NCBI RefSeq assembly: GCF_001424545.1
Contig: NZ_LMQL01000008.1
Span: 1 to 64,000, forward strand
Source: Ramlibacter sp. Leaf400
GTDB taxonomy: Bacteria > Pseudomonadota > Gammaproteobacteria > Burkholderiales > Burkholderiaceae_C
Reading direction: 5' to 3'
Length of the DNA stretch: 64,000 nt
Made by a program: the position numbers and the translations under genes. Below the pieces are notes generated by a model. It saw only the letters and a program-made list of their open reading frames with translations, did no database searches and was not told where the DNA came from. Shown in pieces: positions 1-64,000 of this stretch; position 1 is the first letter of the stretch; each line of letters starts with the position of its first letter.

Positions 1-215
<215 letters not shown>

Positions 216-245
216 GAAATCTCTCTCGCCTGCGCAATCGATCCG

Positions 246-319
246 TGGAGCGGGAGACGGGAATCGAACCCGTGTCATTAGCTTGGAAGGCTAAGGTTCT
301 ACCATTGAACTACTCCCGC
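246..319 (-). tRNA. tRNA-Gly (anticodon TCC)
   Basis: A 74-base cloverleaf on the minus strand: acceptor GCGGGAG/CTCCCGC, anticodon arm TTAGC-CTTCCAA-GCTAA giving TCC, T arm ACGGG-TTCGATT-CCCGT, and an encoded CCA. It is the middle member of the Tyr-Gly-Thr-tuf unit. Confidence 0.96.
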
Positions 320-464
320 ATCGGGCGTGGTTCGAGGGCCCCAGGCGGTCCCGGCGGACCGGCCGCCGGAATCTTGGTGGCGCCGGCTCATCCGGCTGCC
401 CCGTCCTTCATTCGCTACCACTCGTCTCTTGCACTTTTCGCCGAACCCCCTTCTTCAGGAGGTC

Positions 465-550
465 TGGTGGAGGAGGCTGGATTCGAACCAGCGTAGGCGT
501 AAGCCAACAGATTTACAGTCTGCCCCCTTTAGCCACTCGGGCACCCCTCC
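465..550 (-). tRNA. tRNA-Tyr (anticodon GTA)
   Basis: An 86-base class II tRNA on the minus strand with a long variable arm. The acceptor is GGAGGGG/CTCCTCC with one G-U pair, the anticodon arm CAGA-CTGTAAA-TCTG gives GTA, the T arm is CTGG-TTCGAAT-CCAG, and CCA is encoded. It is the first gene of the tRNA-tuf operon. Confidence 0.96.
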
Positions 551-562
551 GGCGAACCTCGA

Positions 563-571
563 AATATACCA
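563..571 (-). promoter_or_regulatory. Extended -10 promoter element of the tRNA-tuf operon
   Basis: The minus strand reads TGGTATATT, an extended -10 box (TGn plus TATATT), 12 bases before the first base of tRNA-Tyr. It is an AT-rich island in otherwise very GC-rich DNA. No good -35 hexamer is visible at 16-18 bases, which suits an extended -10 promoter. Assignment is from pattern only. Confidence 0.5.
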
Positions 572-628
572 TGTTTCAGCCACTCCAGCCCGTCCGCGCA
601 CCAGCGCGAGCCCGGCCGTGGTCCCACG

Positions 629-1384
629 TCAACTGAAGAAGCCCGGGTGGCCCCGCTCGGCCAGCCATTCGCGGGCCTGCGCGAAGTGCCCGCAGCCGAG
701 GAAGGGCACGGGCGGGCGCGAGGCGGACAGCGGCGAAGGATGGTTGGCCTGCAGCACGAGCGCCTCGCGGCCGTGCTGCCCGGCCGTGGCACTGATCAGC
801 CCGGCCTTGGCCTGGGCGTGGGCGCCCCACAGCAGGTAGACGCAGGGGCTGGCCCGCGCCGCCACTTCGGCCAGCAAGGCGTCGGTGAGCGCCTCCCAGC
901 CCTTCTTCGCGTGGCTGCCGGGCTGGCCGTCTTCCACCGTCAGCACGGCATTGAGCAGCAGCACGCCGCGCTCGGCCCAGCGCAGCAGGGACCCGCTGGA
1001 CGGCGCGGGCCCGGGTGAGCCGCAGGCCAGTTCCTTGAAGATGTTGCGAAGCGACGGCGGCACCTTCACGCCCGGCGCCACCGAGAACGCGAGGCCCTCC
1101 GCCTGCCCGGGCCCGTGGTACGGGTCCTGGCCGAGGATGACGGCATGAACCTGCTCGAGCGGGGTGGTTTCCAGCGCCCGCAAGGGCCGAGGCGGATAGA
1201 TCACCGCACCGGCCGCGATGCGCGCGCGCAGGAAATCGGACAACGCGCGGCCGGTCTCTCGCTGGAAGAAGCGATCGACCACCGGCTGCCATCCCGGCGC
1301 CAGCGAGGCCGACGCCGGATCCCAGCCGAGCAGCCGGCCCGCAGCGACCGGCTCCGCCAGCAACGACGCCTGGCGATCGCTCAC
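629..1384 (-). CDS. ung: Uracil-DNA glycosylase (family 1)
   Basis: Removes uracil from DNA as the first step of base-excision repair. The 251-residue product carries the catalytic water-activating motif GQDPYHG at residues 85-91 and the minor-groove loop HPSPLS at 215-220; both are signatures of family 1 enzymes, and the length fits. The chosen start is a GTG whose last two bases overlap the trpC stop (GTGA), implying translational coupling at the end of the trp operon. An internal start is possible because the first 30 or so residues are poorly conserved in the family. Confidence 0.93.
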
Positions 1385-2172
1385 GCGCCGAACAGCGCCG
1401 CCAGCGCCTCGCCCGGGTCGAGCGCGCGCATGAAGGCCTCGCCCACCAGGAAGGCGTGCACGCCCGCCTCGCGCATGCGCTTCACGTCCGCGGGCCCCAG
1501 GATGCCGGACTCGGTGACCAGCAGGCGGTCGGCCGGCACGTCCTTGAGCATCCCCAGCGTGGTGTCGAGCGACACCTCGAAGGTGCGCAGGTTGCGGTTG
1601 TTGATGCCCACCAGCGGCGTCCTGAGCTTGAGGGCGCGCTGCAGCTCGGCCGCGTCGTGCACCTCGACCAGCACCGCCATGTCCAGCCCGCGCGCGATCT
1701 GCTCCAGCTCGGCCATCGGCCCGTCTTCCAGGCAGGCCGCGATCAGCAGGATGCAGTCGGCGCCCATGGCGCGCGACTCGTACACCTGGTAGGGATCGAC
1801 CATGAAGTCCTTGCGCAGCACCGGGAGGTCGCACGAGGCGCGCGCCTGCTTCAGGTAGTCCGGCCGTCCCTGGAAGAACTGACGGTCCGTCAGCACCGAC
1901 AGGCAGGCCGCGCCGTGCTCGGCGTAGCTCTGCGCGATGTCGGCCGGGATGAAGTCCTCGCGCAGGACGCCCTTGCTGGGGCTGGCCTTCTTGATCTCGG
2001 CGATCACGGCGCTGCGGCCGGCCGCGATCTTGCCGCGCAGCGCCGCCTCGAAGTCGCGCGTGAGGACGCGGCTCTCGGCGTCGGCACGCACGGCCTCCAG
2101 CGAAACCTTCTTCTTGGCCGCCGCGATCTCCTCGCGCTTGACGGCGACGATCTTGTCCAGGATGTCGGCCAT
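1381..2172 (-). CDS. trpC: Indole-3-glycerol phosphate synthase
   Basis: Catalyses ring closure of carboxyphenylaminodeoxyribulose phosphate to indole-3-glycerol phosphate in tryptophan synthesis. It is a single TIM barrel of 263 residues; the KKASPSKG motif at 61-68, INNRNLRTF and LVTESGI are typical active-site and phosphate-binding segments. It is monofunctional, with no fused TrpF. It starts 3 bases after the trpD stop and overlaps ung by GTGA, so the three genes form one transcript. Confidence 0.96.
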
Positions 2173-2175
2173 CGC

Positions 2176-3207
2176 TCAGCCGGCCAGCTGCTTGGACAGC
2201 GCGACCAGCCCGACGAGCCGCGACTTCGCGGCGCCCGAGGCGATGGCTTCGCGCGCGCGCTCGATGCCCGTGCGGATGTCGCTCACCACGTTGGCCGCGT
2301 ACAGCGCCACGCCCGCGTTGAGCATGACGATGTCGCGCGCCGCGCCCGGCTGGTTGTCCAGCACCGACACCAGCATGGCGCGCGACTGGTCGGGCGTCTC
2401 CACCTTCAGCACCCGGTTGCTGGACATGGAAAGACCGAAGTCCTCCGGATGGATCTCGTACTCGGACACCTGGCCATTCCTGAGTTCGCCCACCATGGTG
2501 GCGGCCCCGAGGCTCACTTCGTCCATGCCGTCCCGGCCGTAGACCACCAGCGCATGCTCGGCGCCCAGGCGCTGCAGCGCCCGCACCTGGATGCCCACCA
2601 GGTCCGGGTGGAACACGCCCATCAGGATGTTGGGTGCTCCCGCCGGGTTGGTCAGCGGCCCCAGGATGTTGAAGATGGTGCGCACGCCCAGTTCCTTGCG
2701 CACCGGCGCGACGTTCTTCATCGCCGGATGGTGGTTGGGCGCGAACATGAAGCCGATGCCCACCTCCTGCACGCAGCGGGCGATGGCTTCGGGCGACAGG
2801 TTGATGTCCACGCCCAGGCTCTCCAGCACGTCGGCGCTGCCGGACTTGCTGGACACGCTGCGGCCGCCGTGCTTGCTCACCTTCGCGCCCGCGGCCGCGG
2901 CCACGAACATCGCGCAGGTGGAGATGTTGAAGGTGTGCGACCCGTCGCCTCCGGTGCCCACGATGTCCACCAGGTGCGTCTTGTCGGCGATGTGGACCTT
3001 GGTGGAGAACTCGCGCATCACCTCGGCGGCCGCGGTGATCTCGCCGATGGTTTCCTTCTTCACCCGCAGGCCGGTGAGCAGGGCGGCCATCATGACGGGC
3101 GAGAGCTCGCCGCTCATGATCAGCCGCACGATCTTGAGCATCTCGTCGTGGAAGATCTCGCGGTGTTCGATGGTGCGCTGCAGCGCTTCCTGGGGGGTGA
3201 TGGGCAT
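2176..3207 (-). CDS. trpD: Anthranilate phosphoribosyltransferase
   Basis: Transfers phosphoribosyl from PRPP to anthranilate, the second step specific to tryptophan synthesis. The 343-residue protein shows the glycine-rich [13 protein letters not shown] motif (84-96) that binds PRPP and a [18 protein letters not shown] segment, both family hallmarks. It is a separate protein, not fused to TrpG. It is parted from trpG by ltaE and an exporter gene, all in the same direction with short gaps (15 bases after the exporter), so it still looks co-transcribed. Confidence 0.96.
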
Positions 3208-3222
3208 GGGCCTCTCCTCGAT

Positions 3223-3873
3223 TCAGCGGGAAGGATTGTCGGACAGCGCCAGGCGCGCGCCGAAAGCGATGAACATGGCGCCGGCGGCGCGGTCCAGCCA
3301 GTGCATGCCACGCTGCACGGCATCGCGGCGCGCCATCCAGGCCGCGGCCAGCGCCCAGCCGGAATTCACCGGAATGCTGTTGACGTTGAACAGCACGCCC
3401 AGCAGCACGAAGGCCAGCGCCTTGTTCGGCGCGTCCGGCGCGATGAACTGCGGCACGAAGGCCAGGAAGAAGATGGCGACCTTGGGATTGAGCACGTTGG
3501 TCCAGAAGCCGCCCAGGAAGACCGCGCGCAACCGGGCCGGCGGCTGCGACTGCGCCAGCGAGCGCAGGTCGGCCACGTCGGCCTGCGGGCGCGCCACCAG
3601 GAGCTTGACGCCCACCCACAGCAGGTAGGCCGCGCCCAGCCACTTCAGCACCGTGAACGCCGTGGCCGATGTGGCCAGCAGCGCGCCCACGCCCACCGCC
3701 GCGGCGAACACGTGCACGAAGCAGCCGGCCGTGATGCCCAGCCCCGCGACGATGCCGGCGCGGGCGCCCGAGCGCAGCGCGTTGGTGACGATGTAGAGCA
3801 CGTCCGGCCCCGGCGTCAGGTTCAGCAGCCAGCCGGCGGCGATGAAGATCACGAGCTGCTGCAGGTCCGGCAT
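3223..3873 (-). CDS. LysE/RhtB-family amino-acid exporter
   Basis: An inner-membrane exporter of 216 residues with about six hydrophobic segments. The N-terminal NLTPGPDVLYIVTNAL segment is the signature of the LysE/RhtB/ArgO family, which exports lysine, threonine, homoserine or related compounds; the exact substrate cannot be read from sequence. It lies 5 bases after threonine aldolase and 15 bases before trpD. Next to a threonine-cleaving enzyme, export of threonine, homoserine or glycine-like metabolites is a reasonable guess but unproven. Confidence 0.88.
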   Translation of the reverse strand: MPDLQQLVIFIAAGWLLNLTPGPDVLYIVTNALRSGARAGIVAGLGITAGCFVHVFAAAVGVGALLATSATAFTVLKWLGAAYLLWVGVKLLVARPQADVADLRSLAQSQPPARLRAVFLGGFWTNVLNPKVAIFFLAFVPQFIAPDAPNKALAFVLLGVLFNVNSIPVNSGWALAAAWMARRDAVQRGMHWLDRAAGAMFIAFGARLALSDNPSR

Positions 3874-3878
3874 GGCGC

Positions 3879-4928
3879 TCAGTTCCGGAAGAAGCGGCGG
3901 AAGGCGGCGACGGCGCGGTCGACGCCGGCCTCGTCCACGTCCAGGTGGGTGGCGAATCGCAGGCGGTACAGGCCGGTGGCCAGCACGCCTTCGGCCTTCA
4001 GGGCTTCGAGCAGCGCCGGCCCGCGATCACGCGCCGCGCCGGTGAGGTCGACGAACACGATGTTGGTCTGCGGCGGCTCCACCTGCACGCCTTCGAGGCC
4101 GGCCAGCCCCTGCGCCAACCGCGCGGCCAACTCATGGTCGACGGCGAGGCGCTCGACGTGGTGGTCCAGCGCGTACGAGGCCGCGGCCGCCAGCACGCCG
4201 GCCTGCCGCATCGCGCCGCCCGCCATCTTGCGGATGCGGCGGGCGCGGGCGATCAGCTCCTTCGAGCCGCAAAGCGCGGAGCCGGCGGGCGTGCCCAGGC
4301 CCTTGCTGAAGCAGACCGAGACGGAATCGAAGTGGCCGGCGATGCGGCGGGCGGCCTCCTGCGCAGTCGTTCCTTCGCGCTGCGCCACCGCCACGGCCGC
4401 ATTGAACAGCCGGGCGCCATCGAGGTGGGTGGACAGACCGTGCCGGCGGGCCAACGCGGTGGCTTCGCCCAGGTACGCCATCGGGATCACCTTGCCGCCC
4501 AGCGTGTTCTCCAGCGCGAGCAGGCGGGTGCGCGCGAAGTGCGGGTCGTCGGGCTTGATCGCGGCCTCGATGGCTTCGAGCGCCAGCGTGCCGTCGGGCT
4601 GGTGTTCCAGCGGCTGCGGCTGCACGCTGCCGAACACGGCGGCGCCGCCGCCTTCCCAGCGGTAGCAGTGCTGGAACTGGCCGACGATGTACTCGTCGCC
4701 GCGCTGGCAGTGCGAGAGCACGGCGCACAGGTTGCTCTGCGTGCCCGTGGGCATGAAGAGGGCCGCCTCGAAGCCCAGCATCGCGGCGATCTGGTCCTGA
4801 AGCGCATTGACGCTGGGGTCGTCGCCGAACACGTCGTCGCCCAGCGGCGCGGCCATCATGGCCTCGCGCATCGCCGCGGTCGGCCGAGTCACGGTGTCGC
4901 TGCGCAAGTCAACAAGGCCGGCGCTCAC
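3879..4928 (-). CDS. ltaE: Low-specificity L-threonine aldolase
   Basis: A fold-type I PLP enzyme that cleaves L-threonine or allo-threonine to glycine and acetaldehyde. The N-terminus [13 protein letters not shown], the [11 protein letters not shown] segment and the PLP lysine in [12 protein letters not shown] (about Lys209) are typical. With the GTG start at 4928 the protein has 349 residues, as expected. That GTG overlaps the trpG stop (GTGA), so ltaE is translationally coupled inside the trp operon, an unusual position for it. GTG was preferred because it fits the coupling and the family N-terminus. Confidence 0.92.
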
Positions 4929-5494
4929 ACCTGCTCCAGGAAGTTCTTCAGCATCGCGTGCCCATGCTCGGTGAGGATGGATTCCGGATGGAACTGCACG
5001 CCCTGGATGGCCAGCTCGCGGTGGCGCACGCCCATGATCTCGCCGTCGTCGGTCCACGCGGTGGTCTCCAGCTCGCGCGGGCACGTGCTCTTCTCGATGG
5101 CAAGGGAGTGGTAGCGGTTCACCGTGAAGCGCTCCGGCAGGCCGGCGAACACGCCCTGGCGGGTGGTGGTGATCTCGCTGGTCTTGCCGTGCATCAGCTG
5201 CGCGGCGCGGATGATGTTGCCGCCGAACGCGGCGCCTATGCTCTGGTGCCCCAGGCACACGCCCAGGATCGGCAGCTTGCCCGCGAAGTGCCGGATGGCC
5301 GCCACCGAGATGCCCGCCTCCGCCGGCGAGCAGGGGCCGGGCGAGACCACCAGGCGGTCGGGCGCGCGCGCGGCGATGCCCTCGATCGTGATCTCGTCGT
5401 TGCGGAACACCTCCACCTGCGCGCCCAGCTCGCCGAAGTACTGCACCAGGTTGTAGGTGAAGCTGTCGTAGTTGTCGATCATGAGCAGCTTCAT
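4925..5494 (-). CDS. trpG: Anthranilate synthase component II (glutamine amidotransferase)
   Basis: Supplies ammonia from glutamine to TrpE for anthranilate formation. The 189-residue class I amidotransferase has the nucleophile Cys80 in [15 protein letters not shown] for the oxyanion region and the catalytic His in VQFHPESI. The start [12 protein letters not shown] is the universal TrpG N-terminus and is preceded by AGGAGGG. An in-frame extension to 5530 runs into the left inverted repeat of the GxxExxY cassette and is not believed. Normally trpG would directly follow trpE; here the cassette separates them. Confidence 0.96.
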
Positions 5495-5511
5495 TCCAGA
5501 CCCTCCTGAAC
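5483..5511. repeat. Left copy of the duplicated trpE/trpG junction
   Basis: These 29 bases cover the trpG ribosome-binding site and first codons. They match 5994-6022, on the far side of the GxxExxY cassette and in the same orientation, at 23 of 29 positions; the shared core TTCATTCCA contains the ATG of trpG. The arrangement looks like a long, diverged target-site duplication. Confidence 0.7.
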
Positions 5512-5513
5512 AA

Positions 5514-5543
5514 ACAGAACACAGAGGCACAGAGGCACAGAGG
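5514..5543 (+). repeat. Left 30-bp terminal inverted repeat of the GxxExxY cassette
   Basis: ACAGAAC is followed by repeats of the 8-mer ACAGAGGC (two full, one truncated). The exact reverse complement of all 30 bases stands at 5961-5990, both pointing inward. It begins 2 bases after the duplicated junction and ends 24 bases from the stop of the GxxExxY gene. Confidence 0.9.
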
Positions 5544-5567
5544 AATGCATCGAGGGAGGGGTGGGAG

Positions 5568-5933
5568 TCACAGGGAGATCCTCCGGATGCCCTGTTTGGC
5601 TGCTTCGACGTTGAAGTTGATCAGCAGCGCTGTCTTCAGACCCGACATGCGCAGGTAGGTCAGCGTCTGCGCCTTGTGCAGGGGCAGCAAGGCTTCCACC
5701 GCTTTCAGTTCCAGCAGCAGCCGGGTGTCCACCACCATGTCCAGTCGGTAGCAATGCGGCAGTCGCTCGCCCTTGTACATGACGGGCAGATCGATCTGCC
5801 TTTGAAACGGCAAGCCCTGCAAACCGAGCTCGCGCGCCAGGGCATGTTCGTACGCACTTTCCAGCAGCCCCGGCCCCAGTGCCCGATGCACCTCGATCAC
5901 ACAACCAATGACCTTTCGCGAAAGGGCAAACAT
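5568..5933 (-). CDS. GxxExxY-family protein (PD-(D/E)XK nuclease-like), cargo of the cassette
   Basis: A 121-residue protein with the naming motif GLLESAY (within [20 protein letters not shown]), then [13 protein letters not shown] and LELKAVE, which resemble the D...ExK core of the PD-(D/E)XK nuclease superfamily, and the conserved tail [17 protein letters not shown]. The biological role of the family is not established. The start at 5933 gives the usual family N-terminus. The frame is also open up to an ATG at 6005 that overlaps the trpE stop as ATGA: that 145-residue version would begin [18 protein letters not shown], reusing the duplicated trpG start and translating through the inverted repeat. 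Confidence 0.85.
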
Positions 5934-5960
5934 CCCCCCATCACCCTGATCCTCCTCTTC

Positions 5961-5990
5961 CCTCTGTGCCTCTGTGCCTCTGTGTTCTGT
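5961..5990 (-). repeat. Right 30-bp terminal inverted repeat of the GxxExxY cassette
   Basis: Perfect reverse complement of 5514-5543, consisting of the 8-mer GCCTCTGT read on the plus strand and its end TTCTGT. It lies 3 bases from the second copy of the duplicated junction. Confidence 0.9.
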
Positions 5991-5993
5991 CCC

Positions 5994-6022
5994 GAGGAGT
6001 TTCATTCCAACCCCTCCTCGAC
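5994..6022. repeat. Right copy of the duplicated trpE/trpG junction
   Basis: Covers the last codons and stop of trpE. On the minus strand it reads GAGGAGGGG...GGAATGAAACTCCTC, in which the trpE stop overlaps an ATG as ATGA, probably the original trpG start before insertion. It matches 5483-5511 at 23 of 29 positions. Confidence 0.7.
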
Positions 6023-7501
6023 CAGCTCCGAAGCGCGCAGCAACGCCCGCGCCTTGGCCTCGGTTTCCTTCCATTCCAGCTCCGGCACCGAATCGGCGAC
6101 GACGCCGGCGGCGGCCTGAACGTACAGGGTCTGGTCCTTCACGATGCCGGTGCGGATCGCGATCGCCACGTCCATGTCGCCTGCGTAGCTGAGGTAGCCG
6201 CAGGCGCCGCCGTAGAGGCCGCGCTTGGTCGGCTCGAGACGGTCGATCAGCTCCATCGCATGCACCTTGGGCGCGCCGGTCAGCGTGCCCGCCGGGAAGG
6301 TCGCCTTCAGCACGTCGATGCCGGTCATGCCTTCGTTGAGGATGCCTTCGACGTTGCTCACGATGTGCATCACGTGGCTGTAGCGCTCGACCGCGAAGGC
6401 CTCGGTCACCTTCACGCTGCCGGTCCTGGCGATGCGGCCGATGTCGTTGCGCGCCAGGTCGATCAGCATCACGTGCTCGGCGCGTTCCTTGGGGTCGGTC
6501 ACCAGCTCCTGCTCGACGGCCTTGTCCTGCTCCGGCGTGGCGCCGCGCGGACGGGTGCCGGCCAGCGGCCGGATGGTCACCTTCTGGCCCTCGGGCGTCT
6601 GCTCCTGGCGCACCAGGATCTCCGGCGAGGCGCCCACCACCTGGAACTCGCCGAAGTCGTAGTAGTACATGTACGGGCTGGGGTTCAGCGAACGCAGCGC
6701 GCGGTACAGCGACAAGGGCGACTCGGTGTAGCGCTTCTTGATGCGCTGGCCGATCTGCACCTGCATGAAGTCGCCGGCGGCGATCAGTTCCTTGGCGCGG
6801 TCCACCGCCTTCAGGTAGTCGGCCTTGGAGAACTCGCGCTCGGCCGGGAAGGTCTGGGTCTGGCGCACCTGGGGGGCGCTGACCGAGTACTTGAGCTGTT
6901 CCTTCAGCTCGCGCAGCCGCTTCTTGGCGTTGCTGTACGCCTCGGGCCGGCCGGGGTCGGCGTACACGATCAGGTAGAGCTTGCCCGACAGGTTGTCGAT
7001 GACGGCCAGCTCCTCGCACTGAAGCAGCAGGATGTCCGGGCAGCCCAGCGTGTCGGGCGGACAGGTCTTCTCCAGCTTCTTCTCGATGTAGCGCACCGCG
7101 TCGTAGCCGAAGTAGCCGGCCAGGCCGCCGCAAAAGCGCGGCAGGCCCGGGCGCAGCGCCACCTTGAAGCGCTTCTGGTACTCGCCCACGAAGTCCAGCG
7201 GATTGCCGCGGACGCGTTCGACCACCTGCCCTTCGGTGACCACCTCGGTGACCGCGTCGGCGCCGAAGCCGGTGGCGCGCAGGAGCGTGCGGGCGGGCAG
7301 GCCGATGAAGCTGTAGCGCCCGAAGCGCTCGCCGCCGACGACGGATTCGAGCAGGAAGCTGTGGCGGCTCTGGCCCTTGGCATGCGCCAGCTTCAGGTAC
7401 AGGGAGAGGGGGGTCTCGAGGTCGGCGAAGGCTTCCGCAATGAGGGGGATGCGGTTGAAGCCCTGGAGTGCCAGGCTCTTGAATTCGAGTTCGGTGATCA
7501 C
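6002..7501 (-). CDS. trpE: Anthranilate synthase component I
   Basis: Converts chorismate to anthranilate with ammonia from TrpG; first committed step of tryptophan synthesis, normally feedback-inhibited by tryptophan through an N-terminal LLES-type motif, seen here as SFLLESVVGG. C-terminal chorismate-binding segments are present, including PLAGTRPRG, DLARNDIGR and FPAGTLTGAPK. I chose the GTG at 7501 (499 residues) because GGAGG lies 8 bases upstream and ITELEFKSLALQG follows directly; an ATG at 7546 would add 15 residues. It is the first gene of the operon. I see no leader peptide with tandem Trp codons. Confidence 0.95.
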   Translation of the reverse strand: MITELEFKSLALQGFNRIPLIAEAFADLETPLSLYLKLAHAKGQSRHSFLLESVVGGERFGRYSFIGLPARTLLRATGFGADAVTEVVTEGQVVERVRGNPLDFVGEYQKRFKVALRPGLPRFCGGLAGYFGYDAVRYIEKKLEKTCPPDTLGCPDILLLQCEELAVIDNLSGKLYLIVYADPGRPEAYSNAKKRLRELKEQLKYSVSAPQVRQTQTFPAEREFSKADYLKAVDRAKELIAAGDFMQVQIGQRIKKRYTESPLSLYRALRSLNPSPYMYYYDFGEFQVVGASPEILVRQEQTPEGQKVTIRPLAGTRPRGATPEQDKAVEQELVTDPKERAEHVMLIDLARNDIGRIARTGSVKVTEAFAVERYSHVMHIVSNVEGILNEGMTGIDVLKATFPAGTLTGAPKVHAMELIDRLEPTKRGLYGGACGYLSYAGDMDVAIAIRTGIVKDQTLYVQAAAGVVADSVPELEWKETEAKARALLRASELVEEGLE

Positions 7502-7762
7502 GGGGTGAGCCTCCACAAGCTCATGCGGCGCGGGCCGCTGGTCCATTCTGGGGATGTCCCGGGGCCGGGACGCGGGGCACGGGCTGCCCCGTGCAGATCA
7601 GGAACGCACGTTGACAGGCTTGCGCCAGGGCCAGGCTCCCCGGCCGGAGCAACCTGTGATGGTGGTGCGGTGGATGAACATCGCGGACGAGTGTAGCAAA
7701 GGGCTCGCCGAAAACCCTGATGGCTTGCGCCGGGACCGCCGATTAACATCTCGCAACAAAAC

Positions 7763-7774
7763 GAACGGTCGTTC
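7763..7774. promoter_or_regulatory. Palindrome GAACG-GT-CGTTC, possible repressor operator
   Basis: A 5-bp inverted repeat with a 2-base centre, flanked by A/T-rich arms (AAAAC on the left, TATTTT on the right), 20 bases before the ATG of the chalcone-isomerase-like gene. The symmetry resembles TetR-family operators, but no regulator is adjacent. It lies in the 292-base divergent space between trpE and that gene, which otherwise shows only a possible minus-strand -10 (TACACT) for trpE. Confidence 0.3.
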
Positions 7775-7793
7775 TATTTTCAAGAGACACGCC

Positions 7794-8378
7794 ATGAAAG
7801 CGATCCGCAATCTCCTTCTCGCCACGGCCCTGGCGCTGGCCGCAGCCACCCACGCGCAACCGGTCGTCCTGTCGGGCGTGAAGTTCGACGATGCCAACGA
7901 CGTGCGCGGCTCGCGGCTGCAGCTCAACGGCGCCGGCCTGCGCTACAAGGCCGTCTTCAAGGTCTATGCCGCCGGCCTGTACCTGCCGAAGAAGGCCGCC
8001 AGTCCCGAGGAAGTGCTGGCCATGCCCGGTGCCAAGCGCATCAGCATCACCATGCTGCGCGAGATCGATTCTTCCGAGTTCGGCAAGATGTTCTCGCGCG
8101 GCATGGAGGACAACATGGACAAGTCCGCGTTCTCCAGGCTGGTGCCGGGCGTGCTGCGCATGAGCCAGATCTTCAGCGACCACAAGAAGCTCAATCCCGG
8201 CGAGCTGTTCACCATCGACTGGGTGCCCGGCACCGGCACCGTGGTCACCGTCAAGGGCGTGCAGCAGGGCGAACCCTTCAAGGAGCCGGAGTTCTTCAAC
8301 GCGCTGCTGCGGATCTGGCTCGGCCCCAATCCGGCCGACTGGAAGCTCAAGGACGCCCTGCTCGGCCGGCCGGCCTGA
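7794..8378 (+). CDS. Chalcone isomerase-like periplasmic protein
   Basis: A 194-residue protein with a clear Sec signal peptide (LLLATALALAAATHA, cleavage before Gln23 or so). The mature part, with KVYAAGLYLPKKA, ISITMLREID and FTIDWVPGTGTVVTVKG, matches the bacterial chalcone-isomerase-like family, a fold whose bacterial members are probably fatty-acid or small lipid binders rather than true chalcone isomerases. Its function is therefore unknown. It is transcribed alone, away from trpE and convergent with gph. The ATG follows a weak purine stretch (AAGAGA). Confidence 0.8.
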   Translation: MKAIRNLLLATALALAAATHAQPVVLSGVKFDDANDVRGSRLQLNGAGLRYKAVFKVYAAGLYLPKKAASPEEVLAMPGAKRISITMLREIDSSEFGKMFSRGMEDNMDKSAFSRLVPGVLRMSQIFSDHKKLNPGELFTIDWVPGTGTVVTVKGVQQGEPFKEPEFFNALLRIWLGPNPADWKLKDALLGRPA

Positions 8379-8394
8379 GGGCGCCGCGCCGCGC

Positions 8395-9057
8395 TCAGAG
8401 CCAGCGGCCGATCTGCGCCAGCGAATCCACGAAGCCGTCGGCGTCCACCGCGCTCACCGGCTCGCCGTGGTTGTAGCCGTAGGTGACCAGCACCACCGGA
8501 CAGCTTGCGGCACGCGCCGCCGCGGCGTCGTTGCTCGAATCGCCGACCACCAGCGTGCGCTGCGCCGGCGCCCCAAGCCTTTCGCAGGTCCGCACGAAGG
8601 GCAGCGGATCGGGCTTCTTGCGCTCGAACGCATCGCCGCCGAACACCACCTCGAACGCGCCCGCCAGGCCCTTGCGCTCCAGCAGCTCGGTGGCGAAACG
8701 GGTCGGCTTGTTGGTCACGCAGGCCAGGCGCAGCCCGGCGCGGCGCAACAGGTCCAGGCCTTCCTCGGCGCCGGGATAGACGGCCGAATGCTGGCCGTTG
8801 ATGGCGCCGTAATGCCTCTGGTAAGCGTCCCAGGCCGCGTCGTACAGCTGCTGCGGCGCGTCGACCGCGGCGAGCGCCGAGCGGATCAGGTGCTCCGAGC
8901 CCTTGCCCACCAGGGACTCGACGTCTGAGGTGGCCAGCGGCGGCAGCGACAGCTGCGCCAGCGTGGCGTTGAGGGCGACGGTGAAGTCGCCGAGCGTGTC
9001 CACCAGCGTGCCATCGAGATCGACGATGGCCGCCTGGAATCCGGGGGTGAGGGGCAT
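8395..9057 (-). CDS. gph: Phosphoglycolate phosphatase (HAD superfamily)
   Basis: Hydrolyses 2-phosphoglycolate to glycolate. The 220-residue HAD protein has motif I DLDGTLVDT, motif II VTNKP, the motif III lysine in KKPDPLPF and motif IV VVGDSSNDAAAARAA. In related bacteria the order rpe-gph-trpE is common, which supports the assignment over other HAD phosphatases. Here the chalcone-isomerase-like gene lies on the trpE side and katE on the rpe side, so the old cluster is broken up. Confidence 0.88.
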   Translation of the reverse strand: MPLTPGFQAAIVDLDGTLVDTLGDFTVALNATLAQLSLPPLATSDVESLVGKGSEHLIRSALAAVDAPQQLYDAAWDAYQRHYGAINGQHSAVYPGAEEGLDLLRRAGLRLACVTNKPTRFATELLERKGLAGAFEVVFGGDAFERKKPDPLPFVRTCERLGAPAQRTLVVGDSSNDAAAARAASCPVVLVTYGYNHGEPVSAVDADGFVDSLAQIGRWL

Positions 9058-9098
9058 GGCCCGAGTGTGCCGCAGCCCGGAACAGCGCTCCCGCGCCG

Positions 9099-11249
9099 TC
9101 AGGCCATCACGGTGTCCAGCCGGCTGCGGGTCCAGTGCCGATGCCGGGCCATCGCGCCGATGAACTCCTGTGCGAGCGGCACCCGCCCCGCCGGGTCGCC
9201 CTTGCCGACCAGCACGCCTTCGGCCGAGGGCGTGTCCGCATCGATGCCCAGGGAGCGAAGCAGTTCCACGCCTTCGCCGATCACGCAGATCGGCTTGCAG
9301 TGGCGGTACGCCTCCAGCACGAAATGCACGGCCCGCCCGTTGGCCGCGAGCGCCTGCGCATGCGCGGCGCCACCGGGCACCAGCACCGCATCGAACAGCA
9401 CCGAGGACGCCGTCAGGAAGCAGTGGTCCACCTGCAGCTGCTGGCCCGAGGACGTGGACACCACGCCCAGGTGCCCCGCCACGATCTTCAGCGTCACCTG
9501 GTGCTCGGCCAGCGCCTGCTGGAAGATCTTCAGCGCGCCGATCTCCACGCCGCTGTCCACCAAAACGGCCACGCGCCGCGTGACCAGCGGGCTCACGGCG
9601 GACTCCATGCTCAGGGCGGGCGAGGATTCCACCGTCACCTTGCCGCGGTGCTCGCGGAACCCGGCGCGGCCGGCGGCGGCCTTGGCGTCCGCCACCATGC
9701 CCAGCGGCTCGGCCACCTTGCGCGCCAGCCGCGCGTCGACGTGCGCCAGGTTGTCCACCACGCGCTGCCGGATCGCCGGCGTCTCCACCCGCGCCAGCTC
9801 GTTCTGGAAGGCGCACACGATGTGGTCCTTCTCGGCCGGGCCCTGGCTGTTCCAGAACAGCGTGGCCTGGCTGTAGTGATCGTCGAAGGAGACGCTGCGG
9901 CGCCGCACCTTCGACGCATCCATCACGTCCTCGTGGCTCTGGAAGCCCTGGTGGCCGCCGTCGACGCGGAACTCCGAGCCGTTGGCCAGCGTGTTGGGCT
10001 CGTAGCTCACCTGGCCCTTGGGCAGCCCGATGCGGTGCAGGCCGTCGCGCTGGTGGTTGTGGAACGGGCACAGGCTGCGGTTGATCGGCAGCTCGTGGAA
10101 ATTGGCCCCGCCCAGGCGCGCGACCTGCGCGTCCAGGTAGGAGAACAGCCGCCCCTGCAGCAGCGGGTCGTTGCTGAAGTCGATGCCCGGCACGAGGTGG
10201 CCGGGGTTGAAGGCCACCTGCTCGCTTTCGGCGAAGAAGTTCTCGGGGTTGCGGTTGAGCACCAGCTTGCCGATCGCCTGCACCGGCACAACCTCCTCGG
10301 GGATCAGCTTGGTCGGGTCGAGCAGGTCGATGCCCAGCGCGTCGGCCTTGCCTTCCTCCACCAGCTGCACGCCCAGCTCCCATTCGGGGCAGTGGCCGCG
10401 GGCGATCGACTCCCACAGGTCGCGGCGCAGGAAGTCGGGGTCGCGGCCGGCGAGCTTCTGGGCTTCGTCCCAGGCCAGCGCGTGGCGTCCGAGCTTGGGC
10501 TTCCAGTGGAACTTCACGAAGTGCGAAGCGCCGTGGGCGTTGATGAAGCGGAAGCTGTGGACGCCGAAGAATTCCATCATCCTCCAGCTGCGCGGCAGCG
10601 CGCGGTCGGACATCAGCCACATGAGCGCGTGCGTGCTCTCCGGCATCAGAGAGACGAAATCCCAGAAGGTGTCGTGCGCGCTGGAGGCCTGCGGCATGCC
10701 GTGGTGCGGCTCGGGCTTGAGGGCATGCACCAGGTCCGGGAACTTCATCGCGTCCTGGATGAAGAACACCGGCGCGCTGGCGCCCACCAGGTCGTAGTTG
10801 CCCTCGCGGGTGTAGAACTTGACGGCGAAGCCGCGCAGGTCGCGCACCGTGTCGGCCGATCCGCGCTCGCCGGAAAAACCGGAGAAGCGCACGAACACCG
10901 GCGTGCGCAGGCCGGCCTCCTGCAGGAAGTCCGCCTTGGTGTACTGGCCGAGCGACCGGTAGAGCTCGAAGTGGCCGTGGGCCGAGGCGCCGCGCGCGTT
11001 GACCACGCGCTCGGGGATGCGCTCGCGGTCGAAGTGCGTGAGTTTCTCGCGCAGCAGGAAGTCTTCCAGCAGCGTCGGGCCGCGCGCGCCGGCGCGCAGC
11101 GAGCCGTGGTTGTCGGGAACGACCACGCCCTGCGTGGTCGTCAGCAGGTTCTCCGGGGCCTGGCTGAAGCTCTCCAGCTGTTTGTGCTTGGCCGTGGCGG
11201 CGTCGCCGGACCGTGATCTGCGCTGGGCGTCCGGTTTGGACTGGGCCAT
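9099..11249 (-). CDS. katE: Large-subunit catalase (HPII type)
   Basis: Disproportionates hydrogen peroxide. The 716-residue length and C-terminal amidotransferase-like domain (from about residue 550, RVAVLVDSGVEIGALK) define the large clade 2 catalases. The distal heme histidine is in VVNARGASAHG (His91), and the proximal heme tyrosine is in GRLFSYLDAQVARLGG. The start at 11249 was chosen because AGGAGA lies 6 bases upstream; an earlier start at 11279 lacks a site. The gene sits alone on the minus strand between gph and rpe, which are neighbours in many relatives. Confidence 0.96.
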   Translation of the reverse strand: MAQSKPDAQRRSRSGDAATAKHKQLESFSQAPENLLTTTQGVVVPDNHGSLRAGARGPTLLEDFLLREKLTHFDRERIPERVVNARGASAHGHFELYRSLGQYTKADFLQEAGLRTPVFVRFSGFSGERGSADTVRDLRGFAVKFYTREGNYDLVGASAPVFFIQDAMKFPDLVHALKPEPHHGMPQASSAHDTFWDFVSLMPESTHALMWLMSDRALPRSWRMMEFFGVHSFRFINAHGASHFVKFHWKPKLGRHALAWDEAQKLAGRDPDFLRRDLWESIARGHCPEWELGVQLVEEGKADALGIDLLDPTKLIPEEVVPVQAIGKLVLNRNPENFFAESEQVAFNPGHLVPGIDFSNDPLLQGRLFSYLDAQVARLGGANFHELPINRSLCPFHNHQRDGLHRIGLPKGQVSYEPNTLANGSEFRVDGGHQGFQSHEDVMDASKVRRRSVSFDDHYSQATLFWNSQGPAEKDHIVCAFQNELARVETPAIRQRVVDNLAHVDARLARKVAEPLGMVADAKAAAGRAGFREHRGKVTVESSPALSMESAVSPLVTRRVAVLVDSGVEIGALKIFQQALAEHQVTLKIVAGHLGVVSTSSGQQLQVDHCFLTASSVLFDAVLVPGGAAHAQALAANGRAVHFVLEAYRHCKPICVIGEGVELLRSLGIDADTPSAEGVLVGKGDPAGRVPLAQEFIGAMARHRHWTRSRLDTVMA

Positions 11250-11313
11250 GGATTCTCCTGGGGGCGGCCTGCCGGCCACGCGGGCGCAGGGACGCTGTCT
11301 TTTTCGGTTCGGC

Positions 11314-11436
11314 TCAGGTCTCGAGGTCGAGCGCTGCTTCGATGGTGCTGGCCAGCACCGACAGCGCGAACGCCCCGGCCCCGCCGGCAGCGCACCAGAC
11401 CAGCCATTCAGGCACCGCGGCGATCAATTCCATCAT
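11314..11436 (-). CDS. Small putative membrane protein (40 aa)
   Basis: A short reading frame translating as MMELIAAVPEWLVWC followed by a glycine/alanine-rich hydrophobic run and an acidic tail (EAALDLET). GGAGAG lies 2 bases before the first ATG and 5 before the second, a strong ribosome-binding site. The hydrophobic middle (about residues 10-33) could span the membrane once. It lies just upstream of katE in the same direction. No family is recognised; it is supported only by the ribosome-binding site, composition and position. Confidence 0.4.
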   Translation of the reverse strand: MMELIAAVPEWLVWCAAGGAGAFALSVLASTIEAALDLET

Positions 11437-11677
11437 CACTCTCCTTCGGCGACCAAGCCCCTGACCGAGAAGAAGACTGTGCCAAGCTCATGGGGAACCC
11501 TCCGTAGCCCGGCAGCGGGGGCGTTTGTCCGCCGGGACTGCCAGTGCAGGTAGGACGCCGCCGACACGGTCAGACGGTGGCGCCGCGGGGGTTCCTACAG
11601 GCTGCGGCCCGTCCCTCCTACCGCGCATGAGGTGTCCTGGCGGCACCATGGGTCACCCATCCCCCAGGAGTACAGCC

Positions 11678-11983
11678 ATGCCCGACAACAGGACCGATCT
11701 GTCCGACCCCGCCCAGGCCAGCGAGCGGCCCGAAGGCCGGCCGGGCAACACGACCCCGGCCCAGGGCGAGGACCAGCGCACGGTACCGCGGATGCCGCAC
11801 GAACGCGACGAGTCCGCCGACAGCCAGCCCAGCAGCAATGCATCCCATGCCCGCGTGGGCCGCAAGGCCAGCGCCGACGTGGAACGGGGCGTGGCCGACA
11901 CCACCAAGGGCGCCGAACTGGACGCCACCTACGACAAGCTGCGCGAAAACCTGCCGGACGGGGAGAAGAAGTACAGGCCCTAG
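11678..11983 (+). CDS. Hypothetical hydrophilic protein (101 aa)
   Basis: A very polar, proline- and charge-rich protein with no hydrophobic segment ([18 protein letters not shown]... ending [12 protein letters not shown]), probably intrinsically disordered. CAGGAG lies 9 bases upstream of the ATG. Such small hydrophilic proteins are often general stress genes in Burkholderiales, and a TCCTACA motif shared with other stress-type genes of the window lies about 80 bases upstream. Its TAG stop overlaps the rpe stop tail-to-tail in the palindrome CTAG. Function unknown. Confidence 0.65.
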
Positions 11984-12663
11984 CGTGCCAGCGCGGCGCG
12001 CATGCCGTCGATCACCGCCTTGTAATCGGGCTTGCCGAAGATCGCGCTGCCGGCCACGAAGGTGTCGGCGCCGGCCGAAGCGACCCGGGCGATGTTGTCG
12101 CCCTTGATGCCGCCGTCGACCTCCAGCCGGATGTCCTTGCCGCACGCGTCGATGCGCTTGCGCGCCTGCTCGATCTTGCGCAGCGACGAGTCGATGAAGC
12201 CCTGCCCGCCGAACCCCGGGTTGACGCTCATGATCAGCACCAGGTCGATGTCGTCGACCAGCCAGTCCAGCACGTCCAGCGGCGCCGCCGGGTTGAACAC
12301 CAGGCCGGCCTTGCAGCCGCGGGCCTTGATCGCCTGAACGCTGCGGTGCGCGTGCGGCGACGCATCCGGATGGAAGCTGATGTAGTCGGCACCCGCGCCC
12401 GCGAAGGCTTCGGCGAGGGCATCGACCGGCTCCACCATCAGGTGCACGTCCACCGGCACCGGCGTGCCGTCGGCGCGCTTTGCGTGCGGCTTGAGCGCCG
12501 AACACACCATCGGGCCGAACGTGAGGTTGGGCACGTAGTGGTTGTCCATCACGTCGAAGTGGATCCAGTCCGCGCCCGCGGCGATCACGTTGCGCACTTC
12601 CTCGCCGAGCCGCGCGAAGTCGGCCGAGAGGATCGAAGGGGCGATGCGGTACGGGGTGCTCAT
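11980..12663 (-). CDS. rpe: Ribulose-phosphate 3-epimerase
   Basis: Interconverts ribulose 5-phosphate and xylulose 5-phosphate in the pentose phosphate and Calvin pathways. The 227-residue TIM barrel has [16 protein letters not shown], the metal-binding HFDVMDN and HLMV motifs, SVNPGFGGQ and EVDGGI. The start [12 protein letters not shown] fits the family; an upstream ATG at 12717 would overlap apaG. It is divergent from apaG and converges on the hydrophilic protein gene, sharing stop bases. Confidence 0.96.
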
Positions 12664-12709
12664 GGGAGCGGATTCTCGCAAATGGAATGCGGCAGGTACG
12701 ATCGGGGCG

Positions 12710-13090
12710 ATGGCCAAGTACCAGTTCCGCGTCGAAGTTCAGCCCGCTTACCTGCCGGAGCAATCGGCGCCCGAGCAGGGCCTGTTCACCTTCTCCTACA
12801 CCATCACCATCACCAATGTCGGCGAGGTGGCGGCCCAGCTGATCTCGCGCCACTGGCTCATCACCGACGCCGCCGGCGTGCTGCAGGAGGTCAAGGGCCT
12901 GGGGGTGGTCGGCCACCAGCCGCTGCTGCAGCCCGGCCAGTCGTTCCAGTATTCCAGCGGCTGCCGCCTGGCCACGCCCAGCGGCACCATGCGCGGCAGC
13001 TACTTCTGCGTGGCCGAGGACGGCGAGCGCTTCGAGACCGAGATCGAGGCCTTCACGCTGGAAGACGGCAGCCGGCGCGTGCTGCACTGA
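12710..13090 (+). CDS. apaG: ApaG (Co2+/Mg2+ efflux-associated, DUF525 fold)
   Basis: A 126-residue fibronectin type III-like protein; [24 protein letters not shown] and [20 protein letters not shown] are the family signature segments. ApaG proteins bind metal or pyrophosphate in vitro, and mutants affect cobalt resistance, but the physiological role is uncertain. Its neighbour rpe is a typical partner in Burkholderiales and is divergently transcribed with 46 bases between start codons. Confidence 0.93.
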
Positions 13091-13191
13091 GCCCATCCGC
13101 TGCAGCGCCCGGCCCGGCGGGCCGCTGCTCAGCGCCCCGTCCTACAAGCTGAGCCACGGCCGGCGTTTAGAGTCCGCCGCGAGGGACACGC

Positions 13192-14445
13192 ATGGACGAA
13201 TTCATGGCCATCTGGGGCCAGTGGCTCAAGCCCTCGGCGGGGCTGCCGACGGTGCAATGGTCCCTCCTCCTGGCGCTGGCCGCCGCGGCGGGCCACCTGG
13301 TGCAGCGGCACATGGCGCTGCCCAAGGTCGTGGGCTATTCGGCCGTCGGCGCGATCGCCGGCATCCTCGGCTTCACCGGCGCGGCCTGGCCGCTGCAGGG
13401 CATCGGCCTTTTCCTGCTGGAGCTGGGCGTGTCGGTCGTGCTGTTCGAGACCGGCGGGCGCATCGCGCTGCGCTGGTTCCGGCACAACCCGATGGTGCTG
13501 CTGCAGAGCGTGCTGGAGGCGGCGCTCACCTATGTGGCGGTCTACTTCACCCTGCGCTGGTTCGACGTGCGTCCCTCCGTCGCCGACGCGCTCGCCCTGG
13601 TGGCCATGGCCTCGTCGCCGGCCGTGCTCAGCCGCGTCGTCACCGACGTGCGGGCGGCCGGGCCGGTGACCGAGCGGGCGATCGTGCTGTCGGCCCTGGG
13701 CGCGCTCTACGCGCTGACCCTGGTCGCGGCGCGCGCGGGCCTGATGCACCGGGAAGAGACCGACCTGTTCGCCCTGCTCTACCCGGTGGCCGTCGTGCTC
13801 GGCGTGTCGGTGGCGGTGGGCGCCACCCTGGCCCTGGTGCTGCGCTTCGCGCTGCACTTCATGAGCCCCAACAGCGAGAACACCTCGATCCTCCTCATCG
13901 CCAGCATCGCGGCCGGCACCGCCGTCGCCTCGCACCTGGGCGGCTCGGCCGCGCTGGCGGGCCTGCTCGCCGGGCTGGTGCTCAAGCAGATCCACCCCCG
14001 CCCCTGGGCCTGGCCGCGCCAGCTGGGCACGGCCGCCTCGCTGCTGGTGATGCTCAGCTTCGTGCTGGTGTCGGTGGTGGCGGCGCAGGCCGACTGGAAC
14101 CCCGGCGTGGCCGGCCTGGTGCTCGCGCTGGTCGGCGCGCGCACGCTGGCCAAGCTGGCGGGCGTGCTCCTGGCCAACCCGGGCAGCGGCACCAGCTGGC
14201 GCCAGGCGCTGATGACCGGCTGGGCGATGTCGCCGATGTCCTCGCTCGCGCTGCTGCTGGTGTCGCAGTTCGCGTCGGCTTCGTTCACCCTGGGGCCGCG
14301 CATCGCCAGCATCGCCCTGCCGGCCATCCTGCTGACCGAAGTGCTGGGCGCGGTGATCGCCACCTTCGTGCTGCACCTGGCGCGCGAGAGTTCGCAGCCC
14401 GAGCCCACCAACGGCACGGCGCCCGTGGGGGCCCAGCGTGCGTGA
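13192..14445 (+). CDS. Kef-type (CPA2) cation:proton antiporter
   Basis: An inner-membrane protein of 417 residues with about 11-12 hydrophobic helices, matching the Na+/H+ exchanger domain of the CPA2 family ([44 protein letters not shown]). It stops after the transport domain: no cytosolic TrkA-N/RCK domain of true KefB or KefC is present. It overlaps the next gene by 8 bases, so it is coupled with a glutamate-cysteine-ligase-like enzyme. Whether it carries K+ or Na+ cannot be read from the sequence. A GTCCTACA motif lies 45 bases upstream. Confidence 0.85.
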
Positions 14446-15616
14446 GCCGGTGCTGCCGGACCTGACGCCGGCCGGCGAGTCGCCCGAGGCCGAGGCCCGC
14501 CTCGAGCCCTTCCACGAGTCCGAGCCGCTGACGCTGGGCGTGGAGCTCGAGCTGCAGCTGGTCAACACGCACGACTACGACCTGGCCCCGTATTCCGACG
14601 AGATGCTGCGGCTGATGTCCAAGTTCGAGCTGCCCGGCTCGGTGGTGCCGGAGATGACGTCCAGCATGATCGAGATCTCCACCGGCGTGTGCCGGTCGGC
14701 GGCGCACGTGCTGGGCGAGCTCACGCAGCTGCGCGACGCACTGGTGCGCTGCGCCGACAAGCTCAACATCGCGGTGGTGGGCGGCGGCACGCATCCCTTC
14801 CAGCAGTGGCACCAGCAGCGCATCTACGACAAGCCGCGCTTTCGCGAGCTGTCCGAGCTGTACGGCTACCTCTCCAAGCAGTTCACCATCTTCGGCCAGC
14901 ACGTGCACGTGGGCTGCCCCGGCGCGGACGAGGCGCTGCTCATGCTGCACCGCATGTCGCGCTACATCCCGCACTTCATCGCGCTGTCGGCGTCCTCGCC
15001 CTACGTGCAGGGGCAGGACACGCAGTTCGACTCCGCCCGGCTGAACTCGGTGTTCGCCTTCCCGATGTCGGGCCGTGCGCCGTTCACGCTGTCGTGGGAG
15101 GGGTTCGAGGCGTTCTTCGCCAAGACCACGCGCACGGGCGTGGTCAAGAGCATGAAGGACTTCTACTGGGACATCCGGCCCAAGCCGGAGTACGGGACCA
15201 TCGAGATCCGGGTGTTCGACACGCCGCTCACCATCGAGCGCGCGGCCGCGCTGGCCGGCCTGGTGCAGTCGCTGGCCAGCTGGTTCCTGCACGAGCAGCC
15301 CTTCCTGCCGGCCGAGGACGACTACATGGTCTACACGTACAACCGCTTCCAGGCCTGCCGCTTTGGGCTGGAGGCGGTGTATGTCGACCCGGTCAGCGGA
15401 CGCCACATGCCGCTGCGCGACCACATCCTGGCCACGCTGCGGCAGCTGGCGCCCCATGCGCAGCGGCTGGGCGCCGGCCCCGCGATCCAGCTGCTGGCCG
15501 AAGACGCGGAACTGGGCACCAACGACGCGCGCTGGCTGCGCCAGCGCCAGGTGCGCGAGCGCCTGCTGGCCGAGGTGGTGCGGCAGGGCAGCGAACGCTT
15601 CAAGGGCCAGCGGTAG
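14438..15616 (+). CDS. YbdK-type carboxylate-amine ligase (GCS2 family)
   Basis: An ATP-dependent ligase of 392 residues in the glutamate-cysteine ligase type 2 family ([41 protein letters not shown]). Members such as E. coli YbdK show only weak gamma-glutamylcysteine ligase activity and their true substrate is unknown. The canonical GshA of this organism is at 38204-39499, so this enzyme has another or an accessory role. It starts with GTG inside the end of the antiporter gene, which implies coupled translation. Confidence 0.88.
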
Positions 15617-15723
15617 CAGCCGCGCCTATCTCGGCCGCCGCCGTCGTCCTACAGGGCGGCCGTGGCGCCCCTTCCAGAATCCTTTCGCACCCGCGGCGGT
15701 GCGCACAAAGGGAGAAATTGGAC

Positions 15724-15984
15724 ATGGGAATCATCGGAACCATCGTGGTCGGGTTCATCGTCGGCCTGCTGGCCCGGGCCCTCAAGCCGGGCAATGACCG
15801 CATGGGCCTGATCATGACGACGCTGCTGGGCATCGCCGGTGCCTTCCTGGCCCGCTATGCCGGCATGGCGATGGGCTGGTACACAGAGGGCGAACCGGCC
15901 GGCTGGATCGCCTCGATCGTCGGCGCCATCCTGCTCCTGGTGATCTACGGCATGGTGCGCGGCAGCTCGCGTCCCCGGGTCTAA
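15724..15984 (+). CDS. GlsB/YeaQ/YmgE-family small membrane protein
   Basis: An 86-residue protein with three hydrophobic stretches and the family pattern GIIGTIVVGFIVGLLARALKPG. These transglycosylase-associated membrane proteins are commonly induced by stress, but their molecular role is unknown. GGGAGA precedes the ATG by 8 bases or so. A GTCCTACA motif lies about 70 bases upstream, as for other stress-type genes of the window. Confidence 0.9.
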   Translation: MGIIGTIVVGFIVGLLARALKPGNDRMGLIMTTLLGIAGAFLARYAGMAMGWYTEGEPAGWIASIVGAILLLVIYGMVRGSSRPRV

Positions 15985-16026
15985 GTCCCGGACCCTCCCC
16001 GGCGCGGCGGTTATCCTCGCCCGCGC

Positions 16027-17007
16027 ATGGGTGAATTCGAGCTGATCGATCGTTTCTTCCGCCGCGACCGCCCGGCGTCGCGCCAGGTGGCGCTGGGCAT
16101 CGGCGACGACTGCGCACTGCTGGCGCCCGCGCCGGGCATGCAGCTGGCCGTGTCGTCGGACATGCTGCTGGAAGGCCGCCACTTCCTGTCGACGGTGGAC
16201 CCGGCCCGGCTGGGGCACAAGGCGCTGGCCGTCAACCTGAGCGACCTGGCGGCGTGCGGCGCCCGGCCGCTGGGCTTCACGCTCTCGCTGGCGCTGCCCG
16301 CCGTCGACGAGTCCTGGCTGGCGGGCTTCGCGGGCGGCCTGTTCGCGCTGGCCGACGAGCACGGCTGCGAACTGGTCGGCGGCGACACCACGCGCGGGCC
16401 GCTGGCGATCTCGATCACCGTGTTCGGCGAGGTGCCGCCCGGCCAGGCCCTGCTGCGCAGCGGCGCGCGGGACGGGGACGACCTCTACGCCAGCGGCACG
16501 CTGGGCGACGCCCGCTTGGCCCTGGAGGTGTTCCGGGGGGGGCTGGCCGTGCCGGCGCCGCTGTTCGAACTCGCCCGCCGCCGCATGGAGCAGCCGACGC
16601 CGCGCGTCGCGCTCGGCCAGGCGCTGCGCGGCATCGCCTCCTCGGCCGTCGACGTCAGCGACGGGCTGCTGGGCGACCTGGGCCACGTGCTGCGCCGGTC
16701 CCAGGTGGGCGCCACGATCTGGGCGGCGTCCGCCCTGCCGCTGCTCGCCGCGCGCGAGCAGGCGGACGGCGTGGCCGGCCTGCCGGAAGCGACGCAGCTG
16801 GAGTTCGTCCTCGCGGGAGGCGACGACTACGAGCTGGTGTTCACCGCGCCGGCCGCGCAACGCGAAGCGGTGGCCGCGGCCGCGGCCGCCAGCGCGACGC
16901 CGGTCACCCGCATCGGCCGCATCGAAGCCCAGCCGGGCGTGCGCCTGCTCGACGGCGAAGACCGCGAGTTGCGCGGGCGCTTCGCCTCGTTCGACCATTT
17001 CGCCTGA
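16027..17007 (+). CDS. thiL: Thiamine-monophosphate kinase
   Basis: Phosphorylates thiamine monophosphate to the active cofactor thiamine diphosphate. The 326-residue protein has the N-terminal GIGDDCALL ATP/metal site, SSDMLLEGRHF, AVNLSDLAACGARP and VDVSDGLLGDLGHV, all typical of ThiL in the PurM/AIR-synthase-like fold. In relatives thiL lies close upstream of pgpA and cinA; here a nuclease, a small ORF and a LysR gene intervene. Confidence 0.95.
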   Translation: MGEFELIDRFFRRDRPASRQVALGIGDDCALLAPAPGMQLAVSSDMLLEGRHFLSTVDPARLGHKALAVNLSDLAACGARPLGFTLSLALPAVDESWLAGFAGGLFALADEHGCELVGGDTTRGPLAISITVFGEVPPGQALLRSGARDGDDLYASGTLGDARLALEVFRGGLAVPAPLFELARRRMEQPTPRVALGQALRGIASSAVDVSDGLLGDLGHVLRRSQVGATIWAASALPLLAAREQADGVAGLPEATQLEFVLAGGDDYELVFTAPAAQREAVAAAAAASATPVTRIGRIEAQPGVRLLDGEDRELRGRFASFDHFA

Positions 17008-17051
17008 TCGCGTCGGCTGCACCCGCCCCTTCGCCGTTGAGTCCAGAACCC

Positions 17052-17570
17052 ATGTCCTGCCTGCGGCTGCTCGTCGCCACCCTCCTCGTCCTGTTGCCGC
17101 ATGCCGCGCCGGCCCAGCCGCGCAGCTACCCGGCGGTGGTGCTGCACGTCAGCGACGGCGACACGGTCTGGGTGCGGCCGGCGCGCGGCGGGCCCCGCGT
17201 GCAGGTGCGCCTGCTGGGCGTGGACGCCCCGGAGATCTGCCAGCGCTTCGGCGAGCAGTCGCGTGACGCCCTGTCGCGGTTCGTCCTGCGCCGCACGGTC
17301 ATCGTCGAGGAGCACGGCCGCGACGATTACGACCGGGTGCTGGCCAAGATGCGCCGCCAGGGCCAGGACGTGGGCGGCTGGCTGGTGGGCAACGGCCTGG
17401 CCTGGTCGCCCACCTTCCGTCGGCAGCCGGGTCCGTACGACGCACTCCAGACCCAGGCCCGCGAAGCGCGCCGCGGCCTGTGGGCGGCAGCGCACCCGCT
17501 GGAGCCGCGCACCTTCCGCCGGCTGCGCGGGTCCTGCACGCCGCCCGCCGCCACCCAGGGCCCGTCCTAG
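17052..17570 (+). CDS. Secreted thermonuclease-family (SNase-like) protein
   Basis: A 172-residue protein with a signal peptide (LRLLVATLLVLLPHAAPAQ) and a staphylococcal-nuclease-like domain: VLHVSDGDTVWVRP, RLLGVDAPEI with the calcium-binding Asp and catalytic Arg, GEQSRDALSRF and a YDRVLAKM segment. It probably cleaves nucleic acids in the periplasm or outside. Its TAG stop overlaps that of the minus-strand small gene in the palindrome CTAG. Confidence 0.85.
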   Translation: MSCLRLLVATLLVLLPHAAPAQPRSYPAVVLHVSDGDTVWVRPARGGPRVQVRLLGVDAPEICQRFGEQSRDALSRFVLRRTVIVEEHGRDDYDRVLAKMRRQGQDVGGWLVGNGLAWSPTFRRQPGPYDALQTQAREARRGLWAAAHPLEPRTFRRLRGSCTPPAATQGPS

Positions 17571-17749
17571 GCCCGGCGCAGCGGGCCAGCCGCCCGGCGA
17601 CGCAGCCGCGGGGTCCGAAGCAGCAGCCGGCGCGCAGCGGCGATGAGCACGCGCCAGCCGCGGTCCAGCGCCTCGTCCCGCAGCCGCAGCGCACGTGCGA
17701 GCGCGGCATCCCGAAGGCGTTGCGAACGGTCGGTGTCGTGGGTGTGCAT
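17567..17749 (-). CDS. Small arginine-rich hypothetical protein (60 aa)
   Basis: MHTHDTDRSQRLRDAALARA followed by a strongly basic tail (RRLLLRTPRLRRRAAGPLRRA). GGGGGAT lies 5 bases before the ATG. It converges on the nuclease gene and shares its stop bases. The basic tail could bind nucleic acid or membrane surface, but nothing identifies a family. It could be a spurious frame in GC-rich DNA; the ribosome-binding site and coherent heptad-like Leu/Arg pattern argue mildly for it. Confidence 0.4.
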   Translation of the reverse strand: MHTHDTDRSQRLRDAALARALRLRDEALDRGWRVLIAAARRLLLRTPRLRRRAAGPLRRA

Positions 17750-17877
17750 GGCGATCCCCCTGGGGTTGCTTTGAAAGTGCCTGCACTCTAGGAACGATGG
17801 GCAGGCCCGGAAACGGCGCGCCGGGCAAATCCGTCTTGCGGTGGATGCAAGGCAGCGTCGCTCGTTAACATCGCCCC

Positions 17878-18798
17878 ATGCGTGAGCTGGCTTTCGATGA
17901 CCTGCTGCTGTTCGTCCGCGTGGCGCAGCTGGGCACGCTGTCGGCCGTCGCCCGCGAACGCGACGTGCCGGTCAGCCAGGTCTCGCGCACGCTGGTGCGC
18001 ATCGAAAAAGGCTGCGGCGCGCGCCTGATCCACCGCTCCACCCACGGGCTCTCGCTCACCGCCGAAGGCGAGACCTTCATGGGCCACGCGCGCCGCGTGC
18101 TCGGCACGCTGGACGAGCTGGAGGGCGACTTCGCGGCCAGCGCGCGCGACGTGGCCGGCGTGGTGCGGGTCGCGGCCAGCACCGTGGTCGCGCAGTACCA
18201 GATCGTCCCCAGCCTGCTCGAACTGGCGCAGCGCCATCCCCGCCTGCGGGTGGAACTGGACGTGGGCGACCGCCTGGCCGACATGGCGCGCGACGGCATC
18301 GACCTGGCCATCCGCACCGCGCACGTGTTGCCGGACACCGTGGTCGCGCGCGAGATCGGCACGCTGGGCCGGGCGCTCTATGCGGCGCCGGCCTATGCAG
18401 CCGCCCACGGCCTGCCGCAGGACCTGGACGACCTCCCGCAGCACCGCCTGGTGACCAACAACGCCGTGCCCATGCTCAACCAGTGGCCTTTCCGCGTGAA
18501 CGGCAAACCCGCAACCTTCGCCGCCGACGGCCACTGGCGGACCAACGACACCAACATGGCCGCGAGCATGGTGCTGGAAGGCCTGGGCATCGGGCGCCTC
18601 GCCACGCTGGTGGGCGAGGACCTGGTGCGCCAGGGCCGGCTGGTGCCGGTGCTGCCCGGCCTGGTCGACGTGCAACCGGTACCGGTCTATGCCGTCACCG
18701 CCGGCGCGCGGCACCGCCTGCCGAAGATCCGCGCCTGCATCGACTTCTGGGCCGAGTGGTTCGGACGCGGCCGGCCCGCCCAGGCGCGCTCCGCATGA
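17878..18798 (+). CDS. LysR-family transcriptional regulator
   Basis: A 306-residue regulator. The N-terminal winged helix (FDDLLLFVRVAQLGTLSAVARERDVPVSQVSRTLVRIE) is typical, followed by a periplasmic-binding-protein-like effector domain of the CrgA/aerobic-metabolism subgroup (AASTVVAQYQIVPSLLELAQRHP, DLAIRTAHVLPDTVVAREIG). Target and effector are unknown. Its stop overlaps the pgpA start (ATGA), so it is coupled to pgpA and the amidase gene; that coupling need not mean it regulates them. Confidence 0.92.
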   Translation: MRELAFDDLLLFVRVAQLGTLSAVARERDVPVSQVSRTLVRIEKGCGARLIHRSTHGLSLTAEGETFMGHARRVLGTLDELEGDFAASARDVAGVVRVAASTVVAQYQIVPSLLELAQRHPRLRVELDVGDRLADMARDGIDLAIRTAHVLPDTVVAREIGTLGRALYAAPAYAAAHGLPQDLDDLPQHRLVTNNAVPMLNQWPFRVNGKPATFAADGHWRTNDTNMAASMVLEGLGIGRLATLVGEDLVRQGRLVPVLPGLVDVQPVPVYAVTAGARHRLPKIRACIDFWAEWFGRGRPAQARSA

Positions 18799-19334
18799 CC
18801 ACTGCCCCGCCCCTGAACCCGCCGCTGCAGGCGGCGCTGCTGCGGCCCACCTGGCGCTTCCTGCTCTCGCATCCCGCGCACCTCATGGCGATGGGGTTCG
18901 GCAGCGGCCTGAGCCCGGTCGCACCCGGCACCGTGGGCACGCTGTGGGCCTGGGCCTCCTTCCTGGTGCTGCAGGCCTGGCTGTCTCCGTTCGCGCTCGG
19001 GTGCGTGGTGCTGGGCAGCGTGGTGGTGGGCTGGTGGGCCAGCACGGTGACGGTCGACCAGATGCGGGTGCTGGACCCCGGCTGCATCGTGGCCGACGAG
19101 ATCATGTCCTTCTGGCTGGTGCTGTGGGTGCTGATGCCCGCGGGCTGGGAGGCGCAGCTGGCGGCCTTCGTGGTGTTCCGCTTCCTCGACGCGGTCAAGC
19201 CGGGACCGGTGGGCTGGGCCGACGGCCTGTTCCACGGCTTCGGCTGGCGCGGCGGGCTGGGCATCATCTTCGACGACCTGGTGGCGGCGTTCTGCACGCT
19301 GTTCCTGCTGGCCGCATGGAGGCAGTTCACATGA
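18795..19334 (+). CDS. pgpA: Phosphatidylglycerophosphatase A
   Basis: Inner-membrane enzyme that dephosphorylates phosphatidylglycerophosphate to phosphatidylglycerol. The 179-residue protein shows GFGSGLSPVAPGTVGTL, the acidic IVADEIMSFW and FRFLDAVKPGPVGWAD motifs and several hydrophobic helices. The start overlaps the upstream stop as ATGA, and its own stop overlaps the next start the same way. Confidence 0.95.
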   Translation: MTTAPPLNPPLQAALLRPTWRFLLSHPAHLMAMGFGSGLSPVAPGTVGTLWAWASFLVLQAWLSPFALGCVVLGSVVVGWWASTVTVDQMRVLDPGCIVADEIMSFWLVLWVLMPAGWEAQLAAFVVFRFLDAVKPGPVGWADGLFHGFGWRGGLGIIFDDLVAAFCTLFLLAAWRQFT

Positions 19335-19819
19335 CGAGCGACATCCCGGCCCTGTGCGCCGAGCTGGCCGACCGGCTGCTGGAGCGCGGCTGGATGCTGG
19401 CCACCGCCGAGAGCTGCACCGGCGGCCTGATCGCCGGCGCGTGCACCGAGCTGTCCGGCTCCAGCCGCTGGTTCGAGCGCGGCTTCGTCACCTACTCCAA
19501 CGAGGCCAAGACCGAATCGCTCGGCATCGACCCGGCGCTGCTGCAGGCCCACGGCGCGGTCAGCGAAGTCGTGGCGCGCGCGATGGCGTTCGGCGCCCTG
19601 CGCCATTCGCACGCGCAGGTCAGCGTCGCCGTGACCGGCATCGCCGGCCCGACCGGCGGCAGCGCGGAAAAGCCCGTGGGCACCGTCTGGTTCGGCTTCT
19701 CGGTGGACGGCCGGCTGCACAGCGAGACGGTGCGCTTCGACGGCGACCGCCAGGCCGTGCGGCAGGCCACCGTGGCGCACGCGCTGGTGCGCCTGCTGGC
19801 GCTGCTGCACGCCGCCTAG
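19331..19819 (+). CDS. pncC: CinA C-terminal-domain amidase (nicotinamide-nucleotide amidase)
   Basis: Deamidates nicotinamide mononucleotide to nicotinate mononucleotide in pyridine nucleotide recycling. The 162-residue single-domain protein has the signature ATAESCTGGLIAG, a FVTYSNEAK segment and VAVTGIAGPTGGS. It lacks the N-terminal MoaB-like domain of full CinA, as in E. coli PncC. It is coupled to pgpA by ATGA overlap, a conserved pair in Burkholderiales. Confidence 0.93.
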   Translation: MTSDIPALCAELADRLLERGWMLATAESCTGGLIAGACTELSGSSRWFERGFVTYSNEAKTESLGIDPALLQAHGAVSEVVARAMAFGALRHSHAQVSVAVTGIAGPTGGSAEKPVGTVWFGFSVDGRLHSETVRFDGDRQAVRQATVAHALVRLLALLHAA

Positions 19820-19851
19820 TTTCTTTCTTGTCCTCTCCCGGGGAGCATCGA

Positions 19852-20349
19852 ATGCAGACGCATCAGACGCTCGAGACCCTGTACGCCGCCTTCGGGCGGC
19901 TCGACGCCGCGGTGATGTCCGAGTGCTATGCCGAGGACGCGACCTTCGAGGACGAGGTGTTCTCGCTGAGGGGCCGGCCGCAGATCGCTGGCATGTGGCA
20001 CATGCTGTGCGACACCGTGCGGGCCGGCGGGCGCGACCCCTGGCGGATCGAATGGTCCGGCGTGCAGGCCGATGCCGCCCGCGGCCGCGCGCACTGGGAG
20101 GCCTGGTACCGCTTCAGCACCACCGGCCGCAAGGTGCACAACCGCATCGACGCCGAGTTCCGCTTCGCGGCCGACGGGCGCATCGCGGCGCACCGCGACC
20201 GCTTCGGCTTCTGGCGCTGGTCGCGCCAGGCGCTCGGCCTGCCCGGCCTGCTGCTGGGCTGGACGCCGATGCTGCGCGGCAAGGTGCGCCAGCGCGGCGC
20301 GGCCAGCCTGCGGCACTACATGGCATCGACCGGCGCCGCCGGGCACTGA
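19852..20349 (+). CDS. NTF2-like (SnoaL-type) protein
   Basis: A 165-residue protein with the cone-shaped NTF2-like fold pattern: LETLYAAFGRLDAAVMSECYAEDATFEDEVF at the N-terminus, then WEAWYRFSTTGRKVHNRI and EFRFAADGRIAAHRDRFGFWRW. Members bind or isomerise small molecules or just act as stress-related proteins; no function can be assigned. CGGGGAGC lies about 5 bases before the ATG. It follows the amidase gene by 32 bases. Confidence 0.75.
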   Translation: MQTHQTLETLYAAFGRLDAAVMSECYAEDATFEDEVFSLRGRPQIAGMWHMLCDTVRAGGRDPWRIEWSGVQADAARGRAHWEAWYRFSTTGRKVHNRIDAEFRFAADGRIAAHRDRFGFWRWSRQALGLPGLLLGWTPMLRGKVRQRGAASLRHYMASTGAAGH

Positions 20350-20370
20350 GCCGGCGGGCGCCGCAAGGAC

Positions 20371-20781
20371 TCAGGCGGTGGGCAGGACCGGGCCGGCGCC
20401 GACGCCCAGCGCCTCCAGGCGCTTGCGCAGGCGCAGCACCGCGTTGTCCTTGCTCAGGAGCGTGGCGCGCTCGCGCACGGCCAGGTCGATGAACTTCTGG
20501 TCGTCCGGATCCTTGCAGAGGACCGGCGCCTTGGGGGCGACTTCGACTTCGGTGGCGTGCCGGTCGAAGGCGGCCAGCACGTCGACCGCGGCCAGGCCGT
20601 AGTACGCCAGCCGCGGAACGATCTGCCGGTAGCCGAGCACTCGCTGCAGCTCGTCGCGCATGGCCGCGGTGGCCAGCCAGCGGCGGCCGGCGAGCAGCTG
20701 CTCGCGCAAGGGCTGGGCGGCGTCGTCCGCGAAGACGAAGACGTCCAGCACGATGTTGGTGTCAAGCACCAGCGGGGGCAT
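20371..20781 (-). CDS. PIN-domain protein (putative toxin family)
   Basis: A 136-residue protein of the PIN ribonuclease fold: acidic residues in VLDTNIVLDVF, a glutamate in RDELQRVL, KDPDDQKFIDLA and LLSKDNAVL match the metal-binding set. It resembles the group annotated as putative toxin components (COG1569-like). No antitoxin-like gene is adjacent, and its first 20 bases overlap the end of the RNA methyltransferase gene in the same direction, suggesting co-translation with a housekeeping gene rather than a typical toxin-antitoxin pair. Confidence 0.8.
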   Translation of the reverse strand: MPPLVLDTNIVLDVFVFADDAAQPLREQLLAGRRWLATAAMRDELQRVLGYRQIVPRLAYYGLAAVDVLAAFDRHATEVEVAPKAPVLCKDPDDQKFIDLAVRERATLLSKDNAVLRLRKRLEALGVGAGPVLPTA

Positions 20782-21991
20782 CGGGCGGCGCCGTCCTGCG
20801 GGCCGAGCCCGCCACCATGTCGAAGCGGAACAGGCGGCACTCGATCGGCCCGTTCCACATCGGCACCCGACGCGATTCCTTCAGCCGCATCAGCGAGGGC
20901 AGCTTGAGGTCGGGCGTGAGCACCCAGGCCGACCAGCCCGCGTAGTGCTTCTTCCAGTGGGCGGCCAGCTGGGTGAAGAAGTCGCCCTCGCCGTCGGTCT
21001 GCGCGCGTTCGCGCCCGCGCTGCACGCGGCCGGCCACGCCGGCGGTCTCGATGCGCTCGCCGTAGGGCGGGTTGAGCAGCATCACGCCGGGCGTGTCGGC
21101 CGGCGGCAGGCGCTGCAGCGCGTCGCCGCCGCGGAACTGCACCGCCCCGGCCACGCCGGCGCGTTCGGCGTTGCGCTGCGCGAAGTCGACCATGCGGAAG
21201 GCCACGTCGCTGCCGAACACCGTCACTGGCGACGCGCGCTCGGCGGCGCGCGCCTCATCCTTGAGCTGGGCCCACACGTGCGGCTGGTGCGCGAGCATCC
21301 GTTCGAAGGCGAAGCGGCGCCGGATGCCGGGCGCGATGTGGCAGGCCACCTGCGCGGCCTCGATCGCGATGGTGCCGCTGCCGCAGCAGGGGTCGTACAG
21401 CGGCTGTTCGGCGCGCCAGCCGCTGGCCGCGATCATGGCGGCGGCCAGCGTTTCCTTCAGCGGCGCCTCGCCCTTGTCCTCGCGCCAGCCGCGCTTGAAC
21501 AGCGGCTCGCCCGAGGTGTCGATGTAGAGCGTGCAGTGCGTCGAGGTCAGGTGCGCGAACAGGCGCACGTCGGGTCGCTGGGTGTCGACGTCGGGCCGGG
21601 CGCCACCCTTGTCGCGGAAGCGGTCGGCGACCGCGTCCTTGATCTTCAGAGCCGCGAAGTTGAGGCTCTTGAGCGGGCTGTGCTGCGCGGTGAGTTCCAC
21701 CTTGAAGCTCTGGCGCACGGTGAACCAGGCCTCCCACGCCACGGCGTTGGCCGCCTGGTAGAGGTCGGCCTCCTCGCGGTAGGGCGTGTGCGACAGCTGC
21801 ACCAGCACGCGCTGCGCGAGCCGGCTGTGCAGGTTCAGGCGCAGCGCCTCGCGCCAGGAGCCGCGCACCACCACGCCGGCGCGGCCGACCAGGAGGTCGT
21901 CGCCGGCCAGCCCGGTGAGGGCGTGCACTTCGTCGGCCAGGAGGTTCTCGACGCCGGCGGCGCAGGGCAGGAAAAGCTGGAGGTGGGACAA
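20762..21991 (-). CDS. THUMP-domain class I rRNA methyltransferase (RlmL N-terminal/YpsC-like)
   Basis: Probably methylates guanine N2 in 23S rRNA. Order: N-terminal ferredoxin-like and THUMP region (to about residue 165), then a Rossmann methyltransferase with YDPCCGSGTIAIEAAQVA for SAM and the catalytic LLNPPYGERI. At 409 residues it matches the RlmL half rather than the fused RlmKL. The best start is a TTG at 21991, 5 bases after the rpoN stop, where the N-terminus LSHLQLFLPCAAGVENLL fits the family; no ATG is available nearby. The start is therefore uncertain. Confidence 0.87.
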   Translation of the reverse strand: MSHLQLFLPCAAGVENLLADEVHALTGLAGDDLLVGRAGVVVRGSWREALRLNLHSRLAQRVLVQLSHTPYREEADLYQAANAVAWEAWFTVRQSFKVELTAQHSPLKSLNFAALKIKDAVADRFRDKGGARPDVDTQRPDVRLFAHLTSTHCTLYIDTSGEPLFKRGWREDKGEAPLKETLAAAMIAASGWRAEQPLYDPCCGSGTIAIEAAQVACHIAPGIRRRFAFERMLAHQPHVWAQLKDEARAAERASPVTVFGSDVAFRMVDFAQRNAERAGVAGAVQFRGGDALQRLPPADTPGVMLLNPPYGERIETAGVAGRVQRGRERAQTDGEGDFFTQLAAHWKKHYAGWSAWVLTPDLKLPSLMRLKESRRVPMWNGPIECRLFRFDMVAGSARRTAPPDAPAGA

Positions 21992-21996
21992 GCGGG

Positions 21997-23553
21997 TCAG
22001 AGCGCCTTGCGCAGGTTGGCGGGTGCGATGCGCAGCGCTTCGCGGTACTTGGCGACGGTGCGGCGGGCGCACTCGATGCCCTGCTCCTTGAGCATCTCGG
22101 AGATCTGGCTGTCCGACAGCGGCTTCTTCAGGTCTTCCGAAGCGACGAACTGTCGGATCAGCGCGCGCACCGCGGTCGACGAGGCGTTGCCCCCGGTCTC
22201 GGTGCCCAGTGCCGAGCCGAAGAAGTACTTCAGCTCGAAGGTGCCGAACGGCGTGGACATGTACTTGGCCGTGGTCACGCGCGAGATGGTGGACTCGTGC
22301 AGGCCCAGTTCGTCGGCGATCTCGCGCAGCACCAGCGGCCGCATGGCCAGCTCGCCGTGCACGAAGAAATTCTTCTGCCGCTCCACGATGGCGTTGGACA
22401 CCCGCAGGATGGTGTCGAAGCGCTGCTGGATGTTCTTGATGAACCAGCGCGCCTCCTGCAGCCGCTGCTGCAGCGCCTGGTGGCCCTCGCCCTTGTGGGC
22501 CTTGAGCGCCCCGGCATAGACGTCGTGCACGCGCAGCCGCGGCATCACGTCCGGGTTGAGCTGCACGCGGAAGCGGAACTGGTTGCCGCGGCCGACCTTG
22601 CTGACCAGCACGTCGGGCACCACGATGTTGCGCTCCACGTCGACGAATCGCCGGCCCGGCTTGGGCTCCAGCCGCGTGATCAGGCCGATGGCGGCCCGGA
22701 TGTGCGCGTCGGTCTGGCCGCACAGCTGGGCCAGCCGCTTGATGTCGCGGCGGGCCAGCAGGTCCATCGGCTGGCGGCAGATCGCCAGCGCGGCCTCGCG
22801 CACGGCGTCGTCGCCGTCGCCCTTGCGCACCTGCAGCTGGAGCGTCAGGCACTCGGCGAGCGTGCGGGCGCCCACGCCCGGCGGGTCCAGATGGTGCAGC
22901 AGCCGCAGCGCCACCGTGAAGCGGTGCACCAGTTCCTCCTGCTGCTCGGCGTCGCCCGGCGCCAGGCCGTGGGCCAGCGCTTCGATCGAGTCTTCCAGGT
23001 AGCCGTCGTCGTTGAGCGATTCGATCAGGAAGCGCAGCGCCGCCTGGTCCACGGGCGCCAGCCGCAGCGAGAGCGCCTGCCGGTGCAGGTGGGCCTGGAG
23101 CGACTCGTGCACGTGGGCCAGGTCGGCGGCATCGACTTCGTCGTCGCCGCCCAGGTTGTTGCGGCGCGCCTGCGCCTCGCCGCCCCACTCGCCGTCGTCG
23201 GGCACCATCTCGGTGGTGCCGTCGCCGTCCCAGTCGCTGGGGCTTTCCACCGGCTCGGAAGCGGACTCGCTCTCCTGCGTGCCGGCGACCGGGCGCTCGG
23301 ACTCGAAGCTGCCGAATTCCGCGGCCGCTTCCTCGCGCTCGGACTCGGGTGGCGGCGCGTCGGCCTGCGCCAGGCCGAACTCCTCGCGCGGCGCCTCGTC
23401 CTGCGTGACTTCGAGGAAGGGGTTGTCGCCGAGCATCTGCTCGACTTCCTGGGACAGCTCCAGCGTCGACAGCTGGAGCAGCCGGATCGACTGCTGCAGC
23501 TGCGGCGTGAGCGCCAGGTGCTGCGAGACCCGAAGCGAAAGGCCCTGCTTCAT
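21997..23553 (-). CDS. rpoN: RNA polymerase sigma-54 factor
   Basis: Alternative sigma factor for -24/-12 promoters, needing enhancer-binding activators. The 518-residue protein has the glutamine/leucine-rich region I (MKQGLSLRVSQHLALTPQLQQSIRLLQ), a long acidic region II (about 45-145) and the C-terminal RpoN box ARRTVAKYRE near residue 495. It follows lptA and lptB, the conserved order in proteobacteria. hpf and ptsN, which usually follow rpoN, are about 30 kb away in this genome. Confidence 0.97.
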   Translation of the reverse strand: MKQGLSLRVSQHLALTPQLQQSIRLLQLSTLELSQEVEQMLGDNPFLEVTQDEAPREEFGLAQADAPPPESEREEAAAEFGSFESERPVAGTQESESASEPVESPSDWDGDGTTEMVPDDGEWGGEAQARRNNLGGDDEVDAADLAHVHESLQAHLHRQALSLRLAPVDQAALRFLIESLNDDGYLEDSIEALAHGLAPGDAEQQEELVHRFTVALRLLHHLDPPGVGARTLAECLTLQLQVRKGDGDDAVREAALAICRQPMDLLARRDIKRLAQLCGQTDAHIRAAIGLITRLEPKPGRRFVDVERNIVVPDVLVSKVGRGNQFRFRVQLNPDVMPRLRVHDVYAGALKAHKGEGHQALQQRLQEARWFIKNIQQRFDTILRVSNAIVERQKNFFVHGELAMRPLVLREIADELGLHESTISRVTTAKYMSTPFGTFELKYFFGSALGTETGGNASSTAVRALIRQFVASEDLKKPLSDSQISEMLKEQGIECARRTVAKYREALRIAPANLRKAL

Positions 23554-23575
23554 GGGTACGACCGGTGGTCCACCG

Positions 23576-24367
23576 CTACATCCGGAAGTGCTCGCCGAGG
23601 TACACCCGGCGGACGTCGGCGTTGTTCACGATGTCGGCCGGCGTGCCCTGGGCGAGCACGTGGCCGTCGCTGATGATGTAGGCGTGGTCGCAGATGCCCA
23701 GCGTCTCGCGCACGTTGTGGTCGGTGATGAGCACGCCGATGCCGCGCGACTTGAGGAAGCCGATGATCCGCTGGATCTCGATCACGGCGATCGGGTCGAT
23801 GCCGGCGAAGGGCTCGTCCAGCAGGATGAAGCGCGGCTGGGTCGCCAGCGCCCGGGCGATCTCCACCCGGCGCCGCTCGCCGCCCGACAGCGCCACCGCG
23901 GGCGAGTCGCGCAGGTGGTCCACCCGCAGGTCGGCCAGCAGGGCGTCCAGGCGCTCCTCGATGGCGGCGCGCGACAGCGACCGGCCGTCGGGGTCGTGCT
24001 GCAGTTCCAGCACGGCGCGCACGTTCTCCGCCACGTTGAGCTTGCGGAAGATCGACGCCTCCTGCGGCAGGTAGGACAGGCCCAGGCGCGAGCGCCGGTG
24101 GATCGGCATGTGCTCGACCGGGCGGCCGTCGATGGAGATCTCGCCGGCGTCGGCGCGCACCAGGCCGACGATCATGTAGAACGACGTGGTCTTGCCCGCG
24201 CCGTTGGGGCCGAGCAGGCCCACCACCTCGCCCTTGTCGACCGCCAGCGAGACGTCCTTGACCACCTTGCGGCTGCCGTACGCCTTCTGCAGGTGCCGCG
24301 CCTCCAGCCGGCTGGGGCCTTGCGCCGAACCTTCCGGCTGCAGCGCTTCCGCCGGATCGGCCCTCAC
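23576..24367 (-). CDS. lptB: LPS export ABC transporter ATP-binding protein
   Basis: ATPase of the LptB2FG complex that extracts lipopolysaccharide from the inner membrane. Walker A GPNGAGKTT is at 53-61, the signature is ALSGGERRRVEIARAL and Walker B is FILLDEPFAGID; YLPQEASIFRKL is typical of LptB. The start is a GTG overlapping the lptA stop (GTGA), giving 263 residues with a slightly long, poorly conserved N-terminus (about 20 residues). rpoN follows after 22 bases. Confidence 0.95.
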   Translation of the reverse strand: MRADPAEALQPEGSAQGPSRLEARHLQKAYGSRKVVKDVSLAVDKGEVVGLLGPNGAGKTTSFYMIVGLVRADAGEISIDGRPVEHMPIHRRSRLGLSYLPQEASIFRKLNVAENVRAVLELQHDPDGRSLSRAAIEERLDALLADLRVDHLRDSPAVALSGGERRRVEIARALATQPRFILLDEPFAGIDPIAVIEIQRIIGFLKSRGIGVLITDHNVRETLGICDHAYIISDGHVLAQGTPADIVNNADVRRVYLGEHFRM

Positions 24368-24984
24368 TTGGACTCCCCGCCCAGGGCCGGGCTGGTGCGC
24401 AGCTGGGCCGGCGGCGTGGCGGGCCGCTGGCCGGCCACCGGCGCCGATGCGCCGTCGCGCGGCGACAGCACGGCGCGCACCCGGCCGCCCGGCGTGGCCG
24501 AGGCCGGTCCGCCGTCGACGGTGAAGACCTCGGTGACGTTGTCGTAGGTGATCAGGCTGCCCACCATCTCGTCGCTGATGGTGGCGCCGCGATAGCGCCG
24601 CATCTCGGCGCGGCGGATGAACTTCACCCGGTCGGCCTTGCCGTCGTATTCGATGACCTCGCCCTCGCCTTCGATGAATTCGTCCAGGGCCTCGCGCTTC
24701 TGGCGGTAGAACGCCCGCTTGCCCGGCTCGGCCGTGACCACGCCGTACTGGAAGCCCTCGGGGTCCTGGCGCACGTCCACGCGGGCGCCGCGGATCACGA
24801 TGGTGCCCTTGGTGATCACCACCCGGCCGGTGAACACGCTGGTCTGGCGCAGGTCGTCGTAGCGCAGCGCATCCGCCTCGATGTTCATCGGCTGGTTGCG
24901 GTCCGCGCGTTCGGCCTGGGCGGGAAAGCCCAGGACGGCGGCCGCCAGCGCGGCGAGGAGGAAAGCGGGTTTCATATTCGGCAT
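24364..24984 (-). CDS. lptA: LPS transport periplasmic protein
   Basis: Periplasmic bridge that carries LPS from LptC to LptD. The 206-residue protein has a signal peptide (MKPAFLLAALAAAVLGFPAQA) and an OstA-like beta-jellyroll segment (NIEADALRYDDLRQTSVFTGRVVITKGT, KVKFI-like strands), then a proline/alanine-rich tail. An ATG at 24975 (MKPAFLL) is an alternative start. It is coupled to lptB. LptC is not in this window directly upstream; dsbA with its own terminator is. Confidence 0.9.
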   Translation of the reverse strand: MPNMKPAFLLAALAAAVLGFPAQAERADRNQPMNIEADALRYDDLRQTSVFTGRVVITKGTIVIRGARVDVRQDPEGFQYGVVTAEPGKRAFYRQKREALDEFIEGEGEVIEYDGKADRVKFIRRAEMRRYRGATISDEMVGSLITYDNVTEVFTVDGGPASATPGGRVRAVLSPRDGASAPVAGQRPATPPAQLRTSPALGGESK

Positions 24985-25027
24985 GAATCTTGCTGGCGCA
25001 TTGTAGCGAGCAGCCGGCCGGCGCCAA

Positions 25028-25052
25028 TGAAAAAGCCCGCCGAAGCGGGCTC
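25028..25052 (-). terminator. Rho-independent terminator after dsbA-like gene
   Basis: Minus strand AGCCCGC-TTCG-GCGGGCT followed by TTTTC: a 7-bp stem, tetraloop and U tract 27 bases after the stop of the thiol-disulfide gene. It isolates the lptA-lptB-rpoN unit from upstream transcription. Confidence 0.85.
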
Positions 25053-25078
25053 GGTCCAGCTTGACAGGGCCGCGGCTC

Positions 25079-25729
25079 TCAGCGCGACTTGCGGGCCTCG
25101 CCGATCAGGTACTCGGCCACCTGCACGGCGCGCGGCATGCTGCCGGCCATGGAGCCGTCGGTGTACCAGCGGCCGGCGATGCCCAGGGCGGGCACGCCTT
25201 CCACCTTGAACGCGTCCTGCAGTTGCGCCGCCTTGCGCGCCTTGGTCGAGACGGCAAAGGAGTTGTAAAGCTCCTGGAACTTGGCCTTGTCGACGCCGTT
25301 CTTCTCGACCCAGGCCAGGATCAGGTCTTCCTTGTCCAGGGCCTGCTTCTCGGCGTGGATGGCGTGGAACACCTTGCGGTGCAGCTCGTCGAGCTTGCCC
25401 ATGGTCTCCAGCGTGTAGAACAGGCGCTGCTGGGGCACGAAGCTGTCGCGGAAGGCCACCGGCACGCGGCGCAGCACCACGTCGGCCGGCAGCTTCTTCT
25501 GCCAGGCTTCCAGCTGCGGCTCGAAGGCGTTGCAGTGCGGGCAGGCGTACCAGAAGAACTCGACCACCTCGATCTTGCCGGCCGGGGCCTCGGTGGCCAC
25601 GCGCTTGTCCAGCGACTTGTAGTCGTTGCCGTCCTCGGGCTTCTTCTGCGCCCAGGCCAGCGGGGTCACGCCCAGGCCGGCCACGGCGGCCACGCAGGCC
25701 AGGCCCGCGGAAAACTCACGTCGATCCAT
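25079..25729 (-). CDS. dsbA: Thiol:disulfide interchange protein (DsbA family)
   Basis: Periplasmic oxidoreductase that introduces disulfide bonds. The 216-residue product has an N-terminal signal (MDRREFSAGLACVAAVAGLGVTPLAWA) and the redox motif CPHC at 63-66 within VVEFFWYACPHCNAFEP; the cis-proline loop is GVPALGI. The ATG at 25729 is preferred; a GTG at 25741 would add four residues. It follows the SPOR-domain gene by 66 bases, the usual argS-SPOR-dsbA order. Confidence 0.93.
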   Translation of the reverse strand: MDRREFSAGLACVAAVAGLGVTPLAWAQKKPEDGNDYKSLDKRVATEAPAGKIEVVEFFWYACPHCNAFEPQLEAWQKKLPADVVLRRVPVAFRDSFVPQQRLFYTLETMGKLDELHRKVFHAIHAEKQALDKEDLILAWVEKNGVDKAKFQELYNSFAVSTKARKAAQLQDAFKVEGVPALGIAGRWYTDGSMAGSMPRAVQVAEYLIGEARKSR

Positions 25730-25795
25730 CTTGGTTAGCACTCCTTGAGTTCGGGGTCTGAGCCCGGCGGCGCGGGAAAGGTTCCGCGCGGCGGC

Positions 25796-26410
25796 TCAGC
25801 GCTGCACGCGCACCAGCGCGGTTTCCAGGCCCACGGCCTCGAGCTTTTCCTTGCTGAGGTCGGCGTCGTCCTTGCGGTCGAAGGGGCCCACGCGCACGCG
25901 GAACACCTGGCGGCCGGACTGCTCGCGCTCGGTGATGCGCGCCTCCACGCCCATGAGCGACAGCTTGGCACGCTGGGCCTCGGCGTCCTCGGGCGCGCGG
26001 AAGGCGCCGACCTGCACGAAATAGATGAAGGGGTCGGCGGCCGGGCTGGCCGAACGCGAGGCGGCCAGGTCGCCCAGCGGATCGCCGGCGGACGAGCGCG
26101 CGGCCGGGGGCGCCGAAGCCGCCGGGCCGGGCCGCTCGGCCACGGGCGCGGAAGCAGCAGGCGCCGCGACGGGCGGCAGCGGCTTGGCCGGGTTCTTGCC
26201 ATGCAGGGGCGCGTTGGGGTCCCAGTCCTTGTTCTTGCGCGATTCGGCCGCGTCCTGCTCGGCCGTGCGGCCGGGGGTCTTGCTGACGAAGGGGATCGGC
26301 ACCTTGGTGACGTACACCGCCACGGCGAGGGCGGCCGCGAGGCCGAGCACCACGCCGATGATCACGCCCACCAGGACATTGCCACGCTGTCTGTTCAACA
26401 TCTTGCTCAC
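25796..26410 (-). CDS. SPOR-domain cell-division-type protein
   Basis: A 204-residue bitopic membrane protein: short cytoplasmic N-terminus ([11 protein letters not shown]), one helix ([23 protein letters not shown]), a proline/alanine linker and a C-terminal SPOR domain ([23 protein letters not shown] ... [16 protein letters not shown]) that binds denuded peptidoglycan glycans at division sites. It resembles FtsN in layout but cannot be called FtsN with certainty. Its start overlaps the argS stop as ATGA. Confidence 0.88.
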
Positions 26411-28080
26411 ATCTTCTCGGGTGCGCTCACACCCAGCACGGCCAGCCCGTTGCGCAGCACCTGCGCCGTGGCGGCCACCAGCGCCAGCCGGGCCCGCTTG
26501 ACCTTGTCGTCGTCGACCAGGATGCGCTCGGAATCATAGTAGGAGTGGTAGGCCGCGGCGAGCTCGCGCAGGTAGAACGTGGCGTCGTGCGGCGCGAAGT
26601 CGGCGGCGGCGGACGCGAGCATGTCCGGGTACTTGGCCAGCTGCAGCATCAGGGACAACGCGGCCGGGCTGTCCAGCGCCGACAGGTCGGCCTGCGGCAG
26701 CGTCGCGGCATCGCCGCCCCACGCCGCCAGCACCGAGCAGATGCGCGCATGCGCGTACTGCACGTAGTAGACCGGGTTGTCGTTGTTCTGCGCCAGCGCC
26801 AGGTCGACGTCGAACACGTACTCGGTGTCGGGCTTGCGCGAGAGCAGGAAGAAGCGGACCGCGTCCTTGCTGGTCCACTCGACCAGGTCGCGCAGCGTCA
26901 CGTAGCTGCCGGCGCGCTTGGAGATCTTCACCTCCTCGCCGCCGCGCATCACGCGCACCATGGTGTGCAGCACGTAGTCGGGGTAGCCGGCCGGGATGCC
27001 GACGCCGGCCGCCTGCAGGCCGGCGCGCACGCGGGCGATGGTGCCGTGGTGGTCCGTGCCCTGGATGTTCACCGCCTTGGGAAAGCCGCGCTCCCACTTG
27101 GTGACGTGGTAGGCCACGTCGGGCACGAAGTAGGTGTACGTGCCGTCGGACTTGCGCATCACGCGGTCCTTGTCGTCGCCGTAGTCGGTCGACCGCAGCC
27201 ACAGCGCGCCGTCCTGTTCGTAAGTCTTGCCGGCCTCCTGCAGCCGCCGCACGGTGGCCTCGACCTTGCCGCTCGTGTAAAGGCTGGATTCCAGGTAGTA
27301 GTTGTCGAAGCGGACGGCGAAGGCCTGCAGGTCCAGGTCCTGCTCGTGGCGCAGGTAGGCCACGGCGAACTGGCGGATCGAGTCCAGGTCGTCGACGTCG
27401 CCCGACGCGGTGAACTCGCGGTCGTCGGACTTCACCGTCTTGCGGGCCTTGAAGTCGTCGGCGATGTCCTGGATGTACTCGCCGTTGTAGGCGTTCTCGG
27501 GCCACTGCGGGTCGCCCGGCTTGATGCCCTTGGCGCGCAGCTGGGTCGAGGTGGCCAGGGTGGCGATCTGCACGCCCGCGTCGTTGTAATAGAACTCGCG
27601 GTGCACGTCCCAGCCCTGGCTGGCGTACAGGTTGCAGATGGCATCGCCCAGCGCGGCCTGGCGGCCGTGGCCCACGTGCAGCGGGCCGGTGGGGTTGGCC
27701 GAGACGAACTCCACCATCATCCGCTGGCCGCCCGCGGGCCGGTGGCCGTAGCGGTTGCCGGCCTGGAGCACTTCGCTCACGACCTGCTGCTTGGCGGCGG
27801 GCTTCAGGCGGATGTTCAGGAAGCCGGGGCCGGCGATCTCGACGGCATGGACCCAGCGCTGGAAGGCCGTCGACTGCAGCAGCTCGGCCTTGAGGTTTTC
27901 CGCCACCTGGCGCGGGTTGGCCTTGAGCGGTTTGGCCAGCTGCATGGCCGCGGTGCAGGCCAGGTCGCCGTGCGCGGCCACCTTGGGCGACTCGAAGGCC
28001 GCCTTGGCGCCCGCACCCGGCGAGAGCTTTTCCAGCCCGGTCGCGAGGGCGCCGAGCAGTTCATCTTTCACGAGGAGCAT
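26407..28080 (-). CDS. argS: Arginyl-tRNA synthetase
   Basis: Charges tRNA-Arg. The 557-residue class I synthetase has the HIGH-type motif in [29 protein letters not shown]-like [15 protein letters not shown] in the position of [18 protein letters not shown] and a DALR anticodon-binding C-terminus with [12 protein letters not shown]. Length and motifs fit. It is coupled to the SPOR gene downstream. Confidence 0.97.
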
Positions 28081-28120
28081 CGCGGGATTCTAAGGAGGCG
28101 GCCCCTGCCCCCTTCGTGAA

Positions 28121-28573
28121 TCAGTTCCCGTAACCGCGCGCGAGGAACACCGCCGCCAGCGGAATGAGGGGGATGACGTGCGCCTGCCGCATCACCCAGC
28201 GGCGCACCCGCCGCACTTCCTCCGCCGGTGGCAGGCGGCCGTCGGCGCGCAGGGCCCGGCGCCAGGCGATGAAGCGGCGCGTGGGCGCGATCGACATCAG
28301 CCCGACCGCCACGAACAGGCCCAGCTTGGTCCAGAGCAGCCAGTTGTGCCCGTACCAGGCGCCGCCCTTGCTGCCCAGGAAGACCCGCGCCAGGCCGGTG
28401 AGGAAGACTGCGGCTGCGGCGATGGCGTAGACCCGGTCGACGGTGACCAGCCGCTCGACGGCGGCGGCATTGAGCCATTCGGGCCGGCACAGCGCGGCCT
28501 CGCTGGCGATGAACACCACCAGCGTGAGGATGGCCAGGATGTGGGCGTAGGCGAGAAGAGCGTCGGTGGTCAT
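28121..28573 (-). CDS. DUF2214-family membrane protein
   Basis: A 150-residue integral membrane protein with four hydrophobic helices. MTTDALLAYAHILAILTLVVFIASEAALCRPEW and the RVFLGSKGGAWYGHNWLLWTKLGLF segment match the DUF2214 family, function unknown. The ATG overlaps the stop of the upstream LysR gene (ATGA), so the two are translated together; the regulator may respond to a state linked to this membrane protein, but that is speculation. Confidence 0.82.
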   Translation of the reverse strand: MTTDALLAYAHILAILTLVVFIASEAALCRPEWLNAAAVERLVTVDRVYAIAAAAVFLTGLARVFLGSKGGAWYGHNWLLWTKLGLFVAVGLMSIAPTRRFIAWRRALRADGRLPPAEEVRRVRRWVMRQAHVIPLIPLAAVFLARGYGN

Positions 28574-29589
28574 TCGCTGGAGGTGGCGGTGTTGGCCGTG
28601 GGGACGCTGGAGGGAGCCGGGCTGCGCCAGAACCCGGGCTGGCCGAAATGCTGCTTGAGGAACTCGATCCACAGCCGCACCCGCACCGGCAGGTGCTTGC
28701 GCTGCGGGAACACGGCGTAGATGCCGTTGGGCGGCGCGGCGAACTCGGCCAGCACCTCGACCAGGCGGCCGGCGGCGATCTCGCTCTCCACCTCCCAGGT
28801 GCTGCGCCAGGCGATGCCGTGGCCCTGCAGGCACCAGTCGTGCAGCACCTGGCCGTCGGAGCAGTCCAGCGGCCCGGCGGGCTTGAAGTGGATGACCTCC
28901 CACTGCTCCTTCGGCGGGGTCGGGCTTTCCGCCGGCGCCCCGTCCTGCGGGCGGCCGTGGACGCCGCGCGGCACGCGGAACGCCCAGCCGCGCACCTGCG
29001 ATGCGTCGCTCGACAGCGTGAGGCAGGCGAAGCGCGCCAGGTCGGCGGGCTGCTGCGGCGTGCCATGGCGCTCCAGGTACTCGGGCGTGGCCACGCACAG
29101 CCGGCGGTTGTCGGCCATGCGCACGCTCACCAGCGACGAGTCCGGCAGGTCGCCCACCCGCACCGCGCAGTCGTAGCCCTCCCCGGCCAGGTCGACCACG
29201 CGGTCGCTGAGGTTGAGCGAGACGGTCACGTCCTGGTGGAGCCGGCGGAATTCGGGCACCAGCGGCGCCACGTGCCGGCGGCCGAAGCCGGCCGGCGCGG
29301 TGATGCGCAGGTGGCCGCTGGCCTTCACCCCGCCGGCGCTGACGCTGGCCTCGGCATTGGCGATGTCGGCCAGCAGGCGCTGGCAGTCCTCCAGGAAGGC
29401 GCTGCCCTCGTGAGTCAGGGTCAGGCGGCGGGTGGTGCGCACCAGCAGCTTGACCCCGAGCCGCTCTTCCAGCGCGTCCAGCCGGCGGCCCATGATGGCG
29501 GGCGCGACCCCCTCGGCCTTGGCGGCCGCCGTCAGGCTGCCGCGGGTGGCCACGGAAACGAAGGATTCGAGCTGCTTGAGCTTGTCCAT
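28570..29589 (-). CDS. LysR-family transcriptional regulator
   Basis: A 339-residue regulator with the N-terminal helix-turn-helix (MDKLKQLESFVSVATRGSLTAAAKAEGVAPAIMGRRLDALEERLG) and effector domain (GHLRITAPAGFGRRHVAPLVPEF, DCAVRVGDLPDSSLVSVRM) of the CrgA-like subgroup. It carries an insertion of about 25 residues around 200-225 (GVHGRPQDGAPAESPTPPKE) compared with the usual 300-residue length. It is divergent from the haloacid dehalogenase-glcB genes, so it may control them; effector unknown. Confidence 0.9.
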   Translation of the reverse strand: MDKLKQLESFVSVATRGSLTAAAKAEGVAPAIMGRRLDALEERLGVKLLVRTTRRLTLTHEGSAFLEDCQRLLADIANAEASVSAGGVKASGHLRITAPAGFGRRHVAPLVPEFRRLHQDVTVSLNLSDRVVDLAGEGYDCAVRVGDLPDSSLVSVRMADNRRLCVATPEYLERHGTPQQPADLARFACLTLSSDASQVRGWAFRVPRGVHGRPQDGAPAESPTPPKEQWEVIHFKPAGPLDCSDGQVLHDWCLQGHGIAWRSTWEVESEIAAGRLVEVLAEFAAPPNGIYAVFPQRKHLPVRVRLWIEFLKQHFGQPGFWRSPAPSSVPTANTATSSE

Positions 29590-29764
29590 GCCGGGCAGAT
29601 TATGCGTACGCAGGTTCAGAATCTACGCGATTGACGGGATGATTCACTGTAGAGTTTGTTTGCGGCCACGCCATCGGCAGGGCCGGCCTTCGCGGCCGCC
29701 AGCCGCGCACATCTCAGCCATTACAGCTGCACAGGTCACGAATCAAATCACCATCCGGGGTCTA

Positions 29765-29781
29765 AACCTCGGCGCGAGGTT
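29765..29781. promoter_or_regulatory. Perfect inverted repeat AACCTCG-GCG-CGAGGTT before the dehalogenase gene
   Basis: A 7-bp inverted repeat with a 3-base centre, 8 bases before the GTG start at 29790. It occupies the place where a ribosome-binding site would be expected, and no purine-rich site is seen there. It could be a protein operator or an RNA hairpin at the start. The rest of the 200-base space to the divergent LysR gene shows nothing else I can support. Confidence 0.4.
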
Positions 29782-29789
29782 CAAATACA

Positions 29790-30476
29790 GTGACGCCCGT
29801 GGAGAAGCCGCGCGCAGTCCTGTTCGATGCCTATGGCACGTTGTTCGACGTGTACGGCATCGGCGCGCTCGCCGAGCGGCTGTTCCCCGGCCAGGGCCAC
29901 GCCCTCGCAGTGCTGTGGCGGGACAAGCAGATCGAGTACACGCGCCTGGTGACCACCAGCGATGACGGCGCCCACTACCGGCCGTTCTCGGAGCTCACGC
30001 AGGCCGCCCTGCGCTACGCGTGCAAGCGGCTGGCCCTGGCCCTCACCGACGACGCCGAACGGCAGCTGATGCAGCAGTACCGCGAGCTGCCCGCCTTCCC
30101 CGAGGCGCGCGAGGTGCTGCAGGCGCTGCACGAGCGCGGCGTGGCCACCGGCATCCTGTCCAACGGCGACCCGCCGATGCTGCAGGCCGCCGTGGCGAGC
30201 GCCGGGCTGGCGCCGCTGCTGGACCACGTGATCAGCGTCGATCCGTTGCGCAGGTACAAGACCCACCCGCAGGCCTACGCCCTCGGCCCGCAGGCGACCG
30301 GGCAGGCCGCGGCGGACATCCTGTTCGTCAGCTCCAACGCCTGGGACGCGCTGGCCGCCACCTGGTTCGGCTTTCGCACGCTGTGGATCAACCGCTACGG
30401 GCTGCCGTTCGAGGAACTCGGCACGCAGCCCACCCGCACCGGCGAGACGCTGCACGACGTGCTCGCCTTCTTCTGA
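29790..30476 (+). CDS. Haloacid dehalogenase, type II
   Basis: A 228-residue HAD-superfamily hydrolase with cap: nucleophile Asp in LFDAYGTLFDVY, Ser/Thr motif ILSNGDPPMLQ, catalytic Lys in RRYKTHPQAY and LFVSSNAWDALAATWFGFRTLWINR, which together match (S)-2-haloacid dehalogenases. Physiological substrate may be 2-haloacids or another small acid giving glyoxylate/glycolate-type products. Starts with GTG at 29790; another GTG at 29799 is possible. Malate synthase follows 36 bases later on the same strand. Confidence 0.88.
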   Translation: MTPVEKPRAVLFDAYGTLFDVYGIGALAERLFPGQGHALAVLWRDKQIEYTRLVTTSDDGAHYRPFSELTQAALRYACKRLALALTDDAERQLMQQYRELPAFPEAREVLQALHERGVATGILSNGDPPMLQAAVASAGLAPLLDHVISVDPLRRYKTHPQAYALGPQATGQAAADILFVSSNAWDALAATWFGFRTLWINRYGLPFEELGTQPTRTGETLHDVLAFF

Positions 30477-30512
30477 TTTCCCATTTTTTTTTGTTTCGAC
30501 AAGGAGCCCGCC

Positions 30513-32717
30513 ATGACCGCCCGCACGTCCGCCCACCGCCTCCAGGTGGCGACCGAACTGCACCGCTTCATCGAGGACAAGGTCCTGCCGGGCACCGGCG
30601 TGGAACCCGCCGCGTTCTGGAAAGGTTTCGACGCCCTGGTCCACGACCTCGCGCCCAAGAACATCGCCCTGCTGGCCGAGCGCGACCGACTGCAGGCGGA
30701 GCTGGACCGCTGGCACCAGGCCCACCCGGGCCCGATCCAGGACATGAAGGGCTACCGCGCCTTCCTGGAGCAGATCGGCTACCTGGTGCCGCAGCCCGCG
30801 GGTGCCAAGGCCACCACCACCAAGGTCGACGCCGAACTCGCGCTGCAGGCGGGGCCGCAGCTGGTGGTGCCGATCCTGAACGCGCGCTATGCGCTCAACG
30901 CCGCCAACGCGCGCTGGGGTTCGCTCTACGACGCGCTGTACGGCACCGACGCCATCCCCGAGACCGGCGGAGCGGAGAAAGGCCCCGGCTACAACGAGGT
31001 GCGCGGCGCCAAGGTGATCGAGTACGCGCGCAAGGTGCTGGACCAGGCCGCGCCGCTGGCGTCGGGCTCGCACCGCGATGCCGTGGGCTACAAGGTCGAA
31101 GGCGGCAAGCTGCAGGTGGCGCTCAAGGGCGGCGCGAGCAGCGGCCTGAAGGACGCGGCGCAGTTCGTCGGCTTGCGCGGCGACGCGGCGGCGCCTTCGT
31201 CGGTGCTGATCCGGAACAACGGCATCCACTTGGACATCGTGATCGATCGCAAGCACGCGATCGGCAGCACCGACGCGGCCGGCGTGGCCGACGTGGTGGT
31301 GGAGGCGGCGCTGTCCACCATCCTCGACCTGGAAGACTCGGTGGCCGTGGTCGATGCGCAGGACAAGGTGCTGGCCTACGCCAACTGGCTGGGCATCCTC
31401 AAGGGCGACCTTACCGAGGAAGTGAGCAAGGGCGGCCGCAGCTTCACCCGCGGGCTGAACCCGGACCGCGTCTACACCGGGCCCGACGGCGGCACCGTCA
31501 CGCTGCATGGCCGCTCGCTCATGTTCGTGCGCAACGTGGGCCACCTGATGACCAACCCGGCCATCCTGTGGGAAGGCGGCAAGGAGATCCCCGAGGGCAT
31601 CCTGGATGCGGTGGTCACCACGGCCATCGCCATCCACGACCTCAAGAAAAGTGGCGGCGCAAAGGGTGCCGCGGGCATCCGCAACTCGCGCACCGGCTCG
31701 GTCTACATCGTCAAGCCCAAGATGCACGGGCCGCGCGAGGTGGCCTTCGCCAGCGAGCTGTTCGGCCGCGTCGAGCAGCTGCTGGGCCTGCCCGCCAACA
31801 CGGTGAAGCTGGGCATCATGGACGAGGAGCGCCGCACCAGCGTCAACCTGCAGGCCTGCATCGCCGAGGCCGCCGCGCGCGTGGCCTTCATCAACACCGG
31901 CTTCCTGGACCGCACCGGCGACGAGATGCACACCGCCATGCTGGCCGGCCCGATGTTCCGCAAGGGCGACATGAAGTCCAGCGCCTGGATCCAGGCCTAC
32001 GAGAAGAACAACGTGCTGGTGGGCCTGTCCAGCGGCCTGCGCGGCCGCGCGCAGATCGGCAAGGGCATGTGGGCCATGCCCGACCTGATGGCCGCCATGC
32101 TGGAGCAGAAGATCGGCCATCCCAAGGCCGGCGCCAACACCGCCTGGGTGCCCTCGCCCACCGCCGCCACGCTGCACGCCCTGCACTACCACCAGGTCGA
32201 CGTGGCCGCGGTGCAGCGCGAGCTGGAGAAGACCGACGCGGCCGCCGAGCGCGAGAACCTGCTGGCCGGCCTGCTGCAGATCCCCGTGGTGCCCGAGGCC
32301 AGGTGGAGCGCGCAGGAGCGCCAGCAGGAGCTGGACAACAACGTGCAGGGCATCCTGGGCTACGTGGTGCGCTGGATCGACCAGGGCGTGGGCTGCTCCA
32401 AGGTGCCGGACATCCACAACGTCGGCCTGATGGAGGACCGCGCCACGCTGCGCATCTCCAGCCAGCACATCGCCAACTGGCTGCACCATGGCGTGGTGAG
32501 CAAGGAGCAGGTGGTGGAGACCTTCCAGCGCATGGCCGCGGTGGTCGACAAGCAGAACGCCGGCGACCCCCTCTACCAGCCGATGGCGGGCAATTTCGAG
32601 AAGTCTTCCGCCTACCGCGCGGCGCTGGACCTGGTGTTCAAGGGCAAGGAACAGCCGTCGGGGTACACCGAGCCGCTGCTGCATGCGTGGCGGCTGAAGG
32701 TGAAGGCGGCGCGCTGA
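30513..32717 (+). CDS. glcB: Malate synthase G
   Basis: Condenses glyoxylate with acetyl-CoA to malate. At 734 residues it is the long G isoform. Recognisable segments are [56 protein letters not shown] and [13 protein letters not shown] strong AAGGAG lies upstream. A glyoxylate-using enzyme right after a haloacid dehalogenase suggests a route from halogenated or glycolate-like C2 acids into central metabolism. The first palindromic repeat doublet stands 2 bases after its stop. Confidence 0.97.
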
Positions 32718-32718
32718 A

Positions 32719-32805
32719 CGTCATCCCCGCGGAGGCGGGGATCCAGTGCGTCCGCCTTCGCGCACTGCCGGGAAGCTCTGGATTCCCGCCTTCGCGGGAA
32801 TGACG
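32719..32805. repeat. Palindromic repeat doublet, copy A
   Basis: Two inward-facing arms, each itself a hairpin (left CCCCGC-GGAG-GCGGGG, right TTCCCGC-CTTC-GCGGGAA), around a 31-base core that includes GCGTCCGCCTTCG and CCGGGAAGC. The same layout recurs at 33919, 41901 and 43164. It is a REP/MITE-like interspersed repeat at the 3' end of glcB and may act as a transcript end. Confidence 0.85.
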
Positions 32806-32850
32806 GGACTCGGTGGCATGGGGACCGTGAGCACGGCCTAAACTTCGCCG

Positions 32851-33072
32851 ATGTCCTCGCTTCCCGCTCCACGCGCCCTGGATTCGAACCTCTGCCCGCT
32901 CTGCGGGCAGCCGAACACCTGCGCCATGGAAACCCAGCGCATCACCGGCCAGCCCCAGCCGCCCTGCTGGTGCACGCTGGTGGACTTCTCGCGCGAGCTG
33001 CTGTCGCAGGTGCCCGAGCCTGCGCGCAACCTGGCCTGCATCTGCTCCGCCTGCGCCACCCGACAGCAGTAG
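32851..33072 (+). CDS. Cysteine-rich CWC-family protein
   Basis: A 73-residue protein with paired cysteines LCPLCGQPNTC, PPCWC and ACICSACA, the pattern of the cysteine-rich CWC family. It probably binds one or two metal ions (zinc ribbon-like). Function unknown. It lies between glcB and the amidotransferase gene, same strand. Confidence 0.75.
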   Translation: MSSLPAPRALDSNLCPLCGQPNTCAMETQRITGQPQPPCWCTLVDFSRELLSQVPEPARNLACICSACATRQQ

Positions 33073-33141
33073 GACGCCCCGCGCAGCGCCATTCGGCAGG
33101 GCCCCGCCCACGAGGCACGCGGCGTCGCGAATAATGGCCTC

Positions 33142-33906
33142 ATGTGCCAGCTGCTCGGGATGAACTGCAATACGCCGACGGACGTCACGTTCAGCTTCAC
33201 CGGTTTCGCGCAGCGCGGCGGGCGCACCGACCACCATGCCGACGGCTGGGGCATCGCCTTCTTCGAGGGCCTGGGCCTGCGCCACTTCGTCGACCACCAG
33301 CCGGCGTCGCAGTCGCCGGTGGCCGAGCTGATCCGGCGCTACCCCATCAAGAGCCGCAACGTCATCGCCCACATCCGCAAGGCCACGCAGGGCGAGGTGT
33401 CGCTGCAGAACTGCCACCCCTTCGTGCGCGAGCTGTGGGGCCGCTACTGGGTGTTCGCGCACAACGGCGACCTCAAGGACTTCCAGCCGCGACTGCACGC
33501 CAGCTTCCGCCCGGTGGGCAGCACCGACAGCGAGCGCGCGTTCTGCTGGATCATGCAGGAGCTGTGGAAGTCCCACGCCGGCGTGCCCAGCGTGGCCGAG
33601 CTGACGCTCACGCTGCGCGAGCTGGCGCCGCAGATCGCGCGGCACGGGCCGTTCAACTTCCTGCTGTCCAATGGCGAAGCGCTGTGGGCCCACTGCGCGA
33701 CCAGCCTGTTCTACGTGGAGCGCCGGCACCCCTTCGCCCATGCGCGGCTGAAGGACGAGGACCTGTCCATCGATTTCGCCCACCACACCACGCCGCAGGA
33801 CAAGGTGGCCGTGGTGGTGACGGCGCCGCTGACCACGGACGAGCAGTGGACGCAGATGCAGTCAGGGGACCTGCGGGTGTTCGTGGACGGGGCGGCGGTC
33901 TGCTGA
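33142..33906 (+). CDS. Class II glutamine amidotransferase (YafJ-like)
   Basis: A 254-residue Ntn-type amidotransferase. The mature nucleophile is Cys2 (MCQLLGMNCN); HADGWGIAFFEG, VIAHIRKATQGEVSLQNCHPF and WVFAHNGDLKDF are the glutamine-site segments. It lacks a synthase domain, like E. coli YafJ, whose partner and product are unknown. Palindromic repeat copy B follows its stop by 13 bases. Confidence 0.9.
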   Translation: MCQLLGMNCNTPTDVTFSFTGFAQRGGRTDHHADGWGIAFFEGLGLRHFVDHQPASQSPVAELIRRYPIKSRNVIAHIRKATQGEVSLQNCHPFVRELWGRYWVFAHNGDLKDFQPRLHASFRPVGSTDSERAFCWIMQELWKSHAGVPSVAELTLTLRELAPQIARHGPFNFLLSNGEALWAHCATSLFYVERRHPFAHARLKDEDLSIDFAHHTTPQDKVAVVVTAPLTTDEQWTQMQSGDLRVFVDGAAVC

Positions 33907-33918
33907 GTCGCCCAGAAC

Positions 33919-34006
33919 CGTCATTTCCGCGGAGGCGGGAATCCAGTGCTTCCCGGACTCTCGCCGAAGGCGGACGCCCTGGATTCTCGCCTCCGCGGGA
34001 ATGACG
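33919..34006. repeat. Palindromic repeat doublet, copy B (inverted orientation)
   Basis: Arms TTTCCGC-GGAG-GCGGGAA and TTCTCGC-CTCC-GCGGGAA around a 32-base core. The core is the reverse complement of the copy A core (it contains GCTTCCCGG and CGAAGGCGGACG), so the whole unit is in the opposite orientation. This shows the repeat is an asymmetric roughly 87-bp element, not just a random palindrome. Confidence 0.85.
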
Positions 34007-34091
34007 GGAAGGGGTTGTCGATCCGCCCCCCGCTCGTTCGTCGTAGGGTAGGAAGCGCTCTCGCGCTGCCCCAACCCGACAGGAGACCCTC

Positions 34092-34442
34092 ATGACGACT
34101 TACGTGGATGGATTCGTCGCCGCGGTGCCCAAGGCCAACCGCGCCGCCTACCTCGAGCACGCGCGGGACACCGCCCGCGTCTTCAAGCAGTTCGGCGCCC
34201 AGAGCGTCGTGGAGTGCTGGGGCGACGACGTGCCCGAAGGCAAGCTGACCTCGTTCCCGATGGCCGTCAAGCGCAAGGACGACGAGGTGGTGGTGTTCTC
34301 GTGGATCACCTGGCCGTCCAAGGCCACGCGCGACGAAGGCATGAAGAAGGCCATGGAAGACCCGCGCTTCAAGGACATGAAGATGCCGTTCGACGGCCAG
34401 CGCCTGATCTACGGCGGCTTCGAGGTGATCCTCAGCGAGTGA
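34092..34442 (+). CDS. DUF1428-family protein
   Basis: A 116-residue dimeric alpha/beta-barrel-type protein; MTTYVDGFVAAVPKANRAAYLEHA and CWGDDVPEGKLTSFPMAVKRKDDE, MPFDGQRLIYGGFEVIL are the DUF1428 signature. Family function is unknown. ACAGGAGA precedes the ATG by 5 bases. Its 3' end overlaps the convergent gshB by 11 bases. Confidence 0.9.
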   Translation: MTTYVDGFVAAVPKANRAAYLEHARDTARVFKQFGAQSVVECWGDDVPEGKLTSFPMAVKRKDDEVVVFSWITWPSKATRDEGMKKAMEDPRFKDMKMPFDGQRLIYGGFEVILSE

Positions 34443-35388
34443 CCGCGGCGCAGGCCGCCTCCAGCGCGTCGACGAACATCGCCGGCACGTCGAACCCGGT
34501 CTGCTGCGTGATCTCCTGGAAGCAGGTCGGGCTGGTCACGTTGATCTCGGTCAGGCAGTCGCCGATCACGTCCAGGCCCACCAGCAGCAGGCCGCGCGAG
34601 GCGAGCACCGGCCCGAGCGCCTGCGCGATCTCGCGGTCGCGCGCGGTGAGCGGCTGCGCCACGCCCTTGCCGCCGGCGGCCAGGTTGCCGCGCACTTCGC
34701 TGCCCTGCGGGATGCGGGCCAGGCTGAACGGCACCGGCTGGCCGGCAATGACCAGCACGCGCTTGTCGCCCTGCACGATCTCCGGCACGAAGCGCTGCGC
34801 CATCAGCGTGGTGGCGCCGCCGCCGTTGAGCGTCTCGACGATGGCGCCCAGGTTCATCCCGTCGGCCCGCACGCGGAAGATGCCCATGCCGCCCATGCCG
34901 TCCAGCGGCTTGAGGATCACGTCCTGGTGCTCCGCGTGGAAGCGCCTCACCTCGTCGGGATCGCGCGTCACCAGCGTGGGGCTGAGGAACTGCGGGAACT
35001 CCATGATCGCCAGCTTTTCCGGGTGGTCGCGCAGCGCCCGCGGGCTGTTGAACACGCGCGTGCCTTCGCGCTCGGCCTGCTCCAGCAGGTGGGTGGCGTA
35101 GAAGTACTCCGAGTCGAACGGCGGGTCCTTGCGCATCAGCACCGCGTCGAACTCGGGGAGCGCGCGCGTGCCGATGGCGGTCTGGGTGAACCAGGTATCG
35201 GCGTCGCCGGTCAGGTGGATCTCGCGCACGCGGGCCTGCACCTTGCCGCCCGAGCGCCAGGCCAGGTCGCGCGGCTCGCAGGCGGCGATGCGGTGGCCGC
35301 GGCGCTGCGCCTCGCGCATCATCGAGAACGTCGTGTCCTTGTAGACCTTGAAGGCCTCCAGCGGATCGGCAACGAAAAGCAGGTTCAT
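34432..35388 (-). CDS. gshB: Glutathione synthetase
   Basis: ATP-grasp enzyme that joins gamma-glutamylcysteine and glycine to glutathione. The 318-residue protein begins MNLLFVADPLEAFKVYKDTTF and has the ATP-grasp segments DVILKPLDGMGGMGIFRV, QRFVPEIVQGDKRVLVI and the metal site GLDVIGDCLTEINVTSPT. It shares the region with a GST, kup and gshA on the same strand. Confidence 0.96.
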   Translation of the reverse strand: MNLLFVADPLEAFKVYKDTTFSMMREAQRRGHRIAACEPRDLAWRSGGKVQARVREIHLTGDADTWFTQTAIGTRALPEFDAVLMRKDPPFDSEYFYATHLLEQAEREGTRVFNSPRALRDHPEKLAIMEFPQFLSPTLVTRDPDEVRRFHAEHQDVILKPLDGMGGMGIFRVRADGMNLGAIVETLNGGGATTLMAQRFVPEIVQGDKRVLVIAGQPVPFSLARIPQGSEVRGNLAAGGKGVAQPLTARDREIAQALGPVLASRGLLLVGLDVIGDCLTEINVTSPTCFQEITQQTGFDVPAMFVDALEAACAAVTR

Positions 35389-35420
35389 GGGGGGATTGTC
35401 GGGACTTTGAAGGGACGCGC

Positions 35421-36134
35421 TCAGGCCTTGGGCGCCGCCGGGATGGCCAGGCCGCGCTGCACGGCCGGCCGCGCGAGGAAGGCGTCCAGCCCGCGCCGCA
35501 CGTGCCTGAAGTCGTCGAAGCCCACCAGGTCCCCGGCGCCGTAGAAGCCGACGATGTTGCGGATCCAGGGGAAGGTGGCGATGTCCGCCACGCCGTACTG
35601 CGGGCCGGCGATCCAGGCGTGTCGCGCCAGCTGGCCGTCGACCACCGCGAGCAGCCGCCGCGACTCGGCCAGGTAGCGGTCGCGCGGGCGCTTGTCCTCG
35701 TAGTCCTTGCCGGCGAACTTATGGAAGAAGCCGACCTGGCCGAACATCGGGCCGACGCCGCCCATCTGGAACATCAGCCACTGCACCGCGCGCCAGCGGT
35801 CCGCGGCATCGCTGGGCAGCAGCTGGCCGGTCTTCTCCGCCAGGTACAGCAGGATGGCGCCGGACTCGAACAGCGCCAGCGGCTCGCCGCCGGGGCCCTG
35901 GGGATCGAGGATGGCCGGGATCTTGTTGTTCGGGTTGAGCGACAGGAACTCGGGCGACAGCTGGTCCTTGCGCTCGAAGTCGACGCGGTGCACCTCGTAG
36001 GGCAGGCCGGTTTCCTCGAGCGCGATGGAGATCTTCACGCCGTTGGGCGTGGGCAGGGAATACAGCTGCAGGCGGTCCGGGTGCCGGGCCGGCCACTTGC
36101 GGGTGATGGGATGGTCGGAAAGCGTGTGGGGCAT
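35421..36134 (-). CDS. Glutathione S-transferase (YghU/Ure2p-like)
   Basis: A 237-residue GST with an N-terminal thioredoxin-like domain (LYSLPTPNGVKISIALEETGLPYEVHRVDF, NPNNKIPAILDP, FESGAILLYLAEKTG) and an alpha-helical C-terminal domain. The TPNG segment and the length place it with the Ure2p-like group (YghU/YfcG), which reduce disulfides or peroxides with glutathione. The start at 36134 (MPHTLSDHPIT) was preferred to one six codons earlier. It sits between gshB and kup. Confidence 0.87.
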   Translation of the reverse strand: MPHTLSDHPITRKWPARHPDRLQLYSLPTPNGVKISIALEETGLPYEVHRVDFERKDQLSPEFLSLNPNNKIPAILDPQGPGGEPLALFESGAILLYLAEKTGQLLPSDAADRWRAVQWLMFQMGGVGPMFGQVGFFHKFAGKDYEDKRPRDRYLAESRRLLAVVDGQLARHAWIAGPQYGVADIATFPWIRNIVGFYGAGDLVGFDDFRHVRRGLDAFLARPAVQRGLAIPAAPKA

Positions 36135-36217
36135 GGGGCGCCACCGTAGCATGCAAGGCCAAGGCCCAGGGCCCGCGGGGACTCGGGCGACGTGCTAGCG
36201 CCGCCGGCCGCCGCGCC

Positions 36218-38173
36218 TCAGATCTCGATCTTGGAGCCCAGCTCCACCACCGCGTTGTTGGGCAGCTTGAGGAAGTCCGCCGCCGCGCCGGCGTTGTGGT
36301 GCATCTGGGCGAACAGCTTCTCGCGCCAGGGCGCCATGCCGCTGCCGATGGTGGGCACGACCACGTCGCGCGAGAGGAAGTAGCTGGTGGTCATGGGCTG
36401 GATCTCGCAGCCGCGGGTGCGCATGTGTTCCAGCGCGCGCGGCACGTCGAAGTCGTTCTTGAAGCCGTAGTGGACCACCACCTGCCAGCAGTTGTGGCCG
36501 AGCGGCTCGACCTCCAGCCGCTTGGTGCCGCCGATCCAGGGCACCTCGTGGCTGCGCACCGTGACGAACAGGTTGTGGTCGTGCAGCACCTTGTTGTGCT
36601 TGAGGTTGTGCAGCAGCGCGTTAGGCACCGCGCCGGGTTCCGCCGTGAGGAAAACCGCCGTGCCCTCCACCCGCGTGGGCGGGTTGACGAACACCGCGTC
36701 CAGGAAGCTGGGCAGGTCGATGGCGTCGGCCCGCAGCTTCTCGTTGAGGATGGCGCGGCCCTTCTTCCACGTCATCATCAGCGTGAAGATGAAGCTGCCG
36801 ATCATCAGCGGGAACCAGCCGCCCGCCAGCAGCTTGAGCATGTTGGACGCGAAGAAGGCGAAGTCCACCAGGAAGAAGCAGCCGGTGGCGGCCACGCACA
36901 GCCACAGCGGGTACTTCCAGCTGTAGCGGATCACGAAAAACGTGAGCGTGGTGGTGATCAGCATGTCCAGCGTGACCGCGATGCCGTAGGCCGCCGCCAG
37001 GTTGCTCGAGGAGCGGAACAGCACCACCGCCAGCACGATGGCCACGAACAGGCCCCAGTTGACGAACGGGATGTAGATCTGGCCGGTCTCGCGCACGCTG
37101 GTGTGCTGCACGTCCATGCGCGGCAGGTAGCCCAGCTGCATGGCCTGGCGGGTCACGCTGAAGGCGCCCGTGATCAGGGCCTGCGACGCGATCACCGTCG
37201 CGGCGGTGGCCAGCCCCACCAGCGGCAGCAGCGCCCAGTCCGGCGCCATCAGGAAGAACGGGTTCTTCACCGCGTCGGGCCGGTCCAGCAGCAGCGCGCC
37301 CTGGCCGAAGTAGTTGAGCGTCAGCGAGGGCATCACCACCGCGAACCAGGCCAGCCGGATCGGCTTCTTGCCGAAGTGGCCCAGGTCGGCGTACAGCGCC
37401 TCGGCGCCGGTGACGCACAGCACCACCGCGCCCAGGACGATGAAGGTGGTGCCGGGGTGGTGCCACATGAAGCCGATCGCATGGTGCGGGCTGATGGCCT
37501 GCAGGATCTCGGGGTGGCGCAGGATGTTGCCCACGCCCAGCACGGCCAGCACGCCGAACCACACCACGGTGATCGGGCCGAAGTAGCGGCCGACGCCGCC
37601 GGTGCCGTTCTTCTGCACGGCAAAAAGGCCGAACAGGATCAGCAGCGTGAGCGGGATCACCCATTCGGCAAAGCGCGGCGACACCACCTCCAGGCCCTCG
37701 ACCGCCGACAGCACCGAGATCGCCGGCGTGATGACGCCGTCGCCGTAGAACAGCGAGGTGCCGAAGATGCCGATGGCCAGCAGCACCGAGCGCAGGCGGG
37801 GCTTGTCCTTCACCGCCTGCGAGGCCAGGGCCAGCATGGCGATCAGGCCGCCCTCGCCGTTGTTGTCGGCCCGCAGCACCAGCACCACGTACTTGAGCGA
37901 GACGATGACCGTCAGCGTCCAGAAGAAGATCGAGAGGATCCCGTAGACGTTGCCGGTGGTGAATTCCACGTGCCCGGAGCCGAAGACTTCCTTCAGCGAG
38001 TACAGGACACTGGTGCCGATGTCGCCGTAGACGACGCCGATGGCGGCCAGGGTGAGCGCCGCAAGCGGTGATTTGGAGCTTTGCAAGTCAGGGCCCCGTC
38101 TTGGCGCCGGCACGGCCGGCGGCGGGGTTCCGTTCCTTAGGGGACGGTTATTGTGCGCCTTTTGTCGCGCCAT
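36218..38173 (-). CDS. kup: Low-affinity potassium transporter Kup
   Basis: K+/H+ symporter of the inner membrane. The 651-residue protein has about 12 helices, beginning with [28 protein letters not shown], then [19 protein letters not shown] and [15 protein letters not shown], and a cytoplasmic C-terminal domain of about 150 residues. A start at 38173 (MARQKAHNN) is an ATG; an upstream non-ATG start would add five residues. It is surrounded by glutathione genes. Confidence 0.95.
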
Positions 38174-38203
38174 GTTGCAGCGCAACAACCGCCCGCAAGC
38201 GCT

Positions 38204-39499
38204 TTAGTCGTAGCTCTCGGCTTCCGGGTCGGTGGCCTCGAGCTCGTAGCTGGCGGCCAGCATGGCCAGGCGGCCGATCACCCCGTACATGTAGAAGCGG
38301 TTGGGGGCGCTGGCGCCGGGTTTCTCGCCGGGCTGGGGTAAGCGCGTACTCTCGGCGAAAGCGAGTGGCACGAACCCCGCACCTGGCGCGTTGAGGTTCT
38401 CGTCGATGCCGCGCTCGGGGTGCACCCGGTAGAAGCCGCCGACCACGTAGCGGTCCATCATGTAGACCACCGGCTCGGCCACGGCGTCATGGATGCGTTC
38501 GTAGGTCTGGACGCCCTCCTGGATGATGACGTCGTTGACTTCGCGGCCGTCCTTGACGACGGACATCTTGTTCTTGGCCCGACGGCTGAGCTGGTCCAGG
38601 TCCTTGACGTCGCGCACGGTCATGATGCCCATGCCGTAGGTGCCGTTGTCGGCCTTGACGATCACGAACGGCTTCTCGTTGATGCCGTATTCCTTGTACT
38701 TCTTGCGGATGCGGGTCAGCAGCGCATCGACGTTGGTGGTCAGGCAGTCCATGCCCGAGCCCTCGGCGAAGTCGATCTCCCCGCACTTGTTGTACATGGG
38801 ATTGATCAGCCACGGGTCGATGCCCAGCATCTTGCCGAAGCGCTTGGACACCTCCTCGTAGCTCTGGAAGTGGCGGCTCTTGCGCCGCACCGACCAGCCC
38901 GCGTGCAGCGGCGGCAGCAGGTACTGCTCGTGCAGGTCCTCCAGGATGCCGGGCGGGCCGGCCGAGAGGTCGTTGTTGAGCAGGATGGTGCAGGGATCGA
39001 AGTCCTTCAGGCCCAGCCGCGTCTTGGTGCGCACCACCGGCTCCAGCACGATCGATTCGCCGGTGGGCAGGTTGATCGTGGTGGGCTCCTTGATCTCCGG
39101 GCTGATGGAGCCGATGCGAACGTTCAGCCCCGCCATGTGGAAGACGCGCTTCAACTGCAGCACGTTGGCCAGGTAGAACGTGTTGCGCGTGTGGTTCTCG
39201 GGGATCACCAGCAGGTTGCGCGCCTCGGGGCAAATCTTCTCGATGGCCGCCATCGCGGCCTGCACCGCCAGCGGCAGCATCTCCTGCGTCAGGTTGTTCC
39301 AGCCGCCGGGGAACAGGTTGGTGTCCACCGGGGCCAGCTTGAAGCCGGCATTGCGCACGTCCACCGAGGTATAGAACGGCGGCGTGTGCTCCATCCACTC
39401 GAGCCGGAACCAGCGCTCGATGGCGGGCATAGACTCCAGGATGCGTTCCTCGAGTTCGTTGATCGGCCCGGACAGGGCCGTGATGAGGTGGGGGACCAT
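38204..39499 (-). CDS. gshA: Glutamate-cysteine ligase (proteobacterial GshA, type 3)
   Basis: First step of glutathione synthesis. The 431-residue product begins MVPHLITALSGPINELEERIL and contains PPFYTSVDVRNAGFKLAPVDTNLFPGGWNNL, LVIPENHTRNTFYLANV and FVIVKADNGTYGMGIMTV, the pattern of the GshA form used in beta- and some other proteobacteria, unrelated to E. coli GshA. It is followed by kup after 30 bases, GST and gshB. Confidence 0.93.
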   Translation of the reverse strand: MVPHLITALSGPINELEERILESMPAIERWFRLEWMEHTPPFYTSVDVRNAGFKLAPVDTNLFPGGWNNLTQEMLPLAVQAAMAAIEKICPEARNLLVIPENHTRNTFYLANVLQLKRVFHMAGLNVRIGSISPEIKEPTTINLPTGESIVLEPVVRTKTRLGLKDFDPCTILLNNDLSAGPPGILEDLHEQYLLPPLHAGWSVRRKSRHFQSYEEVSKRFGKMLGIDPWLINPMYNKCGEIDFAEGSGMDCLTTNVDALLTRIRKKYKEYGINEKPFVIVKADNGTYGMGIMTVRDVKDLDQLSRRAKNKMSVVKDGREVNDVIIQEGVQTYERIHDAVAEPVVYMMDRYVVGGFYRVHPERGIDENLNAPGAGFVPLAFAESTRLPQPGEKPGASAPNRFYMYGVIGRLAMLAASYELEATDPEAESYD

Positions 39500-39576
39500 G
39501 CAAACGCTCGCTCGAGGGAGTTGTCCAGACGATTGTAGGAATCTGGGGGCGCGCGCGGCGCTTGCAAGCCGCGGGC

Positions 39577-40590
39577 TTACGCCGCCGGTCGGGCCAGGGG
39601 CAGGTTGAGCAGCAGGTTCTGGGGCTTCAGGCGCAGGCGGTTGGCTTCGTCCATGGCCATCGCCAGGTACACGGGGTGGCCGGCCACCTGCGGCAGCACG
39701 ACCTGCGGCTCGTCGAAGTCCAGCCGGAACAGGCACAGCATGCGCTTGCCCTGCGCCGGATCGACCTCTTCGCCCTGGTACAGCGCATTGAGCACGGCGC
39801 TGGCCTGCGCATCCAGCCCGACGTGCCAGACCCACTGCTCGTCGTCGATCTCGCCTTCGGGCTGCACCCGCACGTCGACGGCCAGGAAGTGCTTCACCCA
39901 GCGCTCGATCACGCGGCACAGCGCGGCCAGCGCGGGCTGGCCGTGGTTGAGGCTGATGACGAAATCGTGCGCCTCGCTGCGGGCCCAGTAGCCGTCGGCG
40001 TTGTCGTCGCCCAGCACGTCCAGTTCGGCGGTGCGCGGCATGGCGCCGGCCTGGCGCAGCAGCTCGCCGATGCCGCCGAAGCTGGCCTGGGCCTGGCGCT
40101 CGACGGTCTGCTCGTCCGCGGCCATGACGTGGCCGTCGTCCTGGATGGCGATGCGCTGGGTGCGGAACAGCATCTCCGCCGCTCGCGCCTCCATCGGCGT
40201 CGCTTCGTCGCCCAGCACCTGGCGCAGGATCACCTGCGTGAGCAGGTGCACCAGCACCGGCGGCACGTCGACGTCGGCGCGGAACAGCTGCAGGTAGCTG
40301 CCTTCCAGCGTCGGGCGCACCAGCAGCCTTTCGCGGAAACGCAGCCAGACCTGGTAGTTGGCGCGCGCGTCCTCGTCGGCCAGGGCCTGCAGCCGGGCCG
40401 CGTCGACGGCCTGGCGGGGCGCGTCGAGCAGGGCGTGGTGCAGTGCGCGTTCGGCGTCGCAGGACTCGGCCACCGGCGCCAGCTCGGGGCGCAGCAGCAG
40501 GCTGCGCAGGAAGTCGTCGGTCACGAGCAGCTGGCCGTCGGGGGCGCGCTGCAGGAGGTGCCAGCCGCAGCCGGTCCAGAAATCGGGCAT
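39577..40590 (-). CDS. DUF6352-like hypothetical protein
   Basis: A 337-residue soluble protein beginning MPDFWTGCGWHLL, a conserved N-terminus of a Burkholderiales family I recall as DUF6352. LLQRAPDGQLLVTDDFLRSLLLRPELAPV and FVISLNHGQPALAALCRVIERWVKHFL are further recognisable segments. No catalytic motif or membrane segment is evident. It follows proA by 8 bases and so is probably co-transcribed with proA. Function unknown; the family name is from memory. Confidence 0.7.
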   Translation of the reverse strand: MPDFWTGCGWHLLQRAPDGQLLVTDDFLRSLLLRPELAPVAESCDAERALHHALLDAPRQAVDAARLQALADEDARANYQVWLRFRERLLVRPTLEGSYLQLFRADVDVPPVLVHLLTQVILRQVLGDEATPMEARAAEMLFRTQRIAIQDDGHVMAADEQTVERQAQASFGGIGELLRQAGAMPRTAELDVLGDDNADGYWARSEAHDFVISLNHGQPALAALCRVIERWVKHFLAVDVRVQPEGEIDDEQWVWHVGLDAQASAVLNALYQGEEVDPAQGKRMLCLFRLDFDEPQVVLPQVAGHPVYLAMAMDEANRLRLKPQNLLLNLPLARPAA

Positions 40591-40598
40591 GGGCGGCA

Positions 40599-41879
40599 CT
40601 AGCGGCGGATCTCGCCCTGGCCGAGCACCACCCACTTGAGCGAGGTCAGGCCTTCGAGGCCGACCGGTCCGCGCGCGTGGAACTTGTCGGTGCTGATGCC
40701 GATCTCGGCGCCCAGCCCGTACTCGAAGCCGTCGGCGAAGCGGGTGCTGGCGTTGACCATCACGCTGGCCGAGTCCACCTCGCGCAGGAAGCGCTGCGCG
40801 TGCACGTGGTCGCGCGTGACGATGGCGTCGGTGTGGTGGCTGGAATAGTGGTTGACGTGGGCGATGGCTTCATCGAGCCCGTCCACCACCTTGATGCTGA
40901 TGATGGGTGCGAGGTATTCCTCGTACCAGTCCTGCTCGGTGGCGTCCTGGAGGTTGGCGCCAGGCACTGAGGCCAGCACCTTCTTCGCCTCGGGATCGCA
41001 GCGCATCTCCACGCCCTTGGCGGCGTAGACCGCACCGATCTTCGGCAGGAACCGCGCCGCCACGCCGCGCGCGACCAGCAGGCCTTCGCTGGCATTGCAG
41101 GGGCTGTACTTCTGGGTCTTGGCGTTGTCGGCGATCGTCACCGCCATGTCGACGTCGCAGGGATCGTCGACGTACACGTGGCAGTTGCCGTCCAGGTGCT
41201 TGATCACGGGCACCTTGGCGTCGCGGCTGATGCGCTCGATCAGGCCCTTGCCGCCGCGCGGGATGATGACGTCGACGAACTGCGGCATGGCGATCAGCTG
41301 GCCCACGGCCTCGCGGTCGGTGGTCTGCACCAGCTGCACCGCGTCCTCGGGCAGGCCGGCCTCGGCCAGCGACTCGCGCACCAGGCGCGCCAGCGCCTTG
41401 CTGGATTCGATGGCCTCGGAGCCGCCGCGCAGGATGCAGGCGTTGCCGCTCTTGATCGACAGGCTGGCCGCCTCGATCGTCACGTTGGGACGGCTCTCGA
41501 ACACCATGCCGAACACACCGATCGGCACCCGCATCTGGCCCACGCGGATGCCGCTGGGCTGCTGGGCCATGCCGCGGATCTCGCCGATGAGGTCCGGCAT
41601 CGCCGCGAGCTGCTCGCAGCCTTCGGCCAGCGTCTGCACGATCTTCGGCGTGAGCTTGAGGCGGTCGACCAGGGGCGCGGCCAGGCCGGCGGCCTGCGCG
41701 CGCTCGATGTCCTTGGCGTTGTCTTTCGCGAGGACCTCGATGGAACCGCGCAGCCTGGCCGCGAGGGTCCGCAGCGCGCCGTTCTTCTCGGCGGCGGTCG
41801 CGGACGACATGCGGGCGGCGGCTTGCCGGGCCTGCACGCCCAGGGTCTGCATGTATTCGGCGATGTTGAGCGCGTTCAC
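40599..41879 (-). CDS. proA: Gamma-glutamyl phosphate reductase (glutamate-5-semialdehyde dehydrogenase)
   Basis: Second step of proline synthesis. The 426-residue aldehyde-dehydrogenase-fold enzyme has [33 protein letters not shown], the active-site cysteine in [13 protein letters not shown] and the C-terminal [22 protein letters not shown]. The partner proB is not in this window. It lies after holA, with palindromic repeat C between them. Confidence 0.97.
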
Positions 41880-41900
41880 AGGCCGATTATCCCGCCACTA

Positions 41901-41982
41901 CGTCGTCCCCGCGGAGGCGGGGAACCAGGGCTTGGTTTCGCCGCCCGGGGAAGCACTGGATTCCCGCCTTCGCGGGAATGAC
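41901..41982. repeat. Palindromic repeat doublet, copy C
   Basis: Arms CCCCGC-GGAG-GCGGGG and TTCCCGC-CTTC-GCGGGAA around a 27-base core, shorter and more diverged than in A but keeping CCCGGGGAAGC at its right end. It lies between holA and proA in the non-coding space of 165 bases. Confidence 0.8.
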
Positions 41983-42044
41983 AGGACAGGGGCGAGGGCG
42001 GTGACGCGGCCCGCGGGTCGGGAACGGGATGCCCGCCGCGCCGG

Positions 42045-43109
42045 TCAGCGGCGCTGGGCGGCCGGGGCGCACTCGCGGCAGAGGTCGCCCGCCAGCCGGT
42101 GCAGCGCCTGCCAGCCGTCCGTGGGCCAGCCCGGCGCCTTCAAACCCTTGACGATGCCGTCCACGGTGTGGGCCGCGTGCAGCAGGTTGTCCAGGGCCGT
42201 GGCCGACAGGCGCGGCAGAACGCGTTCGAACAGGCGCTCCTTGAGGCCCCAGACGCGCTGCTCGCGCAGCGCGACCGGCAGCGGCCGGCCGGCGCCCATC
42301 GCATCCTTGACCCGCTTGAGCGCGCGGATGTCCTCGGCCAGCGTGTAGTGCACCAGCACCTCGGCCTCGCCTTCGGCCTGCAGGCCATCGAGCATGCGCT
42401 GCACGCGCGCGAGCTGGCCGGCCAGCACCGCCTCGGAGAGCTTGAAGACGTCGTAGCGGGCCACGTTCAGCACGGCGCTTTCCACCTGCTCGAAGCTCAG
42501 CTCGCCCGCGGGGTACAGCAGGGCAAGCTTCTGGATTTCCTGGTGCGCGGCCAGCAGGTTGCCTTCGACGCGGTCGGCGAAGAACTGCAGCGTGCGCTGG
42601 CCCTCCTCGCCGGCCCCGACGCGCTGCTCCTGGCGGGCCAGGCGCTGCGCGATCCATTGCGGCAGCGCCGCGCGCTCGATGCCCTCCACCTGGATCGTCA
42701 CGCCGTAGCTCTCCAGCGCGCCGAACCACGCGCCGGTCTTGGTCATCTTGTCCAGGCGCGGCAGCAGCACCAGCGTGAGCGTGCTGTCGTTGCCTTCGGC
42801 GCTCTGCGCCAGTTGCTGCAGCGCGGGGCTGCCCTCCTTGCCGGGCTTGCCCGAAGGGATGCGGATCTCGACGATCTGCCGCTCGGCGAACAGGCTGAGC
42901 GAACCGCCGGCCGCGAGCACCTCGCTCCAGTCGAAGTGCGCGCCGGCGACGGTGTGGACGGTGCGTTCGGTGTAGCCCTGGGTTTTCGCCGCGGCGCGGA
43001 TGGCATCGGCGGCCTCCTGCACCAGCAGGGGCTCGTCGCCGTGCAGGGTGTAGAGCGACTTCAGGCCCTTGGCGAGGTGCGCGGACAGCTGGGCGGGGGC
43101 GAGCTGCAT
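42045..43109 (-). CDS. holA: DNA polymerase III delta subunit
   Basis: Opens the beta clamp in the clamp loader. The 354-residue protein has LYTLHGDEPLLVQEAADAIRAAA at the N-terminus, LVLLPRLDKMTKTGAWFGALE in the middle, LLAAHQEIQKLALLY, and the C-terminal collar domain with LAEDIRALKRVKDA, all typical of HolA, which has a degenerate P-loop. It normally follows lptE directly in this lineage; here rocD and repeat D separate them. Confidence 0.93.
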   Translation of the reverse strand: MQLAPAQLSAHLAKGLKSLYTLHGDEPLLVQEAADAIRAAAKTQGYTERTVHTVAGAHFDWSEVLAAGGSLSLFAERQIVEIRIPSGKPGKEGSPALQQLAQSAEGNDSTLTLVLLPRLDKMTKTGAWFGALESYGVTIQVEGIERAALPQWIAQRLARQEQRVGAGEEGQRTLQFFADRVEGNLLAAHQEIQKLALLYPAGELSFEQVESAVLNVARYDVFKLSEAVLAGQLARVQRMLDGLQAEGEAEVLVHYTLAEDIRALKRVKDAMGAGRPLPVALREQRVWGLKERLFERVLPRLSATALDNLLHAAHTVDGIVKGLKAPGWPTDGWQALHRLAGDLCRECAPAAQRR

Positions 43110-43163
43110 GGGCGGAGATTGTAGGTGCGGGCTCCGCGGTCCCGGCCTTCGTGCCCACTCTCC

Positions 43164-43255
43164 CGTCATTCCCGCGAAGGCGGGAATCCAGGACGTCCGC
43201 CTTCCAGAAGCACCGAGACGCGCTGCGCTGGATTCCCGCCTTCGCGGGAATGACG
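43164..43255. repeat. Palindromic repeat doublet, copy D
   Basis: Arms ATTCCCGC-GAAG-GCGGGAAT and ATTCCCGC-CTTC-GCGGGAAT flank a 36-base core starting ACGTCCGCCTTC as in copy A. It ends 3 bases from the stop of the aminotransferase gene. Confidence 0.85.
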
Positions 43256-43258
43256 GGG

Positions 43259-44488
43259 CTAGGGGCGCAACACCACCTCGCGGAAGACCCCGCACGCCTT
43301 GTCGATCAGCGCCCTCGTGATCGTCAGCGGAGGCGCGAAGCGGATCACCGTCTCGTGCGTTTCCTTCGACAACACGCCGCGCTCGGCCAGCCTCTCCACC
43401 AGCCGCCGCGCGCTGCCGTGCGCCGGGTCGATGTCGACGCCGACCCACAGTCCGCGACCGCGCACGTCGCGGATCAGCGGTCCCGCGGCCTTTTGCACCT
43501 CCTGAAGGCGGTCCATCAGGTAGGGCCCCAGCTCGGCCGCGCGATCGACCAGGTGCTCCTCCTCCAGCACGCGCAAGCCTTCCAGCGCCACCGCCGCCGC
43601 CAGCGCGTTGCCGCCGAAGGTCGAGCCGTGGCTGCCCGGGTCGAACACGTTCATCACCGCGTCGTCGGCCAGGAAGGCGCTCACCGGCAGCAGCCCGCCG
43701 CCCAGCGCCTTGCCCAGGATCAGCCCGTCGGGCCGGATGCCTTCGTGCTCGAAAGCGAACCAGCGGCCGGTGCGGCCCAGCCCGGCCTGCACCTCGTCGT
43801 CGATCAGCAGCACGCGATTCTTCGTGCACCAGTCGCGCAGCGCCCGGAAGAACCCGGGCGGCGGCACCACCACGCCCGCCTCGCCCTGGATGGGCTCGAT
43901 CAGCACGGCGCAGGTGTGGGGCGAGGCCGCGGCCTCGATGCTGGCCATGTCGCCGAAATCGAAGTGGCGGAATCCCGGCGTGAACGGCCCGAAGCCGGCG
44001 CGGTACTCGGGCTCGCTGGAGAAGCCGATGATGGTGTTGGTGCGCCCGTGGAAGTTGCCGCGCGCCACCAGGATCTCGGCCTGGCCGTCGGGGATGCCCT
44101 TGACGCGGTAGCCCCAGCGGCGGGCGCACTTGATCGCGGTCTCCACCGCCTCGGCGCCGGTGTTCATCGGCAGCGCGCGGTCGAATCCGGCCACCGAGCA
44201 CAGCTTGGCCAGGAAAGGCCCCAGCGTGTTGCCGTAGTAGGCGCGAGAGGTCACCGCCACCTTGCCGAGCTGGCGCTGGGCGGCCGCGACCAACCGCGGG
44301 TGCAGGTGGCCGTGGCTCACGGCCGAGTACGCGCCCATCATGTCGATGTACTCGCGGCCCTCGACGTCCCACACCAGGCAGTCGAGCGCCCGGTCCACGA
44401 CCACCGGGACGGGGAGGTAATTGCGCGCCCCGTAGCGCGCTTCCAGGGCAACATAGTCGCCGCTGCCGGGTCCGGTCTGGCTGTCCAT
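43259..44488 (-). CDS. rocD: Ornithine aminotransferase
   Basis: Transfers the delta-amino group of ornithine to 2-oxoglutarate, making glutamate-5-semialdehyde for proline or arginine catabolism. The 409-residue fold-type I PLP enzyme has NYLPVPVVVDRALDCLVWDVEG, MNTGAEAVETAIKCARRWGY, LIDDEVQAGLGRTG and the PLP lysine in LILGKALGGGLLPVSA; GNFHGRTNTIIGFSSEP is typical of RocD. The start at 44488 has GGGAG 8 bases upstream. It interrupts the usual leuS-lptE-holA-proA order, and its product is also the product of ProA. Confidence 0.9.
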   Translation of the reverse strand: MDSQTGPGSGDYVALEARYGARNYLPVPVVVDRALDCLVWDVEGREYIDMMGAYSAVSHGHLHPRLVAAAQRQLGKVAVTSRAYYGNTLGPFLAKLCSVAGFDRALPMNTGAEAVETAIKCARRWGYRVKGIPDGQAEILVARGNFHGRTNTIIGFSSEPEYRAGFGPFTPGFRHFDFGDMASIEAAASPHTCAVLIEPIQGEAGVVVPPPGFFRALRDWCTKNRVLLIDDEVQAGLGRTGRWFAFEHEGIRPDGLILGKALGGGLLPVSAFLADDAVMNVFDPGSHGSTFGGNALAAAVALEGLRVLEEEHLVDRAAELGPYLMDRLQEVQKAAGPLIRDVRGRGLWVGVDIDPAHGSARRLVERLAERGVLSKETHETVIRFAPPLTITRALIDKACGVFREVVLRP

Positions 44489-44592
44489 CGCAGCGCTCCC
44501 GCGGGCCGGGGAACGGCCCTTGTTGAGCCAGTCTAGGCCGCGCGCGACCATGGCGGCGTCGGAGAACGCCGCGACAACATGGCCCGAGGGGG

Positions 44593-45081
44593 TTATACGG
44601 TCTTGACCGCCGCCAGCCGGCGCATGAGCTGCTGCACCAGGTCGGTCTGCATGTCGCGGTAGAGCAGGCCCTCTTCCGCTTCCTTGGCCAGCACGGCCGA
44701 TTCGTTGAAGCTGATGTCGCGCTGCTGGACCAGCTCGGTCTCCGGGATCAGCTCGCGGCCCTGCGGCGTGCGCAGGCGGAACTTGACCTTGGAGCGCAGC
44801 TGGAACTCGCGCACTTGGCCGCTGGCGTTCAGGCCCACGACAACCTTCTCGCGCAGCTCGGCCAGCAGGTCCAGGATCACCTGCGCCTGGTCGGCCGGGG
44901 TCTGGCGCGGCGTCACCTGCACGTTGCCGGCGGCGCCCATGGTGCGGCGCAGTTCGTTGGCCACCGGCCCGGCGGCGGGGATGGCGATGGTCTGGAAGGC
45001 GAAGTCGGGCGCCTTGCGCAGCTCGAAGCCGCAGCCCGCGAGCGCGGCGCCACCGGCGGCCAGGAACAGGCGGCGGTCCAT
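44593..45081 (-). CDS. lptE: LPS-assembly lipoprotein LptE
   Basis: Outer-membrane lipoprotein that plugs the LptD barrel during LPS insertion. The 162-residue protein has a twin-arginine-like start (MDRRLFLAAGGAALAGC) with lipobox LAGC at 14-17, then CGFELRKAPDFAFQTIAI, which is typical, and a basic C-terminus. It follows leuS by 2 bases, the classical leuS-lptE order. Confidence 0.93.
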   Translation of the reverse strand: MDRRLFLAAGGAALAGCGFELRKAPDFAFQTIAIPAAGPVANELRRTMGAAGNVQVTPRQTPADQAQVILDLLAELREKVVVGLNASGQVREFQLRSKVKFRLRTPQGRELIPETELVQQRDISFNESAVLAKEAEEGLLYRDMQTDLVQQLMRRLAAVKTV

Positions 45082-45083
45082 GC

Positions 45084-47729
45084 TCACACCACCACGTTGA
45101 CCAGCCGGCCTGGCACCACGATCACCTTCTTGGGCGCGGCGCCGCCGCCGAACTTGGCGAAGGCCTCGCTGGCCAGGGCCAGCCGCTCGATCTCGTCCTT
45201 GGACGCGCCGGCCGGCACCAGCACCGAGCCGCGGTGCTTGCCGTTGACCTGCACCACCATTTCGACCTCTTCCTGCTCCAGCGCGCGCTCGTCCACCTTG
45301 GGCCAGGGCGCGTCGAGCAACTCGCCATGGGCCGCCACGTAGTCCAGCTCCTGCCACAGCGCATGGGTGACGTGGGGCGTCACCGGATAGAGCACACGCA
45401 GCAGGATGGCGAAACCTTCGGCCAGCGCCGTCCCGGCGCCCTCCTCGCCGGCGCCCTTGAAGTCCTCGAGCGCGTTGAGGATCTTCATCGCGCCCGACAC
45501 CACGGTGTTGTATTGCATGCGGACGTAGTCGTAGTCCACCTGCTTGAGCACCGTGTGCACCTCGCGCCGCAGGGCCTTGGTCTGCTTGCCGAAGTGCGAG
45601 GCCTTGCCCAGCCGCTGCGCGAAGCCGGCCGCCGAGCCCGAAGGCGCCAGCCGATGGCCGAACTGCCACACGCGGCGCAGGAAGCGGTAGCTGCCCTCCA
45701 GCGCGGCGTCGTTCCACTCCAGCGTGGCCTCGGGCGGCGCGGTGAACATGGTGTACAGGCGCGCGGTGTCGGCACCGTATTTTTCGATCAGCTCCTGCGG
45801 GTCGACGCCGTTGTTCTTGGACTTGGACATGGTGGTCCAGCCCTCGTAGACCACCGGCTGGCCGTCGGCCTTGGCGGTGGCGGAGATCACGCGCGCGTGC
45901 TCGTCGCGCGCGATGTCCAGGTCGTGCGCCCAGTAGTACTGCTTGCCGGCCTTGGCGCCGGTGCGCGAGAAGGCCTCGTTGAGCACCATGCCCTGCGTGA
46001 GCAGGCGGGTGAACGGCTCGTCGATCTTCACCAGGCCCAGGTCGCGCATCACCTTGGTCCAGAAGCGCGCGTACAGCAGGTGCAGGATGGCGTGCTCGAT
46101 GCCGCCGATGTACTGGTCCATCGGCATCCAGTACTGCGTGCCTTCGGACACCATGGCGCGGTCGTCCTTGGGATCGCAGTAGCGCATGAAGTACCAGGAC
46201 GAGTCGACGAAGGTGTCCATGGTGTCGGTCTCGCGGCGCCCGGGCTTGCCGCACACCGGGCAGCTGCAGGCCAGGAAGTCCTCGCGCTTGTTCAGCGGGT
46301 TGCCGCTGCCATCGGGCACGCAGTCCTGCGGCAGCACCACCGGCAGGTCCTTCTCGGGCACCGGCACGGCGCCGTGCTCCTCGCAGTGGATGATGGGGAT
46401 CGGCGTGCCCCAGTAGCGCTGGCGGCTGATGCCCCAGTCGCGCAGCCGCCAGGTGACCTTCTTTTCCCCCAGGCCCTTCTGCTGCAGCGCGTGGGCCACC
46501 GCGTCGACGGCCTGCTGGTAGCTGTAGCCGCTGAAGTTGTCGGAGTTGATGGTGACGCCGCGCTCCTTGTCGCCGTACCAGTCATGCCAGTGGTGGTAGT
46601 CGTAGGTCTCGCCGTCGACGTGCACCACCTCCACGATCGGCAGCTGGTACTTGAGCGCGAATTCGAAGTCGCGCTCGTCATGGCCCGGCACGCCCATCAC
46701 GGCGCCGTCGCCGTAGCCCATCAGCACGTAGTTGCCGACCCAGAGGTCGATCGGCTCGCCGGTGAGCGGGTGCGTCACCGTCAGCCCGGTGGGCAGGCCT
46801 TCCTTCTCGCGCAGCGCGAGTTCGGCTTCGGTGGTGCCGCCCTTCTTGCATTCGTCGATGAACGCGGCCAGCTTGGGATTGGTGCGGGCGGCGTGCGTGG
46901 CCAGCGGGTGCTCGGGCGCCACGGCGCAGAACGTCACGCCCATGATGGTGTCGGCGCGCGTCGTGAACACGTACATGCGGCCGTCGCCGATCAGGTGGCC
47001 TTCGGGGTCGCGGATGTCGTGGGTGAAGGCGAAGCGCACGCCTTCGCTCTTGCCGATCCAGTTCTCCTGCATCAGCTTGACCCGCTCGGGCCAGCCCGGG
47101 AGCTTGTGCTCCACGTGGTCGAGCAGCTCCGACGCGTAATCGGTGATCTTCAGGTAGTAGCCGGGGATCTCGCGCTTTTCCACCACCGCGCCGGTGCGCC
47201 AGCCCTTGCCGTCGATCACCTGCTCGTTGGCCAGCACGGTCTGGTCGACCGGGTCCCAGTTGACCACCTGGGTCTTGCGGTAGGCGATGCCCTTTTCCAG
47301 CATCTTCAGGAACAGCCACTGGTTCCACTTGTAGTAGCTGGGGTCGCAGGTGGCGACCTCGCGCGACCAGTCGATCGCCAGGCCCATGGCCTGCATCTGG
47401 CCCTTCATGTAGGCGATGTTGTCGTAGGTCCACTTGGCCGGCGGCACGCCGTTCTTCATCGCCGCGTTCTCCGCCGGCAGGCCGAAGGCGTCCCATCCCA
47501 TGGGCATGAGGACGTTGTAGCCGTTCATGCGCAGGTAGCGCGTCAACATGTCGTTGATCGTGTAGTTGCGCACGTGTCCCATGTGCAGCTTGCCGCTCGG
47601 ATAGGGCAGCATGGAACAGGCGTAGAACTTCTTCCTGCGCGCATCCTCGACCACGCGGTACGCGTCGCGTGCGGTCCAGTGCGACTGCGCGTCCCGCTCG
47701 ACCTCGAGGTGGTTGTACTTTTCTTGCAT
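45084..47729 (-). CDS. leuS: Leucyl-tRNA synthetase
   Basis: Charges tRNA-Leu. The 881-residue class I synthetase has the HIGH-type motif [20 protein letters not shown] near the N-terminus, an editing domain ([22 protein letters not shown]), [15 protein letters not shown], and KMSKS as [14 protein letters not shown]. Length and order are as expected. Confidence 0.98.
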
Positions 47730-47776
47730 GGCGGGAATTCTAGGTGGGGCCTGCCGCCGGCCCGAGGCGCAAGGCC

Positions 47777-48193
47777 TTATCGCGGGGGCTCGGCGACGAA
47801 CCCGATGCGGGCCAGGCCCGCCTTCTGGGCCGCGCCCATCACCTGGACGACCCGGCCGTAGGGCACGGACTGGTCGGCGCGCAGCTGGACCTCGGTGTCC
47901 GGATCGCGGCGCGCCGCCTCCGACAGGCCTTGCGCCAGCTGTTCATCGTTGACGGGCTTCTCGTCCAGGAAGACGCCGCCCTGCTTGTCCAGCCCCACCG
48001 TGACGAACTTCGGCGCGTCCTGGGGCTTGGCGCCCTCGGCTCGCGGCAGGTCCAGCCGAAGCGAACTGGCCATCAGTGGCGCCGTGATGATCAGGATCAC
48101 CACCAGCACCAGCATCACGTCGACCAGCGGCGTGACGTTGATGTCGCTCATCGGTCGCGGGACTTCCGTCCGCTCGAGCCGGCCGAAGGGCAT
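47777..48193 (-). CDS. exbD: ExbD/TolR-family biopolymer transport protein
   Basis: Bitopic inner-membrane protein that, with ExbB, couples the proton gradient to TonB (or TolA). The 138-residue protein has a single helix after [26 protein letters not shown], where the Asp of PLVDVML is the essential proton-carrying residue. Its ATG overlaps the ExbB stop by one base (TGATG). No tonB or tolA gene is adjacent, so the partner is undetermined. Confidence 0.92.
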
Positions 48194-48843
48194 CAGCGGC
48201 CCTCCGGGTGGTGGGCGGCCAGCTCGCGCAGGTCGCGCGCGAAGCCTTCGAGGTCGGCCTCGATGCGGCCGATGCGGCGGCCGAAGATGTTGTAGCCCAG
48301 CACGGCGGGGATGGCGACCGCCAGGCCGGCGGCCGTCATGATGAGCGCCTCGCCCACCGGGCCGGCCACGCGGTCGATGCTGATCTGGCCGGCGGCCGCG
48401 ATGCCGGTGAGCGCGTGGTAGATGCCCCAGACGGTGCCCAGCAGGCCGACGAAGGGCGCGGTCGAGCCCACCGTGGCCAGCAGCACCTGGCCGAACTGCA
48501 GCTTGTCGAGCACCGCATGCAGCGCGTCGCGCAGCACGCGCGTGAGCTGCTGGCTGCGGTTGCCGGCGGCCGCCAGCGACCCCGGCGGTTGCGACTGCGT
48601 GGCGGCGATGAGCGGGAGCACCAGTTGCTCCCGGTCGAAGCCCGAGACGCGCTGCTGCGCTTCGGCCAGCGAGGGCGCCTGCCAGAAGGCGGCGGTGGCA
48701 CGGGCCACGTCGACGCCGGCCCGGCGCAAGAGCCAGCCCTTCCACAGGATCACCACCCAGCTGGCCACCGACATCACCAGGAGCAGCAGCGCGACGGCGC
48801 GGCCGATCGCGTCGGCCTGGCTGAACAGCTGTGGAATGCCCAT
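48193..48843 (-). CDS. exbB: MotA/TolQ/ExbB proton channel family protein
   Basis: Three-helix inner-membrane proton channel subunit. The 216-residue protein has an N-terminal helix (AVALLLLVMSVASWVVILWKGWLL) and a C-terminal helical pair containing LLATVGSTAPFVGLLGTVWGIYHALT and the typical GPVGEALIMTAAGLAVAIPAVLGYNIF. It is translationally coupled to exbD. dapB lies 37 bases upstream. Confidence 0.92.
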   Translation of the reverse strand: MGIPQLFSQADAIGRAVALLLLVMSVASWVVILWKGWLLRRAGVDVARATAAFWQAPSLAEAQQRVSGFDREQLVLPLIAATQSQPPGSLAAAGNRSQQLTRVLRDALHAVLDKLQFGQVLLATVGSTAPFVGLLGTVWGIYHALTGIAAAGQISIDRVAGPVGEALIMTAAGLAVAIPAVLGYNIFGRRIGRIEADLEGFARDLRELAAHHPEGR

Positions 48844-48880
48844 CGTCGCCCTCCCCTTGCCCGCCGCTGGCGGGCCGCGC

Positions 48881-49708
48881 CTATTTCAGGCCCAGCACGT
48901 CGAACATGTCGAACAGGCCGCTGCGCCTGCCGGCCAGGAAACGCACCGCCCGCAGGCTGCCCTGCGCATAGGTGGCGCGGCTGGACGACTTGTGCGTGAT
49001 CTCGATGCGCTCGCCGGTGCCGGCGAACAGCACCGTGTGGTCGCCCACGATGTCGCCGCCGCGGATGGTGGAAAAGCCGATGGTGGAAGGGTCGCGCTCG
49101 CCGGTGACGCCTTCGCGCGCGTAGACCGCGCTGGACGCGAGGTCGCGCCCGAGGGCCTCGGCGATCACCTCGCCCATCTTGAGCGCCGTGCCGGAGGGCG
49201 CGTCCACCTTGTGCCGGTGGTGCGCCTCGATGATCTCGATGTCGTAGCCGGTGGCGAGCGCCTTGGCCGCCATCTCCAGCAGCTTGAAGGTGACGTTGAC
49301 GCCCACGCTCATGTTGGGCGCCATGACGATGGCGATGTCGCGCGCGATCGCGGCGATCTCGTCCTTCTGCTGCGCCGAGAAGCCGGTGGTGCCCACCACC
49401 GCGTTGACGCCCAGTTCGCGGCAGGCGGCCAGGTGGTCCATCGTGCCCTCGGGGCGCGTGAAGTCGATCAGAACCTTGGCGCGAGCCAGGCCGGCGCGCA
49501 CGTCGGCCACCACCGGCACGCCGCTGGCGACGCCGAGGAAGGCCGCGGCGTCGTTGCCGATGGCGGGGCTGGAGGGCAGGTCCAGCGCGCCGGCGAGCTG
49601 GCAGTCGCCCGAGGCGCGGATGGCCTCGATCAGGATCTGTCCCATGCGGCCGGTGGAGCCGGCGACGGCGACCTGGTGCAGGGCGTCGCCCTGGGGAGTG
49701 GAGGCCAT
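48881..49708 (-). CDS. dapB: 4-hydroxy-tetrahydrodipicolinate reductase
   Basis: NAD(P)H-dependent step of lysine and diaminopimelate synthesis. The 275-residue enzyme has the Rossmann motif [38 protein letters not shown] and the catalytic [20 protein letters not shown]. It follows bamE by 5 bases in the same direction, the usual Burkholderiales order. Confidence 0.97.
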
Positions 49709-49713
49709 GCGGT

Positions 49714-50277
49714 TCAGCGCGCGGTGGGTTCGAGGGGCGGGTACGAAGCGGCTGCCGGCGGCGACGCAGGCGTGGCCGGCGCGGGCGCTTGCGACCCCGC
49801 CGGCTTGGCCGCGGCACTGGCGCGCTGCAGCTGCTCTTCGCTGGCTTCGAGCACCGGCTTGCGCGCGTCGCGCGGCTTGGCACCGATGGCGGCGACGAAT
49901 TCGGACTCCGAGGGCATGGGATCGCCCTGGAAGCGCTGCAGCGCATCGCCGGTGAAGAACAGCGTCAGGCGGCGCGGCTGCTCCTGCACGCCGTCGCGCT
50001 TGAGCGTGAACACGTAATCCCAGCGGTCGCCGTGGAACACGCTGGTGACGAGCGGCGTGCCCAGCAGCTCGCGCACCTGCTGGCGCGAGAGGCCCGGCTT
50101 GAGCTGCTCGACCTGCTCGCGTGAGATGAAGTTGCCCTGCACCACCTCGACCTTGTAGGGCGTGACGGCGCTGGCGATGCGGCGGCTGACGCCATCGACG
50201 CTGCCGCAGCCGACCGCCGCGGCGCACGCCGCGAGCACGAGGCTGGAGCGCAGGAAGCGGAGGGTGGTGGAGGGCAT
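49714..50277 (-). CDS. bamE: Outer-membrane assembly lipoprotein BamE
   Basis: Small lipoprotein of the BAM complex for beta-barrel insertion. The 187-residue protein has a signal with lipobox AVGC at about 21-24, then [35 protein letters not shown], the SmpA/OmlA signature, plus an extra C-terminal proline/alanine-rich tail of roughly 60 residues. It is divergent from fur, as in most relatives. Confidence 0.93.
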
Positions 50278-50292
50278 CTTCGAGGGCGGCGA

Positions 50293-50310
50293 TATGATCG
50301 GAAGATTGTA
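50293..50310. promoter_or_regulatory. Divergent -10 elements of fur and bamE
   Basis: TATGAT on the plus strand (50293-50298) and TACAAT on the minus strand (50305-50310) lie in the 69-base gap between bamE and fur. TACAAT would start bamE RNA about 20 bases before its ATG. -35 hexamers are poor for both. No clear Fur box was recognised by eye. Confidence 0.35.
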
Positions 50311-50346
50311 GCGGCAGCCCTTCGGTGGCCCCTTCGCGCGAGCGCC

Positions 50347-50793
50347 ATGTCCAACGTCGACGAACTGAAGAACACCGGCCTGAAGGCGACCCTGCCGCGG
50401 CTGAAGATCCTGGACGTGTTCCAGAAGGGATCGCAGCGCCACATGACGGCGGAAGACGTGTTCCGCGTGCTCCTGGAGGAGCGCTCGGACATCGGCCTGG
50501 CCACCGTCTACCGCGTGCTCACCCAGTTCGAGCAGGCCGGCATCCTCTCGCGCAGCCACTTCGAGAGCGGCAAGGCGGTGTACGAGCTGAACGAGGGCAC
50601 GCACCACGACCACATGGTGTGCCTGGACTGCGGCCGCGTCGAGGAGTTCTACGACGCCGAGATCGAGAAGCGCCAGCACGCGGTGGCCAAGGCCAAGGGC
50701 TTCGCGATCGCCGACCACGCCCTGTCGCTGTACGCGCACTGCACGAAGGACGATTGCCCGCACCGGCCGCACCGCGGACCGGGCGCCCGCTAG
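50347..50793 (+). CDS. fur: Ferric uptake regulator
   Basis: Iron-responsive repressor. The 148-residue protein has an N-terminal winged helix ([20 protein letters not shown] ... [20 protein letters not shown]) and the dimerisation/metal domain with [11 protein letters not shown] (86-96, cysteines 92 and 95) and a second cysteine pair in CTKDDC (132 and 137). It ends with a histidine-containing tail. It converges on hprK with only 4 bases between stops. Confidence 0.96.
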
Positions 50794-50797
50794 CGGC

Positions 50798-51748
50798 TCA
50801 GCCGCCCTTCTCCATCGCGCGGCGGTGCCGCTCGACGAACTCCTGGTAGGTGTCCACCCCGCGCAGCTGCAGGATGGTGTTGCGCACCGCCGCCTCCACC
50901 AGCACGGCGATGTTGCGGCCGGCCACCACGGGGATGACGGCCTTGCGCACGGGAACGCCCAGCACGTCCTGGGTGAGCGGCTCGTAGGGCAGCCGCTCGT
51001 ACTCGCGCTCCATGGTCTCGCGCCGCACCAGGTGCACGATCAGCCGCAGCCGCATCTTCCGGCGCACGGCCGTCTCCCCGAAGATGGCGCGGATGTCCAG
51101 GAGGCCGATGCCGCGCACCTCCAGCAGGTTCTGCAGCAGCTCGGGGCAGCGGCCCTCGATGGTGGTCTGGTTGACCCGGTACAGGTCGACCGCATCGTCG
51201 GCCACCAGGCCGTTGCCGCGCGTGATCAGCTCCAGCCCCAGCTCGCTCTTGCCCAGGCCGCTCTCGCCGGTGATCAGCACGCCCAGGCCCAGGATGTCCA
51301 TGAACACGCCGTGCATCGAGGTGCGCTCGGCGAAGTGCTTGGACAGGTAGGCGCGCAGGACGTCGATGACGAAGGCCGAGGGCTCGCGCGTCGCGAACAT
51401 CGGGATCTGGGCCCGCTCGCACAGCGACAGCAGCGCTTCGGGTGCGGCCTGGTCGTCGGTGAGCACCAGCACCGGCGGCTCCAGCGTGACGATGCGCGAG
51501 ATGCGGCGGGCGCAGTCCTCGGCCGTCGCATTGGTGAGGTAGGCGACTTCGCGCTCGCCCAGGATCTGCACCCGGTAGGGATGGATGTAGTTGAGGTAGC
51601 CGACCAGGTCGGCGCCCGAGCGCGCGGCGCGCACGGCCACCTCGTCGAAGCGCCGCTCGGAAGCGCCCAGCCCGGCGACCCACTCCCATTTCAGCTGCGC
51701 GCGATGGTCCTCGAACAGGACATCGGCGCTGACGACGGTGGGCTTCAC
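50798..51748 (-). CDS. hprK: HPr kinase/phosphorylase
   Basis: Phosphorylates and dephosphorylates HPr on serine, linking PTS state to regulation. The 316-residue protein has Walker A GESGLGKS at 161-168 just after [15 protein letters not shown], and the C-terminal [15 protein letters not shown] signature. It starts 1 base after the ptsN stop. The pair PtsN-HprK without a sugar PTS is typical of betaproteobacteria. Confidence 0.96.
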
Positions 51749-51749
51749 G

Positions 51750-52217
51750 CTACGCCGGTTGGGCCGACTGCCAGGTGGCGATCAGCCGGTGCAGCTCGGC
51801 CGCGTCGGTGCTGGACTTGATCTTCTCGCGCAGCGGCGCGTCGGAGAGCAGCTCGGCGATTTCGGAGAGGATCTCCAGGTGCTTCTGGGTCGCGGCCTCG
51901 GGGACCAGCAGGAAGATCAGCAGGTTGACCGGTTGTTCGTCCGGGGCGTCGAAGCCGATCGGGTTGGCCAGCTGGAACAGCGCCGCCATCGGCGCCTTCA
52001 GGCCCTTGATGCGGCCATGTGGGATGGCGACGCCGTGGCCCAGCCCGGTGGAGCCCAGCCGTTCGCGGGCGAAGAGGCTGTCGGTGATCAGGGCGCGCGA
52101 CAGGCCGTGCAGGTTCTCGAACAGCAGGCCGGCCTCTTCGAACGCCCGCTTCTTGCTGGTGGCGTCGACGCTCACCAGCACCTGGGCGGCGGGCAGGATG
52201 GCTGCGAGGCGATTCAT
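51750..52217 (-). CDS. ptsN: Nitrogen-PTS EIIA protein
   Basis: EIIA(Ntr) phosphoryl-acceptor of the regulatory nitrogen phosphotransferase system. The 155-residue protein has the phosphorylated His67 in GVAIPHGRI and [37 protein letters not shown] as usual. It is followed directly by hprK, and preceded by hpf with a hairpin in between. Known in related bacteria to influence potassium homeostasis. Confidence 0.95.
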
Positions 52218-52300
52218 GGTCGGGATGGGCGATTATGCACCTCCCCTCCTGGCTCGACGGGCCTTCGAACGGGCGTGCTGCGGCCGAGCTACAGCCCCAT

Positions 52301-52328
52301 GAAGAAGGGGCCCGCAGGCCCCTTTTTT
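52301..52328. terminator. Hairpin between hpf and ptsN (terminator-like, stronger on the plus strand)
   Basis: GGGGCC-CGCA-GGCCCC followed by TTTTTT on the plus strand; on the minus strand the same stem is followed by TTCTTC. The genes here are on the minus strand, so only the weaker reading could attenuate hpf-to-ptsN transcription. No plus-strand gene ends here. Confidence 0.5.
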
Positions 52329-52359
52329 CGTTCCGGTCGGGCGGCGATCCGCCCACGCT

Positions 52360-52689
52360 TCACATGATCCGCTTGGCTGCCGGATGGTGGTGGTCCTGCA
52401 GCCGCGTCTTGTGGCGGCCGACCTGCCGGTCGAGCTTGTCGACCAGCTCATCGAGGGCCGCGTACAGGTCCTCGTGCGAGCTCTCGGCGAACATGTCGTT
52501 GCCCTTGACGTGGATGCGGCACTCGGCCCGCTGCCTTCGTTCCTTTTCCTTCTGTCTTTCAATCGTGAGGAGGACCTTGATGTCCACGACCTGGTCGAAA
52601 TGGCGTGTGATGCGATCGAGCTTGGTGGTCACGTAGCTTCTCAGTGCGGGGGTGACTACGAGGTGGTGACCGCTGATCGTCAAGTTCAT
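52360..52689 (-). CDS. hpf: Ribosome hibernation promoting factor
   Basis: Binds 30S subunits and stabilises inactive 100S ribosome dimers in stationary phase. The 109-residue short form reads [37 protein letters not shown], with [39 protein letters not shown], as in short HPF/YhbH. It is normally part of the rpoN operon; here it heads ptsN-hprK. Confidence 0.95.
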
Positions 52690-52775
52690 GTAGAGCCTCC
52701 TGGTGCACTCGGGTTGAAAGGCCCGGCGGAGGACCCGCCGGACCGAGGGGAGAAGGTGAGCTGTCGCTGCGGACC

Positions 52776-52804
52776 ACTATGCCGTGCGAGTCATGCGATT
52801 GCAA
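52776..52804 (-). promoter_or_regulatory. Sigma-70-type promoter of hpf
   Basis: Minus strand -35 TTGCAA (52799-52804) and -10 CATAGT (52776-52781) with an exact 17-base spacer, about 87 bases before the hpf ATG. Each hexamer matches the consensus at four of six positions. Confidence 0.45.
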
Positions 52805-52872
52805 TCGCCGCAGGACGCAGCCGAACACTTTAAAACTCTCGAGCGTCGACCGACGCGTTGCATCCGGGTCCG

Positions 52873-52906
52873 CGCAAAACGAAAGCGGCCCACGAGGGGC
52901 CGCTTG
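52873..52906 (-). terminator. Terminator after the coupled small genes
   Basis: Minus strand AAGCGGCC...GGCCGCTT, an 8-bp stem extendable by one C-G pair with a short loop, followed by TCGTTTTG. It lies 38 bases after the stop of the downstream small gene and upstream of the hpf promoter, so it separates the two units. Confidence 0.7.
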
Positions 52907-52943
52907 CTTCGGAAACGCGCGCATTCGAGCGCGGTGTGTCAGG

Positions 52944-53147
52944 TCAGTTCAGACGCCAGCCGCTCACGCGCTGCGTGTAGTGGGACCAGTCGGTGCCGCG
53001 CATGCGCGGGTGGGTCGCGGCGCCCGGGCGTTCCAGGTTGGCGTGTTCCACGCGATCGCCTTGCGGCTTGTCGCGCGGCGTGTCGGAAATCTTGTTGGGG
53101 CTCTTGGATTCGGTCAGCATGGGGGGCTTTCGGAGATGGGCGGCCAT
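52944..53147 (-). CDS. Small hydrophilic protein (67 aa), coupled
   Basis: MAAHLRKPPMLTESKSPNKI... ending TDWSHYTQRVSGWRLN; polar, no membrane segment, no recognised family. Its ATG overlaps the stop of the small gene upstream as TGATG, a coupling signature, and a terminator follows the stop. A shorter start at 53120 (MLTESKSPN) is possible. The coupling and terminator make it likely to be real. Confidence 0.5.
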   Translation of the reverse strand: MAAHLRKPPMLTESKSPNKISDTPRDKPQGDRVEHANLERPGAATHPRMRGTDWSHYTQRVSGWRLN

Positions 53148-53335
53148 CAGCTGCCGCTGTCGTTACGCGGGGACTTCGCACCTTCCTGCTGGGCAGGGCG
53201 GCGCGCGTGCGGGCTCAGGAAAGGCCAGGCGTGGCCGGTGCGGCTGCGGCGCGGATCGTGTGCCGCGGCCTTGTCGGCGGCGGCCGGCCGCCAGCTGGTA
53301 CGGCTCGCATTCGGGTCGTTCGCTAGCTGGATCAT
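53147..53335 (-). CDS. Small hydrophilic protein (62 aa)
   Basis: MIQLANDPNASRTSWRPAAADKAAAHD..., a polar, basic protein ending SPRNDSGS. AGGAG lies 9 bases before the ATG, a strong site. It heads a two-gene unit with the 67-residue protein. A GTCCTACA motif on the same strand lies about 110 bases upstream, as with other stress-type genes here. Function unknown. Confidence 0.5.
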   Translation of the reverse strand: MIQLANDPNASRTSWRPAAADKAAAHDPRRSRTGHAWPFLSPHARRPAQQEGAKSPRNDSGS

Positions 53336-53515
53336 GGAAAACTGCTCCTGGGACTCCCCGGACGGTGGCACCGCCCGAGTGGACAGGTCCAATGTAGGGG
53401 CCGGACCTCATCGGATATGTCGGACAGGTCGGCCCTGCTTTGTAGGACTCCTCCTGCGGCCGAGCCATTCCCTGCGCTGTCACGGACCGTGCGCGGCCAC
53501 CCGCAAAATCCCCGA

Positions 53516-54127
53516 ATGCCCCCCAGCTCCCGCGCCTGCGAGACCCAGCCCCGCCGCCTGCCCAAGAGTCAGCGCGTACTTCTGCTGGTCGACTTCATCA
53601 CCGCCCTCGACTTCCCCGGCGCCGAGCAGCTGGCGGCTCCGGCGCTGGCGGCGGCACGCGCCACGGCCGGGCTGAAGAAGCGGCTGGGTGCGCAGGGCGT
53701 GCCCACCATCTACGCCAACGACAACTTCGGCGTCTGGCAGTCGGACTTCCGCCGGCTGGTTTCGCGTTGCCTGGATCTGCCCGGCGAAGCCGGCGAGATC
53801 GCCCGCGTGCTGCAACCCCAGGAGGACGACCTGACCGTGCTCAAGCCGCGCCACTCGGCCTTCTACGCGTCGCCGCTGGAGCTGCTGCTGGATGAGATGG
53901 AAGCCCGCGAGCTGGTGATCTGCGGCCTGGCCGCCGACATGTGCGTGCAGCTGAGCGCGGCCGATGCTTTCCTGCGCGAGTACCGCGTCTGGGTGCCGTC
54001 GGACTGCACGGCGTCGGAGACGGAGAAGGCCAAGGCCGCCGCGCTGGAGTACATGGGCTCGGTGCTCAAGTGCGACGTGCGGCCGTCCACGGACCCGGCA
54101 CCGTCTCCCGACCGGCCCGCGCCCTGA
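53516..54127 (+). CDS. Isochorismatase-family cysteine hydrolase
   Basis: A 203-residue hydrolase with the catalytic triad Asp26 (VLLLVDFITALDF), Lys110 (VLKPRHSAFYAS) and Cys143 (GLAADMCVQLSA). Members hydrolyse isochorismate, nicotinamide, N-carbamoyl compounds or similar amides; the exact substrate is not evident. The start at 53516 was preferred over an in-frame one at 53417 because the added residues are not conserved in the family. Confidence 0.88.
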   Translation: MPPSSRACETQPRRLPKSQRVLLLVDFITALDFPGAEQLAAPALAAARATAGLKKRLGAQGVPTIYANDNFGVWQSDFRRLVSRCLDLPGEAGEIARVLQPQEDDLTVLKPRHSAFYASPLELLLDEMEARELVICGLAADMCVQLSAADAFLREYRVWVPSDCTASETEKAKAAALEYMGSVLKCDVRPSTDPAPSPDRPAP

Positions 54128-54172
54128 GCCGCGGGCGGCGCTGCTCTACCATGCGCCGCGAGGAAAGCGGCG

Positions 54173-55369
54173 ATGGGACTCGAGACGATGATGCAGACGG
54201 GAGAAGCGCCCACCCGGCCGGGCGCGGCGCTGGTGCTGATGGGCGGCGGCGCGCGCACCGCCTACCAGGTCGGCGTGCTGCAGGCGCTGGCGTCCATGCT
54301 GCGGCTTCAGGCCGGCCCGGCGGGCGCCTTTCCTTTCCAGGTGCTGGTGGGCACGTCGGCCGGAGCGCTCAACGCGGCCTACCTGGCCAGCGCCGCGAGC
54401 GAGGGGCTGCAGGCCTTCGACAAGCTGTCCGCGTTCTGGGCGCGGCTGCGCTGCGAAGACGTTTACGACCTGCAGCTGCCGATCTGGGTGCGCTTCAGCC
54501 GGCTGGTGGCGGCGGTGCGGCTGTGGGGCCAGGCGCGCCGGGCCGGCGCCATCCTGGACACCATGCCGCTGGTGGACACGCTGCACCGGGCGGTCTCGCT
54601 GGAAGGAATCGAGCAGGCGCTGGCCTGCGGCGCGATCGACACCCTGGCCGTGACCGCCTCCAGCTACACCAGCGGGGTGCACTGGACCTTCTGCCACACG
54701 GCGCACGACCGCACCCACCTGTCCTGGAACCGGCCCGGCCGGCGCGCCGAATTCCAGCCGCTGACCATCGAGCACCTGATGGCCTCCAGCGCCATCCCGT
54801 TCCTGTTCCCCGCCACGCCGCTGTGGGTGGACGGCCGGCGCGAGTTCTTCGGCGACGGCTCGATGCGGCAGGTCTCGCCGCTGTCGCCCGCGATGCACCT
54901 GGGTGCGCAGCGCATCCTGGTGGTGGGCGCCGGCCAGCCCGAGCGGGCCGGCCTGGCCGGCCCGGCGGCGGCCGGCGCGCCCAACATGGGCGCGATCGCC
55001 GGCCACGCCATGGCCAGCGTGTTCCACGACACGCTGCAGGCCGACGTCGAACAGGCCCAGCGCGTCACGCGCGAGCTGCAGCAGCTGCCCCGCGAGGTGG
55101 CGGCCCTGCTGCCCTTCCGCGGCGTGGAGGTGCTGGCGGTGCAGCCCTCGCAGTCGCTCGACGCGATCGCGCAGGACCACGTGCACCTGCTGCCCGCGTC
55201 GGTGCGGCGCGCCCTTGGCGGGCTGGGCACGCGCAGGGGCGGAGGCGCCGTGGCCAGCTACCTGCTGTTCGAGCCCGCTTTCGTGCGCGCCCTGATGGCG
55301 CTGGGCGAGCAGGATGCGTATGCGCGCAAGGGCGAACTGCTCGCTTTCGTCGAGGGGCGCGCGGCATAA
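54173..55369 (+). CDS. Patatin-like phospholipase
   Basis: A 398-residue serine hydrolase with the oxyanion GGGARTAYQVGVLQAL (24-39), nucleophile Ser62 in GTSAG and catalytic Asp228 in FGDGSMRQ, the Ser-Asp dyad of patatins. It probably acts on membrane lipids in the cytoplasm or is secreted by other means; there is no signal peptide. Ends about 126 bases before corA, whose leader carries strong RNA structure. Confidence 0.9.
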   Translation: MGLETMMQTGEAPTRPGAALVLMGGGARTAYQVGVLQALASMLRLQAGPAGAFPFQVLVGTSAGALNAAYLASAASEGLQAFDKLSAFWARLRCEDVYDLQLPIWVRFSRLVAAVRLWGQARRAGAILDTMPLVDTLHRAVSLEGIEQALACGAIDTLAVTASSYTSGVHWTFCHTAHDRTHLSWNRPGRRAEFQPLTIEHLMASSAIPFLFPATPLWVDGRREFFGDGSMRQVSPLSPAMHLGAQRILVVGAGQPERAGLAGPAAAGAPNMGAIAGHAMASVFHDTLQADVEQAQRVTRELQQLPREVAALLPFRGVEVLAVQPSQSLDAIAQDHVHLLPASVRRALGGLGTRRGGGAVASYLLFEPAFVRALMALGEQDAYARKGELLAFVEGRAA

Positions 55370-55399
55370 TCGCGCCTTCCTCATTCCGGAGAGACCTCC

Positions 55400-55492
55400 T
55401 TGGAAGCGCACCCCAGTCGGTAGCTTCCAACGTCCGTGAGCGGCGTTGGAAGCCTGCACGCGACGCCGACCCCCCACCTCTCACGGAGTGAG
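55400..55492 (+). promoter_or_regulatory. Structured 5' leader of corA with competing hairpins and SD-loop pairing
   Basis: Three segments can pair alternately: TTGGAAGC (55400-55407), GCTTCCAACG (55423-55432) and CGTTGGAAGC (55444-55453). Segments 1+2 give an 8-bp stem; 2+3 give a 10-bp stem capped by CCG-TGAG-CGG. The strand CCGTGAG (55434-55440) of that cap is a perfect 7-base complement of CTCACGG (55480-55486), which includes the first bases of the corA Shine-Dalgarno GGAG; CTCAC-GGA-GTGAG (55480-55492) also folds over the site. No U tract follows, so translational rather than termination control is more likely. I recognise no known riboswitch class. Confidence 0.5.
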
Positions 55493-55495
55493 CCC

Positions 55496-56482
55496 ATGCT
55501 CAACATCTTCTCGCTCGCCAACGGGCGCCTTTTCCAGGAAGAGATCGAGTCGCTCGAGGAGCTGTCCCGGTTCCAGCCGATCTGGGTCGACCTGGAGTCG
55601 CCCACCCTCGAAGAGAAGCGCTGGGTCAAGCAGTACTACGGCCTGTCCATCCCCGAGGATGCGATGGACGAGGACATCGAGGAGTCGGCCCGCTTCTACG
55701 AAGAGGACAACGGCGAGCTGCACATCCGCAGCGACTTCCTGATCGCCGACGACGAGCAACCCAGCTCGGTCCGCGTGGCCTTCATCCTGAACCAGGCCAA
55801 CGAGACGCTGCGCAGCAAGGGCGTGCTGTTCTCCATCCACGACGAGGACGTGCCCGTGTTCCGGCTGCTGCGCCTGCGCGCGCGCCGGGCGCCGGGGCTG
55901 ATCGAGGATGCCAAGGACGTCCTGCTCAAGCTGTTCGACGCCGATGCCGAATACTCGGCCGACACGCTGGAAGGCATCTACGACGAGCTCGAGAAGGTGA
56001 GCAAGCAGGTGCTGGCCGGCGAGGTGACCGACGAGATGGCCGGCGAGGTGCTGGGCGACATCGCCCGCCAGGAAGACCTGAACGGCCGCATCCGCCGCAA
56101 CGTGATGGACACCCGGCGCGCGGTGAGCTTCATGATGCGCAGCCGCATGCTGTCGGCCAGCCAGTTCGAGGAGTCGCGCCAGATCCTGCGCGACATCGAG
56201 TCGCTGGACAACCACACGGCCTTCCTGTTCGAGAAGATCAACTTCCTGATGGACGCCACCGTCGGCTTCATCAACATCAACCAGAACAAGATCATCAAGA
56301 TCTTCTCGGTGGCCAGCGTGGCGCTGCTGCCGCCGACGCTGGTGGCCAGCCTCTATGGCATGAACTTCCAGTTCATGCCGGAGCTGCAGTGGCGTCTGGG
56401 CTACCCGTTCGCGCTGCTGCTGATGGCCGCCAGCGCGCTGGTGCCCATGTGGTACTTCCGAAAGCGCGGCTGGCTGCGCTGA
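55496..56482 (+). CDS. corA: Magnesium/cobalt transport protein CorA
   Basis: Pentameric Mg2+ channel. The 328-residue protein has a large cytoplasmic domain (MLNIFSLANGRLFQEEIESLEELSRFQPIWVDLE) and two C-terminal helices; the selectivity motif GMN is at 288-290 in SLYGMNFQFMPEL. The start is chosen by the family N-terminus and GGAG 8 bases upstream; an upstream start at 55436 lies inside the structured leader. The leader offers a way of regulation by the cell's Mg2+ or other state. Confidence 0.95.
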   Translation: MLNIFSLANGRLFQEEIESLEELSRFQPIWVDLESPTLEEKRWVKQYYGLSIPEDAMDEDIEESARFYEEDNGELHIRSDFLIADDEQPSSVRVAFILNQANETLRSKGVLFSIHDEDVPVFRLLRLRARRAPGLIEDAKDVLLKLFDADAEYSADTLEGIYDELEKVSKQVLAGEVTDEMAGEVLGDIARQEDLNGRIRRNVMDTRRAVSFMMRSRMLSASQFEESRQILRDIESLDNHTAFLFEKINFLMDATVGFININQNKIIKIFSVASVALLPPTLVASLYGMNFQFMPELQWRLGYPFALLLMAASALVPMWYFRKRGWLR

Positions 56483-56494
56483 AAAAGAAAAGAA

Positions 56495-57184
56495 ATGCTC
56501 CGACTCCTGCCCACTCCCTTCCGCATCCACGCCGCGATTGCGGCTTGCCTGCTCCTCGCCTCGGGCCTGGCCCAGGCGGCCGGTGGCCACCATGGCGTCG
56601 ACGATGCGGAACTGCTCGACGAAGGCCGCTGCAAGCTCGAGAGCTGGTACGAGCGCTCCTCCTCGTCCGGGCGCCTGCTGCACCTGGGCGCGGGATGCCG
56701 CGTCGGCGCCTTCGAGCTGGGCGCGGCCACCGAGCCGCAGCGCCAGGACGGATCGTCCACTTCGGACCACTCGCTCGCGATCAAGTGGGCGACCGAACTC
56801 GCGCCCGGCCTGAGCGCGGGCCTCTCGGCCAGCCCGTCGTGGCAAGCGCATGCTCGTCCCCGCTTCCAGGGCACGACCGCCGCGGCGCTGCTGACCTGGG
56901 AGGCGGTGGAGAACGTGCGCCTGCACGGCAATCTCGGTCGCGACTTCGTGCACCGCGGCGCCGACGAGTCGCGCGGGGGCGTGGCCATCGACTGGACGCC
57001 CGGCGGCGGTGCGTGGCAGCTGGCGGCCGAACGCTACCGCCAGGAAGGCGGGCATTTCGCGCGTGCCGGACTGCGCTGGACGCCGACCAGGGACTGGATC
57101 GTGGACCTCAGCCGCGCCGTGCGCATCCGCGGCGCCGGCGAGTCGTCCTGGACGATCGGCCTGACGCGCGAATTCGACCGCTGA
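56495..57184 (+). CDS. Hypothetical outer-membrane-like protein (229 aa)
   Basis: Signal peptide (MLRLLPTPFRIHAAIAACLLLASGLAQA), then alternating polar/hydrophobic strands with repeated tyrosine, tryptophan and glycine (ESWYERSSSSGRLLHLGAG, NVRLHGNLGRDFV, RAGLRWTPTRDWIVDLSRAV) ending EFDR. The pattern suggests a small beta-barrel of the outer membrane or a periplasmic beta protein, but no family is recognised. It follows corA by 12 bases and is likely co-transcribed, which hints at a role with ion or envelope homeostasis. Confidence 0.7.
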   Translation: MLRLLPTPFRIHAAIAACLLLASGLAQAAGGHHGVDDAELLDEGRCKLESWYERSSSSGRLLHLGAGCRVGAFELGAATEPQRQDGSSTSDHSLAIKWATELAPGLSAGLSASPSWQAHARPRFQGTTAAALLTWEAVENVRLHGNLGRDFVHRGADESRGGVAIDWTPGGGAWQLAAERYRQEGGHFARAGLRWTPTRDWIVDLSRAVRIRGAGESSWTIGLTREFDR

Positions 57185-57188
57185 CCGC

Positions 57189-57881
57189 TCAGGCCAGCAG
57201 CGCCTGCACGATGGCGGCGCTGTGGCGGCTGGCCACCTCGCGCACGAAGCGGGTGAAATCGACGGCGGCGCCGTCGTCGGCCCGGTCCGAGATCGTCCGT
57301 ACGGCCGCGAAGGGGATGCCGAAGTCGTGGCACACCTGGGCCACCGCCGCACCTTCCATCTCCACCGCCAGCGCGTCGGGCAGGGCCGCCTGCAGCGCGC
57401 GGCATTCGGCGTCCGTCGATACGAAGCGGTCGCCGCTGACCACCAGGCCGCGGTGCAGCCGCTGTTGCGGGAGCGCCTTCCTCACCGCCGCGGCCAGGCG
57501 TTCGGTCAGGGCCGCATCGGTGCGAAAGCGACTGGTGCCGTACAGCGGCACCTCGTAGCGCGGAAAGATCGGCGAGGCGTCCAGGTCGTGCTGCAGGAAC
57601 GAATCCGCCACCACCACATCGCCCACCGCCACGCCGGGGCCGAGCCCGCCGGCCACGCCGGTGAAGACGATCCCGGACACGCCGAAGCGCTCGATGAGCA
57701 CCGCGGCCGTGGTGGCCGCGGCCACCTTGCCGATGCGCGAGAGCACCGCCACCACTTCGCGGCCGTGCAGGTGGCCGACCCAGAACTCGCGGCCGGCCAC
57801 GCTCTGGCGGGCCTCGTCGGGCATCAGCGCGAGCACGGCGGCCAGCTCCTCGTGCATGGCGGAGACGATGGCGGTGGGCAT
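57189..57881 (-). CDS. mtnN: 5'-methylthioadenosine/S-adenosylhomocysteine nucleosidase
   Basis: Cleaves MTA and SAH to adenine and the thio-sugar, in methionine salvage. The 230-residue phosphorylase-fold protein has VFTGVAGGLGPGVAVGDVVVAD, SGDRFVS and EMEGAAVAQVCHDFGIPFAAVRTISDRAD with the catalytic aspartate. A few neighbours in the superfamily (for example purine nucleosidases) share these segments, but the combination fits MtnN best. Starts 66 or so bases after the terminator of fadD. Confidence 0.88.
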   Translation of the reverse strand: MPTAIVSAMHEELAAVLALMPDEARQSVAGREFWVGHLHGREVVAVLSRIGKVAAATTAAVLIERFGVSGIVFTGVAGGLGPGVAVGDVVVADSFLQHDLDASPIFPRYEVPLYGTSRFRTDAALTERLAAAVRKALPQQRLHRGLVVSGDRFVSTDAECRALQAALPDALAVEMEGAAVAQVCHDFGIPFAAVRTISDRADDGAAVDFTRFVREVASRHSAAIVQALLA

Positions 57882-57904
57882 GGGCCGATTGTGCGCGGCC
57901 CCAG

Positions 57905-57929
57905 GAAAAAAGCCGGGCGGTGCCCGGCT
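57905..57929 (-). terminator. Rho-independent terminator after fadD
   Basis: Minus strand AGCCGGGC-ACC-GCCCGGCT followed by TTTTTCC: an 8-bp GC-rich stem with a 3-base loop and U tract, 41 bases after the fadD stop. Confidence 0.85.
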
Positions 57930-57932
57930 TTC

Positions 57933-57960
57933 CTGGATTCCCGCCTGCGCGGGAATGACG
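57933..57960. repeat. Half copy (E) of the palindromic repeat
   Basis: CTGGATTCCCGCC-TGCG-CGGGAATGACG corresponds to one arm of the doublets at 32719, 33919, 41901 and 43164, here without a partner arm or core. It stands next to the fadD terminator, between the terminator and the fadD stop. Confidence 0.75.
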
Positions 57961-57970
57961 GGGGGCGCGA

Positions 57971-59668
57971 CTACTTCTTGTCCCGCAGCTCCCGCCGCAG
58001 GATCTTGCCCACCGGGGTCTTGGGCAGGTCGGTGCGGAACTCCACCACCTTGGGCTGCTTGTAGCCGGTGAGGTTGGTGCGGCAGTACTCGCGCACCTTC
58101 TCCTCGGTGAGCGCCGGGTCCTTCTTCACCACGACCAGCTTCACCGCCTCGCCGGTCTTCTCGTCGTTGACGCCGACCACGGCGCATTCGAGCACGCCCT
58201 CGAGCCTGGCCACCACGTCCTCGACCTCGTTCGGGTACACGTTGAAGCCGGAGACCAGCACCATGTCCTTCTTGCGGTCGACGATCTTGAAGTAGCCTCG
58301 CTCGTCCATGATGCCGACGTCGCCGCTCTTGAAGAAGCCGTCGGCCGTCATGACCTTGGCGGTCTCGTCCGGGCGCTGCCAGTAGCCCGCCATCACCTGC
58401 GGGCCCTTGATGGCGATCTCGCCCGGCTGGCCCACGGGCACTTCCTTGCCGTCGTCGTCGATGCACTTCATCAGCGTCGAGGGCAGCGGCACGCCGATGG
58501 TGCCGGTGTACTCGGTGCTGGTCACCGGGTTGCAGCTGGCCGAAGGCGAGGTTTCCGACAGGCCGTAGCCCTCGCAGATCGGGCAGCCGGTCTTCTGCAG
58601 CCACTTCTGCGCCACCGCGCCCTGCACCGCCATGCCGCCGCCGACCGAGACCTTCAGGTTCTTCCAGTTGACCTTGTCGAAGTCGGGATGGTTGGCCAGG
58701 CCGTTGAACAGCGTGTTGACCGCCGGGAAGCTGTGGAACGTGTGCTTGGACAGCTCCTTGAGCACCGCCGGCAGGTCACGCGGATTGGGGATCAGGATCA
58801 GCCGCCCGCCCGTGCGCATGCTCAGCATCATGCCCACCGTGAACGCGAAGATGTGGTACAGCGGCAGCGCGCACACGCCGGTGGGCTGCTCGCCGGCCGG
58901 CACCTTGGCCATCACCGGCTGGTTCCAGGTCTCGGACTGCAGCACGTTGGCGATGACGTTGCGATGCAGGAGCACCGCGCCCTTGGACACGCCCGTGGTG
59001 CCGCCGGTGTACTGCAGCACCGCGACGTCGTCGGAGCGGATGTCCACCGGCTTGAGCGTGGCGCGCGTGCCGCGGGCCAGGGCGTCGTTGAAGCGAACCG
59101 CGCCCGGGAGGGTGTAGGCGGGCACCATCTTCTTGACGCTGCGCACCACGTAGTTGACCAGCGCGCCCTTGGCCAGGCCCAGCATGTCGCCCATCGCCGC
59201 CAGCACCACGTGCTTGACCGGCGTGGCCGCGATGCACTGCTGCAGCGTGTTGGCGAAGTTCTCGATGATGACGATGGCCTTGGAGCCCGAGTCCTTGAGC
59301 TGGTGCTCCAGCTCGCGCGGCGTATACAACGGGTTGACGTTCACCACCACGAAGCCGGCGCGCAGGATGGCGGCCACCGCCACCGGGTACTGCGGCACGT
59401 TGGGCATCATGATCGCCACGCGGTCGCCCTTGGCCAGTCCCAGGCTCTGGAGGTACGCCGCCAGCGCCTTGCTCAGGGAATCGGTCTGCCCGAAGGTGAC
59501 GTCCTTGCCCATGAAGCTGTAGGCCGTGCGGTCCGCGAACTTGCGGAAGCTCTCCTCCATCAACTGCACCAGCGACTGGTACTGCGACGCATCGACTTCG
59601 GCCGGCACGCCCTGCGGGTAGGCGCTCAGCCAGGGGCGTTGGTGGGCGGGCGGCGGACTCATGTCCAT
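57971..59668 (-). CDS. fadD: Long-chain-fatty-acid-CoA ligase
   Basis: Activates long-chain fatty acids for beta-oxidation. The 565-residue acyl-adenylate-forming enzyme has the P-loop motif YTGGTTGVSKGA, GYGLSETSPSASC, and SGDVGIMDERGYFKIVDRKKD plus the C-terminal lysine region PKTPVGKILRRELRDK. It starts with MDMSPPPAHQRP; GGAG lies 7 bases upstream. The upstream start at 59722 lacks a site. It has its own terminator. Confidence 0.94.
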   Translation of the reverse strand: MDMSPPPAHQRPWLSAYPQGVPAEVDASQYQSLVQLMEESFRKFADRTAYSFMGKDVTFGQTDSLSKALAAYLQSLGLAKGDRVAIMMPNVPQYPVAVAAILRAGFVVVNVNPLYTPRELEHQLKDSGSKAIVIIENFANTLQQCIAATPVKHVVLAAMGDMLGLAKGALVNYVVRSVKKMVPAYTLPGAVRFNDALARGTRATLKPVDIRSDDVAVLQYTGGTTGVSKGAVLLHRNVIANVLQSETWNQPVMAKVPAGEQPTGVCALPLYHIFAFTVGMMLSMRTGGRLILIPNPRDLPAVLKELSKHTFHSFPAVNTLFNGLANHPDFDKVNWKNLKVSVGGGMAVQGAVAQKWLQKTGCPICEGYGLSETSPSASCNPVTSTEYTGTIGVPLPSTLMKCIDDDGKEVPVGQPGEIAIKGPQVMAGYWQRPDETAKVMTADGFFKSGDVGIMDERGYFKIVDRKKDMVLVSGFNVYPNEVEDVVARLEGVLECAVVGVNDEKTGEAVKLVVVKKDPALTEEKVREYCRTNLTGYKQPKVVEFRTDLPKTPVGKILRRELRDKK

Positions 59669-59797
59669 GGTGTCTCCTCGTTGTGGCTGTCCCGGCGGAC
59701 GCGGCATTGTGCGCTCAGCCACGGGCGGGCGGCGCCGTGTTTTTCCCTGACGCGGATTGGGGTGGACGCTCTAGCGGCGCCCCTGGCCGCACGGGAC

Positions 59798-61222
59798 TTA
59801 CTCGATGGCCTTGGCCATGTCCTCGACCACCTTCTTGGCGTCGCCGAAGACCATCATGGTCTTGTCCATGTAGAACAGCTCGTTGTCCAGGCCGGCGTAG
59901 CCGGCCGCCATGGAGCGCTTGTTCACGATCACCGTCTTGGCCTTGTAGGCCTCCAGGATCGGCATGCCGTAGATCGGCGTGCCCTTCTGCAGGGCGGCCG
60001 GGTTCACCACGTCGTTGGCGCCCAGGATGATGGCCACGTCGGCCTGGCCGAACTCGCCGTTGATGTCCTCCATCTCGAACACCTGGTCGTAGGGCACTTC
60101 GGCCTCGGCCAGCAGCACGTTCATGTGGCCCGGCATGCGGCCGGCCACCGGATGGATGGCGTACTTGACGGTGATGCCCTTGTGCGTGAGCTTCTCGGCC
60201 ATCTCCTTGACGGCGTGCTGCGCCCGCGCGACCGCCAGGCCGTAGCCCGGGACGATGACCACCGTTTCGGCGTTCGACAGCACGAAGGCCGCGTCGTCGG
60301 CGCTGCCGCTCTTGACCGTGCGCTGCACCCCGCCGGTCGCCGCCGCCTGCCCCGCCTCGCCGCCGAAGCCGCCCAGGATCACGTTGAAGAACGAGCGGTT
60401 CATCGCCTTGCACATGATGTAGCTCAGGATCGCGCCCGAGCTGCCCACCAGCGAGCCGGCGATGATCAGCATGCTGTTGTTCAGCGAGAAGCCGATGCCC
60501 GCGGCCGCCCAGCCCGAATACGAGTTGAGCATCGACACCACCACCGGCATGTCGGCGCCGCCGATCGGGATGATGATCAGCACGCCCATCACGAAGGACA
60601 GCGCCACCATCGCGAAGAAGGCCGGCCAGCTGCCGGTGAAGGTGAACACCAGGCCCAGCGCGATGGTGACCAGCCCCAGCACCAGGTTGAGCATGTGCTG
60701 CCCGGAGAACACCACGGGGGCGCCCTTGAACAGGCGGAACTTGTAGGTGCCCGAAAGCTTGCCGAAGGCGATGACCGAGCCGGAGAACGTGATCGCGCCG
60801 ATCGCCGCGCCCAGGAACAGCTCGAGCCGGTTGCCGGCGGGGATGGGCGCGTCCTTGGGCAGGCCGCTGAGCAGGGCGGAAGGTTCCAGCACCGCGGCCA
60901 CCGCGATGAACACCGCCGCCAGGCCGATCATGCTGTGGAAGAAGGCGACCAGCTCCGGCATCTTGGTCATCTCGACCGTCTTGGCCCGGTAGGCGCCGTA
61001 GCCGCCGCCCACCACCAGGCCGACCAGCACCCAGGCCAGGCCGCGTGCCGTGCCCGCCAGCTCGACGACCAGCGCCGCGGTGGTCACCATGGCGATGGCC
61101 ATGCCGATCATCCCGAAGACGTTGCCGCGGATGGAGGTGGTCGGGTGGCTGAGGCCCTTGAGCGCCTGGATGAAGCAGACCGATGCCACCAGGTACAGCA
61201 GCGTGACGAGGTTCATGCTCAT
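59798..61222 (-). CDS. pntB: NAD(P) transhydrogenase subunit beta
   Basis: Inner-membrane proton-translocating transhydrogenase, NADP(H)-binding beta subunit. The 474-residue protein has nine or so helices, ending in a cytosolic Rossmann dIII domain with [18 protein letters not shown] and [23 protein letters not shown]. Its start overlaps the stop of the preceding gene (ATGA). Works with the two alpha subunits to make NADPH using the proton gradient. Confidence 0.96.
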
Positions 61223-61527
61223 TTGGGGGCTCCCGGCTTCCTGTCCTTCTTCCTGAACATCTCCAGCATCCGCCGGGTCACCAGGAAGCCGCCGAAGATG
61301 TTGACCGCGGCCAGCGCCACGGCCAGCACGCCCATCGTCTTGCCCGCCAGGGTTTCGGTCTGCGCCGCCGCCAGCATGGCGCCGACGACCACGATGGCCG
61401 AGATCGCGTTGGTCACCGCCATCAGCGGCGTGTGCAGCGCCGGCGTGACGGTCCACACGACGTGGTAGCCGACGTAGATCGCCAGCACGAAGATGATGAG
61501 GTTGGTGATGGTGTGGCTGACTTCCAT
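61219..61527 (-). CDS. pntAB: NAD(P) transhydrogenase alpha subunit, membrane part
   Basis: A 102-residue protein of three to four helices ([42 protein letters not shown]), matching the C-terminal membrane domain of PntA in organisms with a split alpha subunit. It is placed exactly between the pntAA and pntB genes, with ATGA coupling to pntB. Confidence 0.95.
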
Positions 61528-61529
61528 GA

Positions 61530-62648
61530 TCAGGTCTTCCTCTTCACTTCGCCGTCCTTCGTCATCAGGCAGGCGGCCACGATGTCGTCTTCCAGGTCGA
61601 TGTTCAGCTGGCCTTCCTTGGCCAGGATGAGCTTGAGGAAGTCCAGCACGTTGCGCGCGTAGAGCGCGGACGCGTCGGCCGCCACCAGCGCCGGCAGGTT
61701 CGTTTCGCCCACCAGGGTGACGCCGTGCCTGGACACGGTGCGCCCCGGCTCGGTGAGCGGGCAGTTGCCGCCCTGCGGCGCCGCCAGGTCGACGATCACC
61801 GAACCGGGCTTCATCGCCTTGACCATCTCCTCGGTGACCAGCACCGGCGCCGGACGGCCGGGGATCAACGCCGTGGTGACCACGATGTCGGCCTGGGCGA
61901 CCCGTTTGGCGACTTCCGCCTTCTGCCGGTCCAGCCAGCTCTGCGGCATCGGCCGGGCGTAGCCGCCCACGCCTTCGGCCGCTTCCTTTTCTTCCTGGGT
62001 CTCGTAGGGCACGTCGATGAACTTGGCACCCAGCGACTCGACCTGTTCCTTCACCGAGGGCCGTACGTCCGAAGCCTCGATCACCGCGCCCAGCCGCTTG
62101 GCGGTGGCGATCGCCTGCAGGCCCGCCACGCCCACGCCGAGGATCACGACCCGCGCGGCCTTCACCGTGCCGGCCGCGGTCATCAGCATCGGGAAGAAGC
62201 GCTGGTACTTGTCGGCCGCGATCATCACGGCCTTGTAGCCGGCGATGTTGGCCTGCGAGGACAGCACGTCCATGCTCTGCGCGCGAGTCGTGCGCGGCGC
62301 CGCTTCCAGCGCGAAGCCGGTCAGCCCCGCCGTCGCCATGCGCTGCAGGCCGGCCGCATCGAAGGGATTGAGCATGCCCACCAGGGTCGTCCCCGGCCGC
62401 ATCGCCGAAAACTCGTGCTCCTGCGGGGGCCGCACCTTGAGCACCAGGTCGCAGCCCAGGGCGCCGGCCTGGTCGGTGATCTCGGCGCCGGCCGCGACGT
62501 AGGCGTCGTCGGTGGCGCTGGCGGCCAGCCCGGCCGCGGAGGCCACGCGCACCGTGTGCCCCTGCGCCTTCAGTTTCTTGGCCGTCTCGGGGGTGACGGC
62601 GACGCGGGTCTCACCGGCCGTGGTCTCGGCGGGCACGCCAATCTGCAT
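61530..62648 (-). CDS. pntAA: NAD(P) transhydrogenase alpha subunit, NAD-binding part
   Basis: A 372-residue protein carrying the dI domain that binds NAD(H): begins [21 protein letters not shown], with [44 protein letters not shown] and [23 protein letters not shown]. The three-gene layout pntAA-pntAB-pntB is known from Rhodospirillum and many proteobacteria and is not a frameshifted single gene. It heads the operon and follows an inverted repeat. Confidence 0.96.
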
Positions 62649-62676
62649 GGGCGGTCTCCTCGCTTTTTCGTGAGGT

Positions 62677-62700
62677 TGTAAGAGTTGCGTTGAGCTTACA
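62677..62700. promoter_or_regulatory. Inverted repeat TGTAAG-N12-CTTACA upstream of the transhydrogenase operon
   Basis: Perfect 6-bp arms TGTAAG and CTTACA separated by 12 bases, 29 bases before the pntAA ATG and 72 bases from the divergent phosphoesterase start. A protein dimer operator is plausible. An AT-rich stretch surrounds it. No regulator gene is adjacent. Confidence 0.4.
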
Positions 62701-62771
62701 TGAACTGACGCTGGCCCATTGGAATCCAATGCGCGCGCCTCCATCTGTGAACGCCCCCCAACGCATCCGTC

Positions 62772-63881
62772 GTGCCCCTCTTCATCCTCTCCCTGCTCCT
62801 GCACGCCTTCATCGGCCTGCGCCTGCTCCCCGCCCTGCCCCTGGCCGCCGCCTTCGCACTGGGCGCCTGGCTGCTCACGTCGGCGGTCCTGGTGCCGGCC
62901 GGGCTGATGGCCCGCCGCATCGCCCGGCCGCCCCGCGCCGACCAGCTGGCCACGGCCGGCCTGTTCGCCCTGGGCCTGTTCTCGTCGCTGTTCGTGCTCA
63001 CGCTCGGCCGCGACGTGCTGCTGTTCCTCGCCTTCCTGGCAGACGCCGGCGGGCCGGCGCTGCCGCACGCTTCGGCCCGCTGGGTGCCGCTGCTGGCGCT
63101 CGGCCTGAGCGCCATCGGCCTGCTGAACACCCGCCGCACCGCGCAGGTGAAGGAAGTGGACGTGCCGATCGCCGGGCTGCCGGCCGCGCTGCACGGTTTC
63201 ACCATCGCCCAGATCAGCGACCTGCACGTCGGGCCGACCATCCGCGCTGCCTACATCCAGCGCATCGTCGACCGCGTCAACCGGCTCGAGGCCGACGCCG
63301 TGGCGATCACGGGCGACATCGTCGATGGCTCGGTGCCCGAACTGGGACCGCATGTCGCGCCGCTGGGCGGACTGCGGTCGCGGCACGGCAGCTTCTTCGT
63401 CACCGGCAACCACGAGTACTACTCGGGCGCCGGGCCCTGGCTGGCCGAGGTGCGGCGGCTGGGGATCCGGGTGCTGCTCAACGAGCACGTGGTCATCCGC
63501 CGCGAGGACGCCGCGCTGGTGCTGGCCGGCGTCACCGACTACGGGGCGCACCACTTCGATCCCTCGCACCAGAGCGATCCGGCCGCGGCGCTGGCCGGCG
63601 CGCCCGCCGATGCGGGCGCCCGCATCCTGCTGGCCCATCAGCCCCGCAGCGCGACGGCAGCCGAGAAGGCCGGGTTCGACCTGCAAATCTCCGGCCACAC
63701 GCACGGCGGCCAGTTCTTCCCGTGGATCTTTTTCGTGCGCTTCCAGCAGCCTTTCACGGCCGGGCTGCACCGCCTGGGCCGGCTCTGGGTCTACGTCAGC
63801 CGCGGAACAGGTTACTGGGGCCCGCCCAAGCGCGTGGCCGCGCCGTCCGAGATCACACGGTTGAGGCTGGTGGCCGCGTAG
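62772..63881 (+). CDS. Calcineurin-like metallophosphoesterase, membrane-anchored
   Basis: A 369-residue protein with four N-terminal hydrophobic helices (to about residue 120) and a phosphoesterase domain with the metal ligands Asp150 and His152 in ISDLHVG, GDIVDG (181-186), GNHE (212-215) and GHTHGG near residue 310. Family members of this layout (YkuE/YaeI-like) act on phospholipid or UDP-sugar headgroups; the substrate here is unknown. It starts with GTG at 62772. It is divergent from the pnt operon. Confidence 0.9.
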   Translation: MPLFILSLLLHAFIGLRLLPALPLAAAFALGAWLLTSAVLVPAGLMARRIARPPRADQLATAGLFALGLFSSLFVLTLGRDVLLFLAFLADAGGPALPHASARWVPLLALGLSAIGLLNTRRTAQVKEVDVPIAGLPAALHGFTIAQISDLHVGPTIRAAYIQRIVDRVNRLEADAVAITGDIVDGSVPELGPHVAPLGGLRSRHGSFFVTGNHEYYSGAGPWLAEVRRLGIRVLLNEHVVIRREDAALVLAGVTDYGAHHFDPSHQSDPAAALAGAPADAGARILLAHQPRSATAAEKAGFDLQISGHTHGGQFFPWIFFVRFQQPFTAGLHRLGRLWVYVSRGTGYWGPPKRVAAPSEITRLRLVAA

Positions 63882-64000
63882 GCGGGGATGGCGGCGGTCC
63901 TACAAGGACCCAAGGTGGCGTCCCACATGGATGAGTTTGGCCGCCACCAAAAACTGCCCGAATGCCACGCCCAGCATTCCTCTCCTCCCCCCTCACCGGT
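63882..64000. other. Non-coding right edge
   Basis: No gene or terminator is visible. It contains one GTCCTACA motif (63897-63904), like those upstream of the stress-type genes, which suggests the start of another gene beyond the window. Confidence 0.5.

Follow-up and report, generated by a model that had tools for sequence, protein, structure and literature searches.

GxxExxY nuclease genes between inverted iteron arms probably drive an overlooked kind of mobile DNA

Two described systems come closest to the unit that we report here, RAYT/REPIN in its way of working and Rpn in the class of its enzyme, and the GxxExxY protein belongs to neither. RAYTs carry the class name Y1/HUH. According to the accessible part of PMC3116915, RAYTs are related to IS200-like transposases; a small gene is flanked by inverted repeats, gene-less elements made of two inverted copies are scattered outside genes, elements cluster beside the gene, and the repeats differ between lineages. 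The GxxExxY unit resembles this system in each respect: its small gene is single-copy and flanked by the same repeats in Ramlibacter sp. Leaf400 (4.6-Mb genome; G000), and clustering beside the gene is seen in another genome, G199. However, the protein is a PD-(D/E)XK nuclease rather than a Y1 (HUH) enzyme, with PF13366 its sole Pfam match at E 0.001, and the single imperfect palindrome of a REP is replaced by tandem short iterons.

Rpn proteins (YhgA-like transposase_31, PF04754) are PD-(D/E)XK nucleases proposed to act in RecA-free gene acquisition; RpnA reportedly cleaves DNA in vitro with little if any sequence specificity, and two separate introductions of rpnC were inferred at the panC-panD operon junction (PMC5350276, accessible part). 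The GxxExxY protein has the same kind of nuclease fold, and its gene appears to have reused trpE-trpG as rpnC did panC-panD. However, Rpn is a different Pfam family with a variable C-terminal tail (PF04754 was not matched in Pfam at E 0.001), and neither flanking inverted iterons nor gene-less derivatives were met with in that part of PMC5350276. DDE-derived MITEs share with the unit their terminal inverted repeats and short copies that hold subterminal sequence from one end of the gene-bearing copy, but the unit contains no such transposase and shows no fixed-length target duplication.

GxxExxY proteins are mentioned beside a reverse transcriptase in the accessible part of PMC8934634 and appear in a virus gene list in that of PMC12085832. 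Searches for literature linking the protein to repeats found none in the titles and abstract openings listed, with subscription papers and most preprints outside their range; iteron strings gave no match, and the listed matches to shorter strings looked unrelated. The GxxExxY-repeat system therefore appears undescribed in the literature searched, and an earlier description elsewhere is possible.

A GxxExxY cassette at the trpE-trpG junction

We analyzed a stretch of 64,000 nt of the Leaf400 genome (the window), in which a cassette lies between two reading frames that we take, from their sequence, to be trpE and trpG. Its features are as follows.

4925..5494, minus strand: trpG, complete reading frame; the same gene is matched in relatives
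5483..5507, no strand: junction copy 2, relic of the trpE end, then trpG ribosome-binding site and start
5514..5990, minus strand: the 477-bp GxxExxY cassette, lying between trpE and trpG in the operon direction
5514..5543, plus strand: inverted-repeat arm on the trpG side, ACAGAA and three tandem 8-nt CACAGAGG iterons pointing inward
5568..5933, minus strand: GxxExxY gene, 121 aa, predicted PD-(D/E)XK nuclease fold with R63, D65, E75 and K77
5961..5990, minus strand: inverted-repeat arm on the trpE side, exact 30-nt reverse complement of 5514-5543
5994..6018, no strand: junction copy 1, trpE end and relic of the trpG start
6002..7546, minus strand: trpE, complete reading frame; the same gene is matched in relatives

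Sequence comparison confirmed the exact inverted repeats and the single GxxExxY gene of the original prediction. Among the open reading frames of the window, no second gene lies between the arms, and Rfam gave no match at gathering scores across 4500-7600. Just inward of the trpE-side arm is GAAGAGGAGGA, which recurs in the short elements described below; close counterparts of the trpG-side arm were seen in 21 of those elements. The predicted duplication of the trpE/trpG junction is also real, with 5483-5507 matching 5994-6018 directly at 21 of 25 positions. On the trpE side the first codons of trpG still follow the trpE stop, and on the trpG side the last codons of trpE are still present, which argues for a duplication rather than a coincidence; some relatives overlap the two genes by ATGA. 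As claimed, trpE keeps its stop, and trpG keeps its ribosome-binding site (GGAGGG) and ATG.

The gene product belongs to the GxxExxY family (TIGR04256, 142.2 bits against a cut-off of 35, model positions 2-115 of 116) and matches PF13366 (PDDEXK_3) with 140 bits against a cut-off of 22. A structure model reached a pLDDT of 96.9, and its VIA-align matches include many restriction-endonuclease-like structures; a single-sequence AlphaFold model (pLDDT 37) was unusable. The R, D, E and K of the RxD...ExK motif are invariant in 79 aligned rows, an alignment without L068 and L136, which have an in-frame stop and were both kept in the tree with X. On the strength of the modeled core fold and the D and ExK residues, we place the protein in the PD-(D/E)XK superfamily, with catalysis predicted. 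Foldseek found no PDB match at E ≤0.001 (best 2.3e-3), and phmmer found none among PDB sequences at E 1. The fold resembles archaeal Hjc and SSO0001, which we take to be Cas4, at 15-16% identity and a Foldseek E above 0.001; such a shared fold shows no function. The in-frame stops of L068 and L136, which come from MAGs of different phyla, coincide in position, immediately ahead of the catalytic RxD.

We then compared the junction across 59 genomes of the genus, G000 included. It could be measured in 57 (L180 and L185 have no trpE in the stretch): the gap was below 100 nt in 29, 17 (including G000) held an iteron cassette of 507-546 nt, in five (385-415 nt) GxxExxY was present but iteron arms were not, and the remaining six held inserts of other kinds, of which four look chorismate-mutase-like by eye. 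The genes overlap by 4 nt (ATGA) in eight junctions, and a ninth measures -5 or -4. At L154, L162, L179 and L184 (genomes G019, G033, G078 and G003), the small chorismate-mutase-like gene stands in place of GxxExxY, indicating that the junction takes several kinds of insert. Outside the genus, the cassette occupies trpE-trpG at three named betaproteobacterial loci (L063, L083 and L132). A further locus, L070 from Undibacterium amnicola, was left out of the full trpE-trpG count: at about 3380-3620, trpE and the cassette are followed by the first codons of trpG only (MLLMID) and then by unrelated sequence, and the break directly adjoins the cassette.

The nearest sampled relatives of G000, G013 and G024 (99/89 in a species tree from trp sequences), carry a genus-type cassette at trpE-trpG with other repeats and a divergent protein. 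Occupancy of the junction therefore probably predates the species. The preference for start-stop junctions in the original prediction fits trpE-trpG, the junction examined. In a quick protein tree with few columns, and without rows for G069 and two repeat-less copies (G009 and G082), 19 congeneric copies formed a starred clade that leaves out the window copy. AU tests rejected neither the window and genus copies together (p 0.48) nor the window copy with G013 and G024 (p 0.176, lnL 53 lower). These trees suggest that the window copy arrived independently of the congeneric ones; likely, the site was reused or the cassette was exchanged there.

Among trp copies, active-site residues are intact in one of five repeat-less proteins versus 15 of the 16 iteron-flanked ones with a protein row. 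Because three of the five fall in a single starred clade, the losses amount to few events, and the association of residue loss with the lack of iterons is suggestive. Four copies without iterons (L013, L014, L015 and L169) have E changed to Q in ExK, and two also lack the catalytic D; their proteins have possibly been co-opted in a non-cutting form.

Gene-less elements and the iteron arms of other lineages

A 16-mer of the arm, allowing up to two mismatches, matched the G000 genome 106 times, versus zero for the backwards pattern. The matches listed mark at least 23 places, the cassette and at least 22 without a gene; we found only one GxxExxY copy in the genome. We fetched and read 21 of the short elements (the listed C13:239853 was not among them). 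They measure 74-122 bp between the outer iterons, are usually bordered by ACAGAA or ACTCAA, and carry on the left two to eight units of the CACRGAGG type, then a core (30-57 nt), and then the same units reversed; one element with an interrupted right arm has a core of 83 nt. GAAGAGGAGGA is common to the cores and to the cassette just inward of the arm at the 5' end of the gene (z 13), whereas the other end of the cassette shares nothing beyond background with the cores (z 1), as expected if the short elements derive from the 5' end. All six elements that we folded form long hairpins. As short extragenic pairs of inverted repeats in many copies, the 21 elements read (of at least 22) are REPIN-like, as are the hairpins of the six folded. 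The original prediction had called the window's unit non-autonomous; the window copy is instead the gene-bearing member, and the description suits the short elements elsewhere in the genome.

In 58 other genomes of the genus, the arm pattern matched zero to three times each, on a level with the reversed control. We also searched six relatives with the flanks of four elements; three of the four gave contiguous orthologous junctions, and none of the ten junctions fetched contained a short element. Given this absence from congeners and the empty junctions, the short elements were most likely amplified in the G000 lineage itself while the gene stayed single.

We also looked for matched base changes between facing iterons. 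The A/G variants were paired as 38 A/A, 5 A/G, 11 G/A, 2 G/G and 1 A/T, with no clear covariation, which lends no support to the paired strand as the recognized form. Several short elements of G000 (L045, L054, L055, L056 and L059) appear by eye to be enclosed in a different palindromic repeat, of the GTCATTCCCGCG...GGGAATCCAGG type, which suggests nesting or joint carriage.

To cover other lineages, we used 80 named GxxExxY loci from many phyla, which are the best 80 of 536 relatives found and hence biased to intact copies. Upstream flanks compared with reverse-complemented downstream flanks exceeded the 99th percentile of 3,330 control windows at 60 loci and the control maximum at 42; direct similarity passed at 18, often with further arms nearby. 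The common motif is often TTCACC-like, followed by two to four RCRRAG-like units at 8-9 nt spacing. Arms of two iterons face inward on both sides of 61 of the 80 genes and outward on both sides of three. Arms match their own partner better than arms taken from different cassettes (no permutation in 10,000 reached the value). The same holds for all nine cassettes, from four genomes, that were chosen because both arms had already been seen. A survey of 36 loci, with the gene motif not found by script in eight, added CGCAGATT, CACGAATG and an AATCCTGT type to the iterons beside GxxExxY. Arms and gene thus form one unit at many loci in many phyla, and gene-less relatives have spread in G000, in line with the mobile unit originally proposed.

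Genomes other than G000 hold up to eight GxxExxY matches each, and stretches read in G199, G144 and G153 contain short elements built in the same way. G199 has 26 arms other than those flanking GxxExxY, and 15 of these are no more than about 24 kb from the gene. Arms and GxxExxY genes cluster locally in G155 and G199, suggesting short-range spread around the gene.

A general target duplication, also predicted, was rejected. The longest string shared by the two flanks averaged 5.5 in 62 named cassettes versus 5.13 ± 0.13 expected (four cassettes share strings of 8 or more), and 4.52 versus 4.53 in the 21 short elements. The GxxExxY loci thus bear out the flanking inverted iterons but not flanking duplications as a rule, and the 25-bp duplication at trp is exceptional.

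Next, we counted arms and GxxExxY genes in whole genomes, calling a genome arm-rich at three or more arms. Among 184 genomes of the class, the arm pattern ACCRCRRAGRCRCRRAG matched 649 times versus 5 reversed, and GxxExxY was found in 10 of 12 arm-rich genomes versus 17 of 172 others (Fisher p 5e-8). The pattern is missing from 11 of the 27 GxxExxY genomes of this sample; some have other iterons, and in others we found none. In a second sample, 151 genomes from the phylum of G284 (a Thermoflexia MAG), there were 446 matches versus 24 reversed; the reversed pattern never exceeded two per genome, so that counts of one or two arms are near background. Here, GxxExxY was found in 15 of 21 arm-rich genomes versus 18 of 130 others (Fisher p 1e-7). 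The genomes of 40 of the 80 named loci gave 1,083 matches versus 5 reversed; 26 had at least three arms and eight had none. A chance origin of the arms and repeats was ruled out by the exact 30-nt arms, the genome count with its empty control, and the flank and genome-sample statistics.

Candidate engines of the spread

The gene lies between inverted arms in many phyla, and dozens of gene-less hairpins with the same kind of arm are found in many of the genomes that carry it. This points to the nuclease as the probable engine of a kind of mobile DNA that has been overlooked. We favor, as reasonably probable, the reading that GxxExxY cassettes and short hairpins form a widespread mobile or formerly mobile family that resembles RAYT/REPIN and is run by an unrelated PD-(D/E)XK nuclease. 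The unit would be a single-domain PD-(D/E)XK gene between two inverted arms, each with two to four iterons (mostly 8-9 nt) in tandem, and two facing arms alone would make a hairpin element of about 60-150 bp. The nuclease would recognize the iteron arms of its own lineage, whether in duplex form or extruded as a hairpin or cruciform, and cut at or near them; through host repair or replication, copies of the unit would then reach intergenic sites with no fixed target duplication. Such copying would fit both the absence of a fixed duplication and the irregular 25-bp one at trp. From what was observed directly, namely the anatomy and generality of the unit, the matching of its arms, the shared arm and subterminal sequence, the empty sites and the co-occurrence, we infer that the nuclease binds and cuts the arms and drives spread in trans, and we infer the copying route likewise.

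An unlikely alternative takes the arms and short elements for ordinary MITEs or REPINs that some other transposase, for instance a Y1 enzyme of the RAYT type, mobilizes in trans; GxxExxY would then be a passenger or an arm-binding regulator. Y1_Tnp (PF01797) is indeed common, with matches in 127 of the 184 class genomes, G000 among them, and in 11 of the 12 arm-rich ones, but its link to arm-rich genomes is weak (p 0.068), and G144, with 49 arms, is not among the genomes with a match. Moreover, the GxxExxY genes themselves sit between arms that are matched within each cassette. Eight arm-rich genomes without a GxxExxY match (G153 and G196 in the class; G350, G353, G392, G413, G424 and G432 in the G284 phylum) count against a nuclease-driven family, as do the GxxExxY genomes in which the arm pattern is missing; they fit another transposase, and may reflect loss of the gene or the action of another enzyme. 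G413 has the most arms of these (110), mostly single and unpaired in the stretches read, and 16 stretches of 20 kb held no substitute gene between arms. In those stretches (L241-L256), the arms mostly share one strand, and one site holds tandem copies at a spacing of about 193 bp.

It is less probable still, and in our view rather doubtful, that GxxExxY is one of the host's resident nucleases, such as a repair or structure-specific enzyme, and regulates itself or acts on hairpins, with the elements as inherited regulatory or repair sites. The Hjc- and SSO0001-like fold would suit such a role, positions are often common to relatives (trpE-trpG in many species), and plasmids seldom carry the gene (8 of 72,556 records) and phages gave none (0 of 50,697), each searched with one query protein. 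However, inherited sites would sit poorly with short elements that pattern counts do not show in the 58 congeners and that are missing from the orthologous junctions read, and the gene itself is patchy within the genus (14 of 36 other congeners). An addiction or defense cassette kept by selection, with a toxin-like nuclease and with arms serving as terminators or operators, is very improbable: Rpn nucleases, also PD-(D/E)XK, are reported as toxic anti-phage proteins (PMC10327210, accessible part), but no PADLOC-DB family was matched at E 0.1, the window's arms enclose no second gene, and gene-less copies are hard to reconcile with defense units.

Returning to a nuclease-driven family, we tentatively extend it to a broader proposal, which is possible though we would not assume it: GxxExxY proteins may be the mobilizing nucleases of a separate and very widespread class of mobile DNA, each lineage with its own iteron code (CACAGAG, CGCAAAG, CACGAAG, CGCAGATT and others), spreading cassettes and miniature hairpins by cutting and host repair. 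This gives a testable role to a family that NCBIfam names by its motif alone and a candidate source to a large class of palindromic repeats, and the lineage-specific iterons offer a ready code for work on protein-DNA recognition. If the proposal is true, some of the palindromic repeats that lack an explanation in genomes of Chloroflexota, Planctomycetota, Verrucomicrobiota and Pseudomonadota would be products of GxxExxY, and the RAYT/REPIN way of life would have arisen with an unrelated, single-domain PD-(D/E)XK enzyme.
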